In this document: piece by piece, positions 1-64,000 of the stretch
Layout of the letters: every line of letters begins with the position of its first letter
How positions within the stretch are numbered: the stretch's first letter is position 1
Origin: Tepidimicrobium xylanilyticum
GTDB taxonomy: Bacteria; Bacillota; Clostridia; Tissierellales; Tepidimicrobiaceae
Reading direction: 5' to 3'
Assembly (NCBI RefSeq): GCF_900106765.1
Contig: NZ_FNNG01000003.1
Span: 1-64,000 of the forward strand
Length of the DNA: 64,000 nucleotides
Program-made: the position numbers and the translations under genes
The notes under the pieces: generated by a model
Seen by the model: only the letters and a program-made list of their open reading frames with translations
What the model was told of the DNA's origin: nothing
The model's database searches: none

Positions 1-309
1 CGCTACAATGCATACAATGTCCCAGTAAAAACTGTATTAGGAAAAGATGTTAAACATATTCGTGTCGAAAGCTTTAAAGATGATATTTCTAATAATCTAA
101 TTGAATCTTTCCACCATCAATTTAAAGCTTGGTATAAAACAAAGCAAGGTTTCAATTCTTTTGAATCAGCAAATAACCTAATCAGCATGTTTATATTTTT
201 CTATAATTTTGTTAGGCCACATTCATCTCTTAATGGTTTAACTCCAGCCCAAGTTGCTGGATTAAGTCTAACTGCTAAAGAGAAAAGAAGGTATCCTCTT
301 GTAGCATAG
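1..309 (+). mobile_element. DDE-family IS transposase, 3' fragment
   Basis: The open frame enters from the left edge and stops at 309, so only about the last 102 residues are present. The translated end has the catalytic-glutamate segment of DDE transposases (NLIESFHHQFKAWY) followed by YNFVRPHSSLNGLTPAQ, the signature C-terminus of IS6/IS240-like and related DDE enzymes. The DDE aspartates would lie upstream of the window. Structured non-coding DNA (inverted repeats at 315-443) follows directly, consistent with the right end of the element. The exact IS family is not assigned. Confidence 0.8.
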
Positions 310-314
310 ATTTT

Positions 315-443
315 GCTTGAATTTCGCCAAATGTTTTTTAAATATACGTCCTTGAGATTGTCAAGGGCGCGCTTTAGCGCGTTCATTTTACCCTTGACAA
401 TCTCAAGGCGAACTTTTATAATCGTCAAGGCGAAATTTAAAGC
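315..443. repeat. Nested inverted repeats at the IS right end
   Basis: CCTTGAGATTGTCAAGGG (350-367) is perfectly inverted at 391-408, and between them CGCGC-TTTA-GCGCG (368-381) forms a second small hairpin. An outer imperfect pair, GCTTGAATTTCGCC (315-328) against 429-443, flanks the whole. The 18-bp stem could act as a strong bidirectional terminator isolating the transposase from its surroundings or as part of the transposon end. No T-run follows immediately. Confidence 0.7.
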
Positions 444-480
444 AAACTAAAGTAATTTTATAAAACATTGTACTATTCTT

Positions 481-828
481 TCATTTTAAGTTTACAAAGC
501 CTATTTTTTGTTTACATTCCTTATTTCCTATTTTTTTACAGATACAATCACCTGTTTCACTAATAATATTCTTTAACATTAGAACAATCTCATTACATTT
601 AGTTTTGTTTAATGAATAATAGTTCCAAAGGCCATCTTTTCTCACATTGACAAGTCCAGCCTCTGTAAGTACCTTAATATGATGTGATAATGTAGGCTGA
701 GTAAATTCAAAATGTTCCAATATTTCACAGGCACATAGCTCACCACAGGATAATATATCAGCTATCTTTAATCTATTTGGATCTGCCAATGCCTTAAGTA
801 TCTTTGCATTTTCTTCGTAATCTATCAT
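481..828 (-). CDS. ArsR/SmtB-family metalloregulatory repressor
   Basis: A 115-residue winged-helix protein. ELCACEIL at about residues 30-37 matches the ELCVCDL metal-binding box of ArsR-type (alpha-3 site) sensors, followed by the recognition helix QPTLSHHIKVL and wing NVRKDGLWNYYSL. A C-terminal Cys pair (CIC) could add ligands. Such proteins repress their own operon and release DNA on binding As(III), Sb(III) or soft divalent metals. Two copies of a typical ArsR operator lie just upstream of its start (847-887). No arsenic efflux, reductase or P-type ATPase gene adjoins it, so the target is unclear and it may be the survivor of a lost resistance operon. Confidence 0.85.
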   Translation of the reverse strand: MIDYEENAKILKALADPNRLKIADILSCGELCACEILEHFEFTQPTLSHHIKVLTEAGLVNVRKDGLWNYYSLNKTKCNEIVLMLKNIISETGDCICKKIGNKECKQKIGFVNLK

Positions 829-843
829 TTACTTTTCACTCCC

Positions 844-891
844 TATATAGATGAGCATCTATTTATAGTATATAGATGTTTATCTATATAG
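844..891 (-). promoter_or_regulatory. Tandem ArsR-type operator
   Basis: Two 12-2-12-like imperfect palindromes, ATAGATGAGCATCTAT (847-862) and ATAGATGTTTATCTAT (872-887), are 25 bp apart and lie 19-59 bp upstream of the repressor start. They match the ATA-rich dyads bound by ArsR/SmtB proteins, so autoregulation is the natural reading. Confidence 0.7.
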
Positions 892-1089
892 TCAATGTTA
901 ATTTATACAAAATTCGAATACTCTTTTATTCGTCACTATTATTATTTATGTCATCTTCGATAAGTTACCTTTAACTATCTAATTTTCTATTCATCATAAA
1001 TTCATATTATAGTTTATTATTTTTTATAAAGTCTGGATTTATCTGAAATATGTCCATTATGCCCTCTTCTTTTTTAAAGAAGTAAAATC

Positions 1090-1326
1090 ATGGAAAATAA
1101 AACAAAATTATATTTACTTACAGGATTTTTGGAGTCTGGTAAAACTACATTTCTTACAAATGTGCTAAATGATTTAAAAGGAAGTAAAGTAGCAGTAATA
1201 ATGAATGAATTTGACAAGGTTGGTATAGACGGAATCATAATACAAAGGGATGTTATGGATCTTGTTTTAAAGAGTTTGTGGTTACTCATTAACTACAAGC
1301 TCTATTCAACCTTATATATTTTTTAG
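1090..1326 (+). pseudogene. Truncated CobW/P47K-type GTPase
   Basis: The first 57 residues match the N-terminus of COG0523 G3E GTPases (metallochaperones of the CobW/YeiR/ZagA group). They include a Walker A motif GFLESGKTT and the following strand VAVIMNEFDKVGIDG. After about IIIQRDVMDLV the sequence loses all resemblance to the family and stops at 78 residues, against a usual length of about 300. The Mg-binding, NKxD and CxCC elements are missing. A remnant of a metal-linked gene beside an orphan metalloregulator suggests both belonged to one decayed metal-response locus. Confidence 0.65.
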
Positions 1327-1334
1327 GCAAAAAT

Positions 1335-1354
1335 CCCGCTTCATTCAAAGCGGG
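1335..1354. repeat. Short inverted repeat after the GTPase remnant
   Basis: CCCGCTT (1335-1341) and AAGCGGG (1348-1354) form a 7-bp perfect stem with a 6-nt loop. No T-run follows on either strand, so termination is only possible, not shown. Confidence 0.35.
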
Positions 1355-1376
1355 TTATGTATCCAACTTAATTCTC

Positions 1377-1670
1377 TTGTATCTACTTACACTATATCCT
1401 TATAGCTATTCCTATCTCCAGCTCAGAAATAGGCTTTTTATTTCGAAAATCAGGTCCGTTATTAACAAACTGAAAACCGTCGGAAGCCTTGTAAAATCGA
1501 GCTATCTCAAAGATTATACTTTTTGTATCTCTACCACAGTCTCCACATGGCCCGAGCCGCTCGGATTGATGTCTTGGGCTGATTTTCTGCACCTTACGTT
1601 TACGGGAACATGTCAATGGGTTTTTCGGTCTTTTTTGAAAAATCGTCGTTCGCGGGAACATATCAACAAG
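1377..1670 (-). mobile_element. IS21-like element end (remnant)
   Basis: Read on the minus strand this stretch begins TGTTGATATGTTCCCGCG (from 1668). About 50 bp further on the related TTGACATGTTCCCGTAAACG occurs (1597-1616). Multiple terminal repeats starting with TG are characteristic of IS21-family ends. The open frames here on both strands have no recognisable domain and look like passenger or decayed sequence. The rest of 1,327-1,807 shows no gene I can support. Confidence 0.4.
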
Positions 1671-1807
1671 CCTTTCTTTCTAATATACATGTTTAAATGG
1701 TTTACGTAAATACCTCATTGTGATACTATTATTAAAGTTACCTCTATACGCTGATATTTTAAATTCAAAATCATATTCATTATGAATACTTTAGAAAGGC
1801 GGATTGT

Positions 1808-2614
1808 ATGATAGATAGATATTTAATAAAAAACCTATTTGGCATTAATGGCTTAAATATTGCATGGTATGGAGTTATTATTGCATTCGGGGTTTTACTT
1901 GGTGTTTTGATTGCCTGTCGTGAAGCTAAAAGACAGAACCTTAAAAGTGAAATAATCTTTGATTTTCTCTTTTTAGCGCTCCCCATCGCAATCATCTGCG
2001 CACGAATTTATTACGTTGTATTTGAATGGGAACAATATAACGGAAGCTTTACAAAGATGATTGCTATTTGGGAAGGTGGACTTGCTATATATGGAGGAGT
2101 TATCGGTGGAATCATTGCTGCGATTATTTTTTCAAAACGCAACCACTTCCCATTCTTCCGGCTTGTTGATATGGTTGTACCTAGCTTGATTCTAGGGCAG
2201 GCAATTGGTCGATGGGGTAATTTTGTGAACCAGGAGGCCTTCGGCAATCTCGTTACAAACCCGAATCTTCAATTCTTCCCCTATGCTGTATTCATAGAAC
2301 AGTTGGAAGAATGGCATCAAGCTACATTTTTCTATGAAAGCATGTGGAATTTGTGCGTATTTGCCGTACTGGTTTATTTCCGCAAAAGGACAAAGTTTAG
2401 CGGTCAGCTTTTGGCAACTTACTTTATCGGATATGGATTAGGCCGTTTTTGGATTGAAGGATTGCGTGCGGATAGTCTTTATCTGGTCCCGGGACTTAGA
2501 ATATCGCAAACGCTGTCATTGGTTCTGATCATTATCGGAATTATCATATTCGTGTTTCACAAAAATCTCTTCAAAAAAACGCCTGATTATACGGGTAAAT
2601 ATATGATTAAATAA
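1808..2614 (+). CDS. lgt: Prolipoprotein diacylglyceryl transferase
   Basis: A 268-residue polytopic membrane enzyme that moves diacylglyceryl from phosphatidylglycerol to the lipobox cysteine of prelipoproteins, the first step of lipoprotein maturation. Family marks are the N-terminal AWYGVIIAFGVLLG segment, EGGLAIYGGVIGG in the conserved arginine/glycine-rich loop region, the signature RWGNFVNQEAFG near residue 140, FYESMWN, and GLGRFWIEGLR near the C-terminus. About seven membrane segments are visible. A ribosome site (AAAGGCGG) precedes the ATG and a strong terminator follows, so it is probably monocistronic. Confidence 0.95.
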   Translation: MIDRYLIKNLFGINGLNIAWYGVIIAFGVLLGVLIACREAKRQNLKSEIIFDFLFLALPIAIICARIYYVVFEWEQYNGSFTKMIAIWEGGLAIYGGVIGGIIAAIIFSKRNHFPFFRLVDMVVPSLILGQAIGRWGNFVNQEAFGNLVTNPNLQFFPYAVFIEQLEEWHQATFFYESMWNLCVFAVLVYFRKRTKFSGQLLATYFIGYGLGRFWIEGLRADSLYLVPGLRISQTLSLVLIIIGIIIFVFHKNLFKKTPDYTGKYMIK

Positions 2615-2620
2615 AAAGAT

Positions 2621-2658
2621 ACCGCTGTCAGTTTTTGTACTGAAGCGGTGTTTTTTTT
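2621..2658. terminator. Bidirectional terminator between lgt and the LysR gene
   Basis: ACCGCT (2621-2626) pairs with AGCGGT (2644-2649), with additional GTCAGT/ACTGA pairing inside, followed by eight or more T residues on the plus strand. On the minus strand the hairpin is followed by a T-rich run, so it can serve both convergent genes. Confidence 0.8.
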
Positions 2659-3523
2659 ATTTACACAGTGCAATAAAGTCTTTTGCACTCTCCGTTAAAA
2701 ACTTATTTTGATGGTAAATGACAGAAAAACTTCTTTGAAAACGTATCCCATCTATATGAAACTGACTGATTTCTTTACGGTTAAGAGAGTCCTTTACCAA
2801 TAAATAAGGCAACACAGAAATACCTAAATTTGCCTGCACTGCTCTTATTATTGCCTGAGTACTTGTACTCTCCCAAGCAGGTAGAATTTTTATTCCGAGC
2901 GAGGTCATAGTACTGTCAAAAATTTCACGTCCAGCGCTTCCTGATTCTCTTAAAATGAAACTTTCATTTTGAAGCTTTGAAATCTCAACATTTTTTTGAT
3001 TAGCAAAGGGATGCGCGTTCCCGCAGACCATTACCAATTCATCATCCCGAAACTTATGCTCCGCAATATAAGGGCTATATACAATACCCTCTATCAGCCC
3101 AATATCAATCTGATTGGATAAAATATATTGTTGGATTTTTTCTGAGTTATCTATGATTACCTTAACATCCATTTGAGGATGAATTTTCTTAAACCGGGTT
3201 ATGTAGCCTGGTAATAAATAGTTTCCGATGGTAATACTTGCTCCAATACGGATGATTCCCGTTGCATCAAAGTTTTTGATTTCCCTTTCCATCTCCTCAA
3301 AAAGTCCTACAATATGTGTTGCATATTGAAGAAACTTCTTTCCAGCTTCTGTGATATAGAGTCTCTTTGCAATGCGATCAAATAGTTTTATCCCATAATA
3401 ATCTTCAAGCTCTGATATTGCAAGACTTATAGAAGGCTGCGCAATATGCAGCTTTTCTCCGGCTGCAGTTGTACTACCGGTTTCGCATACAGTAACAAAT
3501 ATTTTGAGATGCCTTAATGTCAT
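2657..3523 (-). CDS. LysR-type transcriptional regulator
   Basis: A 288-residue LTTR. The N-terminal HTH (MTLRHLKIFVTVCETGS, then LHIAQPSISLAISELE) is canonical, and residues 90-288 form the periplasmic-binding-protein-like effector domain. The gene is divergent from the two chromate-transporter-type genes across about 100 bp, the usual arrangement of an LTTR with its target. The inducer is unknown. An SD (GGAGG) lies next to the ATG. Confidence 0.9.
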   Translation of the reverse strand: MTLRHLKIFVTVCETGSTTAAGEKLHIAQPSISLAISELEDYYGIKLFDRIAKRLYITEAGKKFLQYATHIVGLFEEMEREIKNFDATGIIRIGASITIGNYLLPGYITRFKKIHPQMDVKVIIDNSEKIQQYILSNQIDIGLIEGIVYSPYIAEHKFRDDELVMVCGNAHPFANQKNVEISKLQNESFILRESGSAGREIFDSTMTSLGIKILPAWESTSTQAIIRAVQANLGISVLPYLLVKDSLNRKEISQFHIDGIRFQRSFSVIYHQNKFLTESAKDFIALCK

Positions 3524-3627
3524 TGACGCCTCCTAATTATAACAAAAACATTATGAACTTTATATAATAATACTATTTTATTTATAATCTATCAAGTTCT
3601 ATAATAAACTAAAAGGAGGTCAATGAC
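3524..3627. promoter_or_regulatory. Divergent LysR/chrA control region
   Basis: AT-rich intergenic DNA with a separated inverted repeat, GAACTT (3555-3560) against AAGTTC (3594-3599), the kind of spaced dyad bound by an LTTR tetramer. The strong SD AAAGGAGG (3612-3619) serves the TTG start at 3628. An ATG at 3623 is in another frame and stops at once. Confidence 0.5.
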
Positions 3628-4209
3628 TTGAAAAACCAAAAACACGTTTACAGAAGATTGTTTGCGTCTACCTTCTACTTAAGCGCTTTTACCTTTGGTG
3701 GAGGATACGTCATTATACCATTAATGAAAAAGAAATTTGTAGATGATTTGCAATGGATTGAGGAGGAAGAAATGCTGAACTTAACAGCAATTGCACAATC
3801 CTCACCCGGAGCAGTTGCAGTCAATGCAGCGATACTGCTGGGGTATCGTGTTGCTGGAATATCAGGTGCCCTGGTAACGATTCTGGGTACAATATTACCA
3901 CCTTTTATAACTCTTTCTATTATCTCTATTTTTTACACTGCATTTCGCGATAACACTGTAGTAAATGCGGTTCTAAAAGGAATGCAAGCCGGTGTTGCCG
4001 CTGTTATTGCAGATGTGGTTATGAGTCTCGGCAGTAATGTCTTTAAACAAAAGGACATAGTATCTGTGATTGTTATGGTTGGTGCGTTTATTTCCACATT
4101 TTTCTTTGGAATTAATGTTATGTATATTATTTTAGTGTGTGGGTGTATCGGAGCGGTAAAGATTCTGATTCAAATGAAAAAAGTACAAAAGGACGGTGAT
4201 CCACAATGA
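3628..4209 (+). CDS. Chromate transporter family protein, subunit 1
   Basis: A 193-residue half-size CHR-family membrane protein. The motif FGGGYVIIPLMKK and AQSSPGAVAVNAAILLGYRVAG (about residues 55-77) are the conserved CHR signatures. Short-chain CHR proteins work as heteropairs, and a second half follows with an ATGA overlap. Proposed substrates are chromate or related oxyanions, but in many Firmicutes the physiological substrate is unproven. The start is TTG, chosen because AAAGGAGG lies 8 nt upstream. Confidence 0.88.
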   Translation: MKNQKHVYRRLFASTFYLSAFTFGGGYVIIPLMKKKFVDDLQWIEEEEMLNLTAIAQSSPGAVAVNAAILLGYRVAGISGALVTILGTILPPFITLSIISIFYTAFRDNTVVNAVLKGMQAGVAAVIADVVMSLGSNVFKQKDIVSVIVMVGAFISTFFFGINVMYIILVCGCIGAVKILIQMKKVQKDGDPQ

Positions 4210-4769
4210 TACTATTAAAACTTTTTTGGAGTTTCTTTCAAATCGGCATGTTTAGCATTGGTGGTGGCATGGCTGCAATGCCGCTGATTCAAAATCAAGT
4301 AGTTAATTTGCACCATTGGTTGACATTAACGGAATTTACCGACCTCATTACTATTGCGGAAATGACACCCGGACCCATTGCCATCAATTCAGCCACATTT
4401 GTGGGAATTAGGATTGCCGGCATTCCAGGAGCGATTGTTGCGACTATTGGATGTATCTTCCCATCCTGTGTCATTGTTTCACTCCTGGCATGGATTTACT
4501 TTAAATTCAAAGAGTTGACCGTTGTACAAGGAATATTGTCTGGTCTAAGACCTACCATAGTAGCGCTGATTGCATCAGCAGGGTTGTCGATTTTTATACT
4601 GGCTGTATGGGGAGAAGATGGCTTTTCAACAAATCCTCTAACAATCAATTTGGTTTCTGTTTTATTATTTACTGTGGCTATTTTCATTTTACGGAAGTGG
4701 AAACCGAATCCTATTTATGTAATGCTCGGATCAGGCATTATCGGTGGAGCAATTTACTTGTTGATATAG
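4206..4769 (+). CDS. Chromate transporter family protein, subunit 2
   Basis: A 187-residue CHR-family half-protein, the partner of the preceding gene, translationally coupled through ATGA. It carries the same signatures (FSIGGGMAAMPLIQ, AEMTPGPIAINSATFVGIRIAG) and about five to six hydrophobic segments. The two halves have diverged, as expected for an antiparallel heterodimer. Confidence 0.88.
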   Translation: MILLKLFWSFFQIGMFSIGGGMAAMPLIQNQVVNLHHWLTLTEFTDLITIAEMTPGPIAINSATFVGIRIAGIPGAIVATIGCIFPSCVIVSLLAWIYFKFKELTVVQGILSGLRPTIVALIASAGLSIFILAVWGEDGFSTNPLTINLVSVLLFTVAIFILRKWKPNPIYVMLGSGIIGGAIYLLI

Positions 4770-4832
4770 GTAGAAAATGAAACTACGATTATATAAAGAA
4801 TAGTTTATTGATGTTGGAAACTCTCCTAAAAT

Positions 4833-4869
4833 GAATTGCTCCGACATAGGAATAATGCCGGAACAATTC
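4833..4869. terminator. Hairpin between convergent genes
   Basis: GAATTGCTCCG (4833-4843) and CGGAACAATTC (4859-4869) pair with one mismatch around a 15-nt loop. It lies between the convergent ends of the transporter operon and the leftward metal operon. It lacks a clear T-run. Confidence 0.4.
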
Positions 4870-4901
4870 AAGTATAGGAAATTATAATTCAAAGTCCTGT
4901 T

Positions 4902-5726
4902 TCATTCTCCACATTCATCGTGGTGCTCATGTTCATGGCAAACAGAACCAGTAGATTTAAGAGAACCCTGCAGGTATGCTTCTACTACTGCTTTGGCATC
5001 ACCTCTTGCCCCAACAATAACCTCAATGTTTCTTTCATTAAAAATGTCAACTGCACCTCCTCCCATACCACCACTGATGATGACATTTACTCCACGATCG
5101 GCAAGAAAATTAGGCAAGAATCCAGGTTTATGCCCGGGGTTAGCGATGGTTTCACTTTTAACAATTTTGTTGTTTTCGGTGTAAAAAATTATAAACCCTT
5201 CGCAATGTCCAAAGTGCTCAGTCACCATTCCGTTTTCACTTGCTACAGCAATTTTAATCATAGCTGGTCTCCTCCATTCTTTATTTAGAATATATTCATC
5301 AAGTATCCTTGCAGCTTGCTCAACAAGTTCTGCGCAAGGCCGCTTTTTATAATAATTATCATTTCTGGTCTCGGGTATAGGTTTATCATGCTTAATTGAA
5401 ATACCTAACAGTTCCCTGCATATGATTGATCCGTTTTCATTTTCAAATTGTTTTGCCAAATCTTGAACTAGCTCATAATGTTCTGCTTTCGCATTTTTGC
5501 TGGATGGATCTGTGTAACCATATTTCATGCCGACCACCATAAACATTCCTGTCACAGCACCACATACTTCCCGCAACCTACCCATACCTCCTCCGAAAGA
5601 AGATGCAATTTTTAATGCTGTTTCCATGTCCAGCCCCGTTTCATCACAAAAAGCAGCAAAAACAGATTGAGAGCAATTGTAGCCTTTTCTAAACAATTCT
5701 CTTGCCAAATCTGAATGTGCACTCAT
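4902..5726 (-). CDS. C_GCAxxG_C_C family / NifX-like domain fusion
   Basis: A 274-residue protein with two domains. Residues 1-150 are a C_GCAxxG_C_C (redox-active) domain: GYNCSQSVFAAF, then CGAVTGMFMVVG, then the late cysteines in ICRELLG and RPCAEL. Residues 155-274 are a dinitrogenase iron-molybdenum cofactor (NifX/NafY/ORP-like) domain, starting MIKIAVASENG and containing the conserved HFGHCEGF and GGMGGGAVDIF, with a His-rich metal-binding tail (CHEHEHHDECGE). A complete SD and an in-frame ATG lie at the junction (5261), so the second domain may also be made alone. The start overlaps the end of the Mrp gene by 4 bp. Confidence 0.85.
   Translation of the reverse strand: MSAHSDLARELFRKGYNCSQSVFAAFCDETGLDMETALKIASSFGGGMGRLREVCGAVTGMFMVVGMKYGYTDPSSKNAKAEHYELVQDLAKQFENENGSIICRELLGISIKHDKPIPETRNDNYYKKRPCAELVEQAARILDEYILNKEWRRPAMIKIAVASENGMVTEHFGHCEGFIIFYTENNKIVKSETIANPGHKPGFLPNFLADRGVNVIISGGMGGGAVDIFNERNIEVIVGARGDAKAVVEAYLQGSLKSTGSVCHEHEHHDECGE
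5259..5275 (-). promoter_or_regulatory. Internal SD and ATG at the domain junction
   Basis: On the minus strand GGAGG (5271-5275) stands 9 nt before an in-frame ATG (5259-5261) that is the exact first codon of the NifX-like domain. Translation from here gives a 119-residue protein of normal NifX-family length. Confidence 0.55.
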
Positions 5727-6571
5727 TTATTATCTTCCTCAATGTTTTTCTCCAATACTTTTGCTACAGGTTCAAGCCAATCGCCATCAAAAAGTTCTAT
5801 CATACCCTTATCACAGGCGGCAGAAATTTTGGGGTTGACCGGAAGCTTAGCAAGCACTTTTAAATTATGCTTTTCGGCAATTTCGTCAATATGGCTGTCG
5901 CCGAAAATTTTGTGTTCCTTACCGCAATCCGGACATTTAAAATAGGACATATTTTCTACTAAACCAACGATAGGAATATTCATCATTTCAGCCATCCTGA
6001 CTGCTTTTGATACAATCATGGATACAAGCTCCTGAGGCGAAGTTACAACAATGATCCCATCAACAGCAATGGATTGAAATACAGTAAGGGGAACATCGCC
6101 GGTGCCCGGTGGCATATCGATGAACATAAAATCCACATCGCTCCAGATAACATCTGACCAGAACTGCTTTACCATATTTCCGATCAGGGGTCCTCTCCAC
6201 ACAACTGGATCGGTATCATTCTCTAAAAGCAAATTAACAGACATGATATCAATACCTGTCTTACTTTTAACGGGGAATAAGCCAAATTCACTTCCTGTGG
6301 CTTTTTCCTTGATACCAAATGCCTTAGGAATAGAAGGCCCGGTTACATCAGCGTCCAGAACAGCGGTATGATAACCCATTCTATTCATGGTAACAGCTAG
6401 CATGGAAGTTACCAGTGACTTTCCAACCCCTCCTTTACCACTGACAACACCAATAACCTTTTTAATGCTGCTCATTTCATGTGGTTTCACGGAGAAATCA
6501 TTTTTCTTCTCTTTTCTTTCTGCGCAGTCCTCCGAGCAACTGCTGCAGCTTTGGTTGCAATTTTCGCTCAT
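5723..6571 (-). CDS. Mrp/NBP35-family Fe-S carrier ATPase
   Basis: A 282-residue P-loop ATPase of the Mrp/ApbC/NBP35 group, which binds and transfers 4Fe-4S or related metal clusters. Visible are the deviant Walker A GVVSGKGGVGKSLV, the switch region DADVTGPSIPKAFG, DMPPGTGD, and the cluster-binding CPDCG. An extra Cys-rich N-terminus (NCNQSCSSCSEDC) suggests an additional metal site, as in NBP35. The start at 6571 is chosen over the longer frame because AGGAAGGAG precedes it. It overlaps the next gene by ATGA. Confidence 0.92.
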   Translation of the reverse strand: MSENCNQSCSSCSEDCAERKEKKNDFSVKPHEMSSIKKVIGVVSGKGGVGKSLVTSMLAVTMNRMGYHTAVLDADVTGPSIPKAFGIKEKATGSEFGLFPVKSKTGIDIMSVNLLLENDTDPVVWRGPLIGNMVKQFWSDVIWSDVDFMFIDMPPGTGDVPLTVFQSIAVDGIIVVTSPQELVSMIVSKAVRMAEMMNIPIVGLVENMSYFKCPDCGKEHKIFGDSHIDEIAEKHNLKVLAKLPVNPKISAACDKGMIELFDGDWLEPVAKVLEKNIEEDNK

Positions 6572-6626
6572 AATATTAGCTCCTTCCTGTATATTTTTCA
6601 TGCATGGTTGTTATGCTGTAATAACT

Positions 6627-7358
6627 TTAGTGTTCGGTAAACATAATAAGCAGTGCGAAAACAATTCCCAATATAAATGCTAGGGTAGAGTGCTTTTTCT
6701 CATAATCCCTTGCTTCAGGCAATAAATGCGATGCCGAAACGTATATTAAAACACCAGCAACAAATCCAAGCATATGTCCTAAAACATTGTTACTAAGATG
6801 TTGAACAATTGGATATGCTATAAAGGCACCGATAGGAGTTGTTAATGCTGCTGCAAGAAAAGCATAAATCCCAGCTTTCCTTGTGCTATATCCACCTTTA
6901 AGTAACATTGAAAAAGTTATAACGCCTTCGGCGAACTCATGAACAACCAACCCAACTCCAGTAAGAATTCCAACTACTGTGCTGATACTAAAAGTAACTG
7001 TGTATACAACGCCATCTATAAGTGAATGAATTAAGATACCTTCAATTGCAGTTATGCCAAAGGCCAGTTCTTTTTGCTTTGTTTTGTATTTGATGATCTC
7101 ATTGCTGAAATACATAAATAAAAATCCTGCGAGCGCAGTAAATCCTGCGTAGGAGGTTTTTTGTATAGCTTGAGGTAAAGTCATTATCAGCGGGGAAGAG
7201 ATAAGTATTCCCGCAGCAAAACACATACAATAGTCTTTAATTTTTTCTGCCCATTCGCGATTTTTATAAAGAGTCCAGATTCCCAAACTGTTTACTATCA
7301 TTGCTCCCATTGCAAAAGCAGAAATAAAAATAAATGTATTAATATCTTTCACAGGCAT
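6627..7358 (-). CDS. ZIP-family divalent metal transporter
   Basis: A 243-residue inner-membrane carrier with about eight hydrophobic segments. The TM4 and TM5 metal-site motifs are recognisable: HSLIDGVVY and VVHEFAEGV. SHLLPEA occurs near the C-terminus. ZIP proteins import Zn, Fe, Mn or Co. Its place inside a metal-sulfur cofactor operon suggests it feeds metal to that pathway, though the substrate cannot be told from sequence. Confidence 0.87.
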   Translation of the reverse strand: MPVKDINTFIFISAFAMGAMIVNSLGIWTLYKNREWAEKIKDYCMCFAAGILISSPLIMTLPQAIQKTSYAGFTALAGFLFMYFSNEIIKYKTKQKELAFGITAIEGILIHSLIDGVVYTVTFSISTVVGILTGVGLVVHEFAEGVITFSMLLKGGYSTRKAGIYAFLAAALTTPIGAFIAYPIVQHLSNNVLGHMLGFVAGVLIYVSASHLLPEARDYEKKHSTLAFILGIVFALLIMFTEH

Positions 7359-7389
7359 TCATCTCCCTTGATTTGCACTATCAAATAAT

Positions 7390-8211
7390 TCATATGTGTA
7401 TTTCACTGCCTGCTGACAGATAATCGATGCTATCACCCATAATAGTTTTCAGCCTTTTATAAGGCTCCAGACCAGTGCAATGACATGTGTAAAACTTTGC
7501 TTTTGTATCCACCAGGTATTTACCAATTCTATCTATCATTTCATGGGCCTCGTTTCCGCCAGAACGGCTGGAAAGATGAAATCCACCTATCACATAGTTA
7601 GGCATACGTCTTTTTAAGTCATGGAAGTATTCAAGAATATTTACAATACCATTATGGGCGCAGCCTGTTACCAAAAGCGTCTTTCCTGCCCCCTCTATAA
7701 TGAGGTTTTGTTCATGCGCAAAAGTATCCTGTACTATTTTGCCGTCTTGTTTCATAAGCAAACTGTCATTTGACTTTGGTAGAGGTTCCTTCCTGGTAAT
7801 ATTTGAGAACACTTGAACCCCCTTGCTGACAAAGAAACGGTCTGATGTAAATACAATTCGCCTGTTTTGCTTCAATTCTTCATCCAAACCAATATACTCC
7901 GGTTCATCATTCGAACGCAAAGCATAGTATTTTTCAAATGCCAGTCGGTGTAGGAATATCTCGGCTTTTGTGTTTTCACGCAAAAAAGCTCTTAGCCCGC
8001 CACCATGATCATAATGTCCATGCGAAATAATCAGATAATCAACCTCACAGATATCTACATTCAGTTTCTTTGCATTTTCAAGAAATAATTCACTAGCACC
8101 AACATCAAAAAGAATTTTGCGACTATTTGCTTCTATATAAAGGCTAAGTCCGTGTTCGCTGCCGAAGTTTTTGGATAGCGCTGTATTCTCAACTAATGTT
8201 TTGATAATCAT
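7390..8211 (-). CDS. MBL-fold metallo-hydrolase
   Basis: A 273-residue metallo-beta-lactamase-fold protein. The HxHxDH motif is SHGHYDHGGG at about residue 64, with further ligands at GCAHNGIVN and the C-terminal GGFHLS. It belongs to the branch annotated as 7,8-dihydropterin-6-methyl-4-(beta-D-ribofuranosyl)aminobenzene 5'-phosphate synthase-like, commonly found beside ferredoxin-MinD ATPases in anaerobes. The true substrate is unknown. Its start overlaps the upstream ATPase stop (ATGA), showing tight coupling. Confidence 0.85.
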   Translation of the reverse strand: MIIKTLVENTALSKNFGSEHGLSLYIEANSRKILFDVGASELFLENAKKLNVDICEVDYLIISHGHYDHGGGLRAFLRENTKAEIFLHRLAFEKYYALRSNDEPEYIGLDEELKQNRRIVFTSDRFFVSKGVQVFSNITRKEPLPKSNDSLLMKQDGKIVQDTFAHEQNLIIEGAGKTLLVTGCAHNGIVNILEYFHDLKRRMPNYVIGGFHLSSRSGGNEAHEMIDRIGKYLVDTKAKFYTCHCTGLEPYKRLKTIMGDSIDYLSAGSEIHI

Positions 8212-9092
8212 GACCTCAGCCCACCACCTTCTTCAAACAGCAGCTCCATTGTCTTGCTAAAAACTACTTTCACTGCTGCACCTGAGGCACAGACTATATC
8301 AACAATTGTCTGCCCATTATTAATTGCTTTTACCGCGTCCGAATCAAAGGGTATTCTACCCATAAGGCTAATTCCCTGACCTTTACAGAAGTTTTCTATC
8401 TTTTCTGTGTTTTGCATATTTGTGTCAAACTTATTGATACATACCGCCGTCTTTACGCCAAATTTCGTCGCTGTATTTATAATCCGCTCCATGTCACTAA
8501 TTCCGGATATGGATGGCTCGGCCACAATTAACACCATATCAACACCGCTCAAAGACGCTATAACCGGGCAGCCTATACCGGGAGATCCGTCAATAATGGC
8601 AAACTCCACATCAGCGGCTGCTGACTTCATTTGCTTCTTTACCTCGGTAACCAACATTCCGGAGGTTCCGCTGCCCATTTTTAGCTGCGCTGTAGAAAAT
8701 ACTTTTTCTCCTTCTGTATATAACAGCAGTTCACCAGCTACAGCAGGTTTTAAAGTCACAGCTTCAACAGGGCAAACAAGCTCGCAAACCCCGCAGCCTT
8801 CACAGGCAAAAGGATCTACCTTGTATTTTCCATCTGCTGAAATAGCGTCAAAACGGCAGTTTTGCCTGCATTGTCCGCACTCTATGCACAACTCTGTATC
8901 TATCTCGGCTTTCGGCAAGCCATAATAGTCTCTTTTCTTTGGCAAGGAGTTTTGCTTTGTTATAAGATGCAGGTTAGGTGCATCAACATCACAATCAGCA
9001 TAAGCGCGAGCCTTAGATAGCTTGATAAACGCGCTTGCTATGGTTGTCTTTCCGGTACCACCCTTACCACTAAGAATCAGAAGTTGTTTCAT
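8208..9092 (-). CDS. MinD-family ATPase with inserted 2x[4Fe-4S] ferredoxin
   Basis: A 294-residue ParA/MinD P-loop ATPase. The deviant Walker A is LSGKGGTGKTT at residues 7-17. A ferredoxin insertion at about 65-115 carries two clusters: CIECGQCRQNC and CEGCGVCELVCP. Walker B (IIDGSPGIGCPV) follows. This architecture matches the paired ATPases of the Desulfovibrio orange-protein (ORP) operon, which handle a metal-sulfur cofactor and affect division. The next gene upstream is a paralogue. A good SD (GGAGGTG) precedes the ATG. Confidence 0.92.
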   Translation of the reverse strand: MKQLLILSGKGGTGKTTIASAFIKLSKARAYADCDVDAPNLHLITKQNSLPKKRDYYGLPKAEIDTELCIECGQCRQNCRFDAISADGKYKVDPFACEGCGVCELVCPVEAVTLKPAVAGELLLYTEGEKVFSTAQLKMGSGTSGMLVTEVKKQMKSAAADVEFAIIDGSPGIGCPVIASLSGVDMVLIVAEPSISGISDMERIINTATKFGVKTAVCINKFDTNMQNTEKIENFCKGQGISLMGRIPFDSDAVKAINNGQTIVDIVCASGAAVKVVFSKTMELLFEEGGGLRS

Positions 9093-9930
9093 GATGCACC
9101 TCCTTTTTCACGTCCTCCAGCAAAGAAGAAAAGATTGTACGATATTTTTCACTTTTCCTTACAGCAATTTCTGCATTTGAATTCAATGATCCAAGCTCAT
9201 TATCAAAAGGTATTCGGCCTAAAATCCGAATGCCTTTTTCTATGCAAAATTTTTCCGACGGATTTTCACCGTCAAGACACTTGTTTAAAACCACTCCGAA
9301 CGGCTTATTAAATAACTTGACCAGTTCATATACCATGTTAAGGTTATGAACTCCGAACAATGTAGGCTCAGCTACTAATATACAGTAGTCTGCATCCTTA
9401 ATGCTTTCCATGACTATACAGGCACTTCCAGGAGGGCAGTCGATAAATATCGTCTTGCTTCTTTCATGTTCATTCTCATCAAGCAGCTTTTTTATTATGG
9501 GTATCCCTGAAGGTTCACCAGGATTCAATATCCCGGTATATACTGTCACCTGCTCTGAAGTACCTTTTTGCACTCTGCCGATAACCTTTTCTTTCTCTGT
9601 CAATGCCTTTTCAGGGCAAAGCAAGATACATCCACCGCAAGAGTGGCAAATATCTTCAAATACTATCAGTTTTTCTTTTATATAGGCAAGAGCATTAAAC
9701 TTGCAAAATTCAACACACCTTCGGCATCCGCTGCATAGATTTCCATCCACCTTTGGAATTTTAACTGAAATTTCTTCTTCAATGATATCCTTGGGCTTAA
9801 AGAATAGATGTCCATTTGGTTCCTCAACATCACAGTCTATATAGGTTGATGTTTTGGCTACCGCAGCTAAATTAACCGACACTAGCGTTTTCCCCGTTCC
9901 CCCCTTGCCGCTTAGCACAGCTATTTTCAT
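9070..9930 (-). CDS. MinD-family ATPase with inserted 2x[4Fe-4S] ferredoxin (paralogue)
   Basis: A 286-residue paralogue of the downstream ATPase. Walker A is LSGKGGTGKTL at the very N-terminus. The inserted clusters are CSGCRRCVEFC and CHSCGGCILLCP, and the later FIDCPPGSAC is the Walker B region. Two such proteins probably form a heterodimer. I place the start at 9930 (MKIAVLSGKGG), preceded by GGAGGC, instead of the longer frame that runs into the NifX gene. It overlaps the following ATPase by 23 nt. Confidence 0.9.
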   Translation of the reverse strand: MKIAVLSGKGGTGKTLVSVNLAAVAKTSTYIDCDVEEPNGHLFFKPKDIIEEEISVKIPKVDGNLCSGCRRCVEFCKFNALAYIKEKLIVFEDICHSCGGCILLCPEKALTEKEKVIGRVQKGTSEQVTVYTGILNPGEPSGIPIIKKLLDENEHERSKTIFIDCPPGSACIVMESIKDADYCILVAEPTLFGVHNLNMVYELVKLFNKPFGVVLNKCLDGENPSEKFCIEKGIRILGRIPFDNELGSLNSNAEIAVRKSEKYRTIFSSLLEDVKKEVHHETTSDS

Positions 9931-9931
9931 A

Positions 9932-10300
9932 TTATTTGCCTCCATGTCCATGAAAACCAGCATGTATTTCATTCAGCAAAGGAAGCTTTCCAGCAATGAA
10001 GACATCGATATTATCCTTAGCTGAAGCAGTTGTCGTTTTATATATTTCGATTTCCGCAGATTTAAGTACGTCAGCAGCATTTTCACCTAATCGGGGAGTA
10101 AGCAAAATATTCACTTTATTATCTGCTATCATTTGTGCTGCCTTAATTCCTGCTCCGCCTGTACTTGCTGCGGCACTATTGTCAAGGAACACACTTTTCT
10201 GGGTATCGGTATCATAAATCAGAAAGTAAGGAGTGCGTCCAAAGGATACACATACATTCGACTCCAAACTTTTTTCATTTACCGGAATTGCTATTTTCAT
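9932..10300 (-). CDS. NifX/ORP-type iron-molybdenum cofactor-binding protein
   Basis: A 122-residue single-domain member of the dinitrogenase iron-molybdenum cofactor family. It starts MKIAIPVNEKSLES, with VSFGRTPYFLIYD and TGGAGIKAAQMI, and ends in a His/Gly tail (HAGFHGHGGK) like metal-binding tails in the family. Members bind FeMo-co precursors or, for ORP, a Mo-Cu sulfide cluster. A start at 10300 is supported by GGAGGATTCTT upstream. It ends 1 nt before the ATPase gene. Confidence 0.87.
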   Translation of the reverse strand: MKIAIPVNEKSLESNVCVSFGRTPYFLIYDTDTQKSVFLDNSAAASTGGAGIKAAQMIADNKVNILLTPRLGENAADVLKSAEIEIYKTTTASAKDNIDVFIAGKLPLLNEIHAGFHGHGGK

Positions 10301-10673
10301 AAGAATCCTCCGTTCTATTAATATAATTATTGATCGCATTTCGTAATGCGCTAACGCCTAAATTAGAGCAATGAACCTTGTTCTCAGGAAGTCCATCTAA
10401 GGCATGTATGACATCTTCTTCTGAAATTTCCAATGCTTCATCCAGGGTTTTACCCTTAGCTAATACCGTCGTCATACTGGATGTTGCAATTGCCGCAGCA
10501 CAACCAAACACAAGAAAGCTTATTTCACTTATACGATTGTCTTTTACTTTAATATAAATCGTAAGATAATCTCCGCATGTAGGATCACCGAAACTCCCCT
10601 CTGCATCGGCATCCGGCATACTATAAGCATTTTGAGGACACATAAAATGTTCTATCACTTTGTCAGAATACAT
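10275..10673 (-). CDS. NifU/IscU-like Fe-S cluster scaffold
   Basis: A 132-residue NifU N-terminal-type scaffold with the three cluster cysteines in place: GDPTCGDY (with the Asp that labilises the cluster), FGCAAAIATSS, and KVHCSNLG. It starts YSDKVIEHFMCPQN, as in the family. It presumably assembles 2Fe-2S/4Fe-4S units for the ATPases or the NifX-like carrier. It overlaps the NifX gene by 26 nt, with the SD of that gene inside it. Confidence 0.9.
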   Translation of the reverse strand: MYSDKVIEHFMCPQNAYSMPDADAEGSFGDPTCGDYLTIYIKVKDNRISEISFLVFGCAAAIATSSMTTVLAKGKTLDEALEISEEDVIHALDGLPENKVHCSNLGVSALRNAINNYINRTEDSYENSNSGK

Positions 10674-10675
10674 TA

Positions 10676-11050
10676 TCAGTCACCTCTATCACTACCTGCA
10701 AAGCGCCAACCATGCCGGTGCCTGCGACAACCTCGTCCGCACCCATTTCCGAATCCTTCACATAGCCTGTATTCGCCACCTTCTATCAATAGTACCTTAC
10801 CATTAACCAGAGACTCGGCAATCTTTTTTCTGGCTTCAGCGTAAATGCCTTGAACAGTAGTGCGTGCAACATCCATCTGCTTGGCGCATTCCTCTTGCGT
10901 AAAGCCTTCCAAATCAATAAGCCTTATGGCTTCATACTCATCAACTGTCATTCTGACAATATTCTCATCATCCACCTTTAAGTCAAGGGGACCAAACTTA
11001 CTGTTTTCAGGCAAACAGCATACTTTTCTCCATTTCATTGGTCTCGGCAT
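10676..11050 (-). CDS. DUF134 HTH protein, probable operon regulator
   Basis: A 124-residue DUF134 protein. The N-terminus [15 protein letters not shown] is the family hallmark. Residues 45-100 form a sigma-70-region-4-like HTH ([47 protein letters not shown]). The C-terminus is rich in Cys, His and Arg and could bind metal. DUF134 genes commonly neighbour NifX-like genes in anaerobes. It is the best local candidate for binding the palindromes upstream of the operon, but that is inference. The start at 11050 has a GAGGTGAC site. Confidence 0.85.
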
Positions 11051-11144
11051 ATTTTTAGTCACCTCGATTCTGATAGAAACAATCATTTTTATATTCCATT
11101 ATATTTATAGTCATGCACCCCATCCCTTTAGATAAAACGCGAAC

Positions 11145-11166
11145 AAGGCAGGCTATCGCCTGCCTT
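11145..11166 (-). terminator. Hairpin between DUF5320 genes and the DUF134 operon
   Basis: AAGGCAGGC (11145-11153) and GCCTGCCTT (11158-11166) form a perfect 9-bp stem with a 4-nt loop, extendable by GCGAA/TTCGC with a bulge. On the minus strand only GTTTTATC follows, so it may be an attenuator that lets part of the transcription through. Confidence 0.5.
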
Positions 11167-11182
11167 TCGCATTACGACAGGA

Positions 11183-11500
11183 CTAATCTTCTAACTCATC
11201 GAGACGCTTTTTTACATCATCAAGCTGATTTTCAAGAAATTTAGCCTGCCTTTTCAAAAATTCTTTTTCATCAGCATCCGATGCAAAGTACGCCCCATTT
11301 GCATTTTGAGTACCAAAGCGTGCCCACCTTGGCAGACCGGTCGCATAAAACATTCGCCTAAAGCCTCGTCCCCGTCCGAATCCAAATCCGTAACCGATTG
11401 GATTTGCATAACCCGGAACGGCAAAACCTGCGCAAAATCCTGCACCTCGCCCTGTCATAGGACCCATTCCCATAGGCCCGGTTCCGTCTCCTCTTGGCAT
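11183..11500 (-). CDS. DUF5320 protein
   Basis: A 105-residue Gly/Arg/Met-rich protein of the DUF5320 family, recognised by the start MPRGDGTGPMGMGPMTGRGAG and FCAG. Residues 30-60 are low-complexity Gly/Phe/Arg and the last 30 form a short coiled coil (KEFLKRQAKFLENQLDDVKKRLDELED). The function is unknown. The family recurs beside Mrp/NifX genes in anaerobes, and a metal or cofactor role is only suggested by that company. Confidence 0.8.
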   Translation of the reverse strand: MPRGDGTGPMGMGPMTGRGAGFCAGFAVPGYANPIGYGFGFGRGRGFRRMFYATGLPRWARFGTQNANGAYFASDADEKEFLKRQAKFLENQLDDVKKRLDELED

Positions 11501-11517
11501 AATGTCACCCCCTTTCC

Positions 11518-11754
11518 TTATAATCTCTTACTTTTAATTTTGCTACGATTAGATAAGTGATAAGCTAGATAAAAACACCAGGGGATCATTCCAGCAAGCC
11601 AGAATGCACGCCTGTAACCTCGTCGTCCAAACCAAAATTCTCGTCTGTAACTTGCGTTCAAATAACCGGGCACTTTGGAACCTGCACAAAAACCTAACCT
11701 CCGTCCAGTTAATGGTCCCATTCCCAAAGGACCAGTTCTGTCACCTCTGGGCAT
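11518..11754 (-). CDS. DUF5320 protein, short paralogue
   Basis: A 78-residue sibling of the following gene, with the same head (MPRGDRTGPLGMGPLTGRR, FCAG) but no C-terminal coiled coil; it ends in a basic tail. It is the promoter-proximal gene of the operon. The start at 11754 is preferred, with GAGGAGGAC upstream. Confidence 0.75.
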   Translation of the reverse strand: MPRGDRTGPLGMGPLTGRRLGFCAGSKVPGYLNASYRREFWFGRRGYRRAFWLAGMIPWCFYLAYHLSNRSKIKSKRL

Positions 11755-11818
11755 AATAGTCCTCCTCATTTTTACAATCCATTAAATGAATTGATTATCC
11801 TTTCAACTGTTACTCAGC

Positions 11819-11875
11819 GTAAATGACATATGTCATTTACATCTTATATTATACCCCTATTCTGACATATGTCAA
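11819..11875 (-). promoter_or_regulatory. Sigma-A promoter flanked by two identical palindromes
   Basis: Minus-strand TTGACA (11870-11875) and TATAAT (11848-11853) are both consensus with a 16-nt spacer. The palindrome TGACATATGTCA occurs twice: at 11863-11874, overlapping the -35, and at 11824-11835, near the start point, where the dyad extends to a perfect 22 bp (11819-11840). The centres are 39 bp apart. This is a textbook repressor-controlled promoter for the leftward metal operon. Confidence 0.8.
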
Positions 11876-11884
11876 TAACTATTT

Positions 11885-11923
11885 TAAAAAAATACGCCAA
11901 TCAAGAATTTTTCTCGATTGGCG
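11885..11923 (-). terminator. Terminator after the recombinase genes
   Basis: CGCCAATC (11895-11902) and GATTGGCG (11916-11923) form an 8-bp stem. On the minus strand it is followed by TATTTTTTT. It ends the recombinase transcript and separates the prophage from the host metal operon; the left attachment site should be close to here. Confidence 0.8.
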
Positions 11924-11940
11924 GCAATCATATTGAAATC

Positions 11941-13509
11941 CTATAGTTTCACTTCTATTTCCAGACCCGACTTAAACTCTACCATTAACCTGTCATCATA
12001 TACAATTGCTTTTTCAACTAGTTTTCTAACCAGTTTATCATCAAACTCCGAAATATCACCCGTTTGCGTTTTAAGGAAGTCCGTCATTTCAGCAATCCGA
12101 TCCCTCTTATCTTGGCGAAGAGCGTTTCTTGAAAGTGTTTCTTGCCTTAAGTCCCGTAAGCGGTAAATCTCGTTGACAATATTATCGTATGCTTCCTTTG
12201 AATTTGCCTTTTGGATCAACTCGGTTTGGAGTTCTTCCAGCCTTTTATCAATGTCTGCTGTACTTTCATCCAAATCCGCGCTTAATACGGTTTCAATATT
12301 CTTTTTCAGTATAGCCAGAAAAGAGTTTTTTCCGCTGACCGCTACATTGATTGCTTCTACAATTTTCTCTTTAAGCGTATCTTCAAGTATAGTGGAAGCG
12401 GTACAAAATAAACCGGTGTTTTCCAATCTGCTGACGCATCTCCATACGATTGATTTCTTTCCTCGGTTATTCCAATGAACCCTTCGAAATATTTCATGAC
12501 AGTTGCCGCAGAAAACCATCTGTGATAAAGGATGCTTGTTGCTATAGTTTCTTTTCTTTCCATTCTTACTTATATGCACACATCTTCTTTTGACAAGCTG
12601 TTCCTGAACCTGCATAAAAATTTCACGCGGGATTATAGGCTCATGGCTGTTTTCTACATAGTATTGCGGAACAATACCATTATTGGGTACCCTTTTCTTC
12701 GATAAAAAATCTACGGTATAGGTTTTCTGCAACAGCGCATCACCGATATATTTTTCATTCCTCAAAATCTTATTGATAGTACTAGTATGCCATCTGGGAT
12801 TGCCTGCACCCGTCAGAATTCCGTCAGCCTCCAAACCCCTAGCTATCTGTAGCATACTGGAACCTTCAAGATATTCTCTGTAAATGCGTTTGACGATCTC
12901 AGCTTCTTCAGGTACGATAACTAAATTGCCATCCTTATCCTTTGTATAGCCAAGAAACCGGTTGTGATTGATATGGATTTTTCCTTGCTGATATCGGTAC
13001 TGAATACCCAGTTTTACATTCTGGCTTAACGATTGGCTTTCTTGCTGTGCCAAAGATGCCATAATGGTCAACAGGATTTCTCCTTTGGAATCCAATGTGT
13101 TTATATTTTCCTTTTCAAAGTAAACCGGAATATTTTTTTCTTTAAGCTGCCTTATGTACTTTAGGCAGTCCAGCGTATTTCTTGCAAACCGGCTGATAGA
13201 TTTCGTAATTATCATATCGATTTTGCCCTGCATGCATTCTTCTATCATCCGGTTAAATTCTTCACGCTTTTTCGTGTTGGTTCCGGTAATACCTTCATCT
13301 GCAAATATACCAGCTAACTCCCATTCTGGATTGCTTTTAATGTAATTTGTATAATGCTCGATTTGCGCTTCATAACTGGTTGCCTGCTCCTCGCTGTCCG
13401 TAGAAACACGACAGTAAGCTGCTACCCGAAGCTTAGGTAATTCCTCTGCATTTGCACTATTCCCAATTCGCTTACGGGCAGGAATTACCGTAACATTCCT
13501 GGTTATCAT
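11941..13509 (-). CDS. Large serine recombinase (integrase) A
   Basis: A 522-residue large serine recombinase. The resolvase domain starts [14 protein letters not shown] (catalytic Ser in the YCRVSTD motif), with [16 protein letters not shown] as the active-site helix. A recombinase domain follows (about 170-280), then a zinc ribbon ([10 protein letters not shown]...WRC...C) and a long C-terminal coiled coil. Such enzymes integrate and excise phages at att sites. This is the last gene before the left end. It overlaps the small recombinase gene by 38 nt, with SD GAGGTG. Confidence 0.93.
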
Positions 13510-13930
13510 CTAAAATCACCTCGCTCTTAATAGAACTATAAGCATACTCTGCCTGCTGAAATGGATCATCGTATAGATTATCCGGCATTGAAGCATGAAA
13601 CTTAAAATTTAAGATTTTCTTTTCATTTCCTTTATGTTCATAAATCCTGCCAAGCGCCTCAGCTCGCCTGTGTCTTTCCAGTTGTGCTTTTCCGAATGTG
13701 TCCTTGCTGATAATTGGCGGATAGAATTTGTCTTCAACATACCGTTTATCTGAAAGCATTTTTGCAACAGATGTGTGGTAACGCTTAATACCTGCTTTTT
13801 GTGCCGCTTTGCTTAAAGAAAGCCCGGAAAGATAAGCCTCAAATAGTTTCTCAATCTTAACTGCTTCCTCTTCATTAACGACAGCCCTGCCGTTTTGAAT
13901 GTTATATCCAAAAGGTATATGGCTCATCAT
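13472..13930 (-). CDS. Catalytic-domain-less recombinase-like protein
   Basis: A 152-residue protein resembling only the central Recombinase domain: [43 protein letters not shown], then [28 protein letters not shown]. It has no serine resolvase domain and no zinc ribbon. It sits between two full recombinases with an ATGA overlap upstream, so it is probably an accessory DNA-binding subunit, not a broken gene. The ATG at 13930 is preferred over the longer frame. Confidence 0.75.
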
Positions 13931-15495
13931 TTCACCAACCTTTCCCTTAAGTTCAACCCGCATTTCATTTTGAAACCTATTTCCTCCTGTGAAAACACAA
14001 TGATTTCTTCAATAAAGTTCTCAAATATATCGCTATCAAATGCATCAATCTGCTTTTCAGCCTTCGATGTAAATTTAAGAAGCTTCTCAACCTCAACAAG
14101 ATCAGTCATGCTCCCATCGATTGCGCGTTTTATGGCTTCTTTTTGTTCTTTTAATATGGCTGCTTCTTTGAGCAGCTCATTTTTCTGTGTATTAAAAAGA
14201 GCGGGTTCCAGGTATCCTTTGGCCATAAGTCCCATAATCACCTGAACTCGCTCTGTATTTTCTTTGATTTTTGTTTCCATCTCCTGAATCTTTGTTATGT
14301 TATCTGAGTAATTTGTCTTCTTTAAGCTTTGCAACAATGGCCTTAGAATGAACTTATGACCGAAAATAAGCTTATTAATCATAACAACGAAGGCCTGATG
14401 GATCGCATCCTCTCTGACAAACTTCATGGAACAGCTTGATGCGTCCTTTATATGCTTTGTGCAGCACCATGCAATATATTTACGGTCACCGCTGCCATGA
14501 ATTCGACGCTTTAAACTGCTGCCACATTCTGCGCATTTGATTTTCCCAGAGAAAGGGTAGCGTTTTTGATACTTGCTGCTTCCCTTAATTACACCTTTTT
14601 CTTTTCCTCTTTGCTTTAATATCTCTTGGGCGGCTTCAAATTCCTCATGGGATATAATGGCTTCATGATGATCTTTTATCATGTATTGATCTTTTTCCCC
14701 ACGATTATAATGCCGCTTAAAATTCTCATCTGTATAGGTTTTTTGCAGAAGGACATCCCCAGTATATTTTTCATTGCTTAAAATGCTGCGGATAGTTGTC
14801 GCTGTCCAATGCGAACCTCTTTTTGTTGGGATTTTATCCGAATTTAGCCCATCTGCAATTTTCTGTGTGCCTTTACCGTCCAAAGCCTCGGAAAAAATCC
14901 GCTTTACGATTTCAGCCTGTTCTTTATTGATAAATAGCTTTCCATCCACATAATCGTAACCATAGGGAGGATACGAAATTTTGTATGTTCCGTTTTGGAA
15001 CCTACGTCTGATAGACCACTTACTATTTTCTGCAATGGATAATGACTCGTTTTCTGCAAGACTGCTCAAAATTGTCAGCACCAATTCGCCTTCCATGCGC
15101 TGTGTGTTTATATTCTCTTTCTCGAAATAGATGAAAACACCGAGATCGGTAAGTTTTCTCACCATTTCAATGCAGTCGGTTGTGTTTCTGGCAAATCTGC
15201 TGACTGACTTGGTTATAATAAAGTCAATTTTCTTGTTTTCACAATCTGCAAGCAGTCTCAAAAGTCCAGTTCGGTTTTCCTTTTTTGTGCCTGATATGCC
15301 TTCATCATAGTAGATCCCTGCAAACTCCCAATCAGGATTTGCTCTTATATAGGATTCATAATGGTCTTTTTGTGCTTCCAGGCTTGCCATTTGTTCATCA
15401 CTGTCTGTTGAAACCCTGCAATAAGCCGCTACCCTCACCTTTGGCTTGAAAGCTTGGAGAGCATTGTTTCCATCAATCCTTGTTACCTTTCTCAC
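13927..15495 (-). CDS. Large serine recombinase (integrase) B
   Basis: A 522-residue recombinase with the same layout as recombinase [30 protein letters not shown], recombinase domain, zinc ribbon (CAECGSSLKRR...WCC...C) and coiled-coil C-terminus. The GTG at 15495 lies 8 nt after AAAGGAGG; the GTG at 15504 is inside that SD and is less likely. Two intact but diverged recombinases in one operon suggest a heteromeric integrase or division of labour. Confidence 0.92.
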   Translation of the reverse strand: MRKVTRIDGNNALQAFKPKVRVAAYCRVSTDSDEQMASLEAQKDHYESYIRANPDWEFAGIYYDEGISGTKKENRTGLLRLLADCENKKIDFIITKSVSRFARNTTDCIEMVRKLTDLGVFIYFEKENINTQRMEGELVLTILSSLAENESLSIAENSKWSIRRRFQNGTYKISYPPYGYDYVDGKLFINKEQAEIVKRIFSEALDGKGTQKIADGLNSDKIPTKRGSHWTATTIRSILSNEKYTGDVLLQKTYTDENFKRHYNRGEKDQYMIKDHHEAIISHEEFEAAQEILKQRGKEKGVIKGSSKYQKRYPFSGKIKCAECGSSLKRRIHGSGDRKYIAWCCTKHIKDASSCSMKFVREDAIHQAFVVMINKLIFGHKFILRPLLQSLKKTNYSDNITKIQEMETKIKENTERVQVIMGLMAKGYLEPALFNTQKNELLKEAAILKEQKEAIKRAIDGSMTDLVEVEKLLKFTSKAEKQIDAFDSDIFENFIEEIIVFSQEEIGFKMKCGLNLRERLVK

Positions 15496-15556
15496 TGTTT
15501 TCACCTCCTTTGGGTATGTGACATGTTACCTCTGTGTGCCGCTAATAGCAAGCCAA

Positions 15557-15775
15557 TTAGGCCATAAGCTGTGCATACATCGGCGAGAAAGTTTTGCGGT
15601 TCAACTTGTCGATTTTGTTGAATTCTTCTTCTGAAATCAGTCCCGCCTTAAGCATCCTCTGTAGAATTTTGTACGCCCGCCAGTAATCAACCTCTCTTTG
15701 AATTTCCTCCTGTGTTATCTTTGTATAGTTCGTTTCCTGCGGGTTATATGGTAAATGATTAGCCGCCTCTATCAT
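15557..15775 (-). CDS. SHOCT-like small phage protein
   Basis: A 72-residue protein whose second half (RAYKILQRMLKAGLISEEEFNKIDKLNRKTF) matches the short SHOCT-type helix pair often found at the C-terminus of other proteins and as stand-alone phage genes beside serine recombinases. AGGAGGTG precedes the ATG. The function is unknown; it may be a recombination directionality or structural helper. Confidence 0.65.
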   Translation of the reverse strand: MIEAANHLPYNPQETNYTKITQEEIQREVDYWRAYKILQRMLKAGLISEEEFNKIDKLNRKTFSPMYAQLMA

Positions 15776-15828
15776 TCAAGCACCTCCTATAAAGACTTAG
15801 GACAGCCGCGATTGGCTGTCCTTTATCG

Positions 15829-16833
15829 TTATTCCGGCAATTTGAGAACTTGTCCGGGGTAAATAGTATCTGAAGTCAGGCCATTGAGTTTCTTAATCTC
15901 CGGAAATCTTGTTCCTCTACCGAGTTCTTTTTCCGCTATTCTCCATAAGGTATCGCCTTTTTGCACTGTATAGGTTCTATTGCCCTTGTTATCAGGAATG
16001 CTGTTTACAATTACAAGGTTTTCTTTTGCTACCCAAGTGTTTATGCCTGCGATTTCTTGACCACCGGATTTCTTAACCTTTTTACCAAGCAATACACATT
16101 CTTTGCCGCCTTTTATGACCGGCTTGCCTTTGTATAAAGTCTGTGTGACCCTGTGGTAATAGTCATTTTTGACCCACGTTGGAACTTCCACACTGCCGGG
16201 GTAGTAATTCTTTACACTGACCTTAAACTCCACCATATCTCCAATTCCAATATCAGTATTGATATCTGTACTGTTCTCCAGCGCTTTTTTTACTGCTTTA
16301 CGGAAAGTGTCCATATTCTCCCCATGCTTGGGAAACCAGTGCATCACATCAGCATGGTTGCTGGCAATACCGAGCTTATATCCTTCGGAGTGGCAGATGA
16401 TGTCATTCTCATTAAGACCGTACTTCTTGCAGAGCATAACGCAGAGTTCAACAGCATTCTGCCATGCTTTACGGAAATAATCTTCCTGCTTTGCTGCATC
16501 ATAACCCACCATTACCGACCCGGATTTATACGAAAACCCAGCAGGCTCACAGATTTCAAAGCCAATATGGGTATTGTTTGCTGCTCCTCCCGCATGCCAC
16601 CCGCGATGATCCCAAGGCAGGTATTGCCAAACCTCCTTATCGTCTACAAAAGCGTGAACACATACCTGCCTATTTATTTCGCCGGCCTTGTAAGATTTGT
16701 TCCAACGGGAAAACCACTCAGCCGCCATTACACCCGGCACAGCCGTCGAATGTACCATGATTCCTTTAGGCGTGATTTTGCGGCCTGCTGTATAGCAATC
16801 GTTTCGCGTCATGTATTTAGTAAAAAGCTTCAT
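15829..16833 (-). CDS. N-acetylmuramoyl-L-alanine amidase endolysin with LysM
   Basis: A 334-residue phage lysin. Residues 1-180 are an Amidase_2 (PGRP-like) zinc amidase: [11 protein letters not shown] (first zinc His), [24 protein letters not shown], and [22 protein letters not shown] (second zinc site). A middle SH3-like stretch follows, and the last 45 residues are a LysM repeat ([19 protein letters not shown]) that binds peptidoglycan. It cleaves the bond between MurNAc and the stem peptide at lysis. It overlaps the holin gene by ATGA. Confidence 0.93.
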
Positions 16834-17249
16834 TTCTTTTCATCCTCCTCATTTGAGTGGCCATGCAGTTGTTCCAATGCGTTCTTCAGCTTTTCAGGAA
16901 TGGGCAGTCCTATATGTGCTGCATTCTCAAGAATTGAAATTCCCTCGTTACTCAGGTAAAAGAAAATCACCGCTGTCCGGATTGCCCCGCCGTTGCCGAG
17001 CACCTGGCTGTCGATTATGTGTCCCAGACCCACAAGTACAAATATAAGCACTTTCTTAAAGATGCCCTTGGCTCCGACTTCACTCGAAAGCTTTTTGTCT
17101 ACAATGGCACACATCACGCCGGTCACATAGTCAATGGCCACAAAAGCGATGAGCGCATATAAAAATCCATCCAGCCCTCCAAGAAACCAGCCAAGAAATC
17201 CGCCAATAGCAGTAAAAACCGCCTGCACCCAGTTCCATACTGTTTTCAT
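16830..17249 (-). CDS. Phage holin (TcdE/phage_holin_4 family)
   Basis: A 139-residue membrane protein with hydrophobic segments at about 10-30, 33-50 and 65-85, and the family features [32 protein letters not shown]. The tail is charged ([11 protein letters not shown]). Holins permeabilise the membrane to release the endolysin encoded just downstream (ATGA overlap). Confidence 0.9.
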
Positions 17250-17284
17250 TGTCTTAACCCTCCGTTCAACTTGAATTTTGCATA

Positions 17285-17316
17285 TAAAAAAGCGCCCTGC
17301 CTTAAAGCAAAGCGCT
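17285..17316 (-). terminator. Terminator between tail and lysis genes
   Basis: AGCGC (17291-17295) pairs with GCGCT (17311-17315), with inner TGCCTT/AAAGCA pairing, and is followed on the minus strand by T6. It would separate the lysis genes from the tail operon unless read through. Confidence 0.65.
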
Positions 17317-17335
17317 GAAAATTAAAACTTCTAAT

Positions 17336-19804
17336 CTATATTTGCTTCGGAAGCGCCTCCCACAGTCGCATATCCTCCTGCCCAAGCGACCAGATGGCTA
17401 TACCTCGCAGTTTCCATCGATAAGCCGCTTCGTTTGCCCAGTAAACAAGACTGTCCACATCCTGATAATACAGAATAGAAAAACCATCTGCATCTCCGAG
17501 GAAGAGACGGGATATCCAAATATTGATGTCTTTCGGTATAATCTTTACTTCATAGTCATTACCGCAAGAAAGAGCCAAAAGTTGTGAGTGGAAAAAGTCA
17601 TAATCCATCGAAATGTCCTCACTGCGAGTTATCGATTCCTCCACATCGCTATTTACTGAAAACACCTGAAATTCATCATCCCACGTGACACCAGTGCGAG
17701 CAAGCCTGCCAAAGCTGGTTATAGTTCCATCCGGAAGTTCCACATCAAAACGCTCGTATGGTTCATATACCCACGCATCGCCCAGCCGCAGCAGCTCGCA
17801 TACCGTCCGGTTGTCCGAGCAGTACCCTGCATAACCACTACCACCGATTACATTCACTGTGAAACGCAGGGTTGAAGCTGCACCAGAATATACTCTTACT
17901 TTATTGCCGCGTTTTCGCATCTCTATAGTATACATATTCGGATTAGCACGAAGATCGGCATCTGCAGTTTTTGAGAAACTGGCGGAGTAGCTACCAAGCA
18001 AGGAATTACCTTGATAAAGCTCGACTCTTTGCGCGTCATAATTTAAGCAGCAGAAAATATCCCCAAGGAACACCCCAGCCCGTCCACTGCTATTTTGAGG
18101 GAAAGCCAGCCTTGCCCTGATATGAACATCGGAAAACCCGTCGTATTTCCATGCAAGTTTGCCATATCCCTCGAGCTGGGAATATGGGCGACTTTCTGTG
18201 CTGTCTGGCTCTTGCCAAACATCCCATTCGCCGTCCAACACAGTCCAGTAATTTTCAGGCAGGATGTTCCTGTCCCGAAAATCTTCATACCAAATAAGCG
18301 CCGAGTCGGGTTTTCTTCGCAACATTTCAAAGGTCAGTTTAAAACCTCGATCCGGCTCAACCATCACACCATTTACATCCTTGAACCGACGAGGAGAGAG
18401 CATAAAGCTGGCTTCACCGGCAAAGGGATACTCCGAAAATCCACTGCAAACCCTAAAACCGTAAAACTGGACTCCCGGCACACCACCGCTTATGCTGACA
18501 GCATGCGTTCCCTCTTGGAGAAATACACCTTTTGCAAGTGTCAACCAGCAAACTCTTCTCCAGTATGGCCACCATAAACGGTTCTCGCTGAAAGTCTTTG
18601 ATTCACCATCAAGGGAAACGATAATCGCATTTTTGTCCCAGTAAGGAAAGCAAAGCTGTACTGCAATATCGTAATATCCCGCTTCTCTTATCTCAAAACG
18701 GTACTCTGCTGACGCCTGGTCATCTCCAAGTGAGGCCATCTCATCAGTAATAATGACATTTCCTTCGTATTCATCCGGAACTCCGTTCCTGTCAATATAA
18801 ATGGTTCCGAACTCCGCTTTCTGCTCCTTGCCATAGCTTGTCAAATATCTTCGCCTGTTATAAACCCCTTTTAGCAGCGGATATTCCCAGGATATAGCAT
18901 CCCACCCTTCCATATAGTCATATACATGAGGAAGAGCCCAAGGTACTTTGTTATAGTCATCCCAGTAAGCCACAATTGGAATAAACGGCTGGGGCGGTGC
19001 ATCGCCTGTGAAATTGTAAACCCCAGTCATCCAGTATTTTGCCGCATAGTAGGTATTAGACACTCCTCGATAGGTTATTCCAAGGTTTTCAGGTGTATCA
19101 TGAATCCTCCAGTTCCAACCATAAGCAGGCAATCCCATGAATATCTTGTCGGGTGACATAACGGAAACAGCATAATCATATATGCCCTCAAGCCAGTCAC
19201 GAGGAGATACTGGGCCGGGAGCAGAGCCCGCCCATGCCATGCCATAGCTCATGATGGCGGCGGTATCGCAATAGTCGTTAAGATCGGCATAAACACACCA
19301 GTTTTCACCGCCCACCGAGCCTTGAACGCCGGTCATGCCAGGCAGGCAGATGTTGACAAGCTTTGTTGCATCATAAGACTTAACTGTATTGTATATATCC
19401 CTAAATAAAGCATTCGCCGCATCCTTGTTTTCATAACCTCCACCGCGCTCAAGGTCAATATCTACCCCAGCGCACCATGGATACTTGTTCATTATTCGGA
19501 TGATTTCAGTGAGAAACTTATCCTTTGCACCGTTTTCGTTGTTGCGAAGTGCAGTAAAAATATTGGCTATTCCATGATTCATAATTGTGAGCAGCCACTT
19601 AATATGAGGCCATTTCTGAATATACGGTAGCATGCTGCTGATGCTTGTACCGGTTTCAGTAATTGTGCCTGTTTCGTCAACCTCAAAAGTAAAAATGCCT
19701 ACCGTATCAAAGCGGTCGCCGTAGTCTCTAAGCGCCTCATACATTCGGGAATTACCCATAAAACTCCACACCATGCAACGTTTGCCTTTTAAGAAATCCC
19801 TCAC
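17336..19804 (-). CDS. Tail-associated GH18-type glycoside hydrolase, split barrel
   Basis: An 822-residue protein. Residues 1-340 follow the GH18 (chitinase/muramidase-like) barrel: the catalytic DxDxE motif is GVDIDLERG (D115, D117, E119), later AAIMSYGMAWAG and IFMGLPAYGWNW. The barrel's last strand appears only at the C-terminus (about 775-818: YYQDVDSLVYWANEAAYRWKLRG, then IAIWSLGQED). Between them lie about 400 residues with two beta-sandwich-like, probably sugar-binding, regions. It overlaps the upstream gene by ATGA-type coupling. It probably degrades or grips a cell-surface glycan during infection. Confidence 0.85.
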   Translation of the reverse strand: MRDFLKGKRCMVWSFMGNSRMYEALRDYGDRFDTVGIFTFEVDETGTITETGTSISSMLPYIQKWPHIKWLLTIMNHGIANIFTALRNNENGAKDKFLTEIIRIMNKYPWCAGVDIDLERGGGYENKDAANALFRDIYNTVKSYDATKLVNICLPGMTGVQGSVGGENWCVYADLNDYCDTAAIMSYGMAWAGSAPGPVSPRDWLEGIYDYAVSVMSPDKIFMGLPAYGWNWRIHDTPENLGITYRGVSNTYYAAKYWMTGVYNFTGDAPPQPFIPIVAYWDDYNKVPWALPHVYDYMEGWDAISWEYPLLKGVYNRRRYLTSYGKEQKAEFGTIYIDRNGVPDEYEGNVIITDEMASLGDDQASAEYRFEIREAGYYDIAVQLCFPYWDKNAIIVSLDGESKTFSENRLWWPYWRRVCWLTLAKGVFLQEGTHAVSISGGVPGVQFYGFRVCSGFSEYPFAGEASFMLSPRRFKDVNGVMVEPDRGFKLTFEMLRRKPDSALIWYEDFRDRNILPENYWTVLDGEWDVWQEPDSTESRPYSQLEGYGKLAWKYDGFSDVHIRARLAFPQNSSGRAGVFLGDIFCCLNYDAQRVELYQGNSLLGSYSASFSKTADADLRANPNMYTIEMRKRGNKVRVYSGAASTLRFTVNVIGGSGYAGYCSDNRTVCELLRLGDAWVYEPYERFDVELPDGTITSFGRLARTGVTWDDEFQVFSVNSDVEESITRSEDISMDYDFFHSQLLALSCGNDYEVKIIPKDINIWISRLFLGDADGFSILYYQDVDSLVYWANEAAYRWKLRGIAIWSLGQEDMRLWEALPKQI

Positions 19805-20385
19805 AACCGGTCACCGCCTTCCTGCATCTCCTGAAATTCAAAGAGCAACCGCGCCGATTTTCTCTCTTCCAGTTTCACTGTATGTTTGCTGTCCCATGCC
19901 GCAGAATATTGATAAAACCCATCCTTAGGAGTCTGACTTCCGTTTTTTAGGCATTGGCGGGTGGAAGCCTTGAGTGTCAGCTCATCGCCTGCGTTAACCG
20001 AGTCAAGAAACCTTACCTTATGCGCGCCCATACCTTGGGATATTTCAATACTTCCTGCGGCCATATCCTGTATAGGATAGATATAGCAGTCAAGACCAGC
20101 AGAAGTTTTACCCAGGTTGAATAAAATTACAGTCTCCGCTGTTCGCACCACACCGTTATAATACCGGGGCGGAACTGGCTGCCCGTTTTCCTGCATTTTC
20201 GTTAGCATTTTGCTCGTGTGGACGGTATAGCCTGTCAACTGATCTCCATCCTGAAGCTGCAGGTCGGTGAAATATATAGTTCCGGTACAATCTGTGATCA
20301 TCAGACGAACTGTGATACTGACCACGCGCATTTCTTTCTTAATCATTAACGTTTCTGCGAACCTGATAAAGCTGTTTTTTGCCAT
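19801..20385 (-). CDS. Phage tail protein of unknown function
   Basis: A 194-residue protein. Residues 20-50 (SITVRLMITDCTGTIYFTDLQLQDGD) closely match the 64-residue product encoded at 20802-20996, so the two come from a duplication. The rest is beta-rich (GVVRTAETVILFNLGKTSAGLDCYIYP). It is coupled to the GH18 gene and is probably a minor tail-tip component. The ATG at 20385 has GGAG 9 nt upstream. Confidence 0.65.
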   Translation of the reverse strand: MAKNSFIRFAETLMIKKEMRVVSITVRLMITDCTGTIYFTDLQLQDGDQLTGYTVHTSKMLTKMQENGQPVPPRYYNGVVRTAETVILFNLGKTSAGLDCYIYPIQDMAAGSIEISQGMGAHKVRFLDSVNAGDELTLKASTRQCLKNGSQTPKDGFYQYSAAWDSKHTVKLEERKSARLLFEFQEMQEGGDRL

Positions 20386-20404
20386 CGTCAACACTCCAGA
20401 TAAA

Positions 20405-20429
20405 ATAAAAAAGACCGCTGATGCGATCT
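20405..20429 (-). terminator. Terminator of the inserted small gene
   Basis: On the minus strand AGATCGC-ATCA-GCGGTCT (20429-20412, one G-U pair) is followed by TTTTTTATTTT. It ends the single-gene unit at 20465-20743. Confidence 0.75.
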
Positions 20430-20464
20430 CTTATAACAAAACTGGATTAATTTTTTACAATGCC

Positions 20465-20743
20465 TTATTCTTTAGGAGTTATATTATTTAAAGCTTCTAT
20501 TAAATCTTCTCTCGTTACAATCATTTGACATATCTTTTTTGATGCTTTCCCATCTTCAGTAGGCGTCGCCATTACATCCAGAGTAATGAATTCGCCACCT
20601 TGTAACATCGATGAGTTTTTGTAAAACTTTAAATACCTCCCAGAGATTTGACATTCTACATGCAATGGTCCAAGGGAGTTTTTTCGGCGTTGTGAATATG
20701 TTATTGGAAACTGTTTAATTTTATTATTATCCAACTTCGGCAC
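20465..20743 (-). CDS. Autonomous small gene (moron) of unknown function
   Basis: A 92-residue basic protein (GTG start; GAAAGGA just upstream) with no family I recognise: QRRKNSLGPLHVECQISGRYLKFYKNSS, then MLQGGEFITLDVMATPTEDG. It is more AT-rich than the tail genes on either side. It has its own extended -10 promoter (20771-20779) and its own terminator (20405-20429), the definition of a phage moron. It could act in the lysogen, for example in superinfection exclusion, but nothing in the sequence shows the function. Confidence 0.6.
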   Translation of the reverse strand: MPKLDNNKIKQFPITYSQRRKNSLGPLHVECQISGRYLKFYKNSSMLQGGEFITLDVMATPTEDGKASKKICQMIVTREDLIEALNNITPKE

Positions 20744-20770
20744 ATCCTTTCAAAGATATAAATCAAACAA

Positions 20771-20779
20771 ATTATACCA
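20771..20779 (-). promoter_or_regulatory. Extended -10 promoter of the moron
   Basis: Minus-strand TGGTATAAT (TATAAT complement at 20771-20776) is a perfect extended -10 element 28 nt before the GTG start. No clear -35 is seen, as is usual for extended -10 promoters. Confidence 0.55.
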
Positions 20780-20801
20780 TATTAATACCTCCTGCTCCTA
20801 T

Positions 20802-20996
20802 TTATCCGTCCAATGTCCACTGAATTTCGCATACATGCCCGATCCATCCAGTGGAAACCGAACCGCCCTGAAGCAATAAGTCTGTAAAGTACACTGTGCC
20901 GGTGCAGTCAGTGACGCACAGCCTGATGGTGATAGATTTGACTCTGCTGATACTTTTGGGAGAAATACTGTGTGCAATCTGATTGAAATATGCCAT
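20802..20996 (-). CDS. Short tail protein, partial duplicate of the 20385 gene product
   Basis: A 64-residue protein, MAYFNQIAHSISPKSIS then KSITIRLCVTDCTGTVYFTDLLLQGG. Its core is 70-80% identical by eye to residues 20-45 of the 194-residue product downstream. The SD GAGGGTGATG precedes the ATG. It is probably a truncated or minimal version of the same tail domain. Confidence 0.6.
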   Translation of the reverse strand: MAYFNQIAHSISPKSISRVKSITIRLCVTDCTGTVYFTDLLLQGGSVSTGWIGHVCEIQWTLDG

Positions 20997-21006
20997 ATCA
21001 TCACCC

Positions 21007-23529
21007 TCAAATTAGGTCTATAAATCTTGTTTCTGTTGTACCGTCCTCGTATTCAATGACTATCTCAACACCAACTTGGCCGTTTTCGCCCTTTTCAAGG
21101 TTTTCGGAAGCAATCTGCGCTGAAAATGTATAACTTTTACGTGTTGCTGGGTATACCGTCTGTGACAGACTCTTTGTCATACCAGGTATACCAACAGCCT
21201 TGAAGGAAGCAGTTCCCGAAACACCATTCTCAGTATCCACTTCAAAGCCGGAATTGACCCAGTAAGCAAAACCATCATCCGCCCTGGAATTGCGCAGATG
21301 GTTGAATGGTACCATATCTTTAATTTCCTGACGGTTTACCAACTCTGCTGAGGACAGTGCATCTGCTGCCTTGTCCCACTGTGCTGAAGAATCGCCGAGT
21401 TCCCGCAGTTTAGAAGAAAGCTCGATCACTGTTTTCCAAGGCTCCTGCAAGTTGTACTGCCTACGCACAACACGTGTCTTTACCAAAAGGCCTAGTTCTT
21501 TATCGTCCACTGTAACAATATCACCCAGTTTCCATGCTTCGTGCTCATAACCGGTCAGTGCAGATAAATCCATTGCAGACAGTACATAAGAAACGCGAGG
21601 CTTCGAATATTCTGCAAGCCGCATTTTTGCATATTCCAGCATCTGATACGGATTTGTAAACGACGAACAATCAAGCGTCGACACCTTCACTTCACTGGAA
21701 AAAGTGTAATCTTCCACGTATTCCTTACCTCCATTAATTGAAGCGAAGGTCATTCCGTCCTTTCCATAAGCATAGAGCCTTGTCACTAATTCGCGTGTAT
21801 CGACTACCCGCTGAATACTTTTCAGGTTCTTTCTATATGAAAAAAGCGCTCCGCTGTCGGTACCGCTAAAAGTCAAAAGGTGTACCTGGCGGTTGGCGCT
21901 GTCAAACACCAGATCGCCGCCATAAATATTCTGTACGGCTCGAAGGATGGATAAAGCATTTTTTTCTGCACACTGCCATGTCCGTTTCGTAGTGACAGTA
22001 ACATTACCTACTGTCCAGCCTGTACCCAAAAGTGCATATTGCATCGGAACATCTGCAGTATCTGCATTGAATTCCCTAGGTTCTTTTTCCGCACTGAAAG
22101 ACAGATCGTAAAACACCGCTTCAGCATATACTTGCGTAATAACACGCCCATCTTCACCTTTATTATCCGTTAAGGTACGGATCCGGTAAATGTCATTTAC
22201 GATTTGCACTTGTTTTTCATTTTCCAGTGTGCTTCTTTTTGGATCATGGAACGGAAGCTTGAATTCCAGCGTATCCGCACCGTTCACCTCACCAGTGACA
22301 ATGACATCAAAAGCATTTTCAAGAACAGCTTCCCATGCTCCGTTTTTGTCCAAAATCACAGGACGGGCAAAGCCTAATTTCTCATAGGGCGCTTTCGGTA
22401 TATCATGAAGCTGTATTTCCAGAAGTTTTGGCGTCTTCAACGGATCGCTGCTGGTAAGGGTAACACGGAACCTTATATATTGCCGATTTGGCGATTGAAG
22501 TTCACCGCTGGTTCCCACAGCCTGCCATGCAGACCATTCTTCAAGATCATCACTTGTACTGGTCTCTAATAAAGCCACTGACGTAACACCTGCAGTATAT
22601 TCGCTTGTGACAGCTACACGGCCGCTGCCTGATAAAGCACATGAAATCGCCCTTGTATAAAGTACGCCACTTGCAGGATACTCGCCATCTGTTGCTTTAA
22701 GGGTGACTGCACCAGGCTCTGCCAAAGCATCTACATCCGAAGCAGCATCCCCACCGTTTGCATGTAAAGACGACTTAAAATATAGCAGCAAATCATCAGC
22801 TGTAAGCTGTGAGTCCGTTTCCAGAAACCAGTCGTCGAAGCCTCCGGCATAGTAGTAGGTATTTGCATGCATCCCCATAATAATGTCTGCTATACATTCC
22901 CGATTCAACTCTCCCGAAAAGGAACGCACAGGCGACACCCAGCTTGCCCCGTCGCTGCGATCGCATATGATGTTCTGCACCTTTTTGTTGCTTACTTCAA
23001 TGATGGATGCGATAAAGTACCAGCCGCCATTTTTCAAGGTAATGGTAGACGTTTCACTCTGGTCGTAGATTAGTGTGCCGGAGGAGTTATACAACATAAG
23101 CCTAAGTCTTCCTTGATAAAGTGAAACATAAAAAATGGGCTGACCGGGTCCTTGGCGGGTATTGAATATGGGTATATATGTCTGGCCGACCGAATAGGTG
23201 GTAGGATTAATCCAACCGCCTACAACAATCTTTTCACCCAGATTGCTAAAGAAACTCCCATCATTTTCTGCTATAAGATGGGTCTTTTCAGAAGTCGGAT
23301 TAACAATATTTTGCCTGAAGTATCTTCCGAATCTTCCAGCAATAAGGCTTGCTGATGTCCCTGACCAGCCGGAGATGGTAAAATGTCTGCCATGTCCCGA
23401 TGAATCCATAAGCTGAAGATTTTCGTCTGGTGTTTTTTCATTAAATCGCCATAAAGCAGACGTCCTTGATGTTACAGGAAACTCACCGGTAAAATCCTCT
23501 TGGCTCGTTAGAATTGATTTTATCGCCAT
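21007..23529 (-). CDS. Tail-tip protein with LamG domain and prophage-tail domain
   Basis: An 840-residue protein. Residues about 20-270 form a LamG/concanavalin-like domain (ALWRFNEKTPDENLQLMDSSG, IVVGGWINPTTYSVG, GGFDDWFLETD), likely a glycan binder. Residues 390-680 match the phage minor structural protein/tail-associated (gp37-like, Prophage_tail) domain: GADTLEFKLPFHDPKRS, NDIYRIRTL, NIYGGDLVFDSANRQVHL, TRELVTRLYAYGKDG. The C-terminus is a CBM-like sandwich. It follows the Dit-type gene and would form the baseplate hub/receptor-binding tip. Confidence 0.85.
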   Translation of the reverse strand: MAIKSILTSQEDFTGEFPVTSRTSALWRFNEKTPDENLQLMDSSGHGRHFTISGWSGTSASLIAGRFGRYFRQNIVNPTSEKTHLIAENDGSFFSNLGEKIVVGGWINPTTYSVGQTYIPIFNTRQGPGQPIFYVSLYQGRLRLMLYNSSGTLIYDQSETSTITLKNGGWYFIASIIEVSNKKVQNIICDRSDGASWVSPVRSFSGELNRECIADIIMGMHANTYYYAGGFDDWFLETDSQLTADDLLLYFKSSLHANGGDAASDVDALAEPGAVTLKATDGEYPASGVLYTRAISCALSGSGRVAVTSEYTAGVTSVALLETSTSDDLEEWSAWQAVGTSGELQSPNRQYIRFRVTLTSSDPLKTPKLLEIQLHDIPKAPYEKLGFARPVILDKNGAWEAVLENAFDVIVTGEVNGADTLEFKLPFHDPKRSTLENEKQVQIVNDIYRIRTLTDNKGEDGRVITQVYAEAVFYDLSFSAEKEPREFNADTADVPMQYALLGTGWTVGNVTVTTKRTWQCAEKNALSILRAVQNIYGGDLVFDSANRQVHLLTFSGTDSGALFSYRKNLKSIQRVVDTRELVTRLYAYGKDGMTFASINGGKEYVEDYTFSSEVKVSTLDCSSFTNPYQMLEYAKMRLAEYSKPRVSYVLSAMDLSALTGYEHEAWKLGDIVTVDDKELGLLVKTRVVRRQYNLQEPWKTVIELSSKLRELGDSSAQWDKAADALSSAELVNRQEIKDMVPFNHLRNSRADDGFAYWVNSGFEVDTENGVSGTASFKAVGIPGMTKSLSQTVYPATRKSYTFSAQIASENLEKGENGQVGVEIVIEYEDGTTETRFIDLI

Positions 23530-23533
23530 GTTA

Positions 23534-24307
23534 TCACCTCCATCTGCTTTTTGCCTGTATTTTTAACTCAGTAAAGGTCGCGTTTTCTGCAGCAATCTCA
23601 ATATGATTAACACCTTTCCTGAGAATTGGAAAATTCAGATCCTGCAGGCTGGGAAGACCATTTCTCAAGGTTCCGCCTGTTTCATCAATAACCTTAGCTG
23701 TTACCATGCCGGAGTCGACAATCAGAGTTTCACCTTCAGATAATGAGCCAACAATTAGCAATTCCTCGCCGTTTGTAATAAGTGAAATATAGCTTGATGA
23801 AGACATTGATATCAAACCCTTCAAGTGATAAACCGGATTGGAATCCGCATTTCCTTTAACCCTCTCCAACTCATGCAGACCTGTTTCAGAAAGAACAAAT
23901 ATCTCATCTTCCAACGCGTAAACATACGGGTCGGGACAAACAAACCGAAGTTCAAAGCTGCCCGCTGTTCGCAATATCCGCTCACAGTCAACCGCTTCTG
24001 ATAAGCGAGCCTTGAAATATCGGTCGGGCAAATCATCTATAACAAGTTGTTTAAGCCCGTTTTCCGGATTTAACCATTCAGCAACATTATCAAGAACCGA
24101 TACAAGATCGGCAAAACTGCGCTGGGGAAGCACACTACAGCTAATTATTATGTTTCGTTCTGATATATCGCAGCCAAAATCTGCAATACCTGCTTTGCCC
24201 GGCACAGTTTCAAAGGAATTGCGCAGGGCAGGGGAGACCTGCCATTTGGTAAGTCTTGCTCGTATTTTCATACTTTGCGACGATATTCCATTGTAGATAA
24301 ATCCCAT
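23534..24307 (-). CDS. Distal tail protein (Dit, siphovirus tail family)
   Basis: A 257-residue Sipho_tail/Dit-like protein: GISSQSMKIRARLTKW, GKAGIADFGCDISERNIIISC, VAEWLNPENGLKQLVIDDLPDRYFKARL and ELRFVCPDPYVYA are family marks. It links the tail tube end to the baseplate hub. It lies immediately after the tape measure gene, the standard position. Confidence 0.88.
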   Translation of the reverse strand: MGFIYNGISSQSMKIRARLTKWQVSPALRNSFETVPGKAGIADFGCDISERNIIISCSVLPQRSFADLVSVLDNVAEWLNPENGLKQLVIDDLPDRYFKARLSEAVDCERILRTAGSFELRFVCPDPYVYALEDEIFVLSETGLHELERVKGNADSNPVYHLKGLISMSSSSYISLITNGEELLIVGSLSEGETLIVDSGMVTAKVIDETGGTLRNGLPSLQDLNFPILRKGVNHIEIAAENATFTELKIQAKSRWR

Positions 24308-24320
24308 ATGCTTCCCTCCA

Positions 24321-26507
24321 TTACGCTGTTATAAAACGTCCCTGCGCCCTTGAACCTGTCTGCATCAGGTTGTATAACTCCTGTGATATCCTACGTATGT
24401 CTTCTTCACCACGAACAATCATCTGCTGCACCACAACAAGCGGCCCAGAAGCTAAACCGCTAAATTCACCTCTTCCACTTACATTAATATCAGGAGATAT
24501 ATTAAAATCTGTCGGCACTGCATTTTGCATATCGTCTGCCACTCTGGCCATAGCCTTGTCAAATCCCTCACCAATACCCAGTGCCATATTGCCGCCAATA
24601 CCTTCAAAAACAGTGGACGGAGATCTGATTCCAAGAAAATTCTTTACTCCATCAACAATACCGGAAAAGAAACCGGAAACCTTATCCTTAATCCAGCTAC
24701 CAAGGCTTTTAATACCTTCCCAGATGCCTTTTACAATGTTCTTACCAATCTCAACCACTGAAACAACCGCCTTGCCCAAACCTTCTATAATAGCCGCAAC
24801 AATCTGAGGTAAAGACTTTACTAGTTCTGGAATGGCTTTCACAAGCCCGGCAGCAAGCTGTACGATAAGCGTAATTCCCAATTCTATGATCTTCGGCATA
24901 TTGTTCGTCACAAAGTCAATGATTGTTGTAATTATCCTCGGCAGTGCTTCAATTAGTTCTGGCAATGCATTTAAAAGTCCCTGCGCCAGTCCCTGAATCA
25001 ATGTAAAAGCAGCTTCAAGGATTTTGTCCATATTATCCAGCAGCCCTTGCACAATGGTGATCACTGCTTGAACCGCTGCTGGAATTAGCTCCGGTAATGC
25101 TTCTCCAAGCCCCATTACCAACGCTGTGATTAGCTGCACCGCTGCATCAATGAGTAAAGGCAGGTTATCAATGAGTGCTCCGACAATGGTCATGACCGCA
25201 TCTACTGCTGCTGGAATCAGCTCCGGCAGCAGGCTCAAGAGAGTTTGAAGCACCTGAGAGAACAATTCAGTTACAGTTTGCAACAGCACGGGAAGCAGAT
25301 CTTTGACTGCTGAGATAATCGCACCGGTTGCCTCCGGCAGAGCAGCCACTATATTTTCCAAAACCGGCACGATATTTTTAACTACAGCCTGAAAGGCATC
25401 CACAAGATTTTGTGTTAGGTTCGTCATATCAGCGTTCGCATTGCCAAGTCCTGCTATAAACGAACTTAGAGAGGCTTGTAAAAGACCAATGGAACCGCTG
25501 ATGGTCTGGGTAGACTCTCTTGCGAAGTTGCCAGCATACTGTTCGGTTTTTTCAAAAAACATCTGCATGGCGATCTCGGCCTTTTCGGCATTGGTTGCGC
25601 TATTCCAGGCAAAATCCAGCCCTTTTGCAAGAGCATAAGCTTCGATGGTAGTGGCGTTCATGGCGACACCCAGATTATCCATCATGGTGAAGTTACCCTT
25701 GGCTGCGCCAGCGATGGATTCCATAGCAGTCTGCATGTCAATGCCCATAACCGAAGCCATGTCCGCCGCTCGCTGCATGGCCTTCTCGGTAAGTTCCAGA
25801 CTTTTTTGCTGATCGACACCAGCACCCTGAAACAGTGCGCCCATTTTGTTGGCGGTGGCAAGGTACTCGGATTGGGACAAGCCCAGATTCTTGTAGGCTT
25901 CTTCTCCCGTTTTTTGGATACGTGCAGCATACTCGCCAAACACAGCTTCAGAACCGCCAAGGTTCTGCTCAAGCTCACCAAACTGCTCCACGACCTCTTT
26001 TCCCAGCTTGATGGCAGCCGCGCCCGCTGCGGCCGCTGCAGCACCCATAGCCGCGCCAACACCTTTAAGAACGCTGCCCAGCTTCTCAAATTTCGAGCTG
26101 GATTTTTCGGCATTGTCTCCACTTTCCTTCAATTCGTCCCCAAGCTCGTCTGCACTTTCAGCAGACTGTTCGAGCTCGCGCTCCATTTTGTTCAGTTCGG
26201 CTTTTGCATTATTAAGCTGTATTTGCCACGACTGAGTACGTCTGTCGGTTTCTCCGAAAGATGAGGCGGCATTGGCAAGCGCTTTCTCCAAAGTAGCTAT
26301 TTTTTCTTTCTGCAATTCGATCTCTTTGTTAAGCACCTTGTTTCTTGCAGTAACAGCTTCAACTGACTTATCCTGCTTGTCGAACTGAGATGCGACCAGG
26401 TTCATTTCGCTACCCAGTACCTTAAAACTTTGGTTGATCTCACGAATGGCGTTTTTAAATTCCTTTTCGCCTTCAATCCCGATCTTCAAGCCAAAATTGT
26501 CTGCCAC
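24321..26507 (-). CDS. Phage tail tape measure protein
   Basis: A 728-residue protein. The N-terminus (LKIGIEGEKEFKNAIREINQSFKVLG) and the following coiled coil (about 30-130) are typical. An Ala-rich hydrophobic segment is at about 150-165. Residues 380-590 hold imperfect repeats of a helical unit containing ALPELIPAAV. A TP901-type core and a late IRSPSTVFEGIGG motif are present. At roughly 0.15 nm per residue the tail would be near 110 nm. The start is GTG, 8 nt after GGAGG; the overlapping ATG is out of frame. Confidence 0.92.
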   Translation of the reverse strand: MADNFGLKIGIEGEKEFKNAIREINQSFKVLGSEMNLVASQFDKQDKSVEAVTARNKVLNKEIELQKEKIATLEKALANAASSFGETDRRTQSWQIQLNNAKAELNKMERELEQSAESADELGDELKESGDNAEKSSSKFEKLGSVLKGVGAAMGAAAAAAGAAAIKLGKEVVEQFGELEQNLGGSEAVFGEYAARIQKTGEEAYKNLGLSQSEYLATANKMGALFQGAGVDQQKSLELTEKAMQRAADMASVMGIDMQTAMESIAGAAKGNFTMMDNLGVAMNATTIEAYALAKGLDFAWNSATNAEKAEIAMQMFFEKTEQYAGNFARESTQTISGSIGLLQASLSSFIAGLGNANADMTNLTQNLVDAFQAVVKNIVPVLENIVAALPEATGAIISAVKDLLPVLLQTVTELFSQVLQTLLSLLPELIPAAVDAVMTIVGALIDNLPLLIDAAVQLITALVMGLGEALPELIPAAVQAVITIVQGLLDNMDKILEAAFTLIQGLAQGLLNALPELIEALPRIITTIIDFVTNNMPKIIELGITLIVQLAAGLVKAIPELVKSLPQIVAAIIEGLGKAVVSVVEIGKNIVKGIWEGIKSLGSWIKDKVSGFFSGIVDGVKNFLGIRSPSTVFEGIGGNMALGIGEGFDKAMARVADDMQNAVPTDFNISPDINVSGRGEFSGLASGPLVVVQQMIVRGEEDIRRISQELYNLMQTGSRAQGRFITA

Positions 26508-26534
26508 ATAACCGCCTCCTTTCCTGCAAAATTT

Positions 26535-26726
26535 TTAAATTCCATAAGGTATCACATCATCAATGGTAAGCATACGCTTTGGTTTCGCCAGCCCTAAAAA
26601 CTGCTTATGGCACTCCCATAAATCAAGCAGGTACCCAATAGGCATTAGCCATACTTCATCCTCTGAACGGTTGAGCTGGACAGTGCCGTAATATAAAAGC
26701 CGAGTGAACAATTCCTCATCGCTCAC
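26535..26726 (-). CDS. Tail assembly chaperone, frameshift extension (T part)
   Basis: A 63-residue frame (SDEELFTRLLYYGTVQLNRSEDEVWLMPIGYLLDLWECH) beginning with a GTG that overlaps the stop of the preceding chaperone. It lies in the -1 frame of that gene and a slippery heptamer precedes the junction. It is therefore most likely made as the C-terminal part of a fusion of about 190 residues, equivalent to lambda gpGT, rather than only as a free protein. It sits directly before the tape measure gene, as expected. Confidence 0.8.
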   Translation of the reverse strand: MSDEELFTRLLYYGTVQLNRSEDEVWLMPIGYLLDLWECHKQFLGLAKPKRMLTIDDVIPYGI

Positions 26727-27106
26727 TCGGCCGGTGTGTTTTTTAAGTCATCCTCACTTTCAACGTTTCTTTTGGTTCCCTTGAACATTGCTTCCATGAT
26801 AGCGTCTTTATATGCTGCCAGTTCCAAGGGAGATGTGAGAAGTTCCACTGTCTCTTCGGTAAGGAGTTCACGCTTATCTTGATTTTTGAGGTTGTGTATC
26901 AAAATGCTCTGGTTAGCCAGTAGTGTAATCAGCCATACCACTTCGTCAAGAGCCATCTCGAAGTTCTCGGTTTTCATCAGTTTCGTGCCGAGGTTTTCAA
27001 GACCGCCGTATCTTTTTGCAATCTCCTTTGTCGCTTTAGTGGTTAGTATAAGCTGATATTCTTCATCGCCGATTTTGATAATTGCGCTTCTGTCATTATC
27101 CTGCAT
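26723..27106 (-). CDS. Tail assembly chaperone (G part)
   Basis: A 127-residue phage tail assembly chaperone: IIKIGDEEYQLILTTKATKEIAKRYGGLENLG, then LDEVVWLITLLANQSI, with an acidic C-terminus. It lies between the major tail protein and the tape measure gene. It carries a -1 slippery site seven codons before its stop. Confidence 0.85.
   Translation of the reverse strand: MQDNDRSAIIKIGDEEYQLILTTKATKEIAKRYGGLENLGTKLMKTENFEMALDEVVWLITLLANQSILIHNLKNQDKRELLTEETVELLTSPLELAAYKDAIMEAMFKGTKRNVESEDDLKNTPAE
26738..26744 (-). promoter_or_regulatory. Programmed -1 frameshift heptamer
   Basis: The minus strand reads TTA AAA AAC in the chaperone frame, so A-AAA-AAC is a perfect X-XXY-YYZ slippery site. 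Slippage by -1 gives AAA AAA CAC ACC GGC CGA GTG, which enters the downstream 63-residue frame with no stop. Confidence 0.8.
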
Positions 27107-27705
27107 TATTCGCTGCCTCCTCCCACAGCAAATACCGGCTCATAAACTTCCGTATACCAGCCGGTAATAGTTTCAGGCGATACACCGGGATCGTCTTCGC
27201 TGACCTCCGCCTTCCAAGGGTGCTTTCCCTGGCCATCTGGTTTGTTACGTCTCATGACTGTCCCTTCAATGGTGGGTGTCGAAAAGGTAATGCTGTCGCC
27301 TTTCGTTTGCAGATTTGTTGCCGGGATGCCGAATTTCACCCTGTAAAGCCAAAAATACCTGTACTTGCCGTTAGCTTTCTTGGCTCTAAAGCCAATTGCC
27401 ACAGGCGCGCCTCCATCCTCGCTGGTGGAAATCAGCACCTTATTGTCATCAAGGGTGGCTCCCGTCAAAACCTCAGCAGCGTCTAATCCGATATCTGCAA
27501 CACCTAGAGTCAGGGTACCGCTTTGAAATTCCTTGACCACTTCTGCCGCCCCGTCATCGGCATAAAGTGTCGCCTCTGCCAGCTCCACAGAAAGTTCCGC
27601 CGTAATCGCCTTAGCCAGCGGAACAGGCGTGTCATAGGTCTCTTCTCCGTTTTCATTCTCGGTTATTTTGGCGTAATATAACCTGTCCAGTCCGATTGTG
27701 GCCAT
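27106..27705 (-). CDS. Major tail protein (phi13 family)
   Basis: A 199-residue tail-tube protein of the phi13 type: MATIGLDRLYYAKITEN, LAKAITAELSVELAEATLYADDGAAEVV, FQSGTLTLGVADIG and the FRAKKANGKYRYFWLYRVKF strand. The ATG at 27705 is preferred; the ATG at 27714 is too close to the SD. Its stop abuts the start of the chaperone gene. Confidence 0.88.
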   Translation of the reverse strand: MATIGLDRLYYAKITENENGEETYDTPVPLAKAITAELSVELAEATLYADDGAAEVVKEFQSGTLTLGVADIGLDAAEVLTGATLDDNKVLISTSEDGGAPVAIGFRAKKANGKYRYFWLYRVKFGIPATNLQTKGDSITFSTPTIEGTVMRRNKPDGQGKHPWKAEVSEDDPGVSPETITGWYTEVYEPVFAVGGGSE

Positions 27706-27710
27706 GTTTT

Positions 27711-28055
27711 TCATTCCTCCTTTACTTCATATTCTTTTGCCACATCAATGGCATAGTGGTGATAGCCGGTATCGTCCTCATGGCCTATATACCGCCTGTC
27801 GGTAATGGTAAAGCCTGCTTGAAGCAATGTGTTCACTATTTCGTTTTTACGGGCAGTGTAGTTTCCCTTTATAAATAAAGACAACCTTACCTCCTGGGTT
27901 TCTACCTGAGGCCGGTTGTCTGCAAAAACTTCAAATGTATCTGTCATAGGAGTAATGACAAGGAACTCATCTGGCGGTACACCGCTAAATACCCCGGTTT
28001 CAATGGGGATACCCAAACCATCCAATAACGAGTTTAATTCTGACAATATGCTCAT
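27711..28055 (-). CDS. Tail terminator/completion protein
   Basis: A 114-residue protein in the tail-terminator slot between the HK97-gp10-like gene and the major tail gene. VPPDEFLVITPMTDTFEVFADNRPQVETQEVRLSLF fits the small alpha/beta tail-completion fold. It is coupled to the upstream gene by ATGA. The assignment rests partly on position. Confidence 0.7.
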   Translation of the reverse strand: MSILSELNSLLDGLGIPIETGVFSGVPPDEFLVITPMTDTFEVFADNRPQVETQEVRLSLFIKGNYTARKNEIVNTLLQAGFTITDRRYIGHEDDTGYHHYAIDVAKEYEVKEE

Positions 28056-28483
28056 ATACGACCCAGCTCCTGTTCCAGTCTTGACTTCATTGCTTCGATG
28101 CAGGACTTCCTTGTAGCTGATTTTGCCGGTTTCAAAAAGGGCCTTGGAGGCTGCCCGGACTTGCCGTATTCGATAATATTAGCGATCTTCGCATTGCTTT
28201 CCCCATCTTTCCTTGGTTCAGTAAAGCCGATTTTTATGTTGTGGTTTCCATTCCTGTCCTGTTTGGCAGGAGAGAGCCCCAAAGCATTTACCAATTCACC
28301 GGTTGCTCTGGACGGATATTTAGTGCCGCTCCCGATAACTGACTGAAGATTGGACTTCACTTTTGAAAGAACCACTTCCCCGCCTGCTTCCAGCACCTTA
28401 GGTATGATTTCATCTGTTCCTTCTCCAAGTCTGGATAACTTGAGCAAGAACTCTTCCGGCATTTTAACTTCCACCTTAGCCAC
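28052..28483 (-). CDS. HK97 gp10-type head-tail joining protein
   Basis: A 143-residue HK97-gp10 family protein with the typical ending IIEYGKSGQPPRPFLKPAKSATR. A GTG start follows AGGAGGGG. It helps complete the neck between capsid and tail. Confidence 0.85.
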   Translation of the reverse strand: MAKVEVKMPEEFLLKLSRLGEGTDEIIPKVLEAGGEVVLSKVKSNLQSVIGSGTKYPSRATGELVNALGLSPAKQDRNGNHNIKIGFTEPRKDGESNAKIANIIEYGKSGQPPRPFLKPAKSATRKSCIEAMKSRLEQELGRI

Positions 28484-28499
28484 GTTGCAGCCCCTCCTT

Positions 28500-28835
28500 T
28501 TATGCTTTGCTTGATTTCACCTTTTCCGCAAGCACCTCAATATACATTCCACGTCCTTTTACGTCCTCAACACTGATAATGTTGTACCTGCCATCGCTGC
28601 AAACGAGTACAAGATCTGTGGTAACTTCCAGGTTAGGTATCTTACGGAAGCGAAACAGGGCAGACGCCTGCGAAAACGCCGCCCTGTTTGCCCATTTTTC
28701 ACTGCCATGCCTATCTTCCTTGTATGCCCTTACCGAAGCAAGAATAACATCACCTTTTTCAGCAAAACCCTCACTATCCTTAACCGGCTTGACTGAGATA
28801 ATGTCCACGAAAGTATTCATTTTCCCAAAGCCCAT
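28500..28835 (-). CDS. Head closure (head-tail adaptor) protein
   Basis: A 111-residue SPP1 gp16/HK97-like stopper: MGFGKMNTFVDIISVKPVKDSEGF, RAYKEDRHGSEKWANRAAF and IISVEDVKGRGMYIEVLAEKV. The ATG at 28835 has GGAAGGTG upstream; the longer TTG frame overlaps this SD. Confidence 0.82.
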   Translation of the reverse strand: MGFGKMNTFVDIISVKPVKDSEGFAEKGDVILASVRAYKEDRHGSEKWANRAAFSQASALFRFRKIPNLEVTTDLVLVCSDGRYNIISVEDVKGRGMYIEVLAEKVKSSKA

Positions 28836-28837
28836 AT

Positions 28838-29146
28838 TTACACCTTCCAATCCCGGTCGAGCCGCAGCAATAGATTAACTGTATTCCATACCTGCTGTCC
28901 AGCCTGCACACTATCCCCAAAAAAGCCAGCCGTCGAGCCATCCCTGCTTTCATAAAAATGGCTCGACAGCATAATGACAGCCTGCTCAGTAGTAGGCGGC
29001 ATGGGGTTTTCGGCATAATATCCTTCCGGCTTTTTCTGGTAACTTTCCGCATAGGCCACTGCGGCTTTGATATACTCTTGTAAAAGTGCGTCATCTTCGC
29101 TGTGCTGCAATATGAGGTTTGCTTTAACCTTCTCCAAAAGTTCCAT
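28838..29146 (-). CDS. Head-tail connector (gp6-like)
   Basis: A 102-residue helical adaptor of the gp6/QLRG-type DNA-packaging family: ELLEKVKANLILQHSEDDALLQEYIKAAVAYAESY and the C-terminal LLLRLDRDWKV. It binds under the portal to close the capsid. SD GGAGGTG. Confidence 0.83.
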   Translation of the reverse strand: MELLEKVKANLILQHSEDDALLQEYIKAAVAYAESYQKKPEGYYAENPMPPTTEQAVIMLSSHFYESRDGSTAGFFGDSVQAGQQVWNTVNLLLRLDRDWKV

Positions 29147-29167
29147 GCCGCAGCACCTCCGTTTTCA

Positions 29168-30370
29168 TTAAGCTGATTTCTGCTGCAGTATCTTGACTGC
29201 TTCAGACAGTACCAGCTTGCCATCTACACGCTGGGTTGCCATGAATCCAACTTGTCCGGTCGCAGCATACAACTCATTAAGCCGCTTAAAAACCCTGCCC
29301 TGACGGTCTGCCACCCAGTAATAAGAAAAATCGCCGAATACAATCGTTTTTGCTCCGGCGGCAATGGCTGGCATAAATGCAGAAGTTTTAACTGGACGAT
29401 TGAGGATAGTATCCGGTGTTCCAGCAGTTACAGAAGGCTGCCAGAGATACTGACCGTTGTTGTCTTTGAGCTTCCTTATAGCTTTAATTGTCGAATCATT
29501 CATAATGAATACAGCGTTCCTGCGGTACGGAGACTTTAGGCTGTAGAACAAGTCCATGATCTCGTCAAGGGTAATGACTGTTGCGCTCGCCGCAGTTACT
29601 CCTATCTCGCCACCGCCGTTATCTGCCAGAATACCGGTTGGCTTGCCAGATCCGTCACCGATAAAAAATGCTTCCTCCTCTTTTGCTCCGATTCGGCGGG
29701 CGAATTCTTTGGCTATATACTGTTCAAGGTTGAATACACTATCGTTTAACAATTCCTCTGACACCTTGATCATAGTAGCCAGCTTATATGCGCCGATGGA
29801 TACCTGTGCAAAGGAGTCATCGCTTTCGGGAATCTGGCCTTCCTCATCCACCCAGGATGCAGTACCCTTGCTTGCCACCACAGGAATTTTCTTGTCACCG
29901 CTGGACGTGGTAATAACATTGGCAATCTGCCTAAAGATATTCTCCTCCTCCAGTGCTTCCACAAGAGTACGCTCAAAGTCGTCGGGAACAAGATATCCAC
30001 CTTCGGTGTCCTCTCCAATCTGCAGCGCGTTGTGTATGTCATATTTGCGCCTGCCGCGCATCATGTTCCAGAAAGACTGCCTGTACTCATCGCTGGCACG
30101 TCCGGTTTTTTCATTGTTGCCAGATATGGAAGTGGGTTTGTCTGTAATAGGAATATTCAACGGTTTTGACAGTTCCAAATCTATGGCAGCCTGACGCTCA
30201 AGACGCTCTATTTCTTTGCCCAGCGCAATAACGTCGGCTTCCATTTTTTCATAAGTCGCGGTATCCTCCGGTGAAAGCAGTCCGTCGTTCCCGCGTTTGC
30301 TGTCGAGGAAAGCTTTAGCAGCTTCCCAAACTTTAGCGCGTTTTTCACGCAGTTCCAGTATTTTGCTCAT
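29168..30370 (-). CDS. Major capsid protein (HK97 fold)
   Basis: A 400-residue HK97-family capsid protein. Residues 1-75 are a coiled-coil scaffolding/delta domain (ILELREKRAKVWEAAKAFL, then EKMEADVIALGKEIERLERQ), normally removed by the protease encoded next to it. The shell domain starts near residue 115 (EGGYLVPDDFERTLVEALEEENIFRQIA). The ATG at 30370 follows AAGGAGGATTT. Confidence 0.93.
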   Translation of the reverse strand: MSKILELREKRAKVWEAAKAFLDSKRGNDGLLSPEDTATYEKMEADVIALGKEIERLERQAAIDLELSKPLNIPITDKPTSISGNNEKTGRASDEYRQSFWNMMRGRRKYDIHNALQIGEDTEGGYLVPDDFERTLVEALEEENIFRQIANVITTSSGDKKIPVVASKGTASWVDEEGQIPESDDSFAQVSIGAYKLATMIKVSEELLNDSVFNLEQYIAKEFARRIGAKEEEAFFIGDGSGKPTGILADNGGGEIGVTAASATVITLDEIMDLFYSLKSPYRRNAVFIMNDSTIKAIRKLKDNNGQYLWQPSVTAGTPDTILNRPVKTSAFMPAIAAGAKTIVFGDFSYYWVADRQGRVFKRLNELYAATGQVGFMATQRVDGKLVLSEAVKILQQKSA

Positions 30371-30383
30371 AATCAAATCCTCC

Positions 30384-31109
30384 TTAAGGTTTTAATAAAA
30401 AAAGCCGCTTTTCAAGCGACTCAATTGGTGTTCCTTTTGGTTTTTCTTTTGGTTTAAGCTTTTGCAGGATGGAATTTGTTACTGCCTGCCTGCTGAAGAT
30501 CATTCCTCCTGATACTTCAAATTCGGATGGGAATGATTCATCCTCCATAAACAAGATTCCATCGGCAAAGCCAAGTTCCACCGCTTTTCTTGCGTTAAAC
30601 CAGCTTTCTGCATCCATTAGGTGCGATATTTTTGCCCTGGAAAGTCCGGTTTTCAGCTCATAAGCGTTGATGATGGATTCCTTTATTTCTTCCAGCATTG
30701 TGATAGCTTTCTCCATTTCTTCTGTATCACCGATGGCTATTGTCATAGGGTTGTGAATCATCATCATGCTGACTGGTGACATAAAGACGTCACCTCCGGC
30801 CATAGCTATGACCGAAGCGGCGCTGGCTGCAATACCGTCAATCTTTACCGTCACTTTGCCTTTGTAATCCATAAGCATGTTGTAAATTTGATTAGCTGCA
30901 AATATATCTCCGCCAGGGCTGTTGATCCAGATCGTTATATCACCCTCTCCGGACAACAGCTCTGATTTGAACTGCTTGGGAGTTACTTCGTCTCCCAGCC
31001 AGCTTTCTTCGGCTATTGGCCCGTCAATATATAATGTCCGGCTGCCATCATCGTTTTGTATCCAGTTCCAAAAGCGGCGAACCGGTTTTGGGTTTTGTGA
31101 TTTGCTCAT
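30384..31109 (-). CDS. Prohead protease, ClpP-type
   Basis: A 241-residue ClpP-fold head maturation protease. WINSPGGDIFAANQIYNML, the nucleophile region GIAASAASVIAMAGG and the histidine in MMMIHNPMT are in place. A C-terminal tail may tether it in the prohead. It lies between portal and capsid genes as usual. The start at 31109 is preceded by GGAGGGA and lies 61 nt inside the portal gene. Confidence 0.92.
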   Translation of the reverse strand: MSKSQNPKPVRRFWNWIQNDDGSRTLYIDGPIAEESWLGDEVTPKQFKSELLSGEGDITIWINSPGGDIFAANQIYNMLMDYKGKVTVKIDGIAASAASVIAMAGGDVFMSPVSMMMIHNPMTIAIGDTEEMEKAITMLEEIKESIINAYELKTGLSRAKISHLMDAESWFNARKAVELGFADGILFMEDESFPSEFEVSGGMIFSRQAVTNSILQKLKPKEKPKGTPIESLEKRLFLLKP

Positions 31110-32370
31110 CTTTTGATCCCTCCGTTTCAGCATTGGTTTTACCTGCAAATGCACCTGCATCAGCAAGCTTAGTCATATTACCGTTGACAAGATATAGGTC
31201 GCCACCCAACTCTGCTGGTATCCGGTTCATATCCTCAAGTTCGCGGATATCGTTTGCGCTCATCCAGCCGTTCTGGCGAGCTACAGCATAGCCGTTCATG
31301 CGGCTTGCATAATCACCGCGCAGAAGGCCATCTACATTGAATTTGACAATGTATATCCGCTTCTCTGACGGTAAAAGCAGCGCTTTTTGGAGAGCCTGTT
31401 CCCAGCGCACCACCCACGGGTCAAGCGTGTATTTAACAAATTCCAGAGATTGCTGTTCGATGTTTGAAAAGCTTGACTTTTCAAGATCTCCAACCATATG
31501 GGGAGGTACTCGGAATATCCGAGCAATTTCATTTATCTGAAACTTTCTTGTCTCTAAAAACTGTGCCTGTTCGGGTGGAATGCCGATTGGTTGAAACTTC
31601 ATTCCCTCTTCCAGAACTGCAATGCGATGAGCATTGGCACTTCCTTGATAAACAGCGTTCCAGCTTTCTCGCACCTTTGCCGGATCCTTTAATACGCCAG
31701 GATGTTCCAGAACGCCACCCGGATTTGCTCCGTTGGCAAAAAAGGATGCACCATACTCCTCACAGGCAATAGCTATGCCTATGGCGTTCTTGGCCATAGC
31801 AATAGGGGAGTATCCGATCAGTCCGTCAAAACCGAGTCCCGGGATGTGAAGAACCTCATCACTTCGTAGGTATATAAGGCCTGCTTTTGGATTAACCCTA
31901 CTCTCATCGCTGTCGCGCCGATAAGTGTAAAACAGTTCTCCGTTTGGAGCCCTGTCTACCGTCATTTTGTTTGGCAAAAGTGGATAAAGCGCCAGCACTC
32001 GTCCGGAACCGTCCCTAATAATTTGAGCGTAAGCATTTCCCCATAAAAGAAGATGACTCATCAGTGTTTCTCGGAACACGAATGAAGTCATCTCAGGGTT
32101 TGGTTCGTCATGGAGCAAATAATAGAGCGGGTGGGTCAACGCTTTTTCTTTGCCACCGTCTTCTTTATAGCGGTACACATGAAGCGGAAGCCCGGCGATG
32201 GCTTCTGCAAGTATCCTTACACAGGCATACACTGCAGTTGTCTGCATAGCAGTCCGCTCATTTACAGTCTTTCCGCTGGATGTGCCGCCGAAGAAAAAAC
32301 TATATGCATTACCGAACAGGCTGTTTTTCGGCTTATCCCTTGCTTTGAACAAACGGGAAAATACACTCAT
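31048..32370 (-). CDS. Portal protein (HK97 family)
   Basis: A 440-residue portal: VNERTAMQTTAVYACVRILAEAIAGLPLHVYRY, the LLWGNAYAQIIRDGSGRVLALYPL strand, IFRVPPHMVGDLEKSSFSNIEQQ and the C-terminal MNRIPAELGGDLYLVNGNMTKL are family features. It forms the dodecameric ring for DNA passage. ATGA overlap with the terminase. Confidence 0.94.
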   Translation of the reverse strand: MSVFSRLFKARDKPKNSLFGNAYSFFFGGTSSGKTVNERTAMQTTAVYACVRILAEAIAGLPLHVYRYKEDGGKEKALTHPLYYLLHDEPNPEMTSFVFRETLMSHLLLWGNAYAQIIRDGSGRVLALYPLLPNKMTVDRAPNGELFYTYRRDSDESRVNPKAGLIYLRSDEVLHIPGLGFDGLIGYSPIAMAKNAIGIAIACEEYGASFFANGANPGGVLEHPGVLKDPAKVRESWNAVYQGSANAHRIAVLEEGMKFQPIGIPPEQAQFLETRKFQINEIARIFRVPPHMVGDLEKSSFSNIEQQSLEFVKYTLDPWVVRWEQALQKALLLPSEKRIYIVKFNVDGLLRGDYASRMNGYAVARQNGWMSANDIRELEDMNRIPAELGGDLYLVNGNMTKLADAGAFAGKTNAETEGSKDEQITKPKTGSPLLELDTKR

Positions 32371-34019
32371 ATAATCAACAGCCCCCTTTCATCATAAATT
32401 GATCCGTTGCGTTCATCCCCGTCATGCCTTAACGCGCGGTCAAGCGCCATAATTAACGCTACCGCACCATCTATTCTCTCGGTGGATTTTTCTTTATCCG
32501 GCTTAATGTTTCCGGCGGGATCGGTTTTGACATAGATATTGTCCATCATCCACCGCAGTACTGGATTACCACCATGGGCGATGCGTTCTTCCAATGTCAG
32601 CTTCATCAACTCTTTTGTAGGCGGCGACATATCCTTGAAACCCTGACCGAATGGAACAACCGTAAACCCCAAAGCCTCGAGGTTTTGCGTCATCTGAATT
32701 GCGCCCCAGCGGTCAAAGGCTATTTCCTTAATGTTATATTTCATACCGAGTTCCTCAATAAATGTCTCGATAAAACCGTAATGCACCACGTTACCCTCGG
32801 TGGTATATAAAAAGCCCTGCCTCTCCCAGACATCATACGGTACATGATCTCTCCGCACACGCTGGTCGATGTTCTCCTCCGGTATCCAGAAAAAAGGCAG
32901 GATCTGATATTTGTCCGATTCATCAAGCGGCAGAAACACCAGTACAAAGGCTGTAATATCGGTAGTAGATGACAGGTCAAGTCCACCGTAACAGGTTCTG
33001 CCGCGCAATTTTTCCGCATCAACAGGAAATGCACACTTATCCCATTTATCCATTGGCATCCAGCGCACCGATTGTTTCACCCACTGATTTAAGCGGAGCT
33101 GACGGAATAAATTTTCCTCTGCGGGGTTTTGCTTGGCATTTTCACAAGCCACCCTCAGTTTTTCGATGTCAACTGTAATGCCTAGTGACGGATTAACCTT
33201 TCTCCATACCTTTTCACTTGTCCAGTCGTCGGTATCGGATGCGCTGTAGATAACCGGGTAGAAAGTCGGATCTATCTTACGTCCTTGAAGAATATCCTCA
33301 GCCTTTTGATGCACTTCCCAGCAGATGGAATTGCGGTCTGTGCCAGCAGTTGTAATCAGGAAAAACAGCGGCTGTTTTCTTGCATCGCCAGATCCGTGAA
33401 GCATTACATCATAAAGATCCCTGTTTGGCTGGGCATGAAGTTCGTCAAATACCACACCATGGACGTTTAGCCCATGTTTCGTATATGCCTCCGCTGAAAG
33501 CACCTGATAAAAACTGCCTAACGGTTTATATACCAGCCGCTTCTGCGACAGCATTGGTTTAATTCGAGACTTTAATGCCGGACACTGTTCCACCATATCT
33601 ACTGCAACATCGAAAACAATGGATGCCTGCTGACGGTCAGATGCACATCCGTAAACCTCGCCGCCATGCTCGAAATCACCGCAGGTAAGGTATAAGGCAA
33701 TTGCCGCTGCAAGTTCGCTCTTACCCTGCTTTTTTGGAATTTCTATATAGGCAGTGTTAAACTGCCGGTATCCGTTAGGTTTCAAGATTCCGAATATATC
33801 CCGGACAATCTGTTCCTGCCAGTCAATTAATTCAAAAGGCATTCCATACCATTCACCCTTGGTATGCTTCAGGCAGTTTATAAAAGTAACAGCGGCATCC
33901 GCCGCTTCCTTGTCATATCGAGAACCTTCCGCCATAAACTTGGTTGGTTTATATCGTTTTAACTTCCGCAGCTTTGCCGCCTCCTTTCCTAAAATTGAGC
34001 AAGAAAAAAGGAACCTCAT
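32367..34019 (-). CDS. Terminase large subunit
   Basis: Up to 550 residues. Features of the TerL ATPase are IEIPKKQGKSELAAAIALYL (Walker A region), VVFDELHAQ (Walker B) and the C-motif ITTAG. Nuclease-domain acids occur in YGGLDLSSTTDITAF and IDGAVALIMALDRAL. The ATG at 34019 lies inside a terminator hairpin and has no SD. A CTG at 33971 stands 8 nt after AAAGGAGG and gives 534 residues, so the start is probably downstream of the one given. Its small-subunit partner is about 6 kb upstream. Confidence 0.93.
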   Translation of the reverse strand: MRFLFSCSILGKEAAKLRKLKRYKPTKFMAEGSRYDKEAADAAVTFINCLKHTKGEWYGMPFELIDWQEQIVRDIFGILKPNGYRQFNTAYIEIPKKQGKSELAAAIALYLTCGDFEHGGEVYGCASDRQQASIVFDVAVDMVEQCPALKSRIKPMLSQKRLVYKPLGSFYQVLSAEAYTKHGLNVHGVVFDELHAQPNRDLYDVMLHGSGDARKQPLFFLITTAGTDRNSICWEVHQKAEDILQGRKIDPTFYPVIYSASDTDDWTSEKVWRKVNPSLGITVDIEKLRVACENAKQNPAEENLFRQLRLNQWVKQSVRWMPMDKWDKCAFPVDAEKLRGRTCYGGLDLSSTTDITAFVLVFLPLDESDKYQILPFFWIPEENIDQRVRRDHVPYDVWERQGFLYTTEGNVVHYGFIETFIEELGMKYNIKEIAFDRWGAIQMTQNLEALGFTVVPFGQGFKDMSPPTKELMKLTLEERIAHGGNPVLRWMMDNIYVKTDPAGNIKPDKEKSTERIDGAVALIMALDRALRHDGDERNGSIYDERGLLII

Positions 34020-34032
34020 GGATGAAGTTCCT
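34002..34032 (-). terminator. Intrinsic terminator just before terL
   Basis: On the minus strand AGGAAC and GTTCCT (34009-34014, 34027-34032) pair around a 12-nt loop and are followed by TTTTTTCTT. It lies inside the late operon, so late transcripts must pass it. Confidence 0.7.
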
Positions 34033-34073
34033 CTCTAAAGTGGATTTCTATGAAACTTGTTACGTTATAACCG

Positions 34074-34223
34074 TTATCGTTTGCCTGTTAGGATAAACTC
34101 GGCATATTCTTTCTTGTGTCCATTAAGAAATACTACTAATTCATAAAACCCCATTTTATATGCCTCTTCCTGTACTCTTGGCAAGTCAAACATATTACAG
34201 GCACCGCTGTCCCGTATGGCCAT
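34074..34223 (-). CDS. DUF5049-type small phage protein
   Basis: A 49-residue protein too short for most gene finders: MAIRDSGACNMFDLPRVQEE, then AYKMGFYELVVFLNGHKKEY, then AEFILTGKR. It matches the small DUF5049 family of Firmicute phages, found next to terminase genes. No good SD is seen directly before the ATG. The function is unknown. Confidence 0.75.
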   Translation of the reverse strand: MAIRDSGACNMFDLPRVQEEAYKMGFYELVVFLNGHKKEYAEFILTGKR

Positions 34224-34239
34224 AATCTGTACCCATGTC

Positions 34240-34707
34240 CTACACCTCTGACTTCTCTGCCGCTGAAATTGAATCTCTTACCGCTTTATTGAGAAATGAA
34301 ATATCAAAACCCGCATCTAAATAGCCCTGCCGAATCACCTCGTAATAGTAACGACCCGGTGCTCCCAAAGGTCTACCTTCATTCATGATATACACCATTG
34401 CGGGTACCCACTGCCCTTTGAAACGTACCTTAACCGTTTCTTTCCGGTATAGATGCGGATAACCTTCATATCTGTCCAGCGCCTTCTCATCATTAGGCAT
34501 GATTCTCCAAAGCAGTACCGGTACACTTTCACCTTTTTGTTTTTCTATTGTCGCTACTGCGCCGCCATTCCCTCCTCTGAATAACAGCCGGTATCCTGTG
34601 AGTTTTGCACTCCCCAGCACTTTTGCCGTTGGGCAGCGGTATGCCATCTGCCTTAAGTTCAGATTGCTTCCGTATGCTAAATATATGGTTCCTTTTTCTT
34701 TGCTCAT
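34240..34707 (-). CDS. Gamma-glutamylcyclotransferase (AIG2)-family protein
   Basis: A 155-residue GGCT/AIG2 fold: the substrate loop YLAYGSNLNLRQM near the start, the catalytic glutamate region DRYEGYPHLYRKETV, and GRPLGAPGRYYYEVIRQGYLDAGFD. Such enzymes split gamma-glutamyl amides to give 5-oxoproline. It neighbours an amidoligase, so it could reverse or trim the bond the ligase makes. The start at 34707 is preceded by AGGAGGATG. Confidence 0.85.
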   Translation of the reverse strand: MSKEKGTIYLAYGSNLNLRQMAYRCPTAKVLGSAKLTGYRLLFRGGNGGAVATIEKQKGESVPVLLWRIMPNDEKALDRYEGYPHLYRKETVKVRFKGQWVPAMVYIMNEGRPLGAPGRYYYEVIRQGYLDAGFDISFLNKAVRDSISAAEKSEV

Positions 34708-34768
34708 CGTATCATCCTCCTTGTATTTACCAAGGCAGAGGCGGAGATCCACCCCTGCGATTGTCTAT

Positions 34769-35668
34769 CTATGCTGCCCGAAACCGCCATGCTGCGTTAC
34801 CATCAAGGTGTTTGCAAAGATGCTCCCGGCAGTTTTTGAACTCATCACCAATAAGCCCTATGCGGTTGAGGTATGTCCGCATGGCAAATTTCTCGTTTTC
34901 AACCTGCGGTTTCTTGCTGGAAGCACATTTTTGGGTTAATGCTTGATGGTTTAGCGCAAGGGCAAGCACTATGTAGCTTCTGATTTTCCCCGCATGAAGT
35001 TCGCTGTTAAAGCCTCGAAGCTCAATAGTCCCGTTGCCGTTAAAAAAGCTGTGCAGGTTCAAAAAATGGTACCTGCTATTGTGGTAATGGGTGCTTCGGC
35101 TTTCGCTGTAACCTTCGTACCATATACTTTCAATCGCCGCCATGGTTTTGGGCTTACGCCGGTTCATCTTCTCAACCAGTGCTGCATCCATCTTTTTGCA
35201 AAACCGCATCCTGTCCGGTGCAATCTGCAATGCCTTATAGAAAAGGTCATTCTTACTGGCGATAATGTTGATAAAATTACGAATGCTTCGCGGCGTGTGG
35301 TTTGCCCCGTCTATATGGATATGAATTCCACAGCTTGTGTTTGCAAAACCTCCAGCCTTGCGAAGCCTCCTTATCAACTCCTGCAGGGTTTCAATATCTT
35401 CGCGGTATGTCAGTATCGGACTTACCAACTCGACACTATATTCCCGGCCTGCCGCTACAATCCGGCAGCTTTCCTTTTTCTGAGTCCGGATGCTCCCGTC
35501 GCTCATGAATTTCCATATCCGTCCATCCGGTGCTATAACCTTTTGGGTATCGTAATAATCTCCACTGGATTCAATCCTTCCTCCAAGAAAAGCTGCTGCA
35601 GTTTTTGCCGCCTGTTTTCTTGTAATCCCCGTCAATTCTACCTCGATTCCAAATCTCGTTGTAAGCAT
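34769..35668 (-). CDS. Amidoligase-family (COOH-NH2 ligase) enzyme
   Basis: A 299-residue Amidoligase family protein, related to the glutamine synthetase fold. It starts TTRFGIEVELTGITRKQAA (catalytic Glu pair), with DGSI, SVELVSPILTYREDIETL, CGIHIHIDGANHTPRSIRNFI and NLHSFFNGNGTIELRGFNSELHAGKI. It should form an amide or isopeptide bond using ATP. The last 45 residues (NEKFAMRTYLNRIGLIGDEFKNCREHL) recur in the gene at 36365-37057. The start at 35668 has AGGAGAAAG upstream. Confidence 0.85.
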   Translation of the reverse strand: MLTTRFGIEVELTGITRKQAAKTAAAFLGGRIESSGDYYDTQKVIAPDGRIWKFMSDGSIRTQKKESCRIVAAGREYSVELVSPILTYREDIETLQELIRRLRKAGGFANTSCGIHIHIDGANHTPRSIRNFINIIASKNDLFYKALQIAPDRMRFCKKMDAALVEKMNRRKPKTMAAIESIWYEGYSESRSTHYHNSRYHFLNLHSFFNGNGTIELRGFNSELHAGKIRSYIVLALALNHQALTQKCASSKKPQVENEKFAMRTYLNRIGLIGDEFKNCREHLCKHLDGNAAWRFRAA

Positions 35669-35809
35669 TGCGCTTTCTCCTCGCTTTCTCTGTGTTTTTT
35701 GCCCTTTGGCAGTGTACATTAGGCCATTGAAAACACAGGATAGCAAGGCAATTCTGCATGAGTTTTCGCTGGATTTTGGAAGATTTTTCGCATCTTAATT
35801 TGTGTACAT

Positions 35810-36040
35810 TTACAGCTTTCTGATCATATCTACACCATAAGCTGCACCCAGAGAAGAACCGCTGTCCCAGTTGATGTGAATGGTTCCGATATCATCTACA
35901 AAAGAGACTGTACCTTGGTCTCCTGGTTTCAGCTTAGAGTACGGATCATCCATGCAGATAAGCTCAACGCGTGTTCCCGGCGGATACTGCTCTTTAAGGC
36001 GAAGGACTGTTTCTTTTGAAGGAAAGCCTCTTACACTCAT
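35810..36040 (-). CDS. DUF4314 protein
   Basis: A 76-residue DUF4314 protein: a basic helix (KETVLRLKEQYPPGTRVEL) followed by a KOW/SH3-like barrel (LKPGDQGTVSFVDDIGTIHINWDSGSSLG). It is often found with phage amidoligases and may bind nucleic acid or protein. Its start overlaps the upstream stop (ATGA). Confidence 0.8.
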   Translation of the reverse strand: MSVRGFPSKETVLRLKEQYPPGTRVELICMDDPYSKLKPGDQGTVSFVDDIGTIHINWDSGSSLGAAYGVDMIRKL

Positions 36041-36372
36041 AGCTCGTCCTCCTCTCCAGGATAATATGCGGCATACTTTGGATAATCTCTACCATCCGGC
36101 ATTACCAACACTCCATCAGACTGTCCCCGCTGCTTAACCAGCAAGCAAAGCCACACTCCATCCTCATTAACGTGACAAAACCCTTTGTTTTCCTCAATAA
36201 ATGTGCGGTCAACGCATAGGTCGGCAACGAAGTTGTCATAGTCAATCTTTGAAAGCTCGATGGTTTTTACAACTGCAAATCGTTTCCTCGTCTCACACCG
36301 ATGCGGCACTTTTAGCTCCTCAATCCTAAACGGATGCTTGACAAAGAAGGCGGTGCTATGAAAATCATTCAT
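36037..36372 (-). CDS. Conserved phage protein (DUF6329-like)
   Basis: A 111-residue protein, MNDFHSTAFFVKHPFRIEEL then CETRKRFAVVKTIELSKIDYDNFVADLCVDRTFIEENKGFCHVN and WLCLLVKQRGQSDGVLVMPDG. It resembles a small conserved phage family that travels with DUF4314 and the amidoligase. No catalytic motif is visible. The ATG at 36372 overlaps the upstream gene by 8 nt. Confidence 0.65.
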   Translation of the reverse strand: MNDFHSTAFFVKHPFRIEELKVPHRCETRKRFAVVKTIELSKIDYDNFVADLCVDRTFIEENKGFCHVNEDGVWLCLLVKQRGQSDGVLVMPDGRDYPKYAAYYPGEEDEL

Positions 36373-37057
36373 TTTCGTCCACCGCCTTTGCTCTGCCTTT
36401 CCGGTACGCCCCGTTGCCGGACAGCCTTGAAAGCAGCACCTTGCGTTCAGTTTTGAAGTTATCACCTATAAATCCCAACCTAAGCAGGAAACAGCGAAAA
36501 GCATATTTTTCATTATCTGCTGGTTTTTCGTTGCGCAGTACTCGCTTCTGTAATTTTGCCTGTTCTGCCATCTGCTTTGCCAGCGTTATATAGGTCTGCA
36601 CTTCATCAGCATTTAAAGTCGCGTTCCAGAAAGGGAAGGAAATCTCATCATTTTCAGCTAAGACTACAAGTTCCCCCTCAATCAACATCGCCTTCTTTAT
36701 CAATGTCTCTTTGCTGGCCAGCATATTATTTAGGTTTTCAAGGCTAATCGCGCTAAAGCCCTCCAACGAAAGAGTAATTGTCATGGTCCCCTCTGCTGAA
36801 AAGCCCTCCACATTCAACGTGTCAATAACTGAACGGATGGTTTTTATTTCATTGAGACTGATTTTCGGTGAGTGAACCACACTGTCCCTGTCAATCGTCC
36901 AACTGCCAGCAGATTTTTCGTCTTTAATCTCATACAAAAACTCCGGTGCTCCGGCATAGCGCACCTGGCCTTCAAGGGCTTCAGCTATGACCGAGGCAAT
37001 GGCTTTTCTCTCCTGACCGACAATCTTCTGTGAAAAGCGAAAGCTGTTATTGCTCAT
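36365..37057 (-). CDS. Conserved phage protein with amidoligase-type C-terminal module
   Basis: A 230-residue protein of the type often labelled virulence-related in clostridial phages. The N-terminal 150 residues are alpha/beta (SQKIVGQERKAIASVIAEAL, MTITLSLEGFSAISLENL). The C-terminus (NEKYAFRCFLLRLGFIGDNFKTERKVLLSRLSGNGAYRKG) matches the C-terminus of the amidoligase position by position. It may be the ligase's substrate or its docking partner. The start at 37057 follows GGGGAGG. Confidence 0.65.
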   Translation of the reverse strand: MSNNSFRFSQKIVGQERKAIASVIAEALEGQVRYAGAPEFLYEIKDEKSAGSWTIDRDSVVHSPKISLNEIKTIRSVIDTLNVEGFSAEGTMTITLSLEGFSAISLENLNNMLASKETLIKKAMLIEGELVVLAENDEISFPFWNATLNADEVQTYITLAKQMAEQAKLQKRVLRNEKPADNEKYAFRCFLLRLGFIGDNFKTERKVLLSRLSGNGAYRKGRAKAVDENE

Positions 37058-37103
37058 GCCATACACCTCCCCTCAAATAAGCTAAAACATTTTTGATTCC
37101 CAT

Positions 37104-37132
37104 AAAAAATCCCACCTTTCCTTTTTGGTGGG
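37104..37132 (-). terminator. Internal terminator after the methyltransferases
   Basis: CCCACC (37111-37116) pairs with GGTGGG (37127-37132). On the minus strand it is followed by ATTTTTTATG. It lies between the methyltransferase and amidoligase cassettes of the late operon. Confidence 0.75.
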
Positions 37133-37173
37133 GTACATTAACGCTCTGTTTTGAGGGGAAAGCAAGGACATTT

Positions 37174-38427
37174 TTAATCAATCTGTGTTTCCGCGTAAGG
37201 TATTTTTTCACTACCTGTTACCAAGAATACTGAATCTGTGCCAAATTGTGAAACATAGCGCTTTACAATCACATCGCAGTATTTCGAGTCAAGCTCCATC
37301 ATAAAACAAACCCGCCCGGTCTGCTGTGCCGCAATCATTGTCGTACCAGAACCACCGAACAGGTCAAGAGTTAAATCTCCAATATGGGAACTATTGAGCA
37401 TTGCCTTTGCTACAAGCGATACCGGCTTCATGGTAGGGTGCTCCTCCGATACTTTAGGACGGGGTATCTCCCAAACATCTGACTGTTTACGGTCTTTAAG
37501 CGGGCAAAGGCGTGTTCCATCAAGCCAACCATACCAGATCGGCTCGTACTGGGTATGATAGTCCTTTCTTGATAGTACCAAGCTGTCTTTTTTCCATATA
37601 ATTGTGCTCGACCAGTGATACCCTGCCTCCCGCATGACGTTCATCAAACTGCCCCATTCCTGAGCACTCATTACCACATAGGTCATGCATCCGGCTTCAG
37701 AAACCTCTTTCATGCATTTAAAAGCGCGCAATAAAAAAGCACCGAATTCTTCGGTGCTCATATTGTCATTTAGAATTTGTCTTGGCTTCCAGCTTGGATG
37801 CCTGGTATCTGAACCGTAATCAACATTCCAGGGTGGGTCGGTGAAAACAAATCTCGCCTTTTGTCCGTTCATCAGCTTTTGCACATCTGAAAGCATGGTG
37901 CTATCACCGCACATCAGACGGTGGCTGCCAAGTACCCATATGTCGCCCTTTTTGGTAACCGGAGTTTTAATCTCTGCAATTGCCTTTTCTGTATCGAAAT
38001 TATCCTCTTTGACATTAGCGGCTGTTTTATCACGGAACAACTCATCAATTTCCGCAGCATCAAACCCGGTAAGAGAAACGTCAAAACCATCTTCATTTAA
38101 ATCCATAAGCAGATCGGTCAAAAGCGGAATATCAAACTCACCACTGATTTTATTCAGCGCGACATTGAGTGCCTTTTCCCGCTGTTCATCCAAATCAAGT
38201 ACAACACAGTCGATCTCCTTATACCCCAAAGCTGTAAGTACTTTATAACGCTGATGTCCGCCGACAATATTCCCGGTGCGTTTATTCCATATAACCGGCT
38301 CTACATATCCAAACTCTTCAATAGACCGACGTAATTTTTCATATTCAGGGTCACCAGGCTTTAAATCTTTCCGCGGATTATATTTCGAAGGTTTTAGTTT
38401 TTCTGTTGGTATTTTCAGTATATCCAT
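37174..38427 (-). CDS. ParB-domain/N6-adenine-type DNA methyltransferase
   Basis: A 417-residue fusion. Residues 1-110 are a ParB/Srx N-terminal domain (KYNPRKDLKPGDPEYEKLRRSIEEFG, then NIVGGHQRYKVLTALG). Residues 165-410 are a beta-class (N4/N6) methyltransferase: catalytic TDPPWNVDYG, SAM-binding LDLFGGSGTT, and target-side region HTQYEPIWYGW. DPPW is typical of N6-adenine enzymes. No partner nuclease adjoins it, so it probably protects phage DNA or controls packaging. It is a paralogue of the gene just upstream. Confidence 0.9.
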   Translation of the reverse strand: MDILKIPTEKLKPSKYNPRKDLKPGDPEYEKLRRSIEEFGYVEPVIWNKRTGNIVGGHQRYKVLTALGYKEIDCVVLDLDEQREKALNVALNKISGEFDIPLLTDLLMDLNEDGFDVSLTGFDAAEIDELFRDKTAANVKEDNFDTEKAIAEIKTPVTKKGDIWVLGSHRLMCGDSTMLSDVQKLMNGQKARFVFTDPPWNVDYGSDTRHPSWKPRQILNDNMSTEEFGAFLLRAFKCMKEVSEAGCMTYVVMSAQEWGSLMNVMREAGYHWSSTIIWKKDSLVLSRKDYHTQYEPIWYGWLDGTRLCPLKDRKQSDVWEIPRPKVSEEHPTMKPVSLVAKAMLNSSHIGDLTLDLFGGSGTTMIAAQQTGRVCFMMELDSKYCDVIVKRYVSQFGTDSVFLVTGSEKIPYAETQID

Positions 38428-38432
38428 AAATC

Positions 38433-39731
38433 TTAACCCTCCAGTTTGATGGCTTTTTCACCGGTGAATTCCTCCCAGCGCTTAACAGCTAAATCACAGT
38501 AAACAGGGGATAACTCCATTGCGTAGCATTTACGCTCGGTCTGTTCAGCCGCAATTATAGTAGTTCCGCTACCAGAGAACGGTTCAAGCACAATACCGCC
38601 TTTGTCGCTGTGCATTTTGATGCACCGCCATGGAAGCTCCACAGGGAACATTGCAGGATGCTCCTTGTTTGCCCGTACAGTGGTCATCTCCCATATCCCA
38701 GCATAACCCCATTTCTTGCGTTCTTCCTTTGTAAGCCGTTTCACAAATTTATAACTGTGTCCCGCAAAGGCTGAAAGCCATACATATTCCTGATCGTTAT
38801 ATTCCTCAACTTCTCCTTTATTGCTGAAGGCTGAAATATACTCATACTGCTGAACCGGCTTGTTTGAAACAAGATTATAGGGTCCTACGCCGAAATTTTG
38901 CCCTTGCTTCTTCCAAATGCGGATCCAGATAGGGCGGTAACCGTTTTCCAAAAACATGTTCACACTGTAAACACTGGTTGGTTCAATAAACTGAGAGCCG
39001 GTGGCATAGAGATCACCTAAGTTCCAGCAGACAATATCTGCATACCTGCACAGGTTTCTAATCACTGGGCGTACTGTCTCGAACCATGGTTCAATCCCGG
39101 CCTTTTCATATTCTTTGCCTACCCCATATGGAGGGGAAGTCACTGCCATCTGTGCGTGACACCCTTCCATCAACTTCTCAAAATCCTCATCCTTAGTAGA
39201 GTCGCCGCACATCAAGCGATGATTCCCGAGAAGCCAGATATCGCCCCGCTTCGTTACAGGCTCGCGCTGCACAATTTCCTCATGCGCTTTATCTATGTCA
39301 AAGCTGTCTTGTATCGCCTCTTTGGAGTACCATCGGTTAAGCAGTTCGTCTATTTCAGAAGCGTCAAACCCTGTAAGCGAAACATCAAATGCACCTGCGT
39401 CCAACTCAGCCATCAGTTCAGCCAGTTTATTCTCGTCCCACTCTCCCTGAATCTTATTAAGAGCAAGATTAAGCGCTTTTTCTCTCTGCGGGTCAAGATC
39501 CACTACAACGCAGTCTATCTCAGTCTGTCCCAAGTCCAGCAAAACCTTTAAGCGTTGATGCCCGCCTACCACATTACCTGTTTTTTGGTTCCAGATAACA
39601 GGCTCCACATAGCCAAATTCCTCTATTGACCGTTTTAGCTTTTCATATTCCTTATCGCCAGGTTTTAAATCCTTGCGCGGGTTGTATGCTGCTGGATTAA
39701 GTTTTTCAACAGATATTTTTTGTATGTTCAT
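38433..39731 (-). CDS. ParB-domain/DNA methyltransferase with TSPPY motif
   Basis: A 432-residue paralogue of the following gene with the same ParB head (YNPRKDLKPGDKEYEKLKRSIEEFG, VVGGHQRLKVLLDLG), but its catalytic motif is TSPPYGVGKEY and the SAM motif is LEPFSGSGTT. TSPPY is commoner in N4-cytosine enzymes. The pair therefore probably marks different bases or sites. It overlaps the 60-residue gene upstream. Confidence 0.9.
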   Translation of the reverse strand: MNIQKISVEKLNPAAYNPRKDLKPGDKEYEKLKRSIEEFGYVEPVIWNQKTGNVVGGHQRLKVLLDLGQTEIDCVVVDLDPQREKALNLALNKIQGEWDENKLAELMAELDAGAFDVSLTGFDASEIDELLNRWYSKEAIQDSFDIDKAHEEIVQREPVTKRGDIWLLGNHRLMCGDSTKDEDFEKLMEGCHAQMAVTSPPYGVGKEYEKAGIEPWFETVRPVIRNLCRYADIVCWNLGDLYATGSQFIEPTSVYSVNMFLENGYRPIWIRIWKKQGQNFGVGPYNLVSNKPVQQYEYISAFSNKGEVEEYNDQEYVWLSAFAGHSYKFVKRLTKEERKKWGYAGIWEMTTVRANKEHPAMFPVELPWRCIKMHSDKGGIVLEPFSGSGTTIIAAEQTERKCYAMELSPVYCDLAVKRWEEFTGEKAIKLEG

Positions 39732-39888
39732 ACTGCATTCTCCTGTTCAATATTTTCTTAAGACCCTTTTTTGCGCCCTCACAATCTCCGTTTATTACTT
39801 GTCCCCGCAGAGTCTTAAACTGCTGCTTCGTTAAATGGTCTTTATATTTTCTTAGTTCCCTAAGAAAGATTGAATTTGTTTTATGCAT
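39706..39888 (-). CDS. Small basic phage protein
   Basis: A 60-residue Lys/Arg-rich protein (RELRKYKDHLTKQQFKTLRGQVINGDCEGAKKGLKKIL). It overlaps the small terminase stop by 1 nt and the methyltransferase start by 26 nt. Similar short genes sit at this place in other clostridial phages. The function is unknown; helix content and charge suggest nucleic-acid or protein binding. Confidence 0.6.
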   Translation of the reverse strand: MHKTNSIFLRELRKYKDHLTKQQFKTLRGQVINGDCEGAKKGLKKILNRRMQYEHTKNIC

Positions 39889-40439
39889 CAGCCACCCCTC
39901 CTGGCTGTCAGTAGTTTTTCCATAACATCATCGTGAGGAGTAGCCCCCTTGTATTCGGTAGCACAGTTTTCCCGCACGACTTGATAAATTTGATACCACA
40001 GGTTATTGGCCTGTTTCATAAAGCTTTGACTCATAGCCACATAAGGTGACGGGATGGCATTGCCAGTTGTCGGATGCTTAGCAAGAAAGCCAAATTCAGT
40101 GATACATTCCTCGCACTGGATCCACCGCGCCACACTCTGGGCATATTGCTCTATAAGCTGCGCAGGGATAAGGTGAACACACCTGCGTTCCTTAAGCCAC
40201 TGCCATGTTTTTTCGTATATTTCCACCGCCAGTGTTGTTTTTCCGTTCTTCTGCTTTGCAGCAAGACAATCCCTCGGTGGCGGCATGCTCTCTCCTTCCA
40301 GTTCCGCAACATCCGTAAACTCCATTACCATGAGCTTTCGTCTGCCGGGGTTTCCTTCCAAAATCTTATCCGCCAGAGGCTTTTTCTTCTGTCCTGCACC
40401 GATACGTGCCCCGCCGCGGTTGGTACCGTCCTTTGCCAT
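39888..40439 (-). CDS. Terminase small subunit (P27 family)
   Basis: A 183-residue P27-type TerS. The N-terminus (RGGARIGAGQKKKPLADKILEGNPGRRKL) is the family hallmark, with a helical oligomerisation core (LIPAQLIEQYAQSVARWIQCEECI) and a C-terminal PSPYVAMSQSFMKQANNLWYQIYQVV. It recognises the packaging site. The start at 40439 has GAGGTGATG; the longer frame would run through the candidate cos DNA. Confidence 0.88.
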   Translation of the reverse strand: MAKDGTNRGGARIGAGQKKKPLADKILEGNPGRRKLMVMEFTDVAELEGESMPPPRDCLAAKQKNGKTTLAVEIYEKTWQWLKERRCVHLIPAQLIEQYAQSVARWIQCEECITEFGFLAKHPTTGNAIPSPYVAMSQSFMKQANNLWYQIYQVVRENCATEYKGATPHDDVMEKLLTARRGG

Positions 40440-40559
40440 ACACATCACCTCGATTCCTGTAAAAATAAACAGGGGATATACCCCGTTTGAAACTGCGATT
40501 TTTCGCGCGTGACCCCCCGCCCGTTGCACAAAACTGCTTCACCAGAGATTTTGACCCCC
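40440..40559. other. Candidate cos region between HNH and terS
   Basis: A 120-bp non-coding stretch between the HNH endonuclease and TerS genes, where cos lies in HK97-like phages. It holds GGGG-ATATA-CCCC (40472-40484), CGCGCG and the C-rich run GTGACCCCCCGCCCG (about 40514-40528), standing out from its AT-richer surroundings. The nick sites cannot be assigned from sequence alone. Confidence 0.4.
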
Positions 40560-40919
40560 CTACCGTCTTGCCCATCGTTCTCCTTCGCGAGCAGTGATCG
40601 ATGAGTGACATTGTTTGCACAGGCTCATAAGGTTATTGTCTGCATTGGTTCCGCCTTTGGATAAAGGGATAATATGATGTACCTCTTCGGCTGGTGTAAG
40701 CCTTCCGTACTTTTGGCACTCCTCGCAAAGCGAATGCTCTGAGATATATCTGTCCCTGATGCGTTTCCATCTCCGGTCATAGCGTTTTCTTGTTTGGGGA
40801 TCTCGTTCGTATTTGTTGTAATAAGCATCCATTTGCCTTTGATGCATGTCACAGTACCTTCCGTCCGTCAGTTCAGGACAGCCAGGAAAGGAGCAAGGCC
40901 TTTTTGGTTTTCTTGGCAT
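40560..40919 (-). CDS. HNH endonuclease (packaging-associated)
   Basis: A 119-residue HNH nuclease: zinc-knuckle CSFPGCPELTDGRYCDMH, CEECQKYGRLTPAEEVHHIIPLSKGGTNADNNLMSLCKQCHSSIT (HH...N...H core with CxxC pairs). In HK97-type phages such proteins work with terminase in cos cleavage. AAAGGAGG precedes the ATG. Confidence 0.92.
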   Translation of the reverse strand: MPRKPKRPCSFPGCPELTDGRYCDMHQRQMDAYYNKYERDPQTRKRYDRRWKRIRDRYISEHSLCEECQKYGRLTPAEEVHHIIPLSKGGTNADNNLMSLCKQCHSSITAREGERWARR

Positions 40920-40942
40920 CTGGCCACCTCCTTTACGCGTAT

Positions 40943-40977
40943 AAAAAAGCCCTCACAGGTTCATCCCATGAAGGCTT
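40943..40977 (-). terminator. Terminator of late-promoter cassette B
   Basis: AAGCCCTCA (40947-40955) and TGAAGGCTT (40969-40977) pair with one mismatch; T6 follows on the minus strand. It lies about 15-50 nt after the predicted start of promoter B and before the HNH gene. Confidence 0.75.
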
Positions 40978-40999
40978 ATCCATAACTTTTCACAATACC

Positions 41000-41044
41000 A
41001 TTATATTTGGTTTTTTACTGAATTTCATCTCATAAAAATCTCAT
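41000..41044 (-). promoter_or_regulatory. Late-type promoter cassette B
   Basis: On the minus strand two ATGAGAT boxes (41038-41044, 41027-41033) separated by 4 nt are followed after exactly 21 nt by TATAAT (41000-41005). The same arrangement occurs at 41362-41406. It drives toward the HNH-terS late genes. Confidence 0.6.
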
Positions 41045-41052
41045 CTGGAATA

Positions 41053-41283
41053 CTAAACAGAACATTTACTTTTTGCCCATGGCATCTTACCGTTATAATA
41101 CTTATCTGAAATATATCTCTGCATATCGGGTGGTAAAGCTGCAAGCAAAAGATAAGCCTTTTTTCTATCTTCCTCTAACTCCTGGGTGCTTTTATAGAAG
41201 GAACATTTATCTTGCTGACACTTGTGTACAGTCAGGATATTGCAGCCATTCCTTCCGTTACTGCCAAAACAATTATCGTACAT
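41053..41283 (-). CDS. Cys-rich small phage protein
   Basis: A 76-residue protein with cysteines in CFGSNGRNGC, HKCQQDKC and a C-terminal SKCSV. The middle is helical (STQELEEDRKKAYLLLAALPPDMQRYISDKYY). A zinc-binding fold is likely. It lies between the two promoter-terminator cassettes, so it is the only gene under cassette A before cassette B. The function is unknown; a regulatory role is possible by position. Confidence 0.6.
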   Translation of the reverse strand: MYDNCFGSNGRNGCNILTVHKCQQDKCSFYKSTQELEEDRKKAYLLLAALPPDMQRYISDKYYNGKMPWAKSKCSV

Positions 41284-41308
41284 CTTTCCTCACTCCTGTT
41301 TTATGGCA

Positions 41309-41330
41309 TAAAAAAAGCCCCGAAGGGCTT
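41309..41330 (-). terminator. Terminator of late-promoter cassette A
   Basis: AAGCCC-CGAA-GGGCTT (41315-41330) is a perfect 6-bp stem with a stable tetraloop, followed on the minus strand by T7. It lies about 25-45 nt after the predicted start of promoter A. Confidence 0.85.
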
Positions 41331-41361
41331 ATGCGTTTTAATGTTATTTTTTCACGATATC

Positions 41362-41406
41362 ATTATATATGGGATATCTGTGTTTTTCATCTCATAAATA
41401 TCTCAT
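41362..41406 (-). promoter_or_regulatory. Late-type promoter cassette A
   Basis: On the minus strand ATGAGAT (41400-41406), a 4-nt gap and ATGAGAT (41389-41395) are followed after 21 nt by TATAAT (41362-41367). It lies immediately after the stop of the sigma-like gene. Sequence and spacing are shared with cassette B. Confidence 0.6.
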
Positions 41407-41408
41407 TT

Positions 41409-41864
41409 CTACTTCCCATATAAAAGCAATGCCAAATGATTAAGCGCCTTGTCTTTCCTGCGGTACACCTGTGCTCTTTCAAGAAACAGCTTCTCTCCGA
41501 TGTTTGCTACAGCTTCTGTCTTGCTCACATCATTAACAAAAAATTCTGTCAGTATAAACTGTTCTTCCTCCGACAGGGCGTCCCAAGCAGGCTTGAACCA
41601 TTCCATATATTCCAATGCCCGTCTGTAACGTTCTTTCAATACATCAATCTCGTCAAGGCAAGCAGCAAGGCGTTCTTCGCCACTTTTGGGATTGTGTTTG
41701 CCCGGAACTCCGGTAATCTTTGCACTGTGAGGGCTTGACATACGGGTTTCAACTTCATATATATCCTCATCACTGTGTTCAATAATGTACTGCATGCTGC
41801 TGTAATCTTTCAAAGCTTCAACAGCAGCTGCTTTTTTATCTAAATACTGCCATGCAATCAGCAT
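41409..41864 (-). CDS. Sigma-70-like / ArpU-type phage transcriptional regulator
   Basis: A 151-residue protein whose C-terminal 55 residues (WDALSEEEQFILTEFFVNDVSKTEAVANIGEKLFLERAQVYRRKDKAL) form a sigma-region-4-like HTH as in the ArpU/late-regulator group of Gram-positive phages. No region 2 is present, so it is not a full sigma factor. It sits at the end of the early operon and directly before two unusual promoter-terminator cassettes, the usual place of a late-gene activator or antiterminator. The start at 41864 has TTGGAGGTG. Confidence 0.8.
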   Translation of the reverse strand: MLIAWQYLDKKAAAVEALKDYSSMQYIIEHSDEDIYEVETRMSSPHSAKITGVPGKHNPKSGEERLAACLDEIDVLKERYRRALEYMEWFKPAWDALSEEEQFILTEFFVNDVSKTEAVANIGEKLFLERAQVYRRKDKALNHLALLLYGK

Positions 41865-41970
41865 ATCGCACCTCCAAAAAATCAAGATAAAAACCTTGAT
41901 CTTTGAAGCAGTGTGCTTTTTTGCGTTGCTTTGCAGTGCTTTGTTTCCTTGTTCGTTATGTCTTCGTTCT

Positions 41971-42258
41971 TTATAGAAGGCCATGCTTTTCCAGAATAAC
42001 CTTCACCTCATCTACCGAATGAACAATCGCTGCCACTCCTCCTGCATTGAGGATTTTCCTTATAGTTGCTTCCTGCAGTTTTGTTGTCTTTCCCGATGGG
42101 GTTTTTATTTCAAAAGCTATAAACCGTCCATTTACACAGGCAATAATGTCTGGTATCCCCGCTGTCCCGTACATACCACCATGTTCCTTCCAACAGAAAC
42201 ACCCCGGTACTGTCTTTAAGTACCGCAGTACTTTAGTCACAATACTTCTTTCAGACAT
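41971..42258 (-). CDS. VRR-NUC domain nuclease
   Basis: A 95-residue stand-alone VRR-NUC (PD-(D/E)xK) nuclease: GGMYGTAGIPDIIACVNGRFIAFEIKTPSGKTTKLQ (the PD, E and K catalytic residues), then VHSVDEVKVIL. Phage versions accompany SNF2 helicases and primases and may process branched replication intermediates; the broken SNF2 gene in this prophage is its usual partner. Confidence 0.9.
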   Translation of the reverse strand: MSERSIVTKVLRYLKTVPGCFCWKEHGGMYGTAGIPDIIACVNGRFIAFEIKTPSGKTTKLQEATIRKILNAGGVAAIVHSVDEVKVILEKHGLL

Positions 42259-42279
42259 AACCGCTCATCCTCCAAAAAT

Positions 42280-42547
42280 GTTACCTTTTTCCCTTTTATA
42301 ACCTCGTAACGTCCAAAAAAGGCATCTCATAAATCAGCTTCCCAAGCGCTTTTCAGGATTTTGTTACCTTGTTACCTCTTTTTGGGGTAGGTGTATACAC
42401 AAATATTTTTATTTTTATATTTTTTAGTCTTAAAAAAGCAATGGTACTTTCGCGCGTATATATAAAGTTGAGGTAACAAAGGTAACATCGGTAACAAGTG
42501 GCTATTCATCAGCGTTTCTGGCGTTACCTTTTTGTTACCTTGTTACC
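42280..42547. repeat. Iteron-like GGTAAC array, candidate replication origin
   Basis: GTTACC occurs at 42280, 42363, 42371, 42523, 42534 and 42542, and its complement GGTAAC at 42472, 42481 and 42490. The copies fall in clusters with 8-11 bp periods. Between clusters lies a T/A tract (42399-42426) and the palindrome GTGTATACAC (42391-42400). The 299 bp between the primase and VRR-NUC genes contain no ORF. Iterons beside an AT-rich stretch and a primase gene suggest the phage origin. Confidence 0.5.
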
Positions 42548-42557
42548 TTTTTCAATA

Positions 42558-45113
42558 CTAAAGAGGCTCAATATCTGTGATTTCAAAGCCGCTCACATCG
42601 CATCGCTCTTTCAGTATTGAGAAATCAAGAGCCCACGCTTTTTTTGTTTCATTCCCGAAACGCATCGTTTTATTGCTCTCTATAAAAAAGTCACTTTGCC
42701 TCAATTGCTTCAAAAACTGGTTATATGGAAGACATTCACCAGTGATTGCATAATCGCGTCTGTACTTGGTATAGCGGTCATATACATCACAGAAACGAAT
42801 CCCGATAACCTTGCCATCTTTATCAAAAGTGTAGTCTTGATTCGGAGCCAGTTTCATCCGGGCCATGATTTCCAGCGTCTGTTCTACAATGGTCTTGTTA
42901 TTGCTGCCGCCATCCAGCAAGTACTCCTGCACACCGTTTTGAAGATATCGAATACATGCCCCTTTGTTAATGGGAAATACTTCAGCCCACGTTACATTAA
43001 GGAATTCACACAGTTTGTTTACTAGGCTCAATCCGGCATAGCAACAGGCGAGATTATTGACGATACGAGATGGAAACTCATCAGATATCTCTGACTTTGC
43101 TTCCTCATACCACTTCTCTGCCTCAGCAACCGATACTCTGAGTGCTATATCCAGCAGGCTCCGACCGAAGCTGCCAAGCAGATCCGCTTTTGCACACAGC
43201 TTATAAAATGCTTGTCTATGGCTGGCTGGTTTTAAGTCCTTCTTGCTGAATAGCAATTCTATGCTCCGTTCTCTGATGGCCGCTTCATCCGGCGATTCCT
43301 CACCAGCTACAATAATAGGTGCCAACAGTTCATAAGTAACAGCACTTTGATCCGCCCTACCGCGGACACCTTCATGGCCGTCATATGCATCTCGAAGATG
43401 GTTGTATAAGGCATTTAGCCTTAACTTATCTATCTTTGAAGGCTTGAACTCATCCATCAACTGCGGTATCAGATTCGATGATGCAGATTCCTTCATCAGT
43501 GTAAATGCAGTAACCTGCGTAGCCGCGCGGATTTTGCTGCACGAAAATACCGGCAGAATAACCCGCTCCAATGTATTACTTTTTCCGCTGCCTTGTTCTC
43601 CGACAAGCAATAAATGAGGAAACTTGATGCCTGATTTTTTAAGATGCGGTTTAATGAAGCATCCGGCCACCCAGGCCATTACTGATACCGTTTTTATGGG
43701 CTCGTTATAGCTGAGGAGCCATTCACCAAGCATAATAAGCTGTTTCTTTGTCAATGGCTCAAAGGTTAGGATATCGGTTGTTATGCTTTTATACTTATCA
43801 AGCTGCACGATATCTTCAACAATGCTGCCTCCGGCTTCAATGGCACCATCCGTTGAAACATAGACCATCCGCCCGCCATGCTCATAAATTCCAAGAGCCT
43901 TGACCCCTGTTTTCCTTACCCACTCCATTTCAGATATATAACCTTTCAGCAGTTCCAAATCTCCTTCTGAGCCAAAATAACCTAAGGATATTGTCCGGCG
44001 GTTCAAGATATTTTTAAACTTTTGGATGTTATTGAAGTCGGTAGTCATAAATGTCTGGCGGTATATTTCATCACGTATTGTAATAAGATCAGCAGTCATT
44101 TGCGTTTCATCTTCTGATACAATCATCTCCACCGGCTGAATGATAAAGTTTGTTATAGGATACACACTTTCGCCTCTGGTGCGGTAATACCTGCCCTCAT
44201 GTTCAAAGATAACTGACTCGCTTTCGCGGCTGTATACGTTCTCTGTAACTTCAATGGCCTTATCCAGTGTCTCCTGCCCATATGTTGCTCCACTTGCATG
44301 ATGTACCGTATCCCACTTTTCCCGGAATAACCCGGAATTTCTAAACAGCCTGTCCATCTGCTCTTTGTTTTTGCCTGACCAAAAAGCCAGCATACAGCAA
44401 AGAGCAAGGTCGGCTTCGGACTGGCTCGGATACCCTGCTTCCTGCCATTTTCCTTCCCATAGCAGATCAAATTCCTTATGGTTTTCGGCTGTACGGGCTT
44501 TCTCCAGAATTTCTTCATCTGTAAGCGGCTCTAGCTTAACCACCTTACTGTCTTTCTTGCTTTTTCCTCCCCGCTTTTTACTTTTGATATAATTCTCATG
44601 TATCCAGGCCAGTGCCCCGTTATCTTCAGTAATGTAATCAGGGGTCCCTGGCAGTCGCTCGCCAGTCATTGTGAAGTATCTGCTGTGGGCATACATTTCA
44701 ACGCCGGTTTTAGTGTTTTTATTGCCCTTAGCAGGCATCTCCCCTTTATAGAAAATATGAAGCCCAGTTCCTGAAGGGCTGATTTCCGTATAGGACGGAA
44801 ACCGCTCAAGGATATCCTTGGCGGTATCGCTTAATTCCCCAGTGTTTTTGTCGCGGCAGTGATCTATGTCTATCCCTACTAAACCTCCGCTTTTTGCGAA
44901 TACAAAACCTAATCCGGTATAGAGGTATTGTTCTTTTGCCGCAATCGCATCGTCAAGCGTCGACCAGTCGTTTGGGTTAGTGCTTGAGGCTTTTCTACCA
45001 GTTAAGGGATTATAAGGGATTTTACTGTCTCTTCCGTCCTTTGTGTTTGGTTCCAGACGCCAGCATATCCATTGCTTCCGGTTTGCCAATTCTTTAGGGA
45101 ATGAGATGCTCAC
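42558..45113 (-). CDS. Phage primase/helicase-type replication protein
   Basis: An 851-residue protein. The N-terminus (PKELANRKQWICWR, GFVFAKSGGLVGIDIDHC, YTEISPSGTGLHIFYKGEMP) matches the primase-polymerase-like head of NrS-1-type phage replication proteins, with the DxD in GIDIDHC. A helicase-like ATPase follows at about 500-640: Walker A LVGEQGSGKSNT, LMDEFKPSK (Walker B), and sensor-like IIVAGEESPDEAAIRERS. It starts with GTG, 10 nt after GAGGAGG, overlapping the upstream stop. Confidence 0.85.
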   Translation of the reverse strand: MSISFPKELANRKQWICWRLEPNTKDGRDSKIPYNPLTGRKASSTNPNDWSTLDDAIAAKEQYLYTGLGFVFAKSGGLVGIDIDHCRDKNTGELSDTAKDILERFPSYTEISPSGTGLHIFYKGEMPAKGNKNTKTGVEMYAHSRYFTMTGERLPGTPDYITEDNGALAWIHENYIKSKKRGGKSKKDSKVVKLEPLTDEEILEKARTAENHKEFDLLWEGKWQEAGYPSQSEADLALCCMLAFWSGKNKEQMDRLFRNSGLFREKWDTVHHASGATYGQETLDKAIEVTENVYSRESESVIFEHEGRYYRTRGESVYPITNFIIQPVEMIVSEDETQMTADLITIRDEIYRQTFMTTDFNNIQKFKNILNRRTISLGYFGSEGDLELLKGYISEMEWVRKTGVKALGIYEHGGRMVYVSTDGAIEAGGSIVEDIVQLDKYKSITTDILTFEPLTKKQLIMLGEWLLSYNEPIKTVSVMAWVAGCFIKPHLKKSGIKFPHLLLVGEQGSGKSNTLERVILPVFSCSKIRAATQVTAFTLMKESASSNLIPQLMDEFKPSKIDKLRLNALYNHLRDAYDGHEGVRGRADQSAVTYELLAPIIVAGEESPDEAAIRERSIELLFSKKDLKPASHRQAFYKLCAKADLLGSFGRSLLDIALRVSVAEAEKWYEEAKSEISDEFPSRIVNNLACCYAGLSLVNKLCEFLNVTWAEVFPINKGACIRYLQNGVQEYLLDGGSNNKTIVEQTLEIMARMKLAPNQDYTFDKDGKVIGIRFCDVYDRYTKYRRDYAITGECLPYNQFLKQLRQSDFFIESNKTMRFGNETKKAWALDFSILKERCDVSGFEITDIEPL

Positions 45114-45535
45114 TTACACTGCACCTCCTCGCATCGTTCATTAAAATACCGAATCGGAATGCTGCGTTGCTTTGCCTTTTCAATCTCAATGGACATCCCT
45201 TTAGTAATTTTTCTGCCAAATACCCACACTTCTGAGCACTTTGACATCAATACCATGCCAAAGTACAAGCCCAGATTTCGCATTTGTTCATCATCTTCGT
45301 CCATAAACTGCGGAAACAAGAGGTGCGGAGCAATAGGTATGCAATTCCTGCTCACTGCAAAGCGGCTGTACCCCTGAGCCTTACGGATATTACGTTCTAT
45401 ATCACCAGCATATGGGCTGCAGATAAATACCATCGGTCTGTAAGGCGCTTTCCTGGCCTCTCGCTCAATCCTAAGCAGTGCTTCATAAGGTGTGGGGTCG
45501 TAATATCCTTCCGCGTTAAACTTGCTGATACTCAT
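45110..45535 (-). CDS. Nucleoside deoxyribosyltransferase-like (DUF4406-type) protein
   Basis: A 141-residue Rossmann-like protein: PMVFICSPYAGDIERNIRKAQGYSRFAV, IPIAPHLLFPQFMDE, and CSEVWVFGRKITKGMSIEIEKAKQRSIPI follow the DUF4406/nucleoside 2-deoxyribosyltransferase pattern. It may act on nucleotides or their modified forms during replication. Its stop overlaps the primase GTG. Confidence 0.75.
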   Translation of the reverse strand: MSISKFNAEGYYDPTPYEALLRIEREARKAPYRPMVFICSPYAGDIERNIRKAQGYSRFAVSRNCIPIAPHLLFPQFMDEDDEQMRNLGLYFGMVLMSKCSEVWVFGRKITKGMSIEIEKAKQRSIPIRYFNERCEEVQCK

Positions 45536-45550
45536 GGTATTACCCCCTGC

Positions 45551-46339
45551 CTATGCGCTTTTTTGTTCACGTTCGATTACAGGCAATATACCTTTCTTGT
45601 TTTTAAGAAGGTCATAGATAAATAGCCTTCCTTTTTGTGTCCAATATGTGTGCATTACGCTTCTTTCTGCATCAATAGCATGAGTCTTGGACTGCGTGTA
45701 TCCTTGATCGGCGTACTCCTGATATAAAAGCCAGCAGTTTCCCATTTTGTACTGTACTCCAAGCTCATGAAGCAGCTTATTGAAAGCGCGGCCAGACATT
45801 CCGTAATCCTTGGCAATCTTGCTGATCGGCACAAGGCTTTTATTTTGCAATATGAGATCATAATAGCTCGCCTTGGGCTTTAGCTCGCTGATAATCTGTT
45901 TATTCTTTGCATTTTCTATTTCTAAAGATTTCCGTCTGTCGCGTTCTGCCTTCAGTTCAGAGAAAATCCTGATACCATACTCCGGATTAGAAATCATCTC
46001 TTCGATAACTTTATCTGTAGCATAAACTCCATATTTTCTGATCGTGGGCAGCACTTCATCAAAGACCCATCTTTCAAAGCGTTCAGCAGCAGGAAGTTTT
46101 GATTTAACAATTAATCGGAAAAGATCTCCTTCCGGAATAAATTTTATATCCTGCTCACCGCCACTTGTAAGGACTCGGTGTTTCACCGACCCCTTTGTAT
46201 GTCTCTTAATTGCATCGTAGGGATCTAAGTATCCAAGCATCCTCGCGCAATCTGCCGCAGGGAAGTATTCCTTTCCATCAATAACGAGTACTTTAAGTTC
46301 TCCAAATTCTGTATTCTTAAAAACCTGTAAGTTATTCAT
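45551..46339 (-). CDS. Phage antirepressor (BRO-N plus KilA-C type)
   Basis: A 262-residue antirepressor. Residues 1-110 are a BRO-N domain (GELKVLVIDGKEYFPAADCARMLGYLDPYDAIKRH, then FERWVFDEVLPTIRKYGVYA). Residues 145-250 are an ANT/KilAC domain (KASYYDLILQNKSLVPISKIAKDYGMSGRAFNKLLHELGVQYK, WTQKGRLFIYDLL). It lies within the replication operon, so it is probably expressed on induction to counter the lysogeny repressor. Confidence 0.9.
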   Translation of the reverse strand: MNNLQVFKNTEFGELKVLVIDGKEYFPAADCARMLGYLDPYDAIKRHTKGSVKHRVLTSGGEQDIKFIPEGDLFRLIVKSKLPAAERFERWVFDEVLPTIRKYGVYATDKVIEEMISNPEYGIRIFSELKAERDRRKSLEIENAKNKQIISELKPKASYYDLILQNKSLVPISKIAKDYGMSGRAFNKLLHELGVQYKMGNCWLLYQEYADQGYTQSKTHAIDAERSVMHTYWTQKGRLFIYDLLKNKKGILPVIEREQKSA

Positions 46340-46343
46340 AACA

Positions 46344-48266
46344 TCAATCCTCCATTTCTTTCATTTCTCCAAAATTTCTCCCTACCGAAGCCTCTGCCAC
46401 AATAGGTACATCAAATTCAGGGAAGGGTTGTGTTTCCATACACTCTTTTATAAAAGCAACTGCTTCGTCCACCTTGTCTTCCGGTAATTCAAAAACCAGC
46501 TCGTCATGTATCTGCAGTATAGGTTTCAGCCAAAGCCTTTCGGGAAGTCCACTGATGATGCGCCCACAGGCAAGCTTTAGAATATCTGCCGCTGTACCTT
46601 GAATAGGTGTATTTAATGCGCACCGCTCGGCAAAGGACTTCTTGCCCCAATCTGATGACCGAATTCCCAGCAGGTATCTTCGCCTGCCCAGCCATGTTTC
46701 TGAATAGCAGCTTACAGCAGCCCGCTTTTTTACCTCATCCTGCCATTTGGCAAGACCGGGGTATCCGGATTTCAAGTTTTGAATGATGGTCTCACATTCG
46801 GACAAAGTTGGGTTCAGCCCTGCTTTAAATTTAAGTGTCCTCTGTAAGCCAGTAGGAAACAGGCCATAGAACACACCGAAATTGCAGTTCTTTGCAATGG
46901 TCCTGCGCTCTTTATAATGTGGAGCATTTTTGTCTGCTGCCTCTTCAAAAGGAATGCGGTAAATAACAGAAGTGGTCTGAGCATGGATATCACCGCCAGT
47001 ACGATAGGTTTCCAGCATACGTTTGTCCCTGCAATAAAACGCTCCGACGCGCAGTTCTATCTGCGAGAAGTCAAGGGATAAAATAGCCTTTCCTTCCGGT
47101 GCAATGATAAATTTCCGTACGCCTATTGGGTCATTGTCTTTCTGCGGACAATTCTGCATATTCGGGTTTCTTGACGCAAATCTGCCTGTCTCTGTCCCCA
47201 GTGGCATAAGGTCCGGATGAATCCTGCCGGTATCCTCATCAATAAATCGAAGATACCCGTCTATATAGGTGGATTTGAGTTTTCCCCACTTGCGGTATTC
47301 CTGCACCAGTTCAAATAAGCGAGCAAGTTCAGGCCTGTTGGATTCACACCATTCTTTTAATAGGATCATGGTTTCATCATCGGCAGCTTCCTGATGTTTT
47401 GCGGTCGTTTTCATTACCGGAAGACCGAGATCCACAAAAAGATATTTTTTAAATGCTGAAGTTGAAGCATTTGCCCCAATCTCTACATTGCCGATAATTC
47501 CGGCAATCTCTTTTCTGATACTGACAATCTTTTCTGTGGCTTCCGCTTGTTTCTTCAGCATGGCTGACTTATCCACCAATATGCCGTTATACTTCATTAT
47601 CCCGACATATACTGATGTAGGCGATTCTACCTCTTCCACAATAGTTCTGTGTTTGGGTAAAAATCTATCAAACCACTGATTGAAAACATGATACAAGCGA
47701 AGAGTGTAGTCGCTGTCAGCACAAGCGTAGCGGACAGTCTTCTCATCCTGAGGGTTCAATTCATCGAAAAACCGACCTTCAGTAACCGTTGAGAATTCTG
47801 TCATTTCTGCTTTGCAGAGTGCAGGCGCAAGCGTTTTAAGTCCGCTGTCAGCAAGACTTCTGAACTCCCACTTGCTTTTTAATGTAAGCTGTGATGCTGC
47901 AATCGTGTCATAGCAAGGCTTTTGAAGGACGATACCTCTTGCGTAAAGGAACATAGACTCAAAAGCCAGATTATGAGCAACTTTTATTACATCTTTTGAT
48001 TCGAATAGTAATTTCAGATAATCCCATATTACCGCCTGGTTCTCTGCATTTCGCCCGCTACGATGTTTAAGTGGAACATATATAGCAGTCCCTTCTGATA
48101 CTGAAAAACTGATCCCTGTAATATCTGCTTTATGAGCATCCAGAGCTGCACTTTTATCGTTCCTCCATTTATCGCAAGGCGAGGTTTCAAAATCGAAAGC
48201 AAATAAACCAGTGTTTTTCAGATACTCTTTTATTTCAGGCAGCATATAAACACATTTGTATCCCAT
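46344..48266 (-). CDS. DNA polymerase I-type (family A) phage polymerase
   Basis: A 640-residue family A polymerase with an N-terminal 3'-5' exonuclease (FAFDFETSP, ADITGISFSV, VAHNLAFES, YACADSDYTLRLY) and the polymerase motifs: motif A LSLDFSQIELRVGA, motif B RRTIAKNCNFGVFYGL, motif C LQIHDELVFE. There is no 5' nuclease domain. It has its own AAAGGAG site directly after a 13-bp hairpin. Confidence 0.95.
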   Translation of the reverse strand: MGYKCVYMLPEIKEYLKNTGLFAFDFETSPCDKWRNDKSAALDAHKADITGISFSVSEGTAIYVPLKHRSGRNAENQAVIWDYLKLLFESKDVIKVAHNLAFESMFLYARGIVLQKPCYDTIAASQLTLKSKWEFRSLADSGLKTLAPALCKAEMTEFSTVTEGRFFDELNPQDEKTVRYACADSDYTLRLYHVFNQWFDRFLPKHRTIVEEVESPTSVYVGIMKYNGILVDKSAMLKKQAEATEKIVSIRKEIAGIIGNVEIGANASTSAFKKYLFVDLGLPVMKTTAKHQEAADDETMILLKEWCESNRPELARLFELVQEYRKWGKLKSTYIDGYLRFIDEDTGRIHPDLMPLGTETGRFASRNPNMQNCPQKDNDPIGVRKFIIAPEGKAILSLDFSQIELRVGAFYCRDKRMLETYRTGGDIHAQTTSVIYRIPFEEAADKNAPHYKERRTIAKNCNFGVFYGLFPTGLQRTLKFKAGLNPTLSECETIIQNLKSGYPGLAKWQDEVKKRAAVSCYSETWLGRRRYLLGIRSSDWGKKSFAERCALNTPIQGTAADILKLACGRIISGLPERLWLKPILQIHDELVFELPEDKVDEAVAFIKECMETQPFPEFDVPIVAEASVGRNFGEMKEMED

Positions 48267-48281
48267 GCGGTTCTCCTTTCC

Positions 48282-48317
48282 GCCCTATCGGAGATGGAAG
48301 TTACTCTCCGATAGGGC
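48282..48317. promoter_or_regulatory. Stable stem-loop upstream of the polymerase RBS
   Basis: GCCCTATCGGAGA (48282-48294) and TCTCCGATAGGGC (48305-48317) pair perfectly over 13 bp with a 10-nt loop. On the transcribed strand the stem ends a few nt before GGAAAGGAG of the polymerase gene and has no T-run. It is more likely an RNA-stability, processing or protein-binding element than a terminator. Confidence 0.65.
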
Positions 48318-48323
48318 CTTTGA

Positions 48324-49076
48324 TCACTTAAGCGGCTCAGTAATTTCACCTGATTCAGGGTCTACATTTATTACCTCTTCACCGGCAGGTTCAGTGTCAT
48401 GGCCGACTCGGGTACTGAATGCTTTGACCTGCTCGGAGAGCTTGGATATCAACGCATATTCGTCAGCGGTCAGATCCCGATCTACAGCAAACTGAGCCTG
48501 TGAATAGGTGATACCGCTTGAATTGGTCGCCTTTTTCAATGAAAAGCGGGTAACTACGCTGTTCGATTTTTTACCTTTAGAAAGCAGCCTTTTGATGTAG
48601 CGGGAAAACTCTTTCAACGATCCTGTTGGCAATGAGAGTATCAACGGGAAAATCTCCCCTTCACGCAGTACATATATCCTGCGGCGGTTCTTGCAAGCTT
48701 TGCTGCCGTTTTCCCCCGAACCGAACTGATTATATGGGCATTTGGCACAGCTTCCTCCGGGGTCTCCTTCGCCGGTTATACCATCAAAGCTTCCGCAATC
48801 CGGTGGGTTACTGCCTCCGGTATACTTGTCCTTGTAGTATGCATAAAGTGGATGATGATAAAGAATTACCGCTGAGAATTCTTTGACAGTATCAGGTTCT
48901 CCGGGATTTTCCCCGGGTACTTCGAATACTGTGCTGCCTGCGGACGGGATTTTTATGCGTTCAAAAGTCATGTCAAGACCGTCAAGTTCTGATGCCATTG
49001 CCTCGTCAAGATTGAAATCAGCGAGCTGAAGAAAACCTGTATTTTCGTTAATAGTTACGAGTTCATTGTTTTTCAT
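48324..49076 (-). CDS. Phage protein with Cys cluster, replication module
   Basis: A 250-residue protein I cannot place in a named family. It has an acidic N-terminus, LYHHPLYAYYKDKYTGG, then a zinc-ribbon-like cluster (CGSFDGITGEGDPGGSC, AKCPYNQFGSG, KACKNRR), then LPTGSLKEFSRYIKRLLSKGKKSNSVVTRFSLKKA. A single-strand DNA-binding or recombination role is suggested by position between the coiled-coil protein and the polymerase. The start at 49076 has GGAGGTATAAAAGC; a longer frame would add a repeat-encoded head. Confidence 0.65.
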   Translation of the reverse strand: MKNNELVTINENTGFLQLADFNLDEAMASELDGLDMTFERIKIPSAGSTVFEVPGENPGEPDTVKEFSAVILYHHPLYAYYKDKYTGGSNPPDCGSFDGITGEGDPGGSCAKCPYNQFGSGENGSKACKNRRRIYVLREGEIFPLILSLPTGSLKEFSRYIKRLLSKGKKSNSVVTRFSLKKATNSSGITYSQAQFAVDRDLTADEYALISKLSEQVKAFSTRVGHDTEPAGEEVINVDPESGEITEPLK

Positions 49077-49120
49077 GCTTTTATACCTCCGTAAATATGA
49101 ATTTGAAATGTAATCTATAT

Positions 49121-49193
49121 CATTGTTCTTTGAAGCATTGTTCTTCGAACAGTTATTCCTTGAACATTGATATTGGAGCATTGCTTTCTGAAG
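49121..49193. repeat. 15-nt tandem repeats
   Basis: Units CATTGTTCTTTGAAG (49121-49135), CATTGTTCTTCGAAC (49136-49150), AGTTATTCCTTGAAC (49151-49165), a 13-nt variant (49166-49178) and CATTGCTTTCTGAAG (49179-49193). They fill the gap between two replication genes and in one minus frame encode repeated C/A-S-K/R-N-N. Confidence 0.6.
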
Positions 49194-49197
49194 CTAT

Positions 49198-49614
49198 TTA
49201 CCTTGCTGCTTTCCGCACAGTTACTGTTGTCTTTTCGAAGACATTCACAAGGCCTTTCAGCCAGTCCGGAAGCTCGTCCCCATTCTCCGCAATCTGTTCT
49301 TTAACAAATGCTGACAGGGAATTTGCATTGACTGTTTCATAGATGAGTTCTCCAAAGCCTTTACTGCGTAGTGCGTCAAACAGTTCCTCCTTCATGCCTG
49401 CGGCAGCACTGGCTCTTGTTGTCGTTGAAAGGCAGAACATTGTTCCTGCTCTTGTGAAGTTTTGCGTCTCACTGCTGATCATCAGCTCAGACAGGCGGTA
49501 TTCAACATCGTCAATCTCTGCATTAATGCTTTTTAGTTCCTCTTCCGCGGCCTTTTTTGCATCGCGAAGCTCCTTAAGACGGTCAGCAAGTTCAAACATC
49601 GCATTATTGCTCAC
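49198..49614 (-). CDS. Coiled-coil phage protein
   Basis: A 138-residue protein. Residues 5-50 are a clear coiled coil (ELADRLKELRDAKKAAEEELKSINAEIDDVEYRLSELM), followed by ETQNFTRAGTMFCLSTTTRAS and a small domain (ELFDALRSKGFGELIYETVNANSLSAFVKEQI). It lies next to the SNF2 helicase and is probably a replication or recombination accessory. The GTG at 49614 follows GGGAGGTGAAAGCT and overlaps the helicase end by 11 nt. Confidence 0.65.
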   Translation of the reverse strand: MSNNAMFELADRLKELRDAKKAAEEELKSINAEIDDVEYRLSELMISSETQNFTRAGTMFCLSTTTRASAAAGMKEELFDALRSKGFGELIYETVNANSLSAFVKEQIAENGDELPDWLKGLVNVFEKTTVTVRKAAR

Positions 49615-51111
49615 AGCTTTCACCTCCCTCTGGGGCAAAAGGATTTGCTCCTTTGCGGTAGTCGTCTATCAGCATTTTTGCAAGATCTGCCTTATTGCGC
49701 AGAGCAGTCAGGATTTTTGAGTCTACAGTACCCTTGGCGATAAGGTAGATATATGTGCAACCGTTCTTTTGTCCAACTCTATGGATGCGGGCTTTTGTCT
49801 GTTCGAAATTCGACATGGAATAATCAAGTGAGTAAAATACCATTGTGCTTGCAGCGGTTAGTGTAATACCGAGTCCAGCAGTTGCAATCTGGCCTACGAA
49901 CACCATGCAGTCGGGATCACATTGAAACCGGTTTACTTGCCCTTGGCGATCCTTTGTTGCCCCATAAATACACGCATAACCGATGTTCTTCTTCTCCAGC
50001 AACCTGCATATGGCATGAATTTCAGGGATAAACCTTGCTATAACAACCAGCTTATGTCCTTCTTGAATACTGCTTTCAAGGATATCTTCAAGAGCTTTCA
50101 ACTTGGCATCACTGACTTGCTCGATTTTCCCACCGTCATCGCTTCCGATGAAGCCGCCGGTTAATTGCGAAAGACGAAGCAAGCGTGTCAGTATGTTTGT
50201 AGCTGTTACTTCTCCTGCTGACAGCTCAGTATAGCTTTGTTTGACAAGCTCTTTATATTTCTTTAAAGTGACAGGCTCAAGCTCAATATGGCGAATAATA
50301 TCGGTGGTTTCCGGCAAATCCAGGCACTCCGCTTTGGTCGCCCGGAATGCAATGCTGTGGATCCTTTTCATCAAATCCTGTTCCATTGATTTTTTCAGCA
50401 CTGGTGTATGGTTGCCATAGCCGACCATGTTGAAATACCGGTTTCGGAATGCATAAAAGCTGTTGCCAAAGATGCGTGGATCGAGAAATTTATACTGGCT
50501 GAATACATCTATGGCTTTGTTGGTTATAACCGTTCCTGTCAGTAGGAGCCGATACCGTGCAAGCAAGCCCAATCGGTGCATTGCTTTTGAAACCGCTGTA
50601 TTATGAGTTTTAATTTTATGTCCTTCATCGGCGATGATAATGTCAGGATGCCAATTTGCCAGTTCCTTTTCCATTCTCCATGCAGATTCGTAGTTGACTA
50701 CCACTACATGGACACCTTCGCCAGTTAAAAATCTTAGTTGTTGGATTTTCTTCTGAATCGTGCCATTAAGGACTATAAGCTGATATAGGAAATCTGCGAA
50801 CCGTTTAAATTCGTCCTCCCACACTCCAAGAATGGAAAGCGGTGCAACAATCAGCACACGTTTTATTCTTCCAGCGGCAAGCAATGCTCCTATAATTGCA
50901 ATTGAGACAAGAGTTTTCCCGGTGCTGGTCAGCCCATTTCCATCAGGAGCGCTGCACCCCATCCGGAAATGGCAGAAACACCACCACCCTTCAAAAGCCC
51001 AAATAGACTGCAGATGAAATTGAAAGCACGAATCTGATGGTTGTATGGTCTGCCCTTTATGGGCATTGAAATTATTGACAGCGTTTTTGCATTGTTCATA
51101 GAGTCTTGCAT
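49604..51111 (-). pseudogene. SNF2-family DEAD-box helicase, frameshifted in Walker A
   Basis: Two frames together make one SNF2-type helicase of about 500 residues. The first (start 51111, SD GGAGGATATAAG) encodes MQDSMNNAKTLSIISMPIKG, PYNHQIRAFNFICSLFGLLKGGG and GAALLMEMG, then stops at TGA. The second frame resumes TGKTLVSIAIIGALLAAG and continues with ADEGHKIK (DEAH-like), LLTGT, and the C-terminal helicase half ending with the QTKARIHRVGQKNGCTYIYLI motif. Removing 8 nt (TGACCAGC on the coding strand, about 50925-50932) restores MEMGTGKT. As it stands no intact ATPase can be made. Confidence 0.8.
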
Positions 51112-51140
51112 CTTATATCCTCCATCCTTCAATTTTGAGG

Positions 51141-51204
51141 GTTGGCCAACTCTCTGACTTAATGCTACTTGAATTGTTAAAGCCTGTCCGGACATCTAAA
51201 GTCC
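51141..51204. promoter_or_regulatory. Palindromes upstream of the helicase operon
   Basis: A perfect palindrome GTTGGCCAAC (51141-51150) lies 30 bp before the helicase start, and the dyad GGACATCTAAAGTCC (51190-51204) 40 bp further on. They are candidate operators for the early operon. No convincing -35/-10 pair is seen. Confidence 0.35.
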
Positions 51205-51224
51205 ATGATTTTGGCAAAAAAATA

Positions 51225-51267
51225 GCCATTATGCAGTAAGGTTTTTGCGCCTTTTTTGCATAATGGC
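51225..51267 (-). terminator. Terminator after the ImmA-type gene (distal)
   Basis: GCCATTATGCA (51225-51235) and TGCATAATGGC (51257-51267) form a perfect 11-bp stem. On the minus strand it is followed by TATTTTTTTGCC. It insulates the early operon from the lysogeny gene upstream. Confidence 0.75.
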
Positions 51268-51306
51268 TTAAAATCTCATTATAATAGCCGGTTTAAAATA
51301 TAAAAA

Positions 51307-51327
51307 GTTGGACTTCAGAAGTCCAAC
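51307..51327. terminator. Terminator after the ImmA-type gene (proximal)
   Basis: GTTGGACTT-CAG-AAGTCCAAC is a perfect 9-bp stem with T-runs on both sides, so it works in both directions. It lies 8 nt after the stop of the ImmA-type gene. Its core GGACTTCAGAAGTCC resembles the dyad exactly 120 bp away at 51190. Confidence 0.75.
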
Positions 51328-51334
51328 AATTTTT

Positions 51335-53254
51335 TTAACTTATCATTTCTTTATATGCCTTTGCACAAAGAGGGGAAAGTCCCAAGGCTTCCAAAACTTC
51401 ATTGCATTCATATATTGAATGCCCTCTATACGAATGGATAAGCTTTTTATACGCCAATTGCTGTGGAGTGTTATTGAGAGTATATCCGGCAAGCCTTAAT
51501 ATCTCTTCACTGTATGTAGGGCTAAGCTCCAATCCGATGCAGATTGCCACAACGGTTTCTAAAGTTGGATTGTTAAGTTCATTGTTTTTTATTCTGTCAT
51601 ATGTTTTTCCTGAAAGCAAAGTCTTTTCAATAAAAACAACCTTATTGTAGCCTTTTCTTTTGATATGTCCATATACCGCTTGGGAAAATGTCTGGGTTGT
51701 GCGGATCAAATGCTGACCTTCTTCGACGAATTCTTCGTGAAATTTCTTTAGCTCTTCTGAACGATTAAATACCTCCATATTATGCTTGTCCGGATTAAAT
51801 GTCGGCACTCTGTTATAATCCGGTGTAGCTTTACGGAACATTATAGAATCGAGGTATACTACAATGTCCATCTTGGAGGCTTTATTTAGTTTTAAATCAA
51901 ACAGAAGGCAGCATTCATCTACATGCAGTTTTGCATAATCTGTAAGATCAAGGCTTCCATTTTCTAACCTTTTAATGTATTTAGAGTCGTTAATAACGTA
52001 ATGACCGTCAACATAAATAAAATTACCGCTGTCTATAATCTTTGCGAATTCAGGATTCGCATAGTATTCAAAAAAGGAATCGCTTAGGCTAATACTGTAT
52101 GTTTGATTCTTATGTAATGAGTCTGCCTTAAATGAATAATTGCTGATAAAATGGTCATCTACGTAGGTATATACACCTTCAACTTCCTTATATCCAAGGT
52201 CAAGCATCCTTATTTTAGCTGCTATCCTTGACACCTGGAAGAAGTCAGCTAATTCATACACAACATTTTCCATTATATTTAGCCTGTTGTGAGTACCAAA
52301 AAGGAGCTTATTCTTTTTAATTAGCTCCTCAATCTTTTTAATGGTCATTGATTTAGGCATAAGGATGCGAGGTGCTATTCCGTTAGCATGCCATTCCATC
52401 CAGTCTTCTGGCGTCCATTGTTTTTTGTATTTAGTTGTTTCGTTTACTCTGCAGCTTATGAGTAAAGCATCGCTGTTATATGTCTTAACTAACTCATGGT
52501 ATTTTCTATGTTTATACCAGTGAACACACTCATGGATAATAGTATTGTTCATGCACCCTACGTTTCGCATGAAATACACATTAGGATCCACGAGAATTGT
52601 TCCTCTTGAAACTTCCAAAGGCTTATATGTTCTTTCATTTCTGTCGTAATATTCTACCGTACAATCTCCAAAAACTATTTGACCAAATATAGTGAAATGC
52701 TTTGTTAACTGGATTTCCTTAACCTTAAGCCCCATTCTTTTCACTACTTCATCTACCGGAATAGGCATAGGAGTACTTAATGCTTCCGGGCAAAATTCAC
52801 TTAGAAACTCGGTAGCAACATCGTCAAACTGTTCCTTTTCTATAATTGGCACTAAATACTCAGACAGTCGGCCTAATTTGCTTTCTCTGTACTTGTTGTA
52901 TATTGAAACAGAGTTGATTTGAAAATTCTGAATTCCGTCATCAAGGTCAGCTCTGCAGGAGATACGGAACCATTGTTCTATACCATCAGTCTCGCGATTC
53001 CTTCGTACTGTTTCTGCAATTTCAACTTCGGCAGAAACAATTACGTCAAATAAAATACTGTTACCTGGCGAGTCAGTTATGTCTATCATTATGATGTCAA
53101 AATCGGATAATGCTGCTTCATCCGGTGATTGCACACGATATGAGTTGGATTCAAGCTTATCCGGGTTGTCCTCAATATACTCGGACAATTCGTCAAAGAG
53201 TTCATTGTAATACATATTTGCAATAACATCTCTGAACGAGCTGACGCTTGCCAT
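51335..53254 (-). CDS. ImmA/IrrE-type metallopeptidase fused to a C-terminal HTH
   Basis: A 639-residue protein. The first 200 residues are unassigned (acidic, EYIEDNPDKLESNSYRVQSPDEAALSDFDIIMIDITDSPG). The central part has the zinc protease motif HECVHWYKHRKYHEL (HExxH at about residue 241) typical of ImmA/IrrE proteins that cleave phage or ICE repressors. Residues 380-480 are of unknown fold. The C-terminus (about 540-610: FIEKTLLSGKTYDRIKNNELNNPTLETVVAICIGLEL) is an Xre-type HTH. It is divergent from a small Xre gene. The start at 53254 follows GGAGGTACGGT. Confidence 0.8.
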   Translation of the reverse strand: MASVSSFRDVIANMYYNELFDELSEYIEDNPDKLESNSYRVQSPDEAALSDFDIIMIDITDSPGNSILFDVIVSAEVEIAETVRRNRETDGIEQWFRISCRADLDDGIQNFQINSVSIYNKYRESKLGRLSEYLVPIIEKEQFDDVATEFLSEFCPEALSTPMPIPVDEVVKRMGLKVKEIQLTKHFTIFGQIVFGDCTVEYYDRNERTYKPLEVSRGTILVDPNVYFMRNVGCMNNTIIHECVHWYKHRKYHELVKTYNSDALLISCRVNETTKYKKQWTPEDWMEWHANGIAPRILMPKSMTIKKIEELIKKNKLLFGTHNRLNIMENVVYELADFFQVSRIAAKIRMLDLGYKEVEGVYTYVDDHFISNYSFKADSLHKNQTYSISLSDSFFEYYANPEFAKIIDSGNFIYVDGHYVINDSKYIKRLENGSLDLTDYAKLHVDECCLLFDLKLNKASKMDIVVYLDSIMFRKATPDYNRVPTFNPDKHNMEVFNRSEELKKFHEEFVEEGQHLIRTTQTFSQAVYGHIKRKGYNKVVFIEKTLLSGKTYDRIKNNELNNPTLETVVAICIGLELSPTYSEEILRLAGYTLNNTPQQLAYKKLIHSYRGHSIYECNEVLEALGLSPLCAKAYKEMIS

Positions 53255-53414
53255 ACCGTACCTCCGTAATAACATTTCATCATTTAGACCAGATATTTCC
53301 TTGTGTAAATTATAACATAAATTGCGCAAAACACAATAAAAATACGCGAACTCAAATTTATATTGTGTTTTAGCCGACTTTGTGGTATTCTTTATAACGA
53401 GCGAGGTGACAATT
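53255..53414. promoter_or_regulatory. Divergent lysogeny control region
   Basis: The inverted repeat AAAACACAAT (53328-53337) / ATTGTGTTTT (53362-53371) carries a TTGTGT -35 in each arm. Rightward: TTGTGT (53363-53368), 17 nt, TATTCT (53386-53391) for the Xre gene. Leftward: TTGTGT (53331-53336), 16 nt, TATAAT for the ImmA-type gene. One repressor bound at the repeat could block both. Confidence 0.65.
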
Positions 53415-53624
53415 ATGGCCGTTAGCTATAAAAAACTATGGAAACTCTTAATTGATAAAGATATGAAAAAGAAAGATTTAAGAGAAGCGGCTGGTATTAG
53501 TACATCTTCAATGGCTAAACTCGGAAAAAACGAAAATGTAACGACCGATGTGCTTGTGAAGATTTGCAAGGCATTAAACTGCGATATTTCAGATATCATG
53601 GAAATTGTTGACGATAACGAGTGA
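53415..53624 (+). CDS. Xre-family HTH regulator
   Basis: A 69-residue single-domain Cro/CI-type protein: MAVSYKKLWKLLIDKDMKKK, then DLREAAGISTSSMAKLGKNENVTTDVLVKICKALNCDISDIMEI. The subfamily is widespread on Firmicute mobile elements. It is transcribed toward the restriction-modification genes and divergently from the ImmA-type gene. It may be the lysogeny repressor or the controller of the R-M pair. GAGGTGACAATT precedes the ATG. Confidence 0.87.
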   Translation: MAVSYKKLWKLLIDKDMKKKDLREAAGISTSSMAKLGKNENVTTDVLVKICKALNCDISDIMEIVDDNE

Positions 53625-53678
53625 TCACTTCATCTTATATATTAACAAATAGAATTTATGAAAGAGGTGCAAAATACA

Positions 53679-56081
53679 GTGAGTAGAATTGGGGTAAACG
53701 AAAAAAAATTCTATCGCACACTTGAAGAGATATTTACTGGAGCAAAAATTGAAGGTCAAGGCGGCTTTTTAAATCTTATTAAAATCAAACATGATTATTA
53801 TCAAAAGGTTATTTCTCAGTTTGCTAAAGAAGTAGAAGAAGATAAAGTGATAACCAATGATTTCCGCGAAGAATTTTTTAGCAAATTATACACATTTTTT
53901 AAAAAATACTTTAATGAGAGTGGAAGCATTTTCTTTACAAAAACAGCCAATTGGAATAATGTTTACGAAAAAATCTATACAGGCCAAGATGATATTGTTT
54001 TGTTTTGGAAAACACATATGCTGTATTATGTAAAGACCGATACAATATTTAACAATTTATTTATTGAGGTAGAAGATAAACAGTGGGGCAATTCTTATTT
54101 TTACTTTGATGTAAGCAAACTTGATTTAAAAAAGAACAATGAAAAAAGGGCGTTAGTATATGAGTTTTCTAAACAAATTAATGCATCCGAAGCTGAATCA
54201 AAGCTTGGGATTAAACTCACTGATAATATTTCATCGGCTATAAATGTTATTGAGGTTAATTACTCGACTCATGGTAAAACAACAAAAATTGAAAATTTAG
54301 TCAGAAAAACGGGCGTTAGGGATGAGAGTATCTATAAAGCAATATCTGTTTTTGAGAAACAAAATAAAGTAGATTTTTTTATAAATAAAAATGCAAAGAA
54401 ATTCTTAACTGAACAACTGGACATATATCTTCATCAGATACTTTTAGATGATTCTAATGAATTTTCTTTAAGCCGACTAGAGCAAATCAAAACCATTAAG
54501 TTATATGCTAAAAAGCTTATTAATTTTATTTCAAATTTTGAAAACGAGTTAGTTTATATATGGAATAAACCAAAATTTGTTCTAAACAGTGAGTATATAA
54601 TCTCTGCTGACCTTATATCCTCTGATATAATAAATGCTTTGGAAAAAGCACCCGGATATGCGAAACAAATAAAAGAGTGGATTGATTTGGGATTCATAAA
54701 AGAATCTGCTTCTTTACAAGATATTATAAACGAAAATCCGCATATTCCGTTTGATACAAAATATTTTCCCGAACATAAATATGTTATTTTAAGTCAATTT
54801 GATGATATTGACAGCGCTCTTTCTGGCAGGCTAATACGTTCAGAAAACTATCAAGCATTAAATACGCTATTAAATAAGTATAAAGAAAAAGTAGACTTAA
54901 TTTATATTGACCCTCCATTTAATACAGGAAATGACTTTGCTTATGTTGATAATTATCAAGATAGCACTTGGTTATCAATAATGAACGATCGATTGCAGTT
55001 AGCATATCAGTTTCTTAAGTCAACAGGCTCTCTCTATCTACATCTTGATGAAAGAGCAGACTATTATGGTCGTATTTTATTAGATAAAATTTTTGGCAAA
55101 GAAAACTTTAAAAGAGAAATTATATGGGATATTCAAGTGCTTTCGGGATATAAAACACAAGCAAAAAATTATATTCTTGGTCACCAAACAATACTTTTTT
55201 ATATAAAAGATCCTCAAGAATTTTATTTTGAAAAGCAACGACAACCACACAGAAAAGAATACTTAGATAGGTTTGACAAAGTCGATGAAAAAGGTCGAAA
55301 ATATTTTGATGGTAGGGGGTCAATTATTTATTTAGAAGATGCAATAAAAAAAGGCAAAGCTGTCGGAGATGTCTGGTATGACATTATGTCATTCCAGCAG
55401 AACGCAACATCGAAAGAAAAAATGCCAAGATGTACAGAACTTACTCAAAAACCCGAGGAGCTGCTTGAAAGAATCATCAAAGCATCATGCCCAGAAGGTG
55501 GTTTAGTATTAGATTTTTTTTGTGGAAGTGGTACTACAATCAGTGCAGCACACAAGCTTGGCAGAAAATGGATTGGGATTGAGATGGGGGATCAGTTTGA
55601 GGATACGATTCTTCCAAGAATTAAAGAAACCATAAATGCAAAAGGACATCGAGAACCTTGTGGAATAACAGAAAAAGTTAATTACTCCGGAGGTGGATTT
55701 GTAAAATATTACGAGCTTGAGCAATATGAAGACGTATTGCGCAAATCAGAATACACACCGGCGGACTCTCAAATTAATTTGTTCTCAAAAGATCCTTTTG
55801 AAAGTTATATTTTTTTCTCTGATCAAAAATATGCTAATGTTATTGAAGTGAAAGGGAATCAGCTATTTGTCAATTTAAATAAACTTTATAGTAATATTGA
55901 CTTGGCTGAATCACTTGCGAATATATTAGGAGGACAACTTATTGTGGACACAGAGGATGAAGTGAAAATAAACGTAAAAGGTCAAATTATTAGTTTTTCT
56001 AAAAACATCAACAAGATGAATGAAGATGAAAAAATGGTACTTCTCAAATACTTAAAGCCTTTGATTTGGTGGGGTGAGTAA
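53679..56081 (+). CDS. Type III R-M modification subunit (Mod), large form
   Basis: An 800-residue adenine-specific methyltransferase. Residues 1-390 are an N-terminal extension (FYRTLEEIFTGAKIEGQGGF, YTFFKKYFNESGSIFF, VLFWKTHMLYYVKTD) present in a large-Mod subgroup. Catalytic motif IV is LIYIDPPFNTGNDFAY (about 411) and the SAM motif is LDFFCGSGTTIS (about 610), the order of beta-class type III Mod. A target-recognition region lies between. The GTG at 53679 follows AGAGGTG; the ATG at 53658 has no SD. It is clearly more AT-rich than the phage genes. Res follows after 3 nt. Confidence 0.88.
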   Translation: MSRIGVNEKKFYRTLEEIFTGAKIEGQGGFLNLIKIKHDYYQKVISQFAKEVEEDKVITNDFREEFFSKLYTFFKKYFNESGSIFFTKTANWNNVYEKIYTGQDDIVLFWKTHMLYYVKTDTIFNNLFIEVEDKQWGNSYFYFDVSKLDLKKNNEKRALVYEFSKQINASEAESKLGIKLTDNISSAINVIEVNYSTHGKTTKIENLVRKTGVRDESIYKAISVFEKQNKVDFFINKNAKKFLTEQLDIYLHQILLDDSNEFSLSRLEQIKTIKLYAKKLINFISNFENELVYIWNKPKFVLNSEYIISADLISSDIINALEKAPGYAKQIKEWIDLGFIKESASLQDIINENPHIPFDTKYFPEHKYVILSQFDDIDSALSGRLIRSENYQALNTLLNKYKEKVDLIYIDPPFNTGNDFAYVDNYQDSTWLSIMNDRLQLAYQFLKSTGSLYLHLDERADYYGRILLDKIFGKENFKREIIWDIQVLSGYKTQAKNYILGHQTILFYIKDPQEFYFEKQRQPHRKEYLDRFDKVDEKGRKYFDGRGSIIYLEDAIKKGKAVGDVWYDIMSFQQNATSKEKMPRCTELTQKPEELLERIIKASCPEGGLVLDFFCGSGTTISAAHKLGRKWIGIEMGDQFEDTILPRIKETINAKGHREPCGITEKVNYSGGGFVKYYELEQYEDVLRKSEYTPADSQINLFSKDPFESYIFFSDQKYANVIEVKGNQLFVNLNKLYSNIDLAESLANILGGQLIVDTEDEVKINVKGQIISFSKNINKMNEDEKMVLLKYLKPLIWWGE

Positions 56082-56084
56082 TTT

Positions 56085-58919
56085 ATGGCTGTTAATCATT
56101 ATCAAAACTTAGTTGATAACATTAATTACGAAGATATAAACGAGTGGCAGATTCCAGATATATATCATTTTTCGGATAAAAAAGTACTATTTCCATATCA
56201 AGTAGAAGCCTTAAAGAATACAGCAAAACTGTTAAAGACATTTTACTCATCACCTAACGGTAAAAAAGAACTTTACGAGTTTTGCATTTCCAACGGTATG
56301 GAGAGTAATTTTTGTGTACAAAAATATATTAAACCGATTGATGAACGTAAGGGAATAGCAAATCCGCGGTTTGAATTGCTCTCAGAGTACTATAATATTA
56401 ATGACGATTATAACACTATTGACGGGGTCCATTTCTTTAATCGTTGTGCTTATTGGATGGCCACTGCAAGCGGTAAAACAATCGTATTGATTAAAGTAAT
56501 TGAATATATATCCTATTTAAAAGAAAAAGGTTTAATTCCTAATTATGATATAATGCTTTTACTGCCTAAGGAGAATTTGCTTGAACAATTTAAAGAACTA
56601 GTTATCGAGTACAATAACTCACGAAATCCAAACTCAAGAATTGAGATTGTTAATCTAAAAGACTATGATAGTGATAAAGCAAACCCTTCAATAATTAAAT
56701 CAATAAAAATATACTATTACCGAAGCGATTTAATAAGAGATGAAAAAAAGGAAAATATTCTCGATTTTAAAGATTATGATAATGCAGGAAAGTGGTATAT
56801 ATTTTTAGACGAAGCTCATCGCGGAGAAACTGGCTCGTCGACTATACAGGATTATATTACTATTCTTTGCAGGAATGGCTTTTTGTTCAACTTCTCGGCG
56901 ACATTTACCGATGAGATTGATTATGCTACGACAGTTTACAATTTTAATCTTGAGAAATTTATAAATGGAGGTTATGGTAAGAATATTTATTTATGCAAAA
57001 GTAGTTTCGAATTTGATTCTGCTCTGGATGAGTTTTCAGTCAGAACAAAACAATTGCAGGTATTGAAATCAATGCTCGTTTATACATTAATAAAAAAACA
57101 AAGAACTCCTAATCTCTATCATAGCCCGTTAATGGTAACGCTTGTTAATACCGTGAATACAGAGGATTCAGATTTACTAATGTTTTTTAAGATTATGGAG
57201 TCGATAGCCGGTGGAGATTATGATGCTGACTTATTAGAACAAGCAAAAGAATCTTTACTTGCTGACTTTAATTTTAAGAACTATGTTTATGGAGATGAGA
57301 AGTTAACATTTGATAAATCACTTTTGATAAATCTCACAATAAAAGATATTTTATATTTTTTATTTAATTCAAAAACACATGGCAAAATCGAGTTATTGGA
57401 GGGAGAAAAAAATAAAGAAATTGTACTTAAACTCCAAACATCATCAAAAGCGTTTGCACTAATTAAAATTGGTAATGCAGACAGTTTTCAAAGCAATTTA
57501 TTAGGTCCAGGCTATTTGAGAAGTATGTCCTATTATAATATTAATTACTTTCAATCGCTTAATTCAAATGATGACATTAATATTCTCTTAGGAAGTAGAA
57601 GCTTCTATGAAGGATGGGACAGTAATCGACCAAATGTAATAAATTTTATTAATATTGGTGGAGCAGATGCTCAAAAATATGTGCTTCAATCATTAGGACG
57701 AGGCGTTAGAATTGAGCCAATAAGTGGATACAGGAAAAGACTTCCTTTAGCAGATACACGAAAAAACTGTCTAATGGAAACTTTGTTTGTTTTCGCAACT
57801 GACAGAAATGGCGTTGAAAGTATTTTAAAGACCATTGAACACGAAAAATCAGAAAATGGTAAAGAAATAGAGCTTGTAAAAAATGCAACTGGTTTTGACT
57901 TATTAATCCCAAAATATAAGCAATCAGAATCTCGTAATGATTTCAATTATTTTTATGTTTCTAGAAAAACAAAAGAATCGTTTGAAGCCTATTTTAAATC
58001 CATGCCAGCAAATCTAGCAATATTGAAATATGGCATTATTCCTGAGCAGTATTTTATTATAAAAGATAAAATTGAAAAAGATGAATTCTTTGCTATCAAA
58101 GAAGATCGCGTTTATTATGATATGGATTTTCTTTTTGAGTTAGTTGCAAAACATGTAAGTCTTAAAAATTATGTAGTCAGTGATATTCATCCTATTAATG
58201 ATGAGATTGTTCATTTTAAACATATTCGAGCTATAAATCTGTCTGATACAGAACTCATCGAATTAAGCAAAAAAATAAAGAATATTAGTAATTATTCTGG
58301 TGAAACAACGACTCAATTGGCAAAGATGCTCGCAAACGGAGAAATTACAGAAGATGAATTCAATCAAAGAAATGCTGCTACAAAAAAAGAAGATACTTTC
58401 AAAGACGTTGTTATAGCACATATTGCCAAACATTATTATTTACCTGTTATATATTCACTTGATGAAAAAGTTTCCTACTTGAAAAATATTATTACGCATG
58501 AAAGTGAAACCATGTTTGTAAAATCACTGGTAAATGGAATGTCATCTATTCCAGGTGATGTTGATTGGATGTTTTCAAAACTTCAAGAAAATACTGATTC
58601 AATCTATATTCCATATTATTGCTATAAGGATAACTCATATCATAAATTCTACCCGGATTTTATATTTTGGATAAAAAAAGGGAATAAATATAAGATTGTG
58701 TTTGTTGACCCAAAAGGTACGCAAAACACAGATTACTTAAACAAAGTTGACGAGTACGAGCGAATTTTCACAGATAATGGAAAACCAAAAAATTACAAAT
58801 ATGCTGACTATGAAATTATATTTGATCTAAAGCTTGTAGGTGAAGATAGAAACAAAGTTCCTGCTAAATACCGCTCTTACTGGTTGACACAAGGTGATTT
58901 TAATTTTATTAACATTTAA
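56085..58919 (+). CDS. Type III R-M restriction subunit (Res)
   Basis: A 944-residue SF2 helicase-nuclease. Walker A is ATASGKT (about 127-133), DEAH box LDEAHRG (about 244), motif III FSATF, motif V/VI region SRSFYEGWD and QSLGRGVRIEP. The C-terminal endonuclease is YPDFIFWIKKGNKYKIVFVDPKGTQ, a PD-(D/E)xK site. With Mod it cuts DNA with unmethylated head-to-head sites after ATP-driven movement. All motifs are intact, so the system should be active. It probably protects the lysogen against other phages. Confidence 0.9.
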   Translation: MAVNHYQNLVDNINYEDINEWQIPDIYHFSDKKVLFPYQVEALKNTAKLLKTFYSSPNGKKELYEFCISNGMESNFCVQKYIKPIDERKGIANPRFELLSEYYNINDDYNTIDGVHFFNRCAYWMATASGKTIVLIKVIEYISYLKEKGLIPNYDIMLLLPKENLLEQFKELVIEYNNSRNPNSRIEIVNLKDYDSDKANPSIIKSIKIYYYRSDLIRDEKKENILDFKDYDNAGKWYIFLDEAHRGETGSSTIQDYITILCRNGFLFNFSATFTDEIDYATTVYNFNLEKFINGGYGKNIYLCKSSFEFDSALDEFSVRTKQLQVLKSMLVYTLIKKQRTPNLYHSPLMVTLVNTVNTEDSDLLMFFKIMESIAGGDYDADLLEQAKESLLADFNFKNYVYGDEKLTFDKSLLINLTIKDILYFLFNSKTHGKIELLEGEKNKEIVLKLQTSSKAFALIKIGNADSFQSNLLGPGYLRSMSYYNINYFQSLNSNDDINILLGSRSFYEGWDSNRPNVINFINIGGADAQKYVLQSLGRGVRIEPISGYRKRLPLADTRKNCLMETLFVFATDRNGVESILKTIEHEKSENGKEIELVKNATGFDLLIPKYKQSESRNDFNYFYVSRKTKESFEAYFKSMPANLAILKYGIIPEQYFIIKDKIEKDEFFAIKEDRVYYDMDFLFELVAKHVSLKNYVVSDIHPINDEIVHFKHIRAINLSDTELIELSKKIKNISNYSGETTTQLAKMLANGEITEDEFNQRNAATKKEDTFKDVVIAHIAKHYYLPVIYSLDEKVSYLKNIITHESETMFVKSLVNGMSSIPGDVDWMFSKLQENTDSIYIPYYCYKDNSYHKFYPDFIFWIKKGNKYKIVFVDPKGTQNTDYLNKVDEYERIFTDNGKPKNYKYADYEIIFDLKLVGEDRNKVPAKYRSYWLTQGDFNFINI

Positions 58920-59025
58920 ATGGTGTAAACTATAGGAAATAATCCATATATAAAATAGAACATTTTCGATAATGAAATCCTAAACTTTTATGAGTTCCCT
59001 TATGCGGCATCCATCCTGCATCCTC

Positions 59026-59048
59026 AACCCCCTGTAAAAAAGGGGGTT
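59026..59048 (+). terminator. Hairpin after the R-M genes
   Basis: AACCCCC (59026-59032) and GGGGGTT (59042-59048) form a 7-bp GC-rich stem around TGTAAAAAA. Only a weak T-rich tail follows. It could end the R-M transcript. The stretch 58,920-59,204 otherwise has no gene; the right phage attachment site is expected in or near it. Confidence 0.45.
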
Positions 59049-59085
59049 ATCTAATCTGGTAACTCAACTATTAATTTTCGGGACG

Positions 59086-59099
59086 GTTGATATGTTCCC
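59086..59099. repeat. Solo copy of the IS21-like end motif
   Basis: GTTGATATGTTCCC is the exact complement-strand copy of 1654-1667, where it forms the tip of an IS21-like end. Here no transposase or second repeat adjoins it, so it may be a scar of a lost element. Confidence 0.35.
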
Positions 59100-59114
59100 T
59101 CAAACAATAAAAAT

Positions 59115-59182
59115 AAGGGTTTCCTGACATTGCCACATCCGGCAGATCGGCCTCGAGAAAAGCTAAATGTCTGGAAACCCTT
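59115..59182 (-). terminator. Long hairpin after rlmCD
   Basis: AAGGGTTTCCTGACATT (59115-59131) and AATGTCTGGAAACCCTT (59166-59182) pair over 17 bp with one mismatch around a 34-nt loop. The minus strand continues ATTTTTATTG, so it probably terminates rlmCD. Confidence 0.7.
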
Positions 59183-59204
59183 TATTTACAAGCTTTTTAG
59201 TTCT

Positions 59205-60560
59205 TTATTTCTTAACCCTTGACATCAATGTGACGCACTCAACATGTGTCGTGTGTGGGAACATATCTACAGGCTGCACCTCTACTACCTTATAGCCTTC
59301 CTCTACTAAATATCCTAAATCTCTTGCTAATGTCGAAGGATTACAGGACACATAGGCTATCCTTTGGGGACTAGCCTCTATTATGGAATATATTAAGGAT
59401 TTATCTAATCCTTTTCTAGGTGGATCAACTACTATGGCATCAATTTTTATACCTTTTTCATTTAATTTTGGCAAAACATCCTCGCTTTTTCCTAGGATAA
59501 ATTCCACATTATCTATATTGTTTAACTTTAAATTTTCCCTTGCATCCTCTATAGCCTCTTTTACAACCTCTACACCATAGACCTTCCTTACATGTTTGGA
59601 AATATATATGGAAATGGTCCCTATTCCACAATATAGATCTGCTACAACTTCATTCCCTGTTAAATTTAAATACTCTACTACCTGGTCATATAAAACTTTC
59701 GTCTGTTCATGATTTACTTGGAAAAAGGATTTAGGTGAGATTAAAAATTTATATTCCCCTATATGGTCCAAAACCCTATCTTCACCATACAGCTTTATAT
59801 CTCTAGGCCCTAATGTCACCAGTTTATCATTTTTGTTTATATTTTGGTATATACTTACCACAGTGTTACCGGAATAAGTAAGCATCTCTATTAACTCCTT
59901 TTTATGAGGAAAGTATTCATCCTTGGTTACGATTACTACCATGGCCTTATTTTCCTTAGTAGTTCTTATTAGTAGGTTTTTAATTATACCTTTTTTGCTT
60001 TTCTTATCGTAGCCATCCACCTTATATTTTTTCATGAATTTTTTCATTATAATTAATATATCATCTACTATTTCATCCTGAATAATGGATTTCTCCACAG
60101 GGACTACGGTATGAGTTCCTTTTTTGAAAAATCCAATTTTATAATCTTTTCCTACCTGAAATTCCACCTTATTCCTATACCTGTAGGGATAGTCCATACC
60201 AATGGTATCCATTACCAATATATCCTCTATTTTACCTATTCTCATTAAACTGTTTATAACCCTATTCTTTTTAAACTCCAACTGTTTTTCATAAGCTAGG
60301 TTTTGCAATTGGCATCCATCACATTGGTAAAAATGTTGACATTGAGGTTCATCCCTGTAAGGAGATTTTTCTAATATTCCTACTACTCTTCCTATTCCAA
60401 ATTTCTTCTTAATCTCCAATACCTCTATATATACTACATCTCCTATAATTCCCCCATGAACAAAAAAGGTGAACCCTTCATATTTACCTACTCCCATCCC
60501 TTCACTGCTAATATCGGTAATTTCAAGTTTTATTCTATCTCCTACATTAACACCTTCCAT
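59205..60560 (-). CDS. rlmCD: 23S rRNA (uracil-5-)-methyltransferase, RumA/RlmCD family
   Basis: A 451-residue enzyme that makes 5-methyluridine in 23S rRNA. An N-terminal TRAM domain (residues 5-60) is followed by the iron-sulfur cysteines in PQCQHFYQCDGCQLQNL, SAM motif VVADLYCGIGTISIYI, DAIVVDPPRKGLDKSLI, and the catalytic Cys in IAYVSCNPSTLARDL. Firmicute members often act on both U747 and U1939. It lies downstream of fxsA on the core-gene strand. Confidence 0.92.
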   Translation of the reverse strand: MEGVNVGDRIKLEITDISSEGMGVGKYEGFTFFVHGGIIGDVVYIEVLEIKKKFGIGRVVGILEKSPYRDEPQCQHFYQCDGCQLQNLAYEKQLEFKKNRVINSLMRIGKIEDILVMDTIGMDYPYRYRNKVEFQVGKDYKIGFFKKGTHTVVPVEKSIIQDEIVDDILIIMKKFMKKYKVDGYDKKSKKGIIKNLLIRTTKENKAMVVIVTKDEYFPHKKELIEMLTYSGNTVVSIYQNINKNDKLVTLGPRDIKLYGEDRVLDHIGEYKFLISPKSFFQVNHEQTKVLYDQVVEYLNLTGNEVVADLYCGIGTISIYISKHVRKVYGVEVVKEAIEDARENLKLNNIDNVEFILGKSEDVLPKLNEKGIKIDAIVVDPPRKGLDKSLIYSIIEASPQRIAYVSCNPSTLARDLGYLVEEGYKVVEVQPVDMFPHTTHVECVTLMSRVKK

Positions 60561-60621
60561 AAAATGCTCCTTTCACAAAAATAGGACACAGTTTGTGTCC
60601 TAAATAGAATCGGTAATATCT

Positions 60622-61014
60622 CTACCATCTTATGAATATATTGGTACGACCCTTGCTTAACATTTGATATAGTTTTGATTTAACATAATTTCTATAAAAA
60701 GTTCTGGTTCCTGGCAAAACCATAGTTATACCTATAACATCAGTAATAATACCAGGCGTAAGCAAGAGCAGTCCTCCAATTAGAATAGACAAACCATTTA
60801 GCAACTGGTTTCCTGGAACTTGTCCCTGAGTTATTTCTAACCTAATATTTCTAATGGTCATTCTTCCCTGGGATATGGCTAGTAAAATCCCAATAATTCC
60901 TGTCAATATAATGGCTAAAAAAGTGTTCAAAAAACCTAAACTTTGAGAAGCTTTGACCAAAATATATAGGTCTAAAATAGGTAATAATATTAATAACAAT
61001 ATGATTTTCTTCAT
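60622..61014 (-). CDS. fxsA: FxsA family membrane protein
   Basis: A 130-residue FxsA-family inner-membrane protein: IILLLILLPILDLYILVKASQSLG, TFLAIILTGIIGILLAISQG, and GGLLLLTPGIITDVIGITMVLP. FxsA in E. coli relieves F-plasmid exclusion of phage T7; the general role is unknown. The start at 61014 is preceded by TGGAGGATATT. Confidence 0.87.
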   Translation of the reverse strand: MKKIILLLILLPILDLYILVKASQSLGFLNTFLAIILTGIIGILLAISQGRMTIRNIRLEITQGQVPGNQLLNGLSILIGGLLLLTPGIITDVIGITMVLPGTRTFYRNYVKSKLYQMLSKGRTNIFIRW

Positions 61015-61042
61015 AATATCCTCCATCAATAGCAGGAGATCA

Positions 61043-61471
61043 CTATCCTATTTCAACCTTTGATTCTAAAAGCCCCCATATTTCTCTGTATTTTTTCCTA
61101 AAGTTTATGGGTTTTAAATTTCTGTCAACAAATGCATGAACTGTATTTCCAGTTGCAATCAATGCATTGTCCCACTTCCTTACTAAGGTATATTCAAATT
61201 CTAACCTTACTCCTTTTAGTTTTACCAATTTTGTATTTATTATTATTTCATCATCATATTTAGCAGGAATTATATATTTGCAATTTGCTTCAATTACAGG
61301 TAAAAGGACTCCAACTTTTTCCAAATTCCCATATTCCATATTAAACTCTCTAAAGAATTCAGTTCTACCTATATCAAACCAAGTAAAGTAGTTGCCGTGA
61401 TACACAACTCCCATTTGATCTGTTTCTTTATATCGCACTCTAATAGTTGTACATACTTCCACTAATTTCAC
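61043..61471 (-). CDS. Acyl-CoA thioesterase, YbgC/4-hydroxybenzoyl-CoA type
   Basis: A 142-residue hot-dog-fold thioesterase: RVRYKETDQMGVVYHGNYFTWFDIGRTEFFRE contains the catalytic Asp of the family, and IIPAKYDDEIIINTKLVKLKGVRLEFEYTLVR follows. It hydrolyses short acyl-CoA thioesters. The start is 2 nt after the pyk stop, so the two are co-transcribed. Confidence 0.9.
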   Translation of the reverse strand: MKLVEVCTTIRVRYKETDQMGVVYHGNYFTWFDIGRTEFFREFNMEYGNLEKVGVLLPVIEANCKYIIPAKYDDEIIINTKLVKLKGVRLEFEYTLVRKWDNALIATGNTVHAFVDRNLKPINFRKKYREIWGLLESKVEIG

Positions 61472-61473
61472 CT

Positions 61474-63231
61474 CTATAGAACCTTAGCTTCTCCTTTATA
61501 AACAAGTCCAGTAACAGAATCTACAGTAACTATATCTCCATCTTTTAATATCTTGGTAGCATCTGTAGCACCAACTATAGTTGCCTTTCCTAAATTCAAC
61601 CCTACTATTGCTGTATGGGATGTGAGTCCACCTTGTTCTACGATTATAGCTGAAGCCTTTTTCATAAATTCTACCATGTCCTTATCGGTAAACTCGCTTA
61701 CCAAAATATTCCCTTCTTTAAATTTAGCTGTTAATTCTTCCATAGTTCTGCAAATGCATACCTTCCCAGTAATTGATTGCTTACCAATTCCCGTCCCTTT
61801 AATCAGCACTTTCCCCACTGTTTGGACTTTTATTAAATTAGTGGTTCCAGAAACACCTACAGGTATGCCTGCAGTTATTACTATTAAATCTCCTTCTTCA
61901 ATATAGCCTTTTTCAATTGCACTATGAATTGACCGGTCTATTACCTCATCTGTAATATCGCTTTTTATGGATAAAACAGGGTACACTCCCCATACTAAGG
62001 ACAATTTTCTCATTACCCTTTCCGTTGTAGTTGCTGCGATTATTGGAGCCTTTGGTCTGAATTTAGAAATGGCTTTGGATGTATATCCGGAAGAAGTAGC
62101 AGTAATAATTGCGTTAGCATCCAAATCTTCAGCAGTGGTACAAGTAGCTTTGCTAATTGCATTAGTAGTTGAAACATCTTTATCCACTGGACGGTGCTTA
62201 AGAACTTCTAAATATTCATCAGATGTTTCAGTCCTAATAGCAATATCGTGCATAGTTTTTACAGCTTCTACAGGGTATTTTCCTGCTGCAGTCTCACCTG
62301 ACAACATAATGGCATCGCTGCCATCTAAAATTGCATTTGCCACATCTGTTACTTCTGCTCTAGTTGGTCTAGGATTCCTCATCATGGAATCCAACATTTG
62401 AGTTGCTGTAATAACAGGCTTCCCGGCTATATTACATTTTCTAATAATCTGCTTTTGTATAAGAGGAATTGCTTCCGTTTCTATTTCAACACCCAAATCT
62501 CCTCTTGCTACCATTATTCCATCAGAAGCCTCTATGATTTCATCTATATTTTCTACTCCTTCCCGGTTTTCTATTTTAGATATAATATCGATATGTTCTC
62601 CTCCATATTCCTCTAAAATTTTTCTTATCTCCAAAACATCATCAACTTTACGTATAAAAGATGCAGCAATAAAATCTACATCATTTTCAATTCCAAACTT
62701 AATATCCTCAATATCCTTTTCTGTTACAGCTGGTAGATTAATAGACGTATTGGGTAAATTGATGCCCTTATGGTCTTTTATTGTCCCACCATTCAAAACA
62801 AAACATTTTATATCTGTTCCATCGACTATCTCAACAACTTCCAACTCAATTAAACCATCATCTATTAATATTTTATTGCCTATTTCTAAATCCTGAGCCA
62901 AGCCCTTATAGGAAACACTGGCAATAGATTGATTACCCACTATATCCCTAGTAGTTAAAGTAAAAGTATCTCCAGCTTTAAGTTCTACCATTTCTTCACT
63001 TAGGCTACCCAATCTAATTTCTGGTCCTTTTGTATCTAGCATTATCCCAATGGGTAAATTCATTTCTTCTCTCAATTTCTTTATCGTATCTATTCTCTTC
63101 TTATGTTCTTCATGGCTACCATGAGAAAAATTAAGTCGTGCCACATTCATCCCATGTAAAAATAACTGTCTTAGAATATCTTCCTTTTCAGAAGCTGGTC
63201 CTATGGTACAAACTATCTTGGTTTTTTTCAT
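61474..63231 (-). CDS. pyk: Pyruvate kinase with C-terminal PEP-utiliser domain
   Basis: A 585-residue pyruvate kinase, converting PEP and ADP to pyruvate and ATP. It starts MKKTKIVCTIGPASE, with ARLNFSHGSHEEH, IGIMLDTKGPEIRLG, active-site IDIISKIENREGVENIDEI, MVARGDLGVE and TATQMLDSMMRNPRPTRAEVTDVANA. Residues 480-585 are the extra PEP-utilising mobile domain (GGLTSHTAIVGLNLGKATIVGA) found in Bacillus and Clostridia. The ATG at 63231 has GAGG 7 nt upstream. Confidence 0.96.
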   Translation of the reverse strand: MKKTKIVCTIGPASEKEDILRQLFLHGMNVARLNFSHGSHEEHKKRIDTIKKLREEMNLPIGIMLDTKGPEIRLGSLSEEMVELKAGDTFTLTTRDIVGNQSIASVSYKGLAQDLEIGNKILIDDGLIELEVVEIVDGTDIKCFVLNGGTIKDHKGINLPNTSINLPAVTEKDIEDIKFGIENDVDFIAASFIRKVDDVLEIRKILEEYGGEHIDIISKIENREGVENIDEIIEASDGIMVARGDLGVEIETEAIPLIQKQIIRKCNIAGKPVITATQMLDSMMRNPRPTRAEVTDVANAILDGSDAIMLSGETAAGKYPVEAVKTMHDIAIRTETSDEYLEVLKHRPVDKDVSTTNAISKATCTTAEDLDANAIITATSSGYTSKAISKFRPKAPIIAATTTERVMRKLSLVWGVYPVLSIKSDITDEVIDRSIHSAIEKGYIEEGDLIVITAGIPVGVSGTTNLIKVQTVGKVLIKGTGIGKQSITGKVCICRTMEELTAKFKEGNILVSEFTDKDMVEFMKKASAIIVEQGGLTSHTAIVGLNLGKATIVGATDATKILKDGDIVTVDSVTGLVYKGEAKVL

Positions 63232-63247
63232 ACTCACACCTCATCCC

Positions 63248-64000
63248 TCATATAGATAGTATTCTCCCAATATCATACATCCCTTTATCAAATTCTTTTT
63301 TTACATTTAATGCTTCGTCTATATCCATGCTGATCAATTGATTGCATTTGATTCCTAAAGCCTTGCCCGATTCACCAGCAAGTAATAGTTCTACTGCTTT
63401 ATTGCCCATTTTACTTGCAATAATCCTATCATATGCTGTAGGAGTTCCTCCCCTTTGAATGTGTCCTAAAATAGTTACCTTAGTTTCAGCACCAGTTTTT
63501 TCCTCTATCTCCCTCCCCACCTCATAGGCATTACCAATGCCTTCTGCTAATACTATGATATGATGTAGTTTCCCTCTGTTCCTGCCGTGTATAATTTTCC
63601 TACATACTTCATCTATGTCAAATTCTACTTCAGGAACAATAATGCTTTCCGCTCCACCAGCAAGTCCAGAATAAAGAGCAATATCACCACATTCCCTTCC
63701 CATTACCTCTATTATATTAGCTCTTCCATGGGAAGTTGATGTATCCCTTATTTTGCTTATCGCATCTACAACCGTTTCGACTGCAGTAAAAAAACCTATA
63801 GTATAATCAGTGTATCCCATGTCGTTATCTATTGTACAAGGAATACAAATAGTAGGTATTCCTGCATCATGTAATTTTTTAGCTCCTCTGAAGGTACCAT
63901 CTCCGCCTAAAATTATCAATCCTTCAATTCCAAAAACCCTAACAACATTTAAAGCTTTATTAAATCCTGCTTTAGTCGTAAATTCATCGGATCTGGCACT
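63248..64000 (-). CDS. pfkA: 6-phosphofructokinase (5' end outside the window)
   Basis: The frame stays open from the right edge, giving about 249 residues of ATP-type phosphofructokinase: [17 protein letters not shown] (ATP loop), [18 protein letters not shown] (catalytic TIDND), [38 protein letters not shown] and a normal C-terminus. The first about 70 residues lie beyond 64,000. It is followed by pyk, the usual Firmicute glycolytic pair. Confidence 0.95.

Follow-up and report, generated by a model that had tools for sequence, protein, structure and literature searches.

A promoter with paired palindromes and the genes that it faces

The window, a stretch of 64,000 nucleotides of the Tepidimicrobium xylanilyticum genome (contig NZ_FNNG01000003.1, positions 1 to 64,000), carries on its minus strand a run of 11 genes (4902-11769) faced by a promoter. 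The gene order and the close spacing suggest that the run is transcribed as one unit. The promoter elements and the genes are listed in table 1.

Table 1. Promoter elements and genes of the minus-strand run, with positions in the window
Feature	Position	Strand	Basis or remark
-35 hexamer TTGACA	11870..11875	-	Read directly
-10 hexamer TATAAT	11848..11853	-	Read directly; 16-bp spacer to -35
Putative operator 1, perfect TGACATATGTCA	11863..11874	-	Read directly; cassette recurs in other genomes
Putative operator 2, perfect 22-bp dyad GTAAATGACATATGTCATTTAC	11819..11840	-	Core is TGACATATGTCA at 11824-11835
DUF5320 protein, first gene, short, Gly/Arg-rich	11518..11769	-	PF17253
Second DUF5320 protein	11183..11500	-	PF17253
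DUF134 protein, proposed repressor	10676..11086	-	PF02001 and Sigma70_r4_2; model; covariation; cysteines
NifU-type Fe-S scaffold	10275..10673	-	PF01592
Nitro_FeMo-Co (NifX-like) protein	9932..10339	-	PF02579
P-loop ATPase with ferredoxin insert	9070..9972	-	Domain search
Second P-loop ATPase with ferredoxin insert	8208..9092	-	Domain search
Metallo-beta-lactamase-fold (MBL) protein	7390..8211	-	PF00753
ZIP family metal transporter	6627..7358	-	PF02535
Mrp/ApbC-type Fe-S carrier ATPase (MrpORP-like)	5723..6601	-	Match below the model's cut-off
C-GCAxxG-C-C and FeMo-Co-domain protein, last gene of the run	4902..5726	-	TIGR01909

On the minus strand the promoter region (11819-11875) reads TTATTGACATATGTCA-GAATAGGGG-TATAAT-ATAAGATGTAAA-TGACATATGTCA-TTTAC. 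The textbook optimum of the spacer between the -35 and -10 hexamers is 17 bp. The first palindrome covers the last five bases of the -35 hexamer, TGACA being common to both, and the second begins 12 bases past the -10 hexamer. Transcription would start near 11841, which would place the second palindrome just downstream of the start. The two copies of TGACATATGTCA are 39 bp apart, start to start. Direct reading thus confirmed a consensus promoter with two identical palindromes (TTGACA-16-TATAAT, 39 bp, 22-bp dyad), as described in an earlier sequence-only reading of the window.

A first-order Markov model of the window predicts 0.004 exact copies of TGACATATGTCA per 64 kb and 1.7e-8 pairs spaced by no more than 60 bp. 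Among the 14 perfect 12-bp palindromes of the window, TGACATATGTCA alone repeats. When up to two mismatches were allowed, 6 matches were found against 2.8 expected, and 5 of 100 shuffles reached 6, which leaves the exact pair as the only special feature. The rest of the 3.0-Mb host genome holds one more exact copy (contig C9, 99667-99678; about 0.2 expected), which may be due to chance or may be a further target. Judged by eye, this copy (L005, 4968) has a histidine-kinase-like gene on one side and an ABC transporter operon on the other.

The operon copy of the window probably lies on a mobile element, reaching from about 1540 to beyond 19900, judging from sequence comparison. DNA 92-100% identical was found in G008 (another genus of the family), in Herbinix hemicellulosilytica (Lachnospiraceae), and in Clostridium sp. 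N3C, and homology to these three genomes begins near 1522-1541 of the window. A genome of the same genus (G001) has only short matches to this DNA. The element also carries LGT, LysR, chromate-transporter, and serine recombinase genes. Three consecutive recombinase-type frames (522, 163, and 525 aa) occupy 11941-15504 of the minus strand; the two long frames contain Resolvase and Recombinase domains, and the 163-aa frame contains Recombinase only. A hairpin, GCCAATC..GATTGGC, followed by a T run was seen by eye at 11895-11923 of the minus strand; it probably terminates transcription of the recombinase gene that immediately precedes the promoter.

Distribution of the word and of DUF134 genes

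The family PF02001 occurred in 93 of the 120 related genomes and in 198 of a sample of 299 genomes from the phylum of the window (Bacillota). We collected 80 loci with 85 DUF134 genes; with the window included, the set comprised 81 loci and 86 genes. Upstream of DUF134, the paired word (at most one mismatch per site, sites 36-39 bp apart) was present in 11 of the 81 loci: the window, L055, L075, L076, L088, L093, L104, L113, L115, L118, and L119, the last with two site pairs. All of them belonged to the subtype of the window (A), and they represented six family codes. A lone site with a single mismatch lay near DUF134 in six further loci (L058, L070, L096, L100, L101, and L106). With the looser word TGRCATATGYCA, L058, L080, and L100 gained two sites 39 bp apart, and 14 of the 20 subtype A genes had a site pair. 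As for the other six genes, three have one site nearby (L070, L096, and L106), two have none (L094 and L105), and the locus of the last (L064) is at a contig end.

The other DUF134 subfamilies carry variants of the word that keep the CATATG core. Type B and type D loci carry the related word TTGACATATGCCC, and either TTGGCATATGCCAA or TTGGCATATGCTAA accompanies type C genes. The type D site often lies 3' of DUF134, ahead of the next gene. The host genome has a second DUF134 gene (contig C4, L041 6374), the recognition helix of which reads VSRQTFQNIL with Asn80, and here the type C word TTGGCATATGCTAA was observed about 870 bp upstream.

Searching from the word to the gene, we obtained at least 150 matches of TATTGRCATATGYC in at least 114 clusters from the 120 related genomes, against 9 for the reversed pattern in all 120. 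Among the 114 clusters listed, 67 were within 5 kb of a DUF134 gene and 47 were not, and 40 of these 47 were fetched and inspected. Fifteen sites adjoined homologues of window-operon genes (DUF5320, FeMo-Co, MinD-like, and Mrp; a weak MinD match in L174 was left out), 3 were promoters of SorC regulators, and 12 were inside reading frames and look like chance matches. The other 10 (L175, L180, L183, L189, L194, L195, L197, L200, L202, and L208) were outside these groups; that in L175 precedes a radical SAM gene, and those in L197 and L208 precede a gene for a glutamate-synthase-like protein, a possible member of the regulon. Such a gene was observed beside the word in L185, L186, L197, and L208 (identified by PF01645 in L197 and by eye in the others). 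Among the matches of TATTGRCATATGYC listed, four came from three genomes without DUF134 (G061 twice, G109, and G112), all inside reading frames. The paired cassette occurred in 22 of the 120 related genomes and in 16 of the 299 phylum genomes, and DUF134 was present in all 22 and in all 16.

A scan for the cassette that was blind to genes, with one genome per species, gave at least 120 stretches. The 120 listed were mostly from Bacillota, with others from Synergistaceae, Anaerolineaceae, and Coriobacteriaceae, and with one Sphaerochaetaceae and one Chitinophagaceae MAG; two stretches (L261 and L300) are from one MAG. A DUF134 gene was detected by HMM within 99 of the 120 listed stretches (66 of the first 80), and a gene missed by the HMM in L261 raised this number to 100. 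In 18 of the 21 listed stretches without an HMM-detected gene, DUF134 was located elsewhere in the genome. The other three (L243, L283, and L301) are from MAGs without a detected DUF134, and no window-operon gene was seen next to their cassettes. In 35 of the 99 listed loci the centre of the pair overlapped the DUF134 start or lay within 100 bp upstream of it; in 56 it was 100-1000 bp upstream and in 2 it was farther away in that direction, and 6 loci had it on the opposite side. Around the 120 listed cassettes, the other families found included any FeMo-Co-domain protein (70), MinD/Mrp-like proteins (65), and DUF5320 (61), as counted by single-sequence comparison in all frames, which misses remote members. 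At 14 listed loci, DUF134 was the sole window-operon family found. The sequence-only reading had named the search upstream of homologous DUF134 operons as a test of its proposal, and the counts of 11 of 81 loci, 14 of 20 subtype A genes with the looser word, and 99 of 120 listed stretches bear it out.

A promoter was scored in 118 of the 120 listed cassettes, with TTGACA in 114 and TATAAT in 67; these counts are flattered, as TGACA was fixed by the search pattern, only the first T of the -35 and the -10 were free, and the -10 was chosen as the best of four spacings. The spacer was 16 bp in 86 cassettes and 17 bp in 29. In the cassettes measured, the downstream site begins 8-13 bp after the end of the -10. 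The spacing between the sites was 36 bp in 32 listed cassettes, 37 bp in 8, 38 bp in 34, and 39 bp in 46, within the 36-39 bp that the pattern admitted, and corresponds to about 3.4-3.7 helical turns.

Fold of the DUF134 protein and covariation of residue 80 with the outer base

The DUF134 protein of the window has 136 aa, and its recognition helix spans residues 73-82, with Gly80 as the key residue. It scored 77.8 bits against the PF02001 gathering score of 27, and 63 bits against the cut-off of 115 of the NCBIfam model NF003257 (PRK04217 equivalog). Sigma models matched in the helix-turn-helix (HTH) only, and no model matched a sigma region 2. There was no Pfam match to a C-terminal sugar-binding domain of the SorC/DeoR type and no match to an Rrf2 domain, which sets the protein apart from the Rrf2/IscR-type class. 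In an AlphaFold2 model of a 131-residue construct, residues 41-100 were confident (block means 81-95) and the HTH had a pLDDT of about 90, while the cysteine tail was of low confidence. The nearest solved folds of the HTH found by Foldseek were sigma region 4 and the DNA-binding domain of the SorC-family DeoR; many matches had an rmsd of about 0.7 over 40-48 residues, yet they were weak, with an E of 0.04 at best. The VIA-align Z of the model was middling (at most 7.0), and the best PDB-sequence profile match was DeoR (E 0.004).

DeoR of Bacillus subtilis (PDB 7bhy and 8r7y) places a sigma-4-like HTH on its operator and is both the best profile match and a close fold match, but SorC-type proteins also contain a large domain for sugar binding, as did four proteins in this analysis, whereas DUF134 has 136 aa and a cysteine tail. 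Sigma region 4 (PDB 2h27, 1ku7, and 5fgm) has the same HTH fold, and the half-site of the DUF134 word equals the TGACA of the -35; unlike sigma factors, DUF134 has no detected region 2, and its target is palindromic and the protein presumably dimeric. The SorC-type regulators, with a sugar-binding domain and a Sigma70_r4 HTH, were observed at L006 (host contig C14), L181, L182, and L191. Their own promoters carry tandem sites that resemble TTGACANATGTCAA, are spaced 19 bp apart (4301-4331 in L006), and are similar to the DUF134 word.

Each of the 29 type C genes retained Cys67, Cys109, Cys116, and Cys120, and so did nearly all genes of the other types; in type D, the largest group, they were kept in 69 of 79, 65 of 68, 62 of 63, and 68 of 70, respectively. 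Cys67 is located within the HTH. Because the cysteines are conserved and the operon encodes Fe-S carriers, a switch that senses a metal or an Fe-S cluster is suggested, as a fair guess.

The relationship between the recognition helix and the word was investigated with 156 DUF134 genes (86 from the order and 70 from the phylum). The promoter-side half TTGRCATATG served as the anchor, the other half was left free, and the nearest site within 1.5 kb of DUF134 was taken. Only 79 of the 156 genes had such a site, and when the core was scrambled at constant composition, 3 of 156 had one. Of the 45 genes with Arg80, 41 had C as the outer base (G on the opposite strand), against 1 of the 34 genes with another residue (Fisher p about 1e-16, with related genes treated as independent); five genes break the rule. 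The rule was also seen inside lineages, with 8 of 9 against 1 of 15 in the AR.TVQ lineage and 7 of 9 against 0 of 19 in the SRQTFQ lineage. It had been noted from the order set before the phylum set was fetched, and its final form was set after later data; in the phylum set, the outer C accompanied Arg80 in 18 of 19 genes and other residues in 0 of 3 (p 0.003). Residue 80 was the best predictor among the protein columns tested, with a leave-one-out accuracy of 0.91 against 0.77 for the next. On the tree, residue 80 changes only three times, and independent pairs were concordant in 2.8 of 3 cases on average and discordant in 0; because there are only three changes, this test falls short of significance. 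As a weak lead, residue 79 (Phe/His) goes with TT at the inner bases.

The cassette loci were excluded from the covariation test because they had been selected on the word itself. At the listed loci found by the paired TGAC..YCR word, 2 of the 99 nearest DUF134s had Arg80, whereas 108 of the 156 genes of the family sample had it. This low share and the covariation are not expected from a regulator other than DUF134. Residue 80 presumably corresponds to Q589 of sigma70, with a register that could be one base off. One study places Q589 at base -35T and R584 at -30T' (PMC8561392), and another lists R584, E585, and Q589 as readers of the -35 (PMC8407463).

Putative autorepression by DUF134 and its alternatives

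Considering the linkage of DUF134 to the word and the covariation of residue 80 with the outer base, which support the earlier choice of DUF134 as the prime candidate regulator, the palindrome pair very probably represents docking sites of DUF134. We hold with considerable confidence, on the evidence of sequences, that the protein acts as a sigma-region-4-like dimer, recognizes -35-like half-sites in inverted orientation, and shuts down its own promoter by binding at both ends. The dimer would bind the palindrome T-G-R-C-A-T/A-T-G-Y-C-A via its HTH, each of the two inverted half-sites resembling a -35 element. One dimer would occupy the -35 and another the beginning of the transcribed sequence; once bound, they would keep RNA polymerase off, and the operon that encodes DUF134 would be repressed. 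The signal for derepression would probably come from a metal or Fe-S site formed by Cys67, Cys109, Cys116, and Cys120, according to its state. Repression is the natural reading because the sites overlap the -35 and the start region. In agreement with an autoregulatory repressor, the sites overlap the core promoter and the regulator gene lies within the regulated operon, provided that the run is a single transcript. The sequence-only reading had proposed cooperative repression with looping; repression remains the favoured reading, but the cassettes, with spacings of 36, 37, 38, or 39 bp within the range searched, give looping no support, and it appears unneeded, as two adjacent dimers clamping the promoter would suffice.

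Some activators have sites that overlap the -35, as the first site does here, and DUF134 might bind and recruit RNA polymerase there like a sigma-contacting activator. We consider this unlikely: the promoter is near consensus and needs little help, and the second, equal site begins 8-13 bp past the -10, where a bound protein would block the polymerase.

It is also quite improbable that a regulator encoded elsewhere (e.g., of the SorC family, MarR, or Rrf2) binds the word and that DUF134 is only co-regulated. A look-alike word does serve another sigma-4-like HTH, at the SorC-type regulator promoters on host contig C14 and in three fetched loci, but its sites are spaced 19 bp apart rather than 36-39 bp. 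Moreover, a third party would not explain why the word varies with the DUF134 recognition helix, and only a merged DUF134/FeMo-Co/ATPase cluster and DUF5320 exceeded 14 of the 120 listed loci in a clustering of non-overlapping frames, which undercounts. Cross-talk between SorC regulators and DUF134 is possible on the basis of the similar sites.

The sequence-only reading knew of no regulator for this word, a statement that has to be qualified, since the repressor gp33 of mycobacteriophage BPs binds the near-identical CGACATATGTCG (PMC4557955). This operator half-site is a 12-bp palindrome, its 10-bp core common with TGACATATGTCA, and two half-sites form a full operator at an early promoter (PMC4557955). 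The second BPs half-site is a variable version (PMC4557955), whereas both sites of the window and of the cassettes can be perfect; gp33 is a repressor from a phage of mycobacteria, likened to the DUF134 system by its operator. The SorC tandem sites and the BPs operator are look-alike systems.

A CRP/FNR-type operator is highly improbable: the full 12-mer was found in the open-licence PMC literature solely inside TGTGACATATGTCACA, the CRP site of a CRP-DNA structure, but the flanks in the window are without TGTGA, one TGTGA-type flank occurred in 3 of the 120 listed cassettes and the full TGTGA-N6-TCACA in 0 of 120, and on these flanks the reading was rejected. That the neighbouring serine recombinases use the palindromes for recombination is scarcely credible, although a recombinase gene ends 67 bp from the first site, as the same junction is conserved in three other genomes with shared DNA running past both sides, on which grounds an att-site role was rejected, and the cassette recurs as the promoter of DUF134 operons.

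The gene content of the operon, with FeMo-Co-domain proteins and P-loop carriers, recalls the Mrp/NBP35-orange protein (MrpORP) Fe-S system of Desulfovibrio; MrpORP, a related fusion of ATPase and FeMo-Co domain, binds and transfers Fe-S clusters, and 'DUF134' has 0 occurrences in the paper that describes it (PMC6345978).

Autorepression by an HTH protein is ordinary in kind. We found no operator, regulon, ligand, or function for DUF134, UPF0251, or COG1342 in the open-licence PMC literature, and within this scope the putative operator, the predicted specificity residue, the putative regulon, and the candidate sensing motif are new for DUF134; the earlier claim of a first (predicted) binding site for the family agrees with this. 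More tentatively, the whole family might consist of repressors that sense a metal or an Fe-S cluster and mimic sigma region 4, with one word as both -35 and operator half-site and with a simple residue-80 code (Arg reads G, and Gly, Asn, or Ser reads T at the outer base) that separates the paralogues of one cell; this is a possibility to which we give somewhat less than even weight. If such a code is true, the element-borne Gly80 copy and the Asn80 copy on contig C4 would be such a pair of paralogues. If one word serves as -35 and operator, DUF134 would clearly exemplify the reuse of a sigma-like fold on sigma's own target. With an operator defined, a specificity residue predicted, and target genes listed, the family is testable at once, and the regulation of Fe-S carriage in anaerobes becomes accessible.
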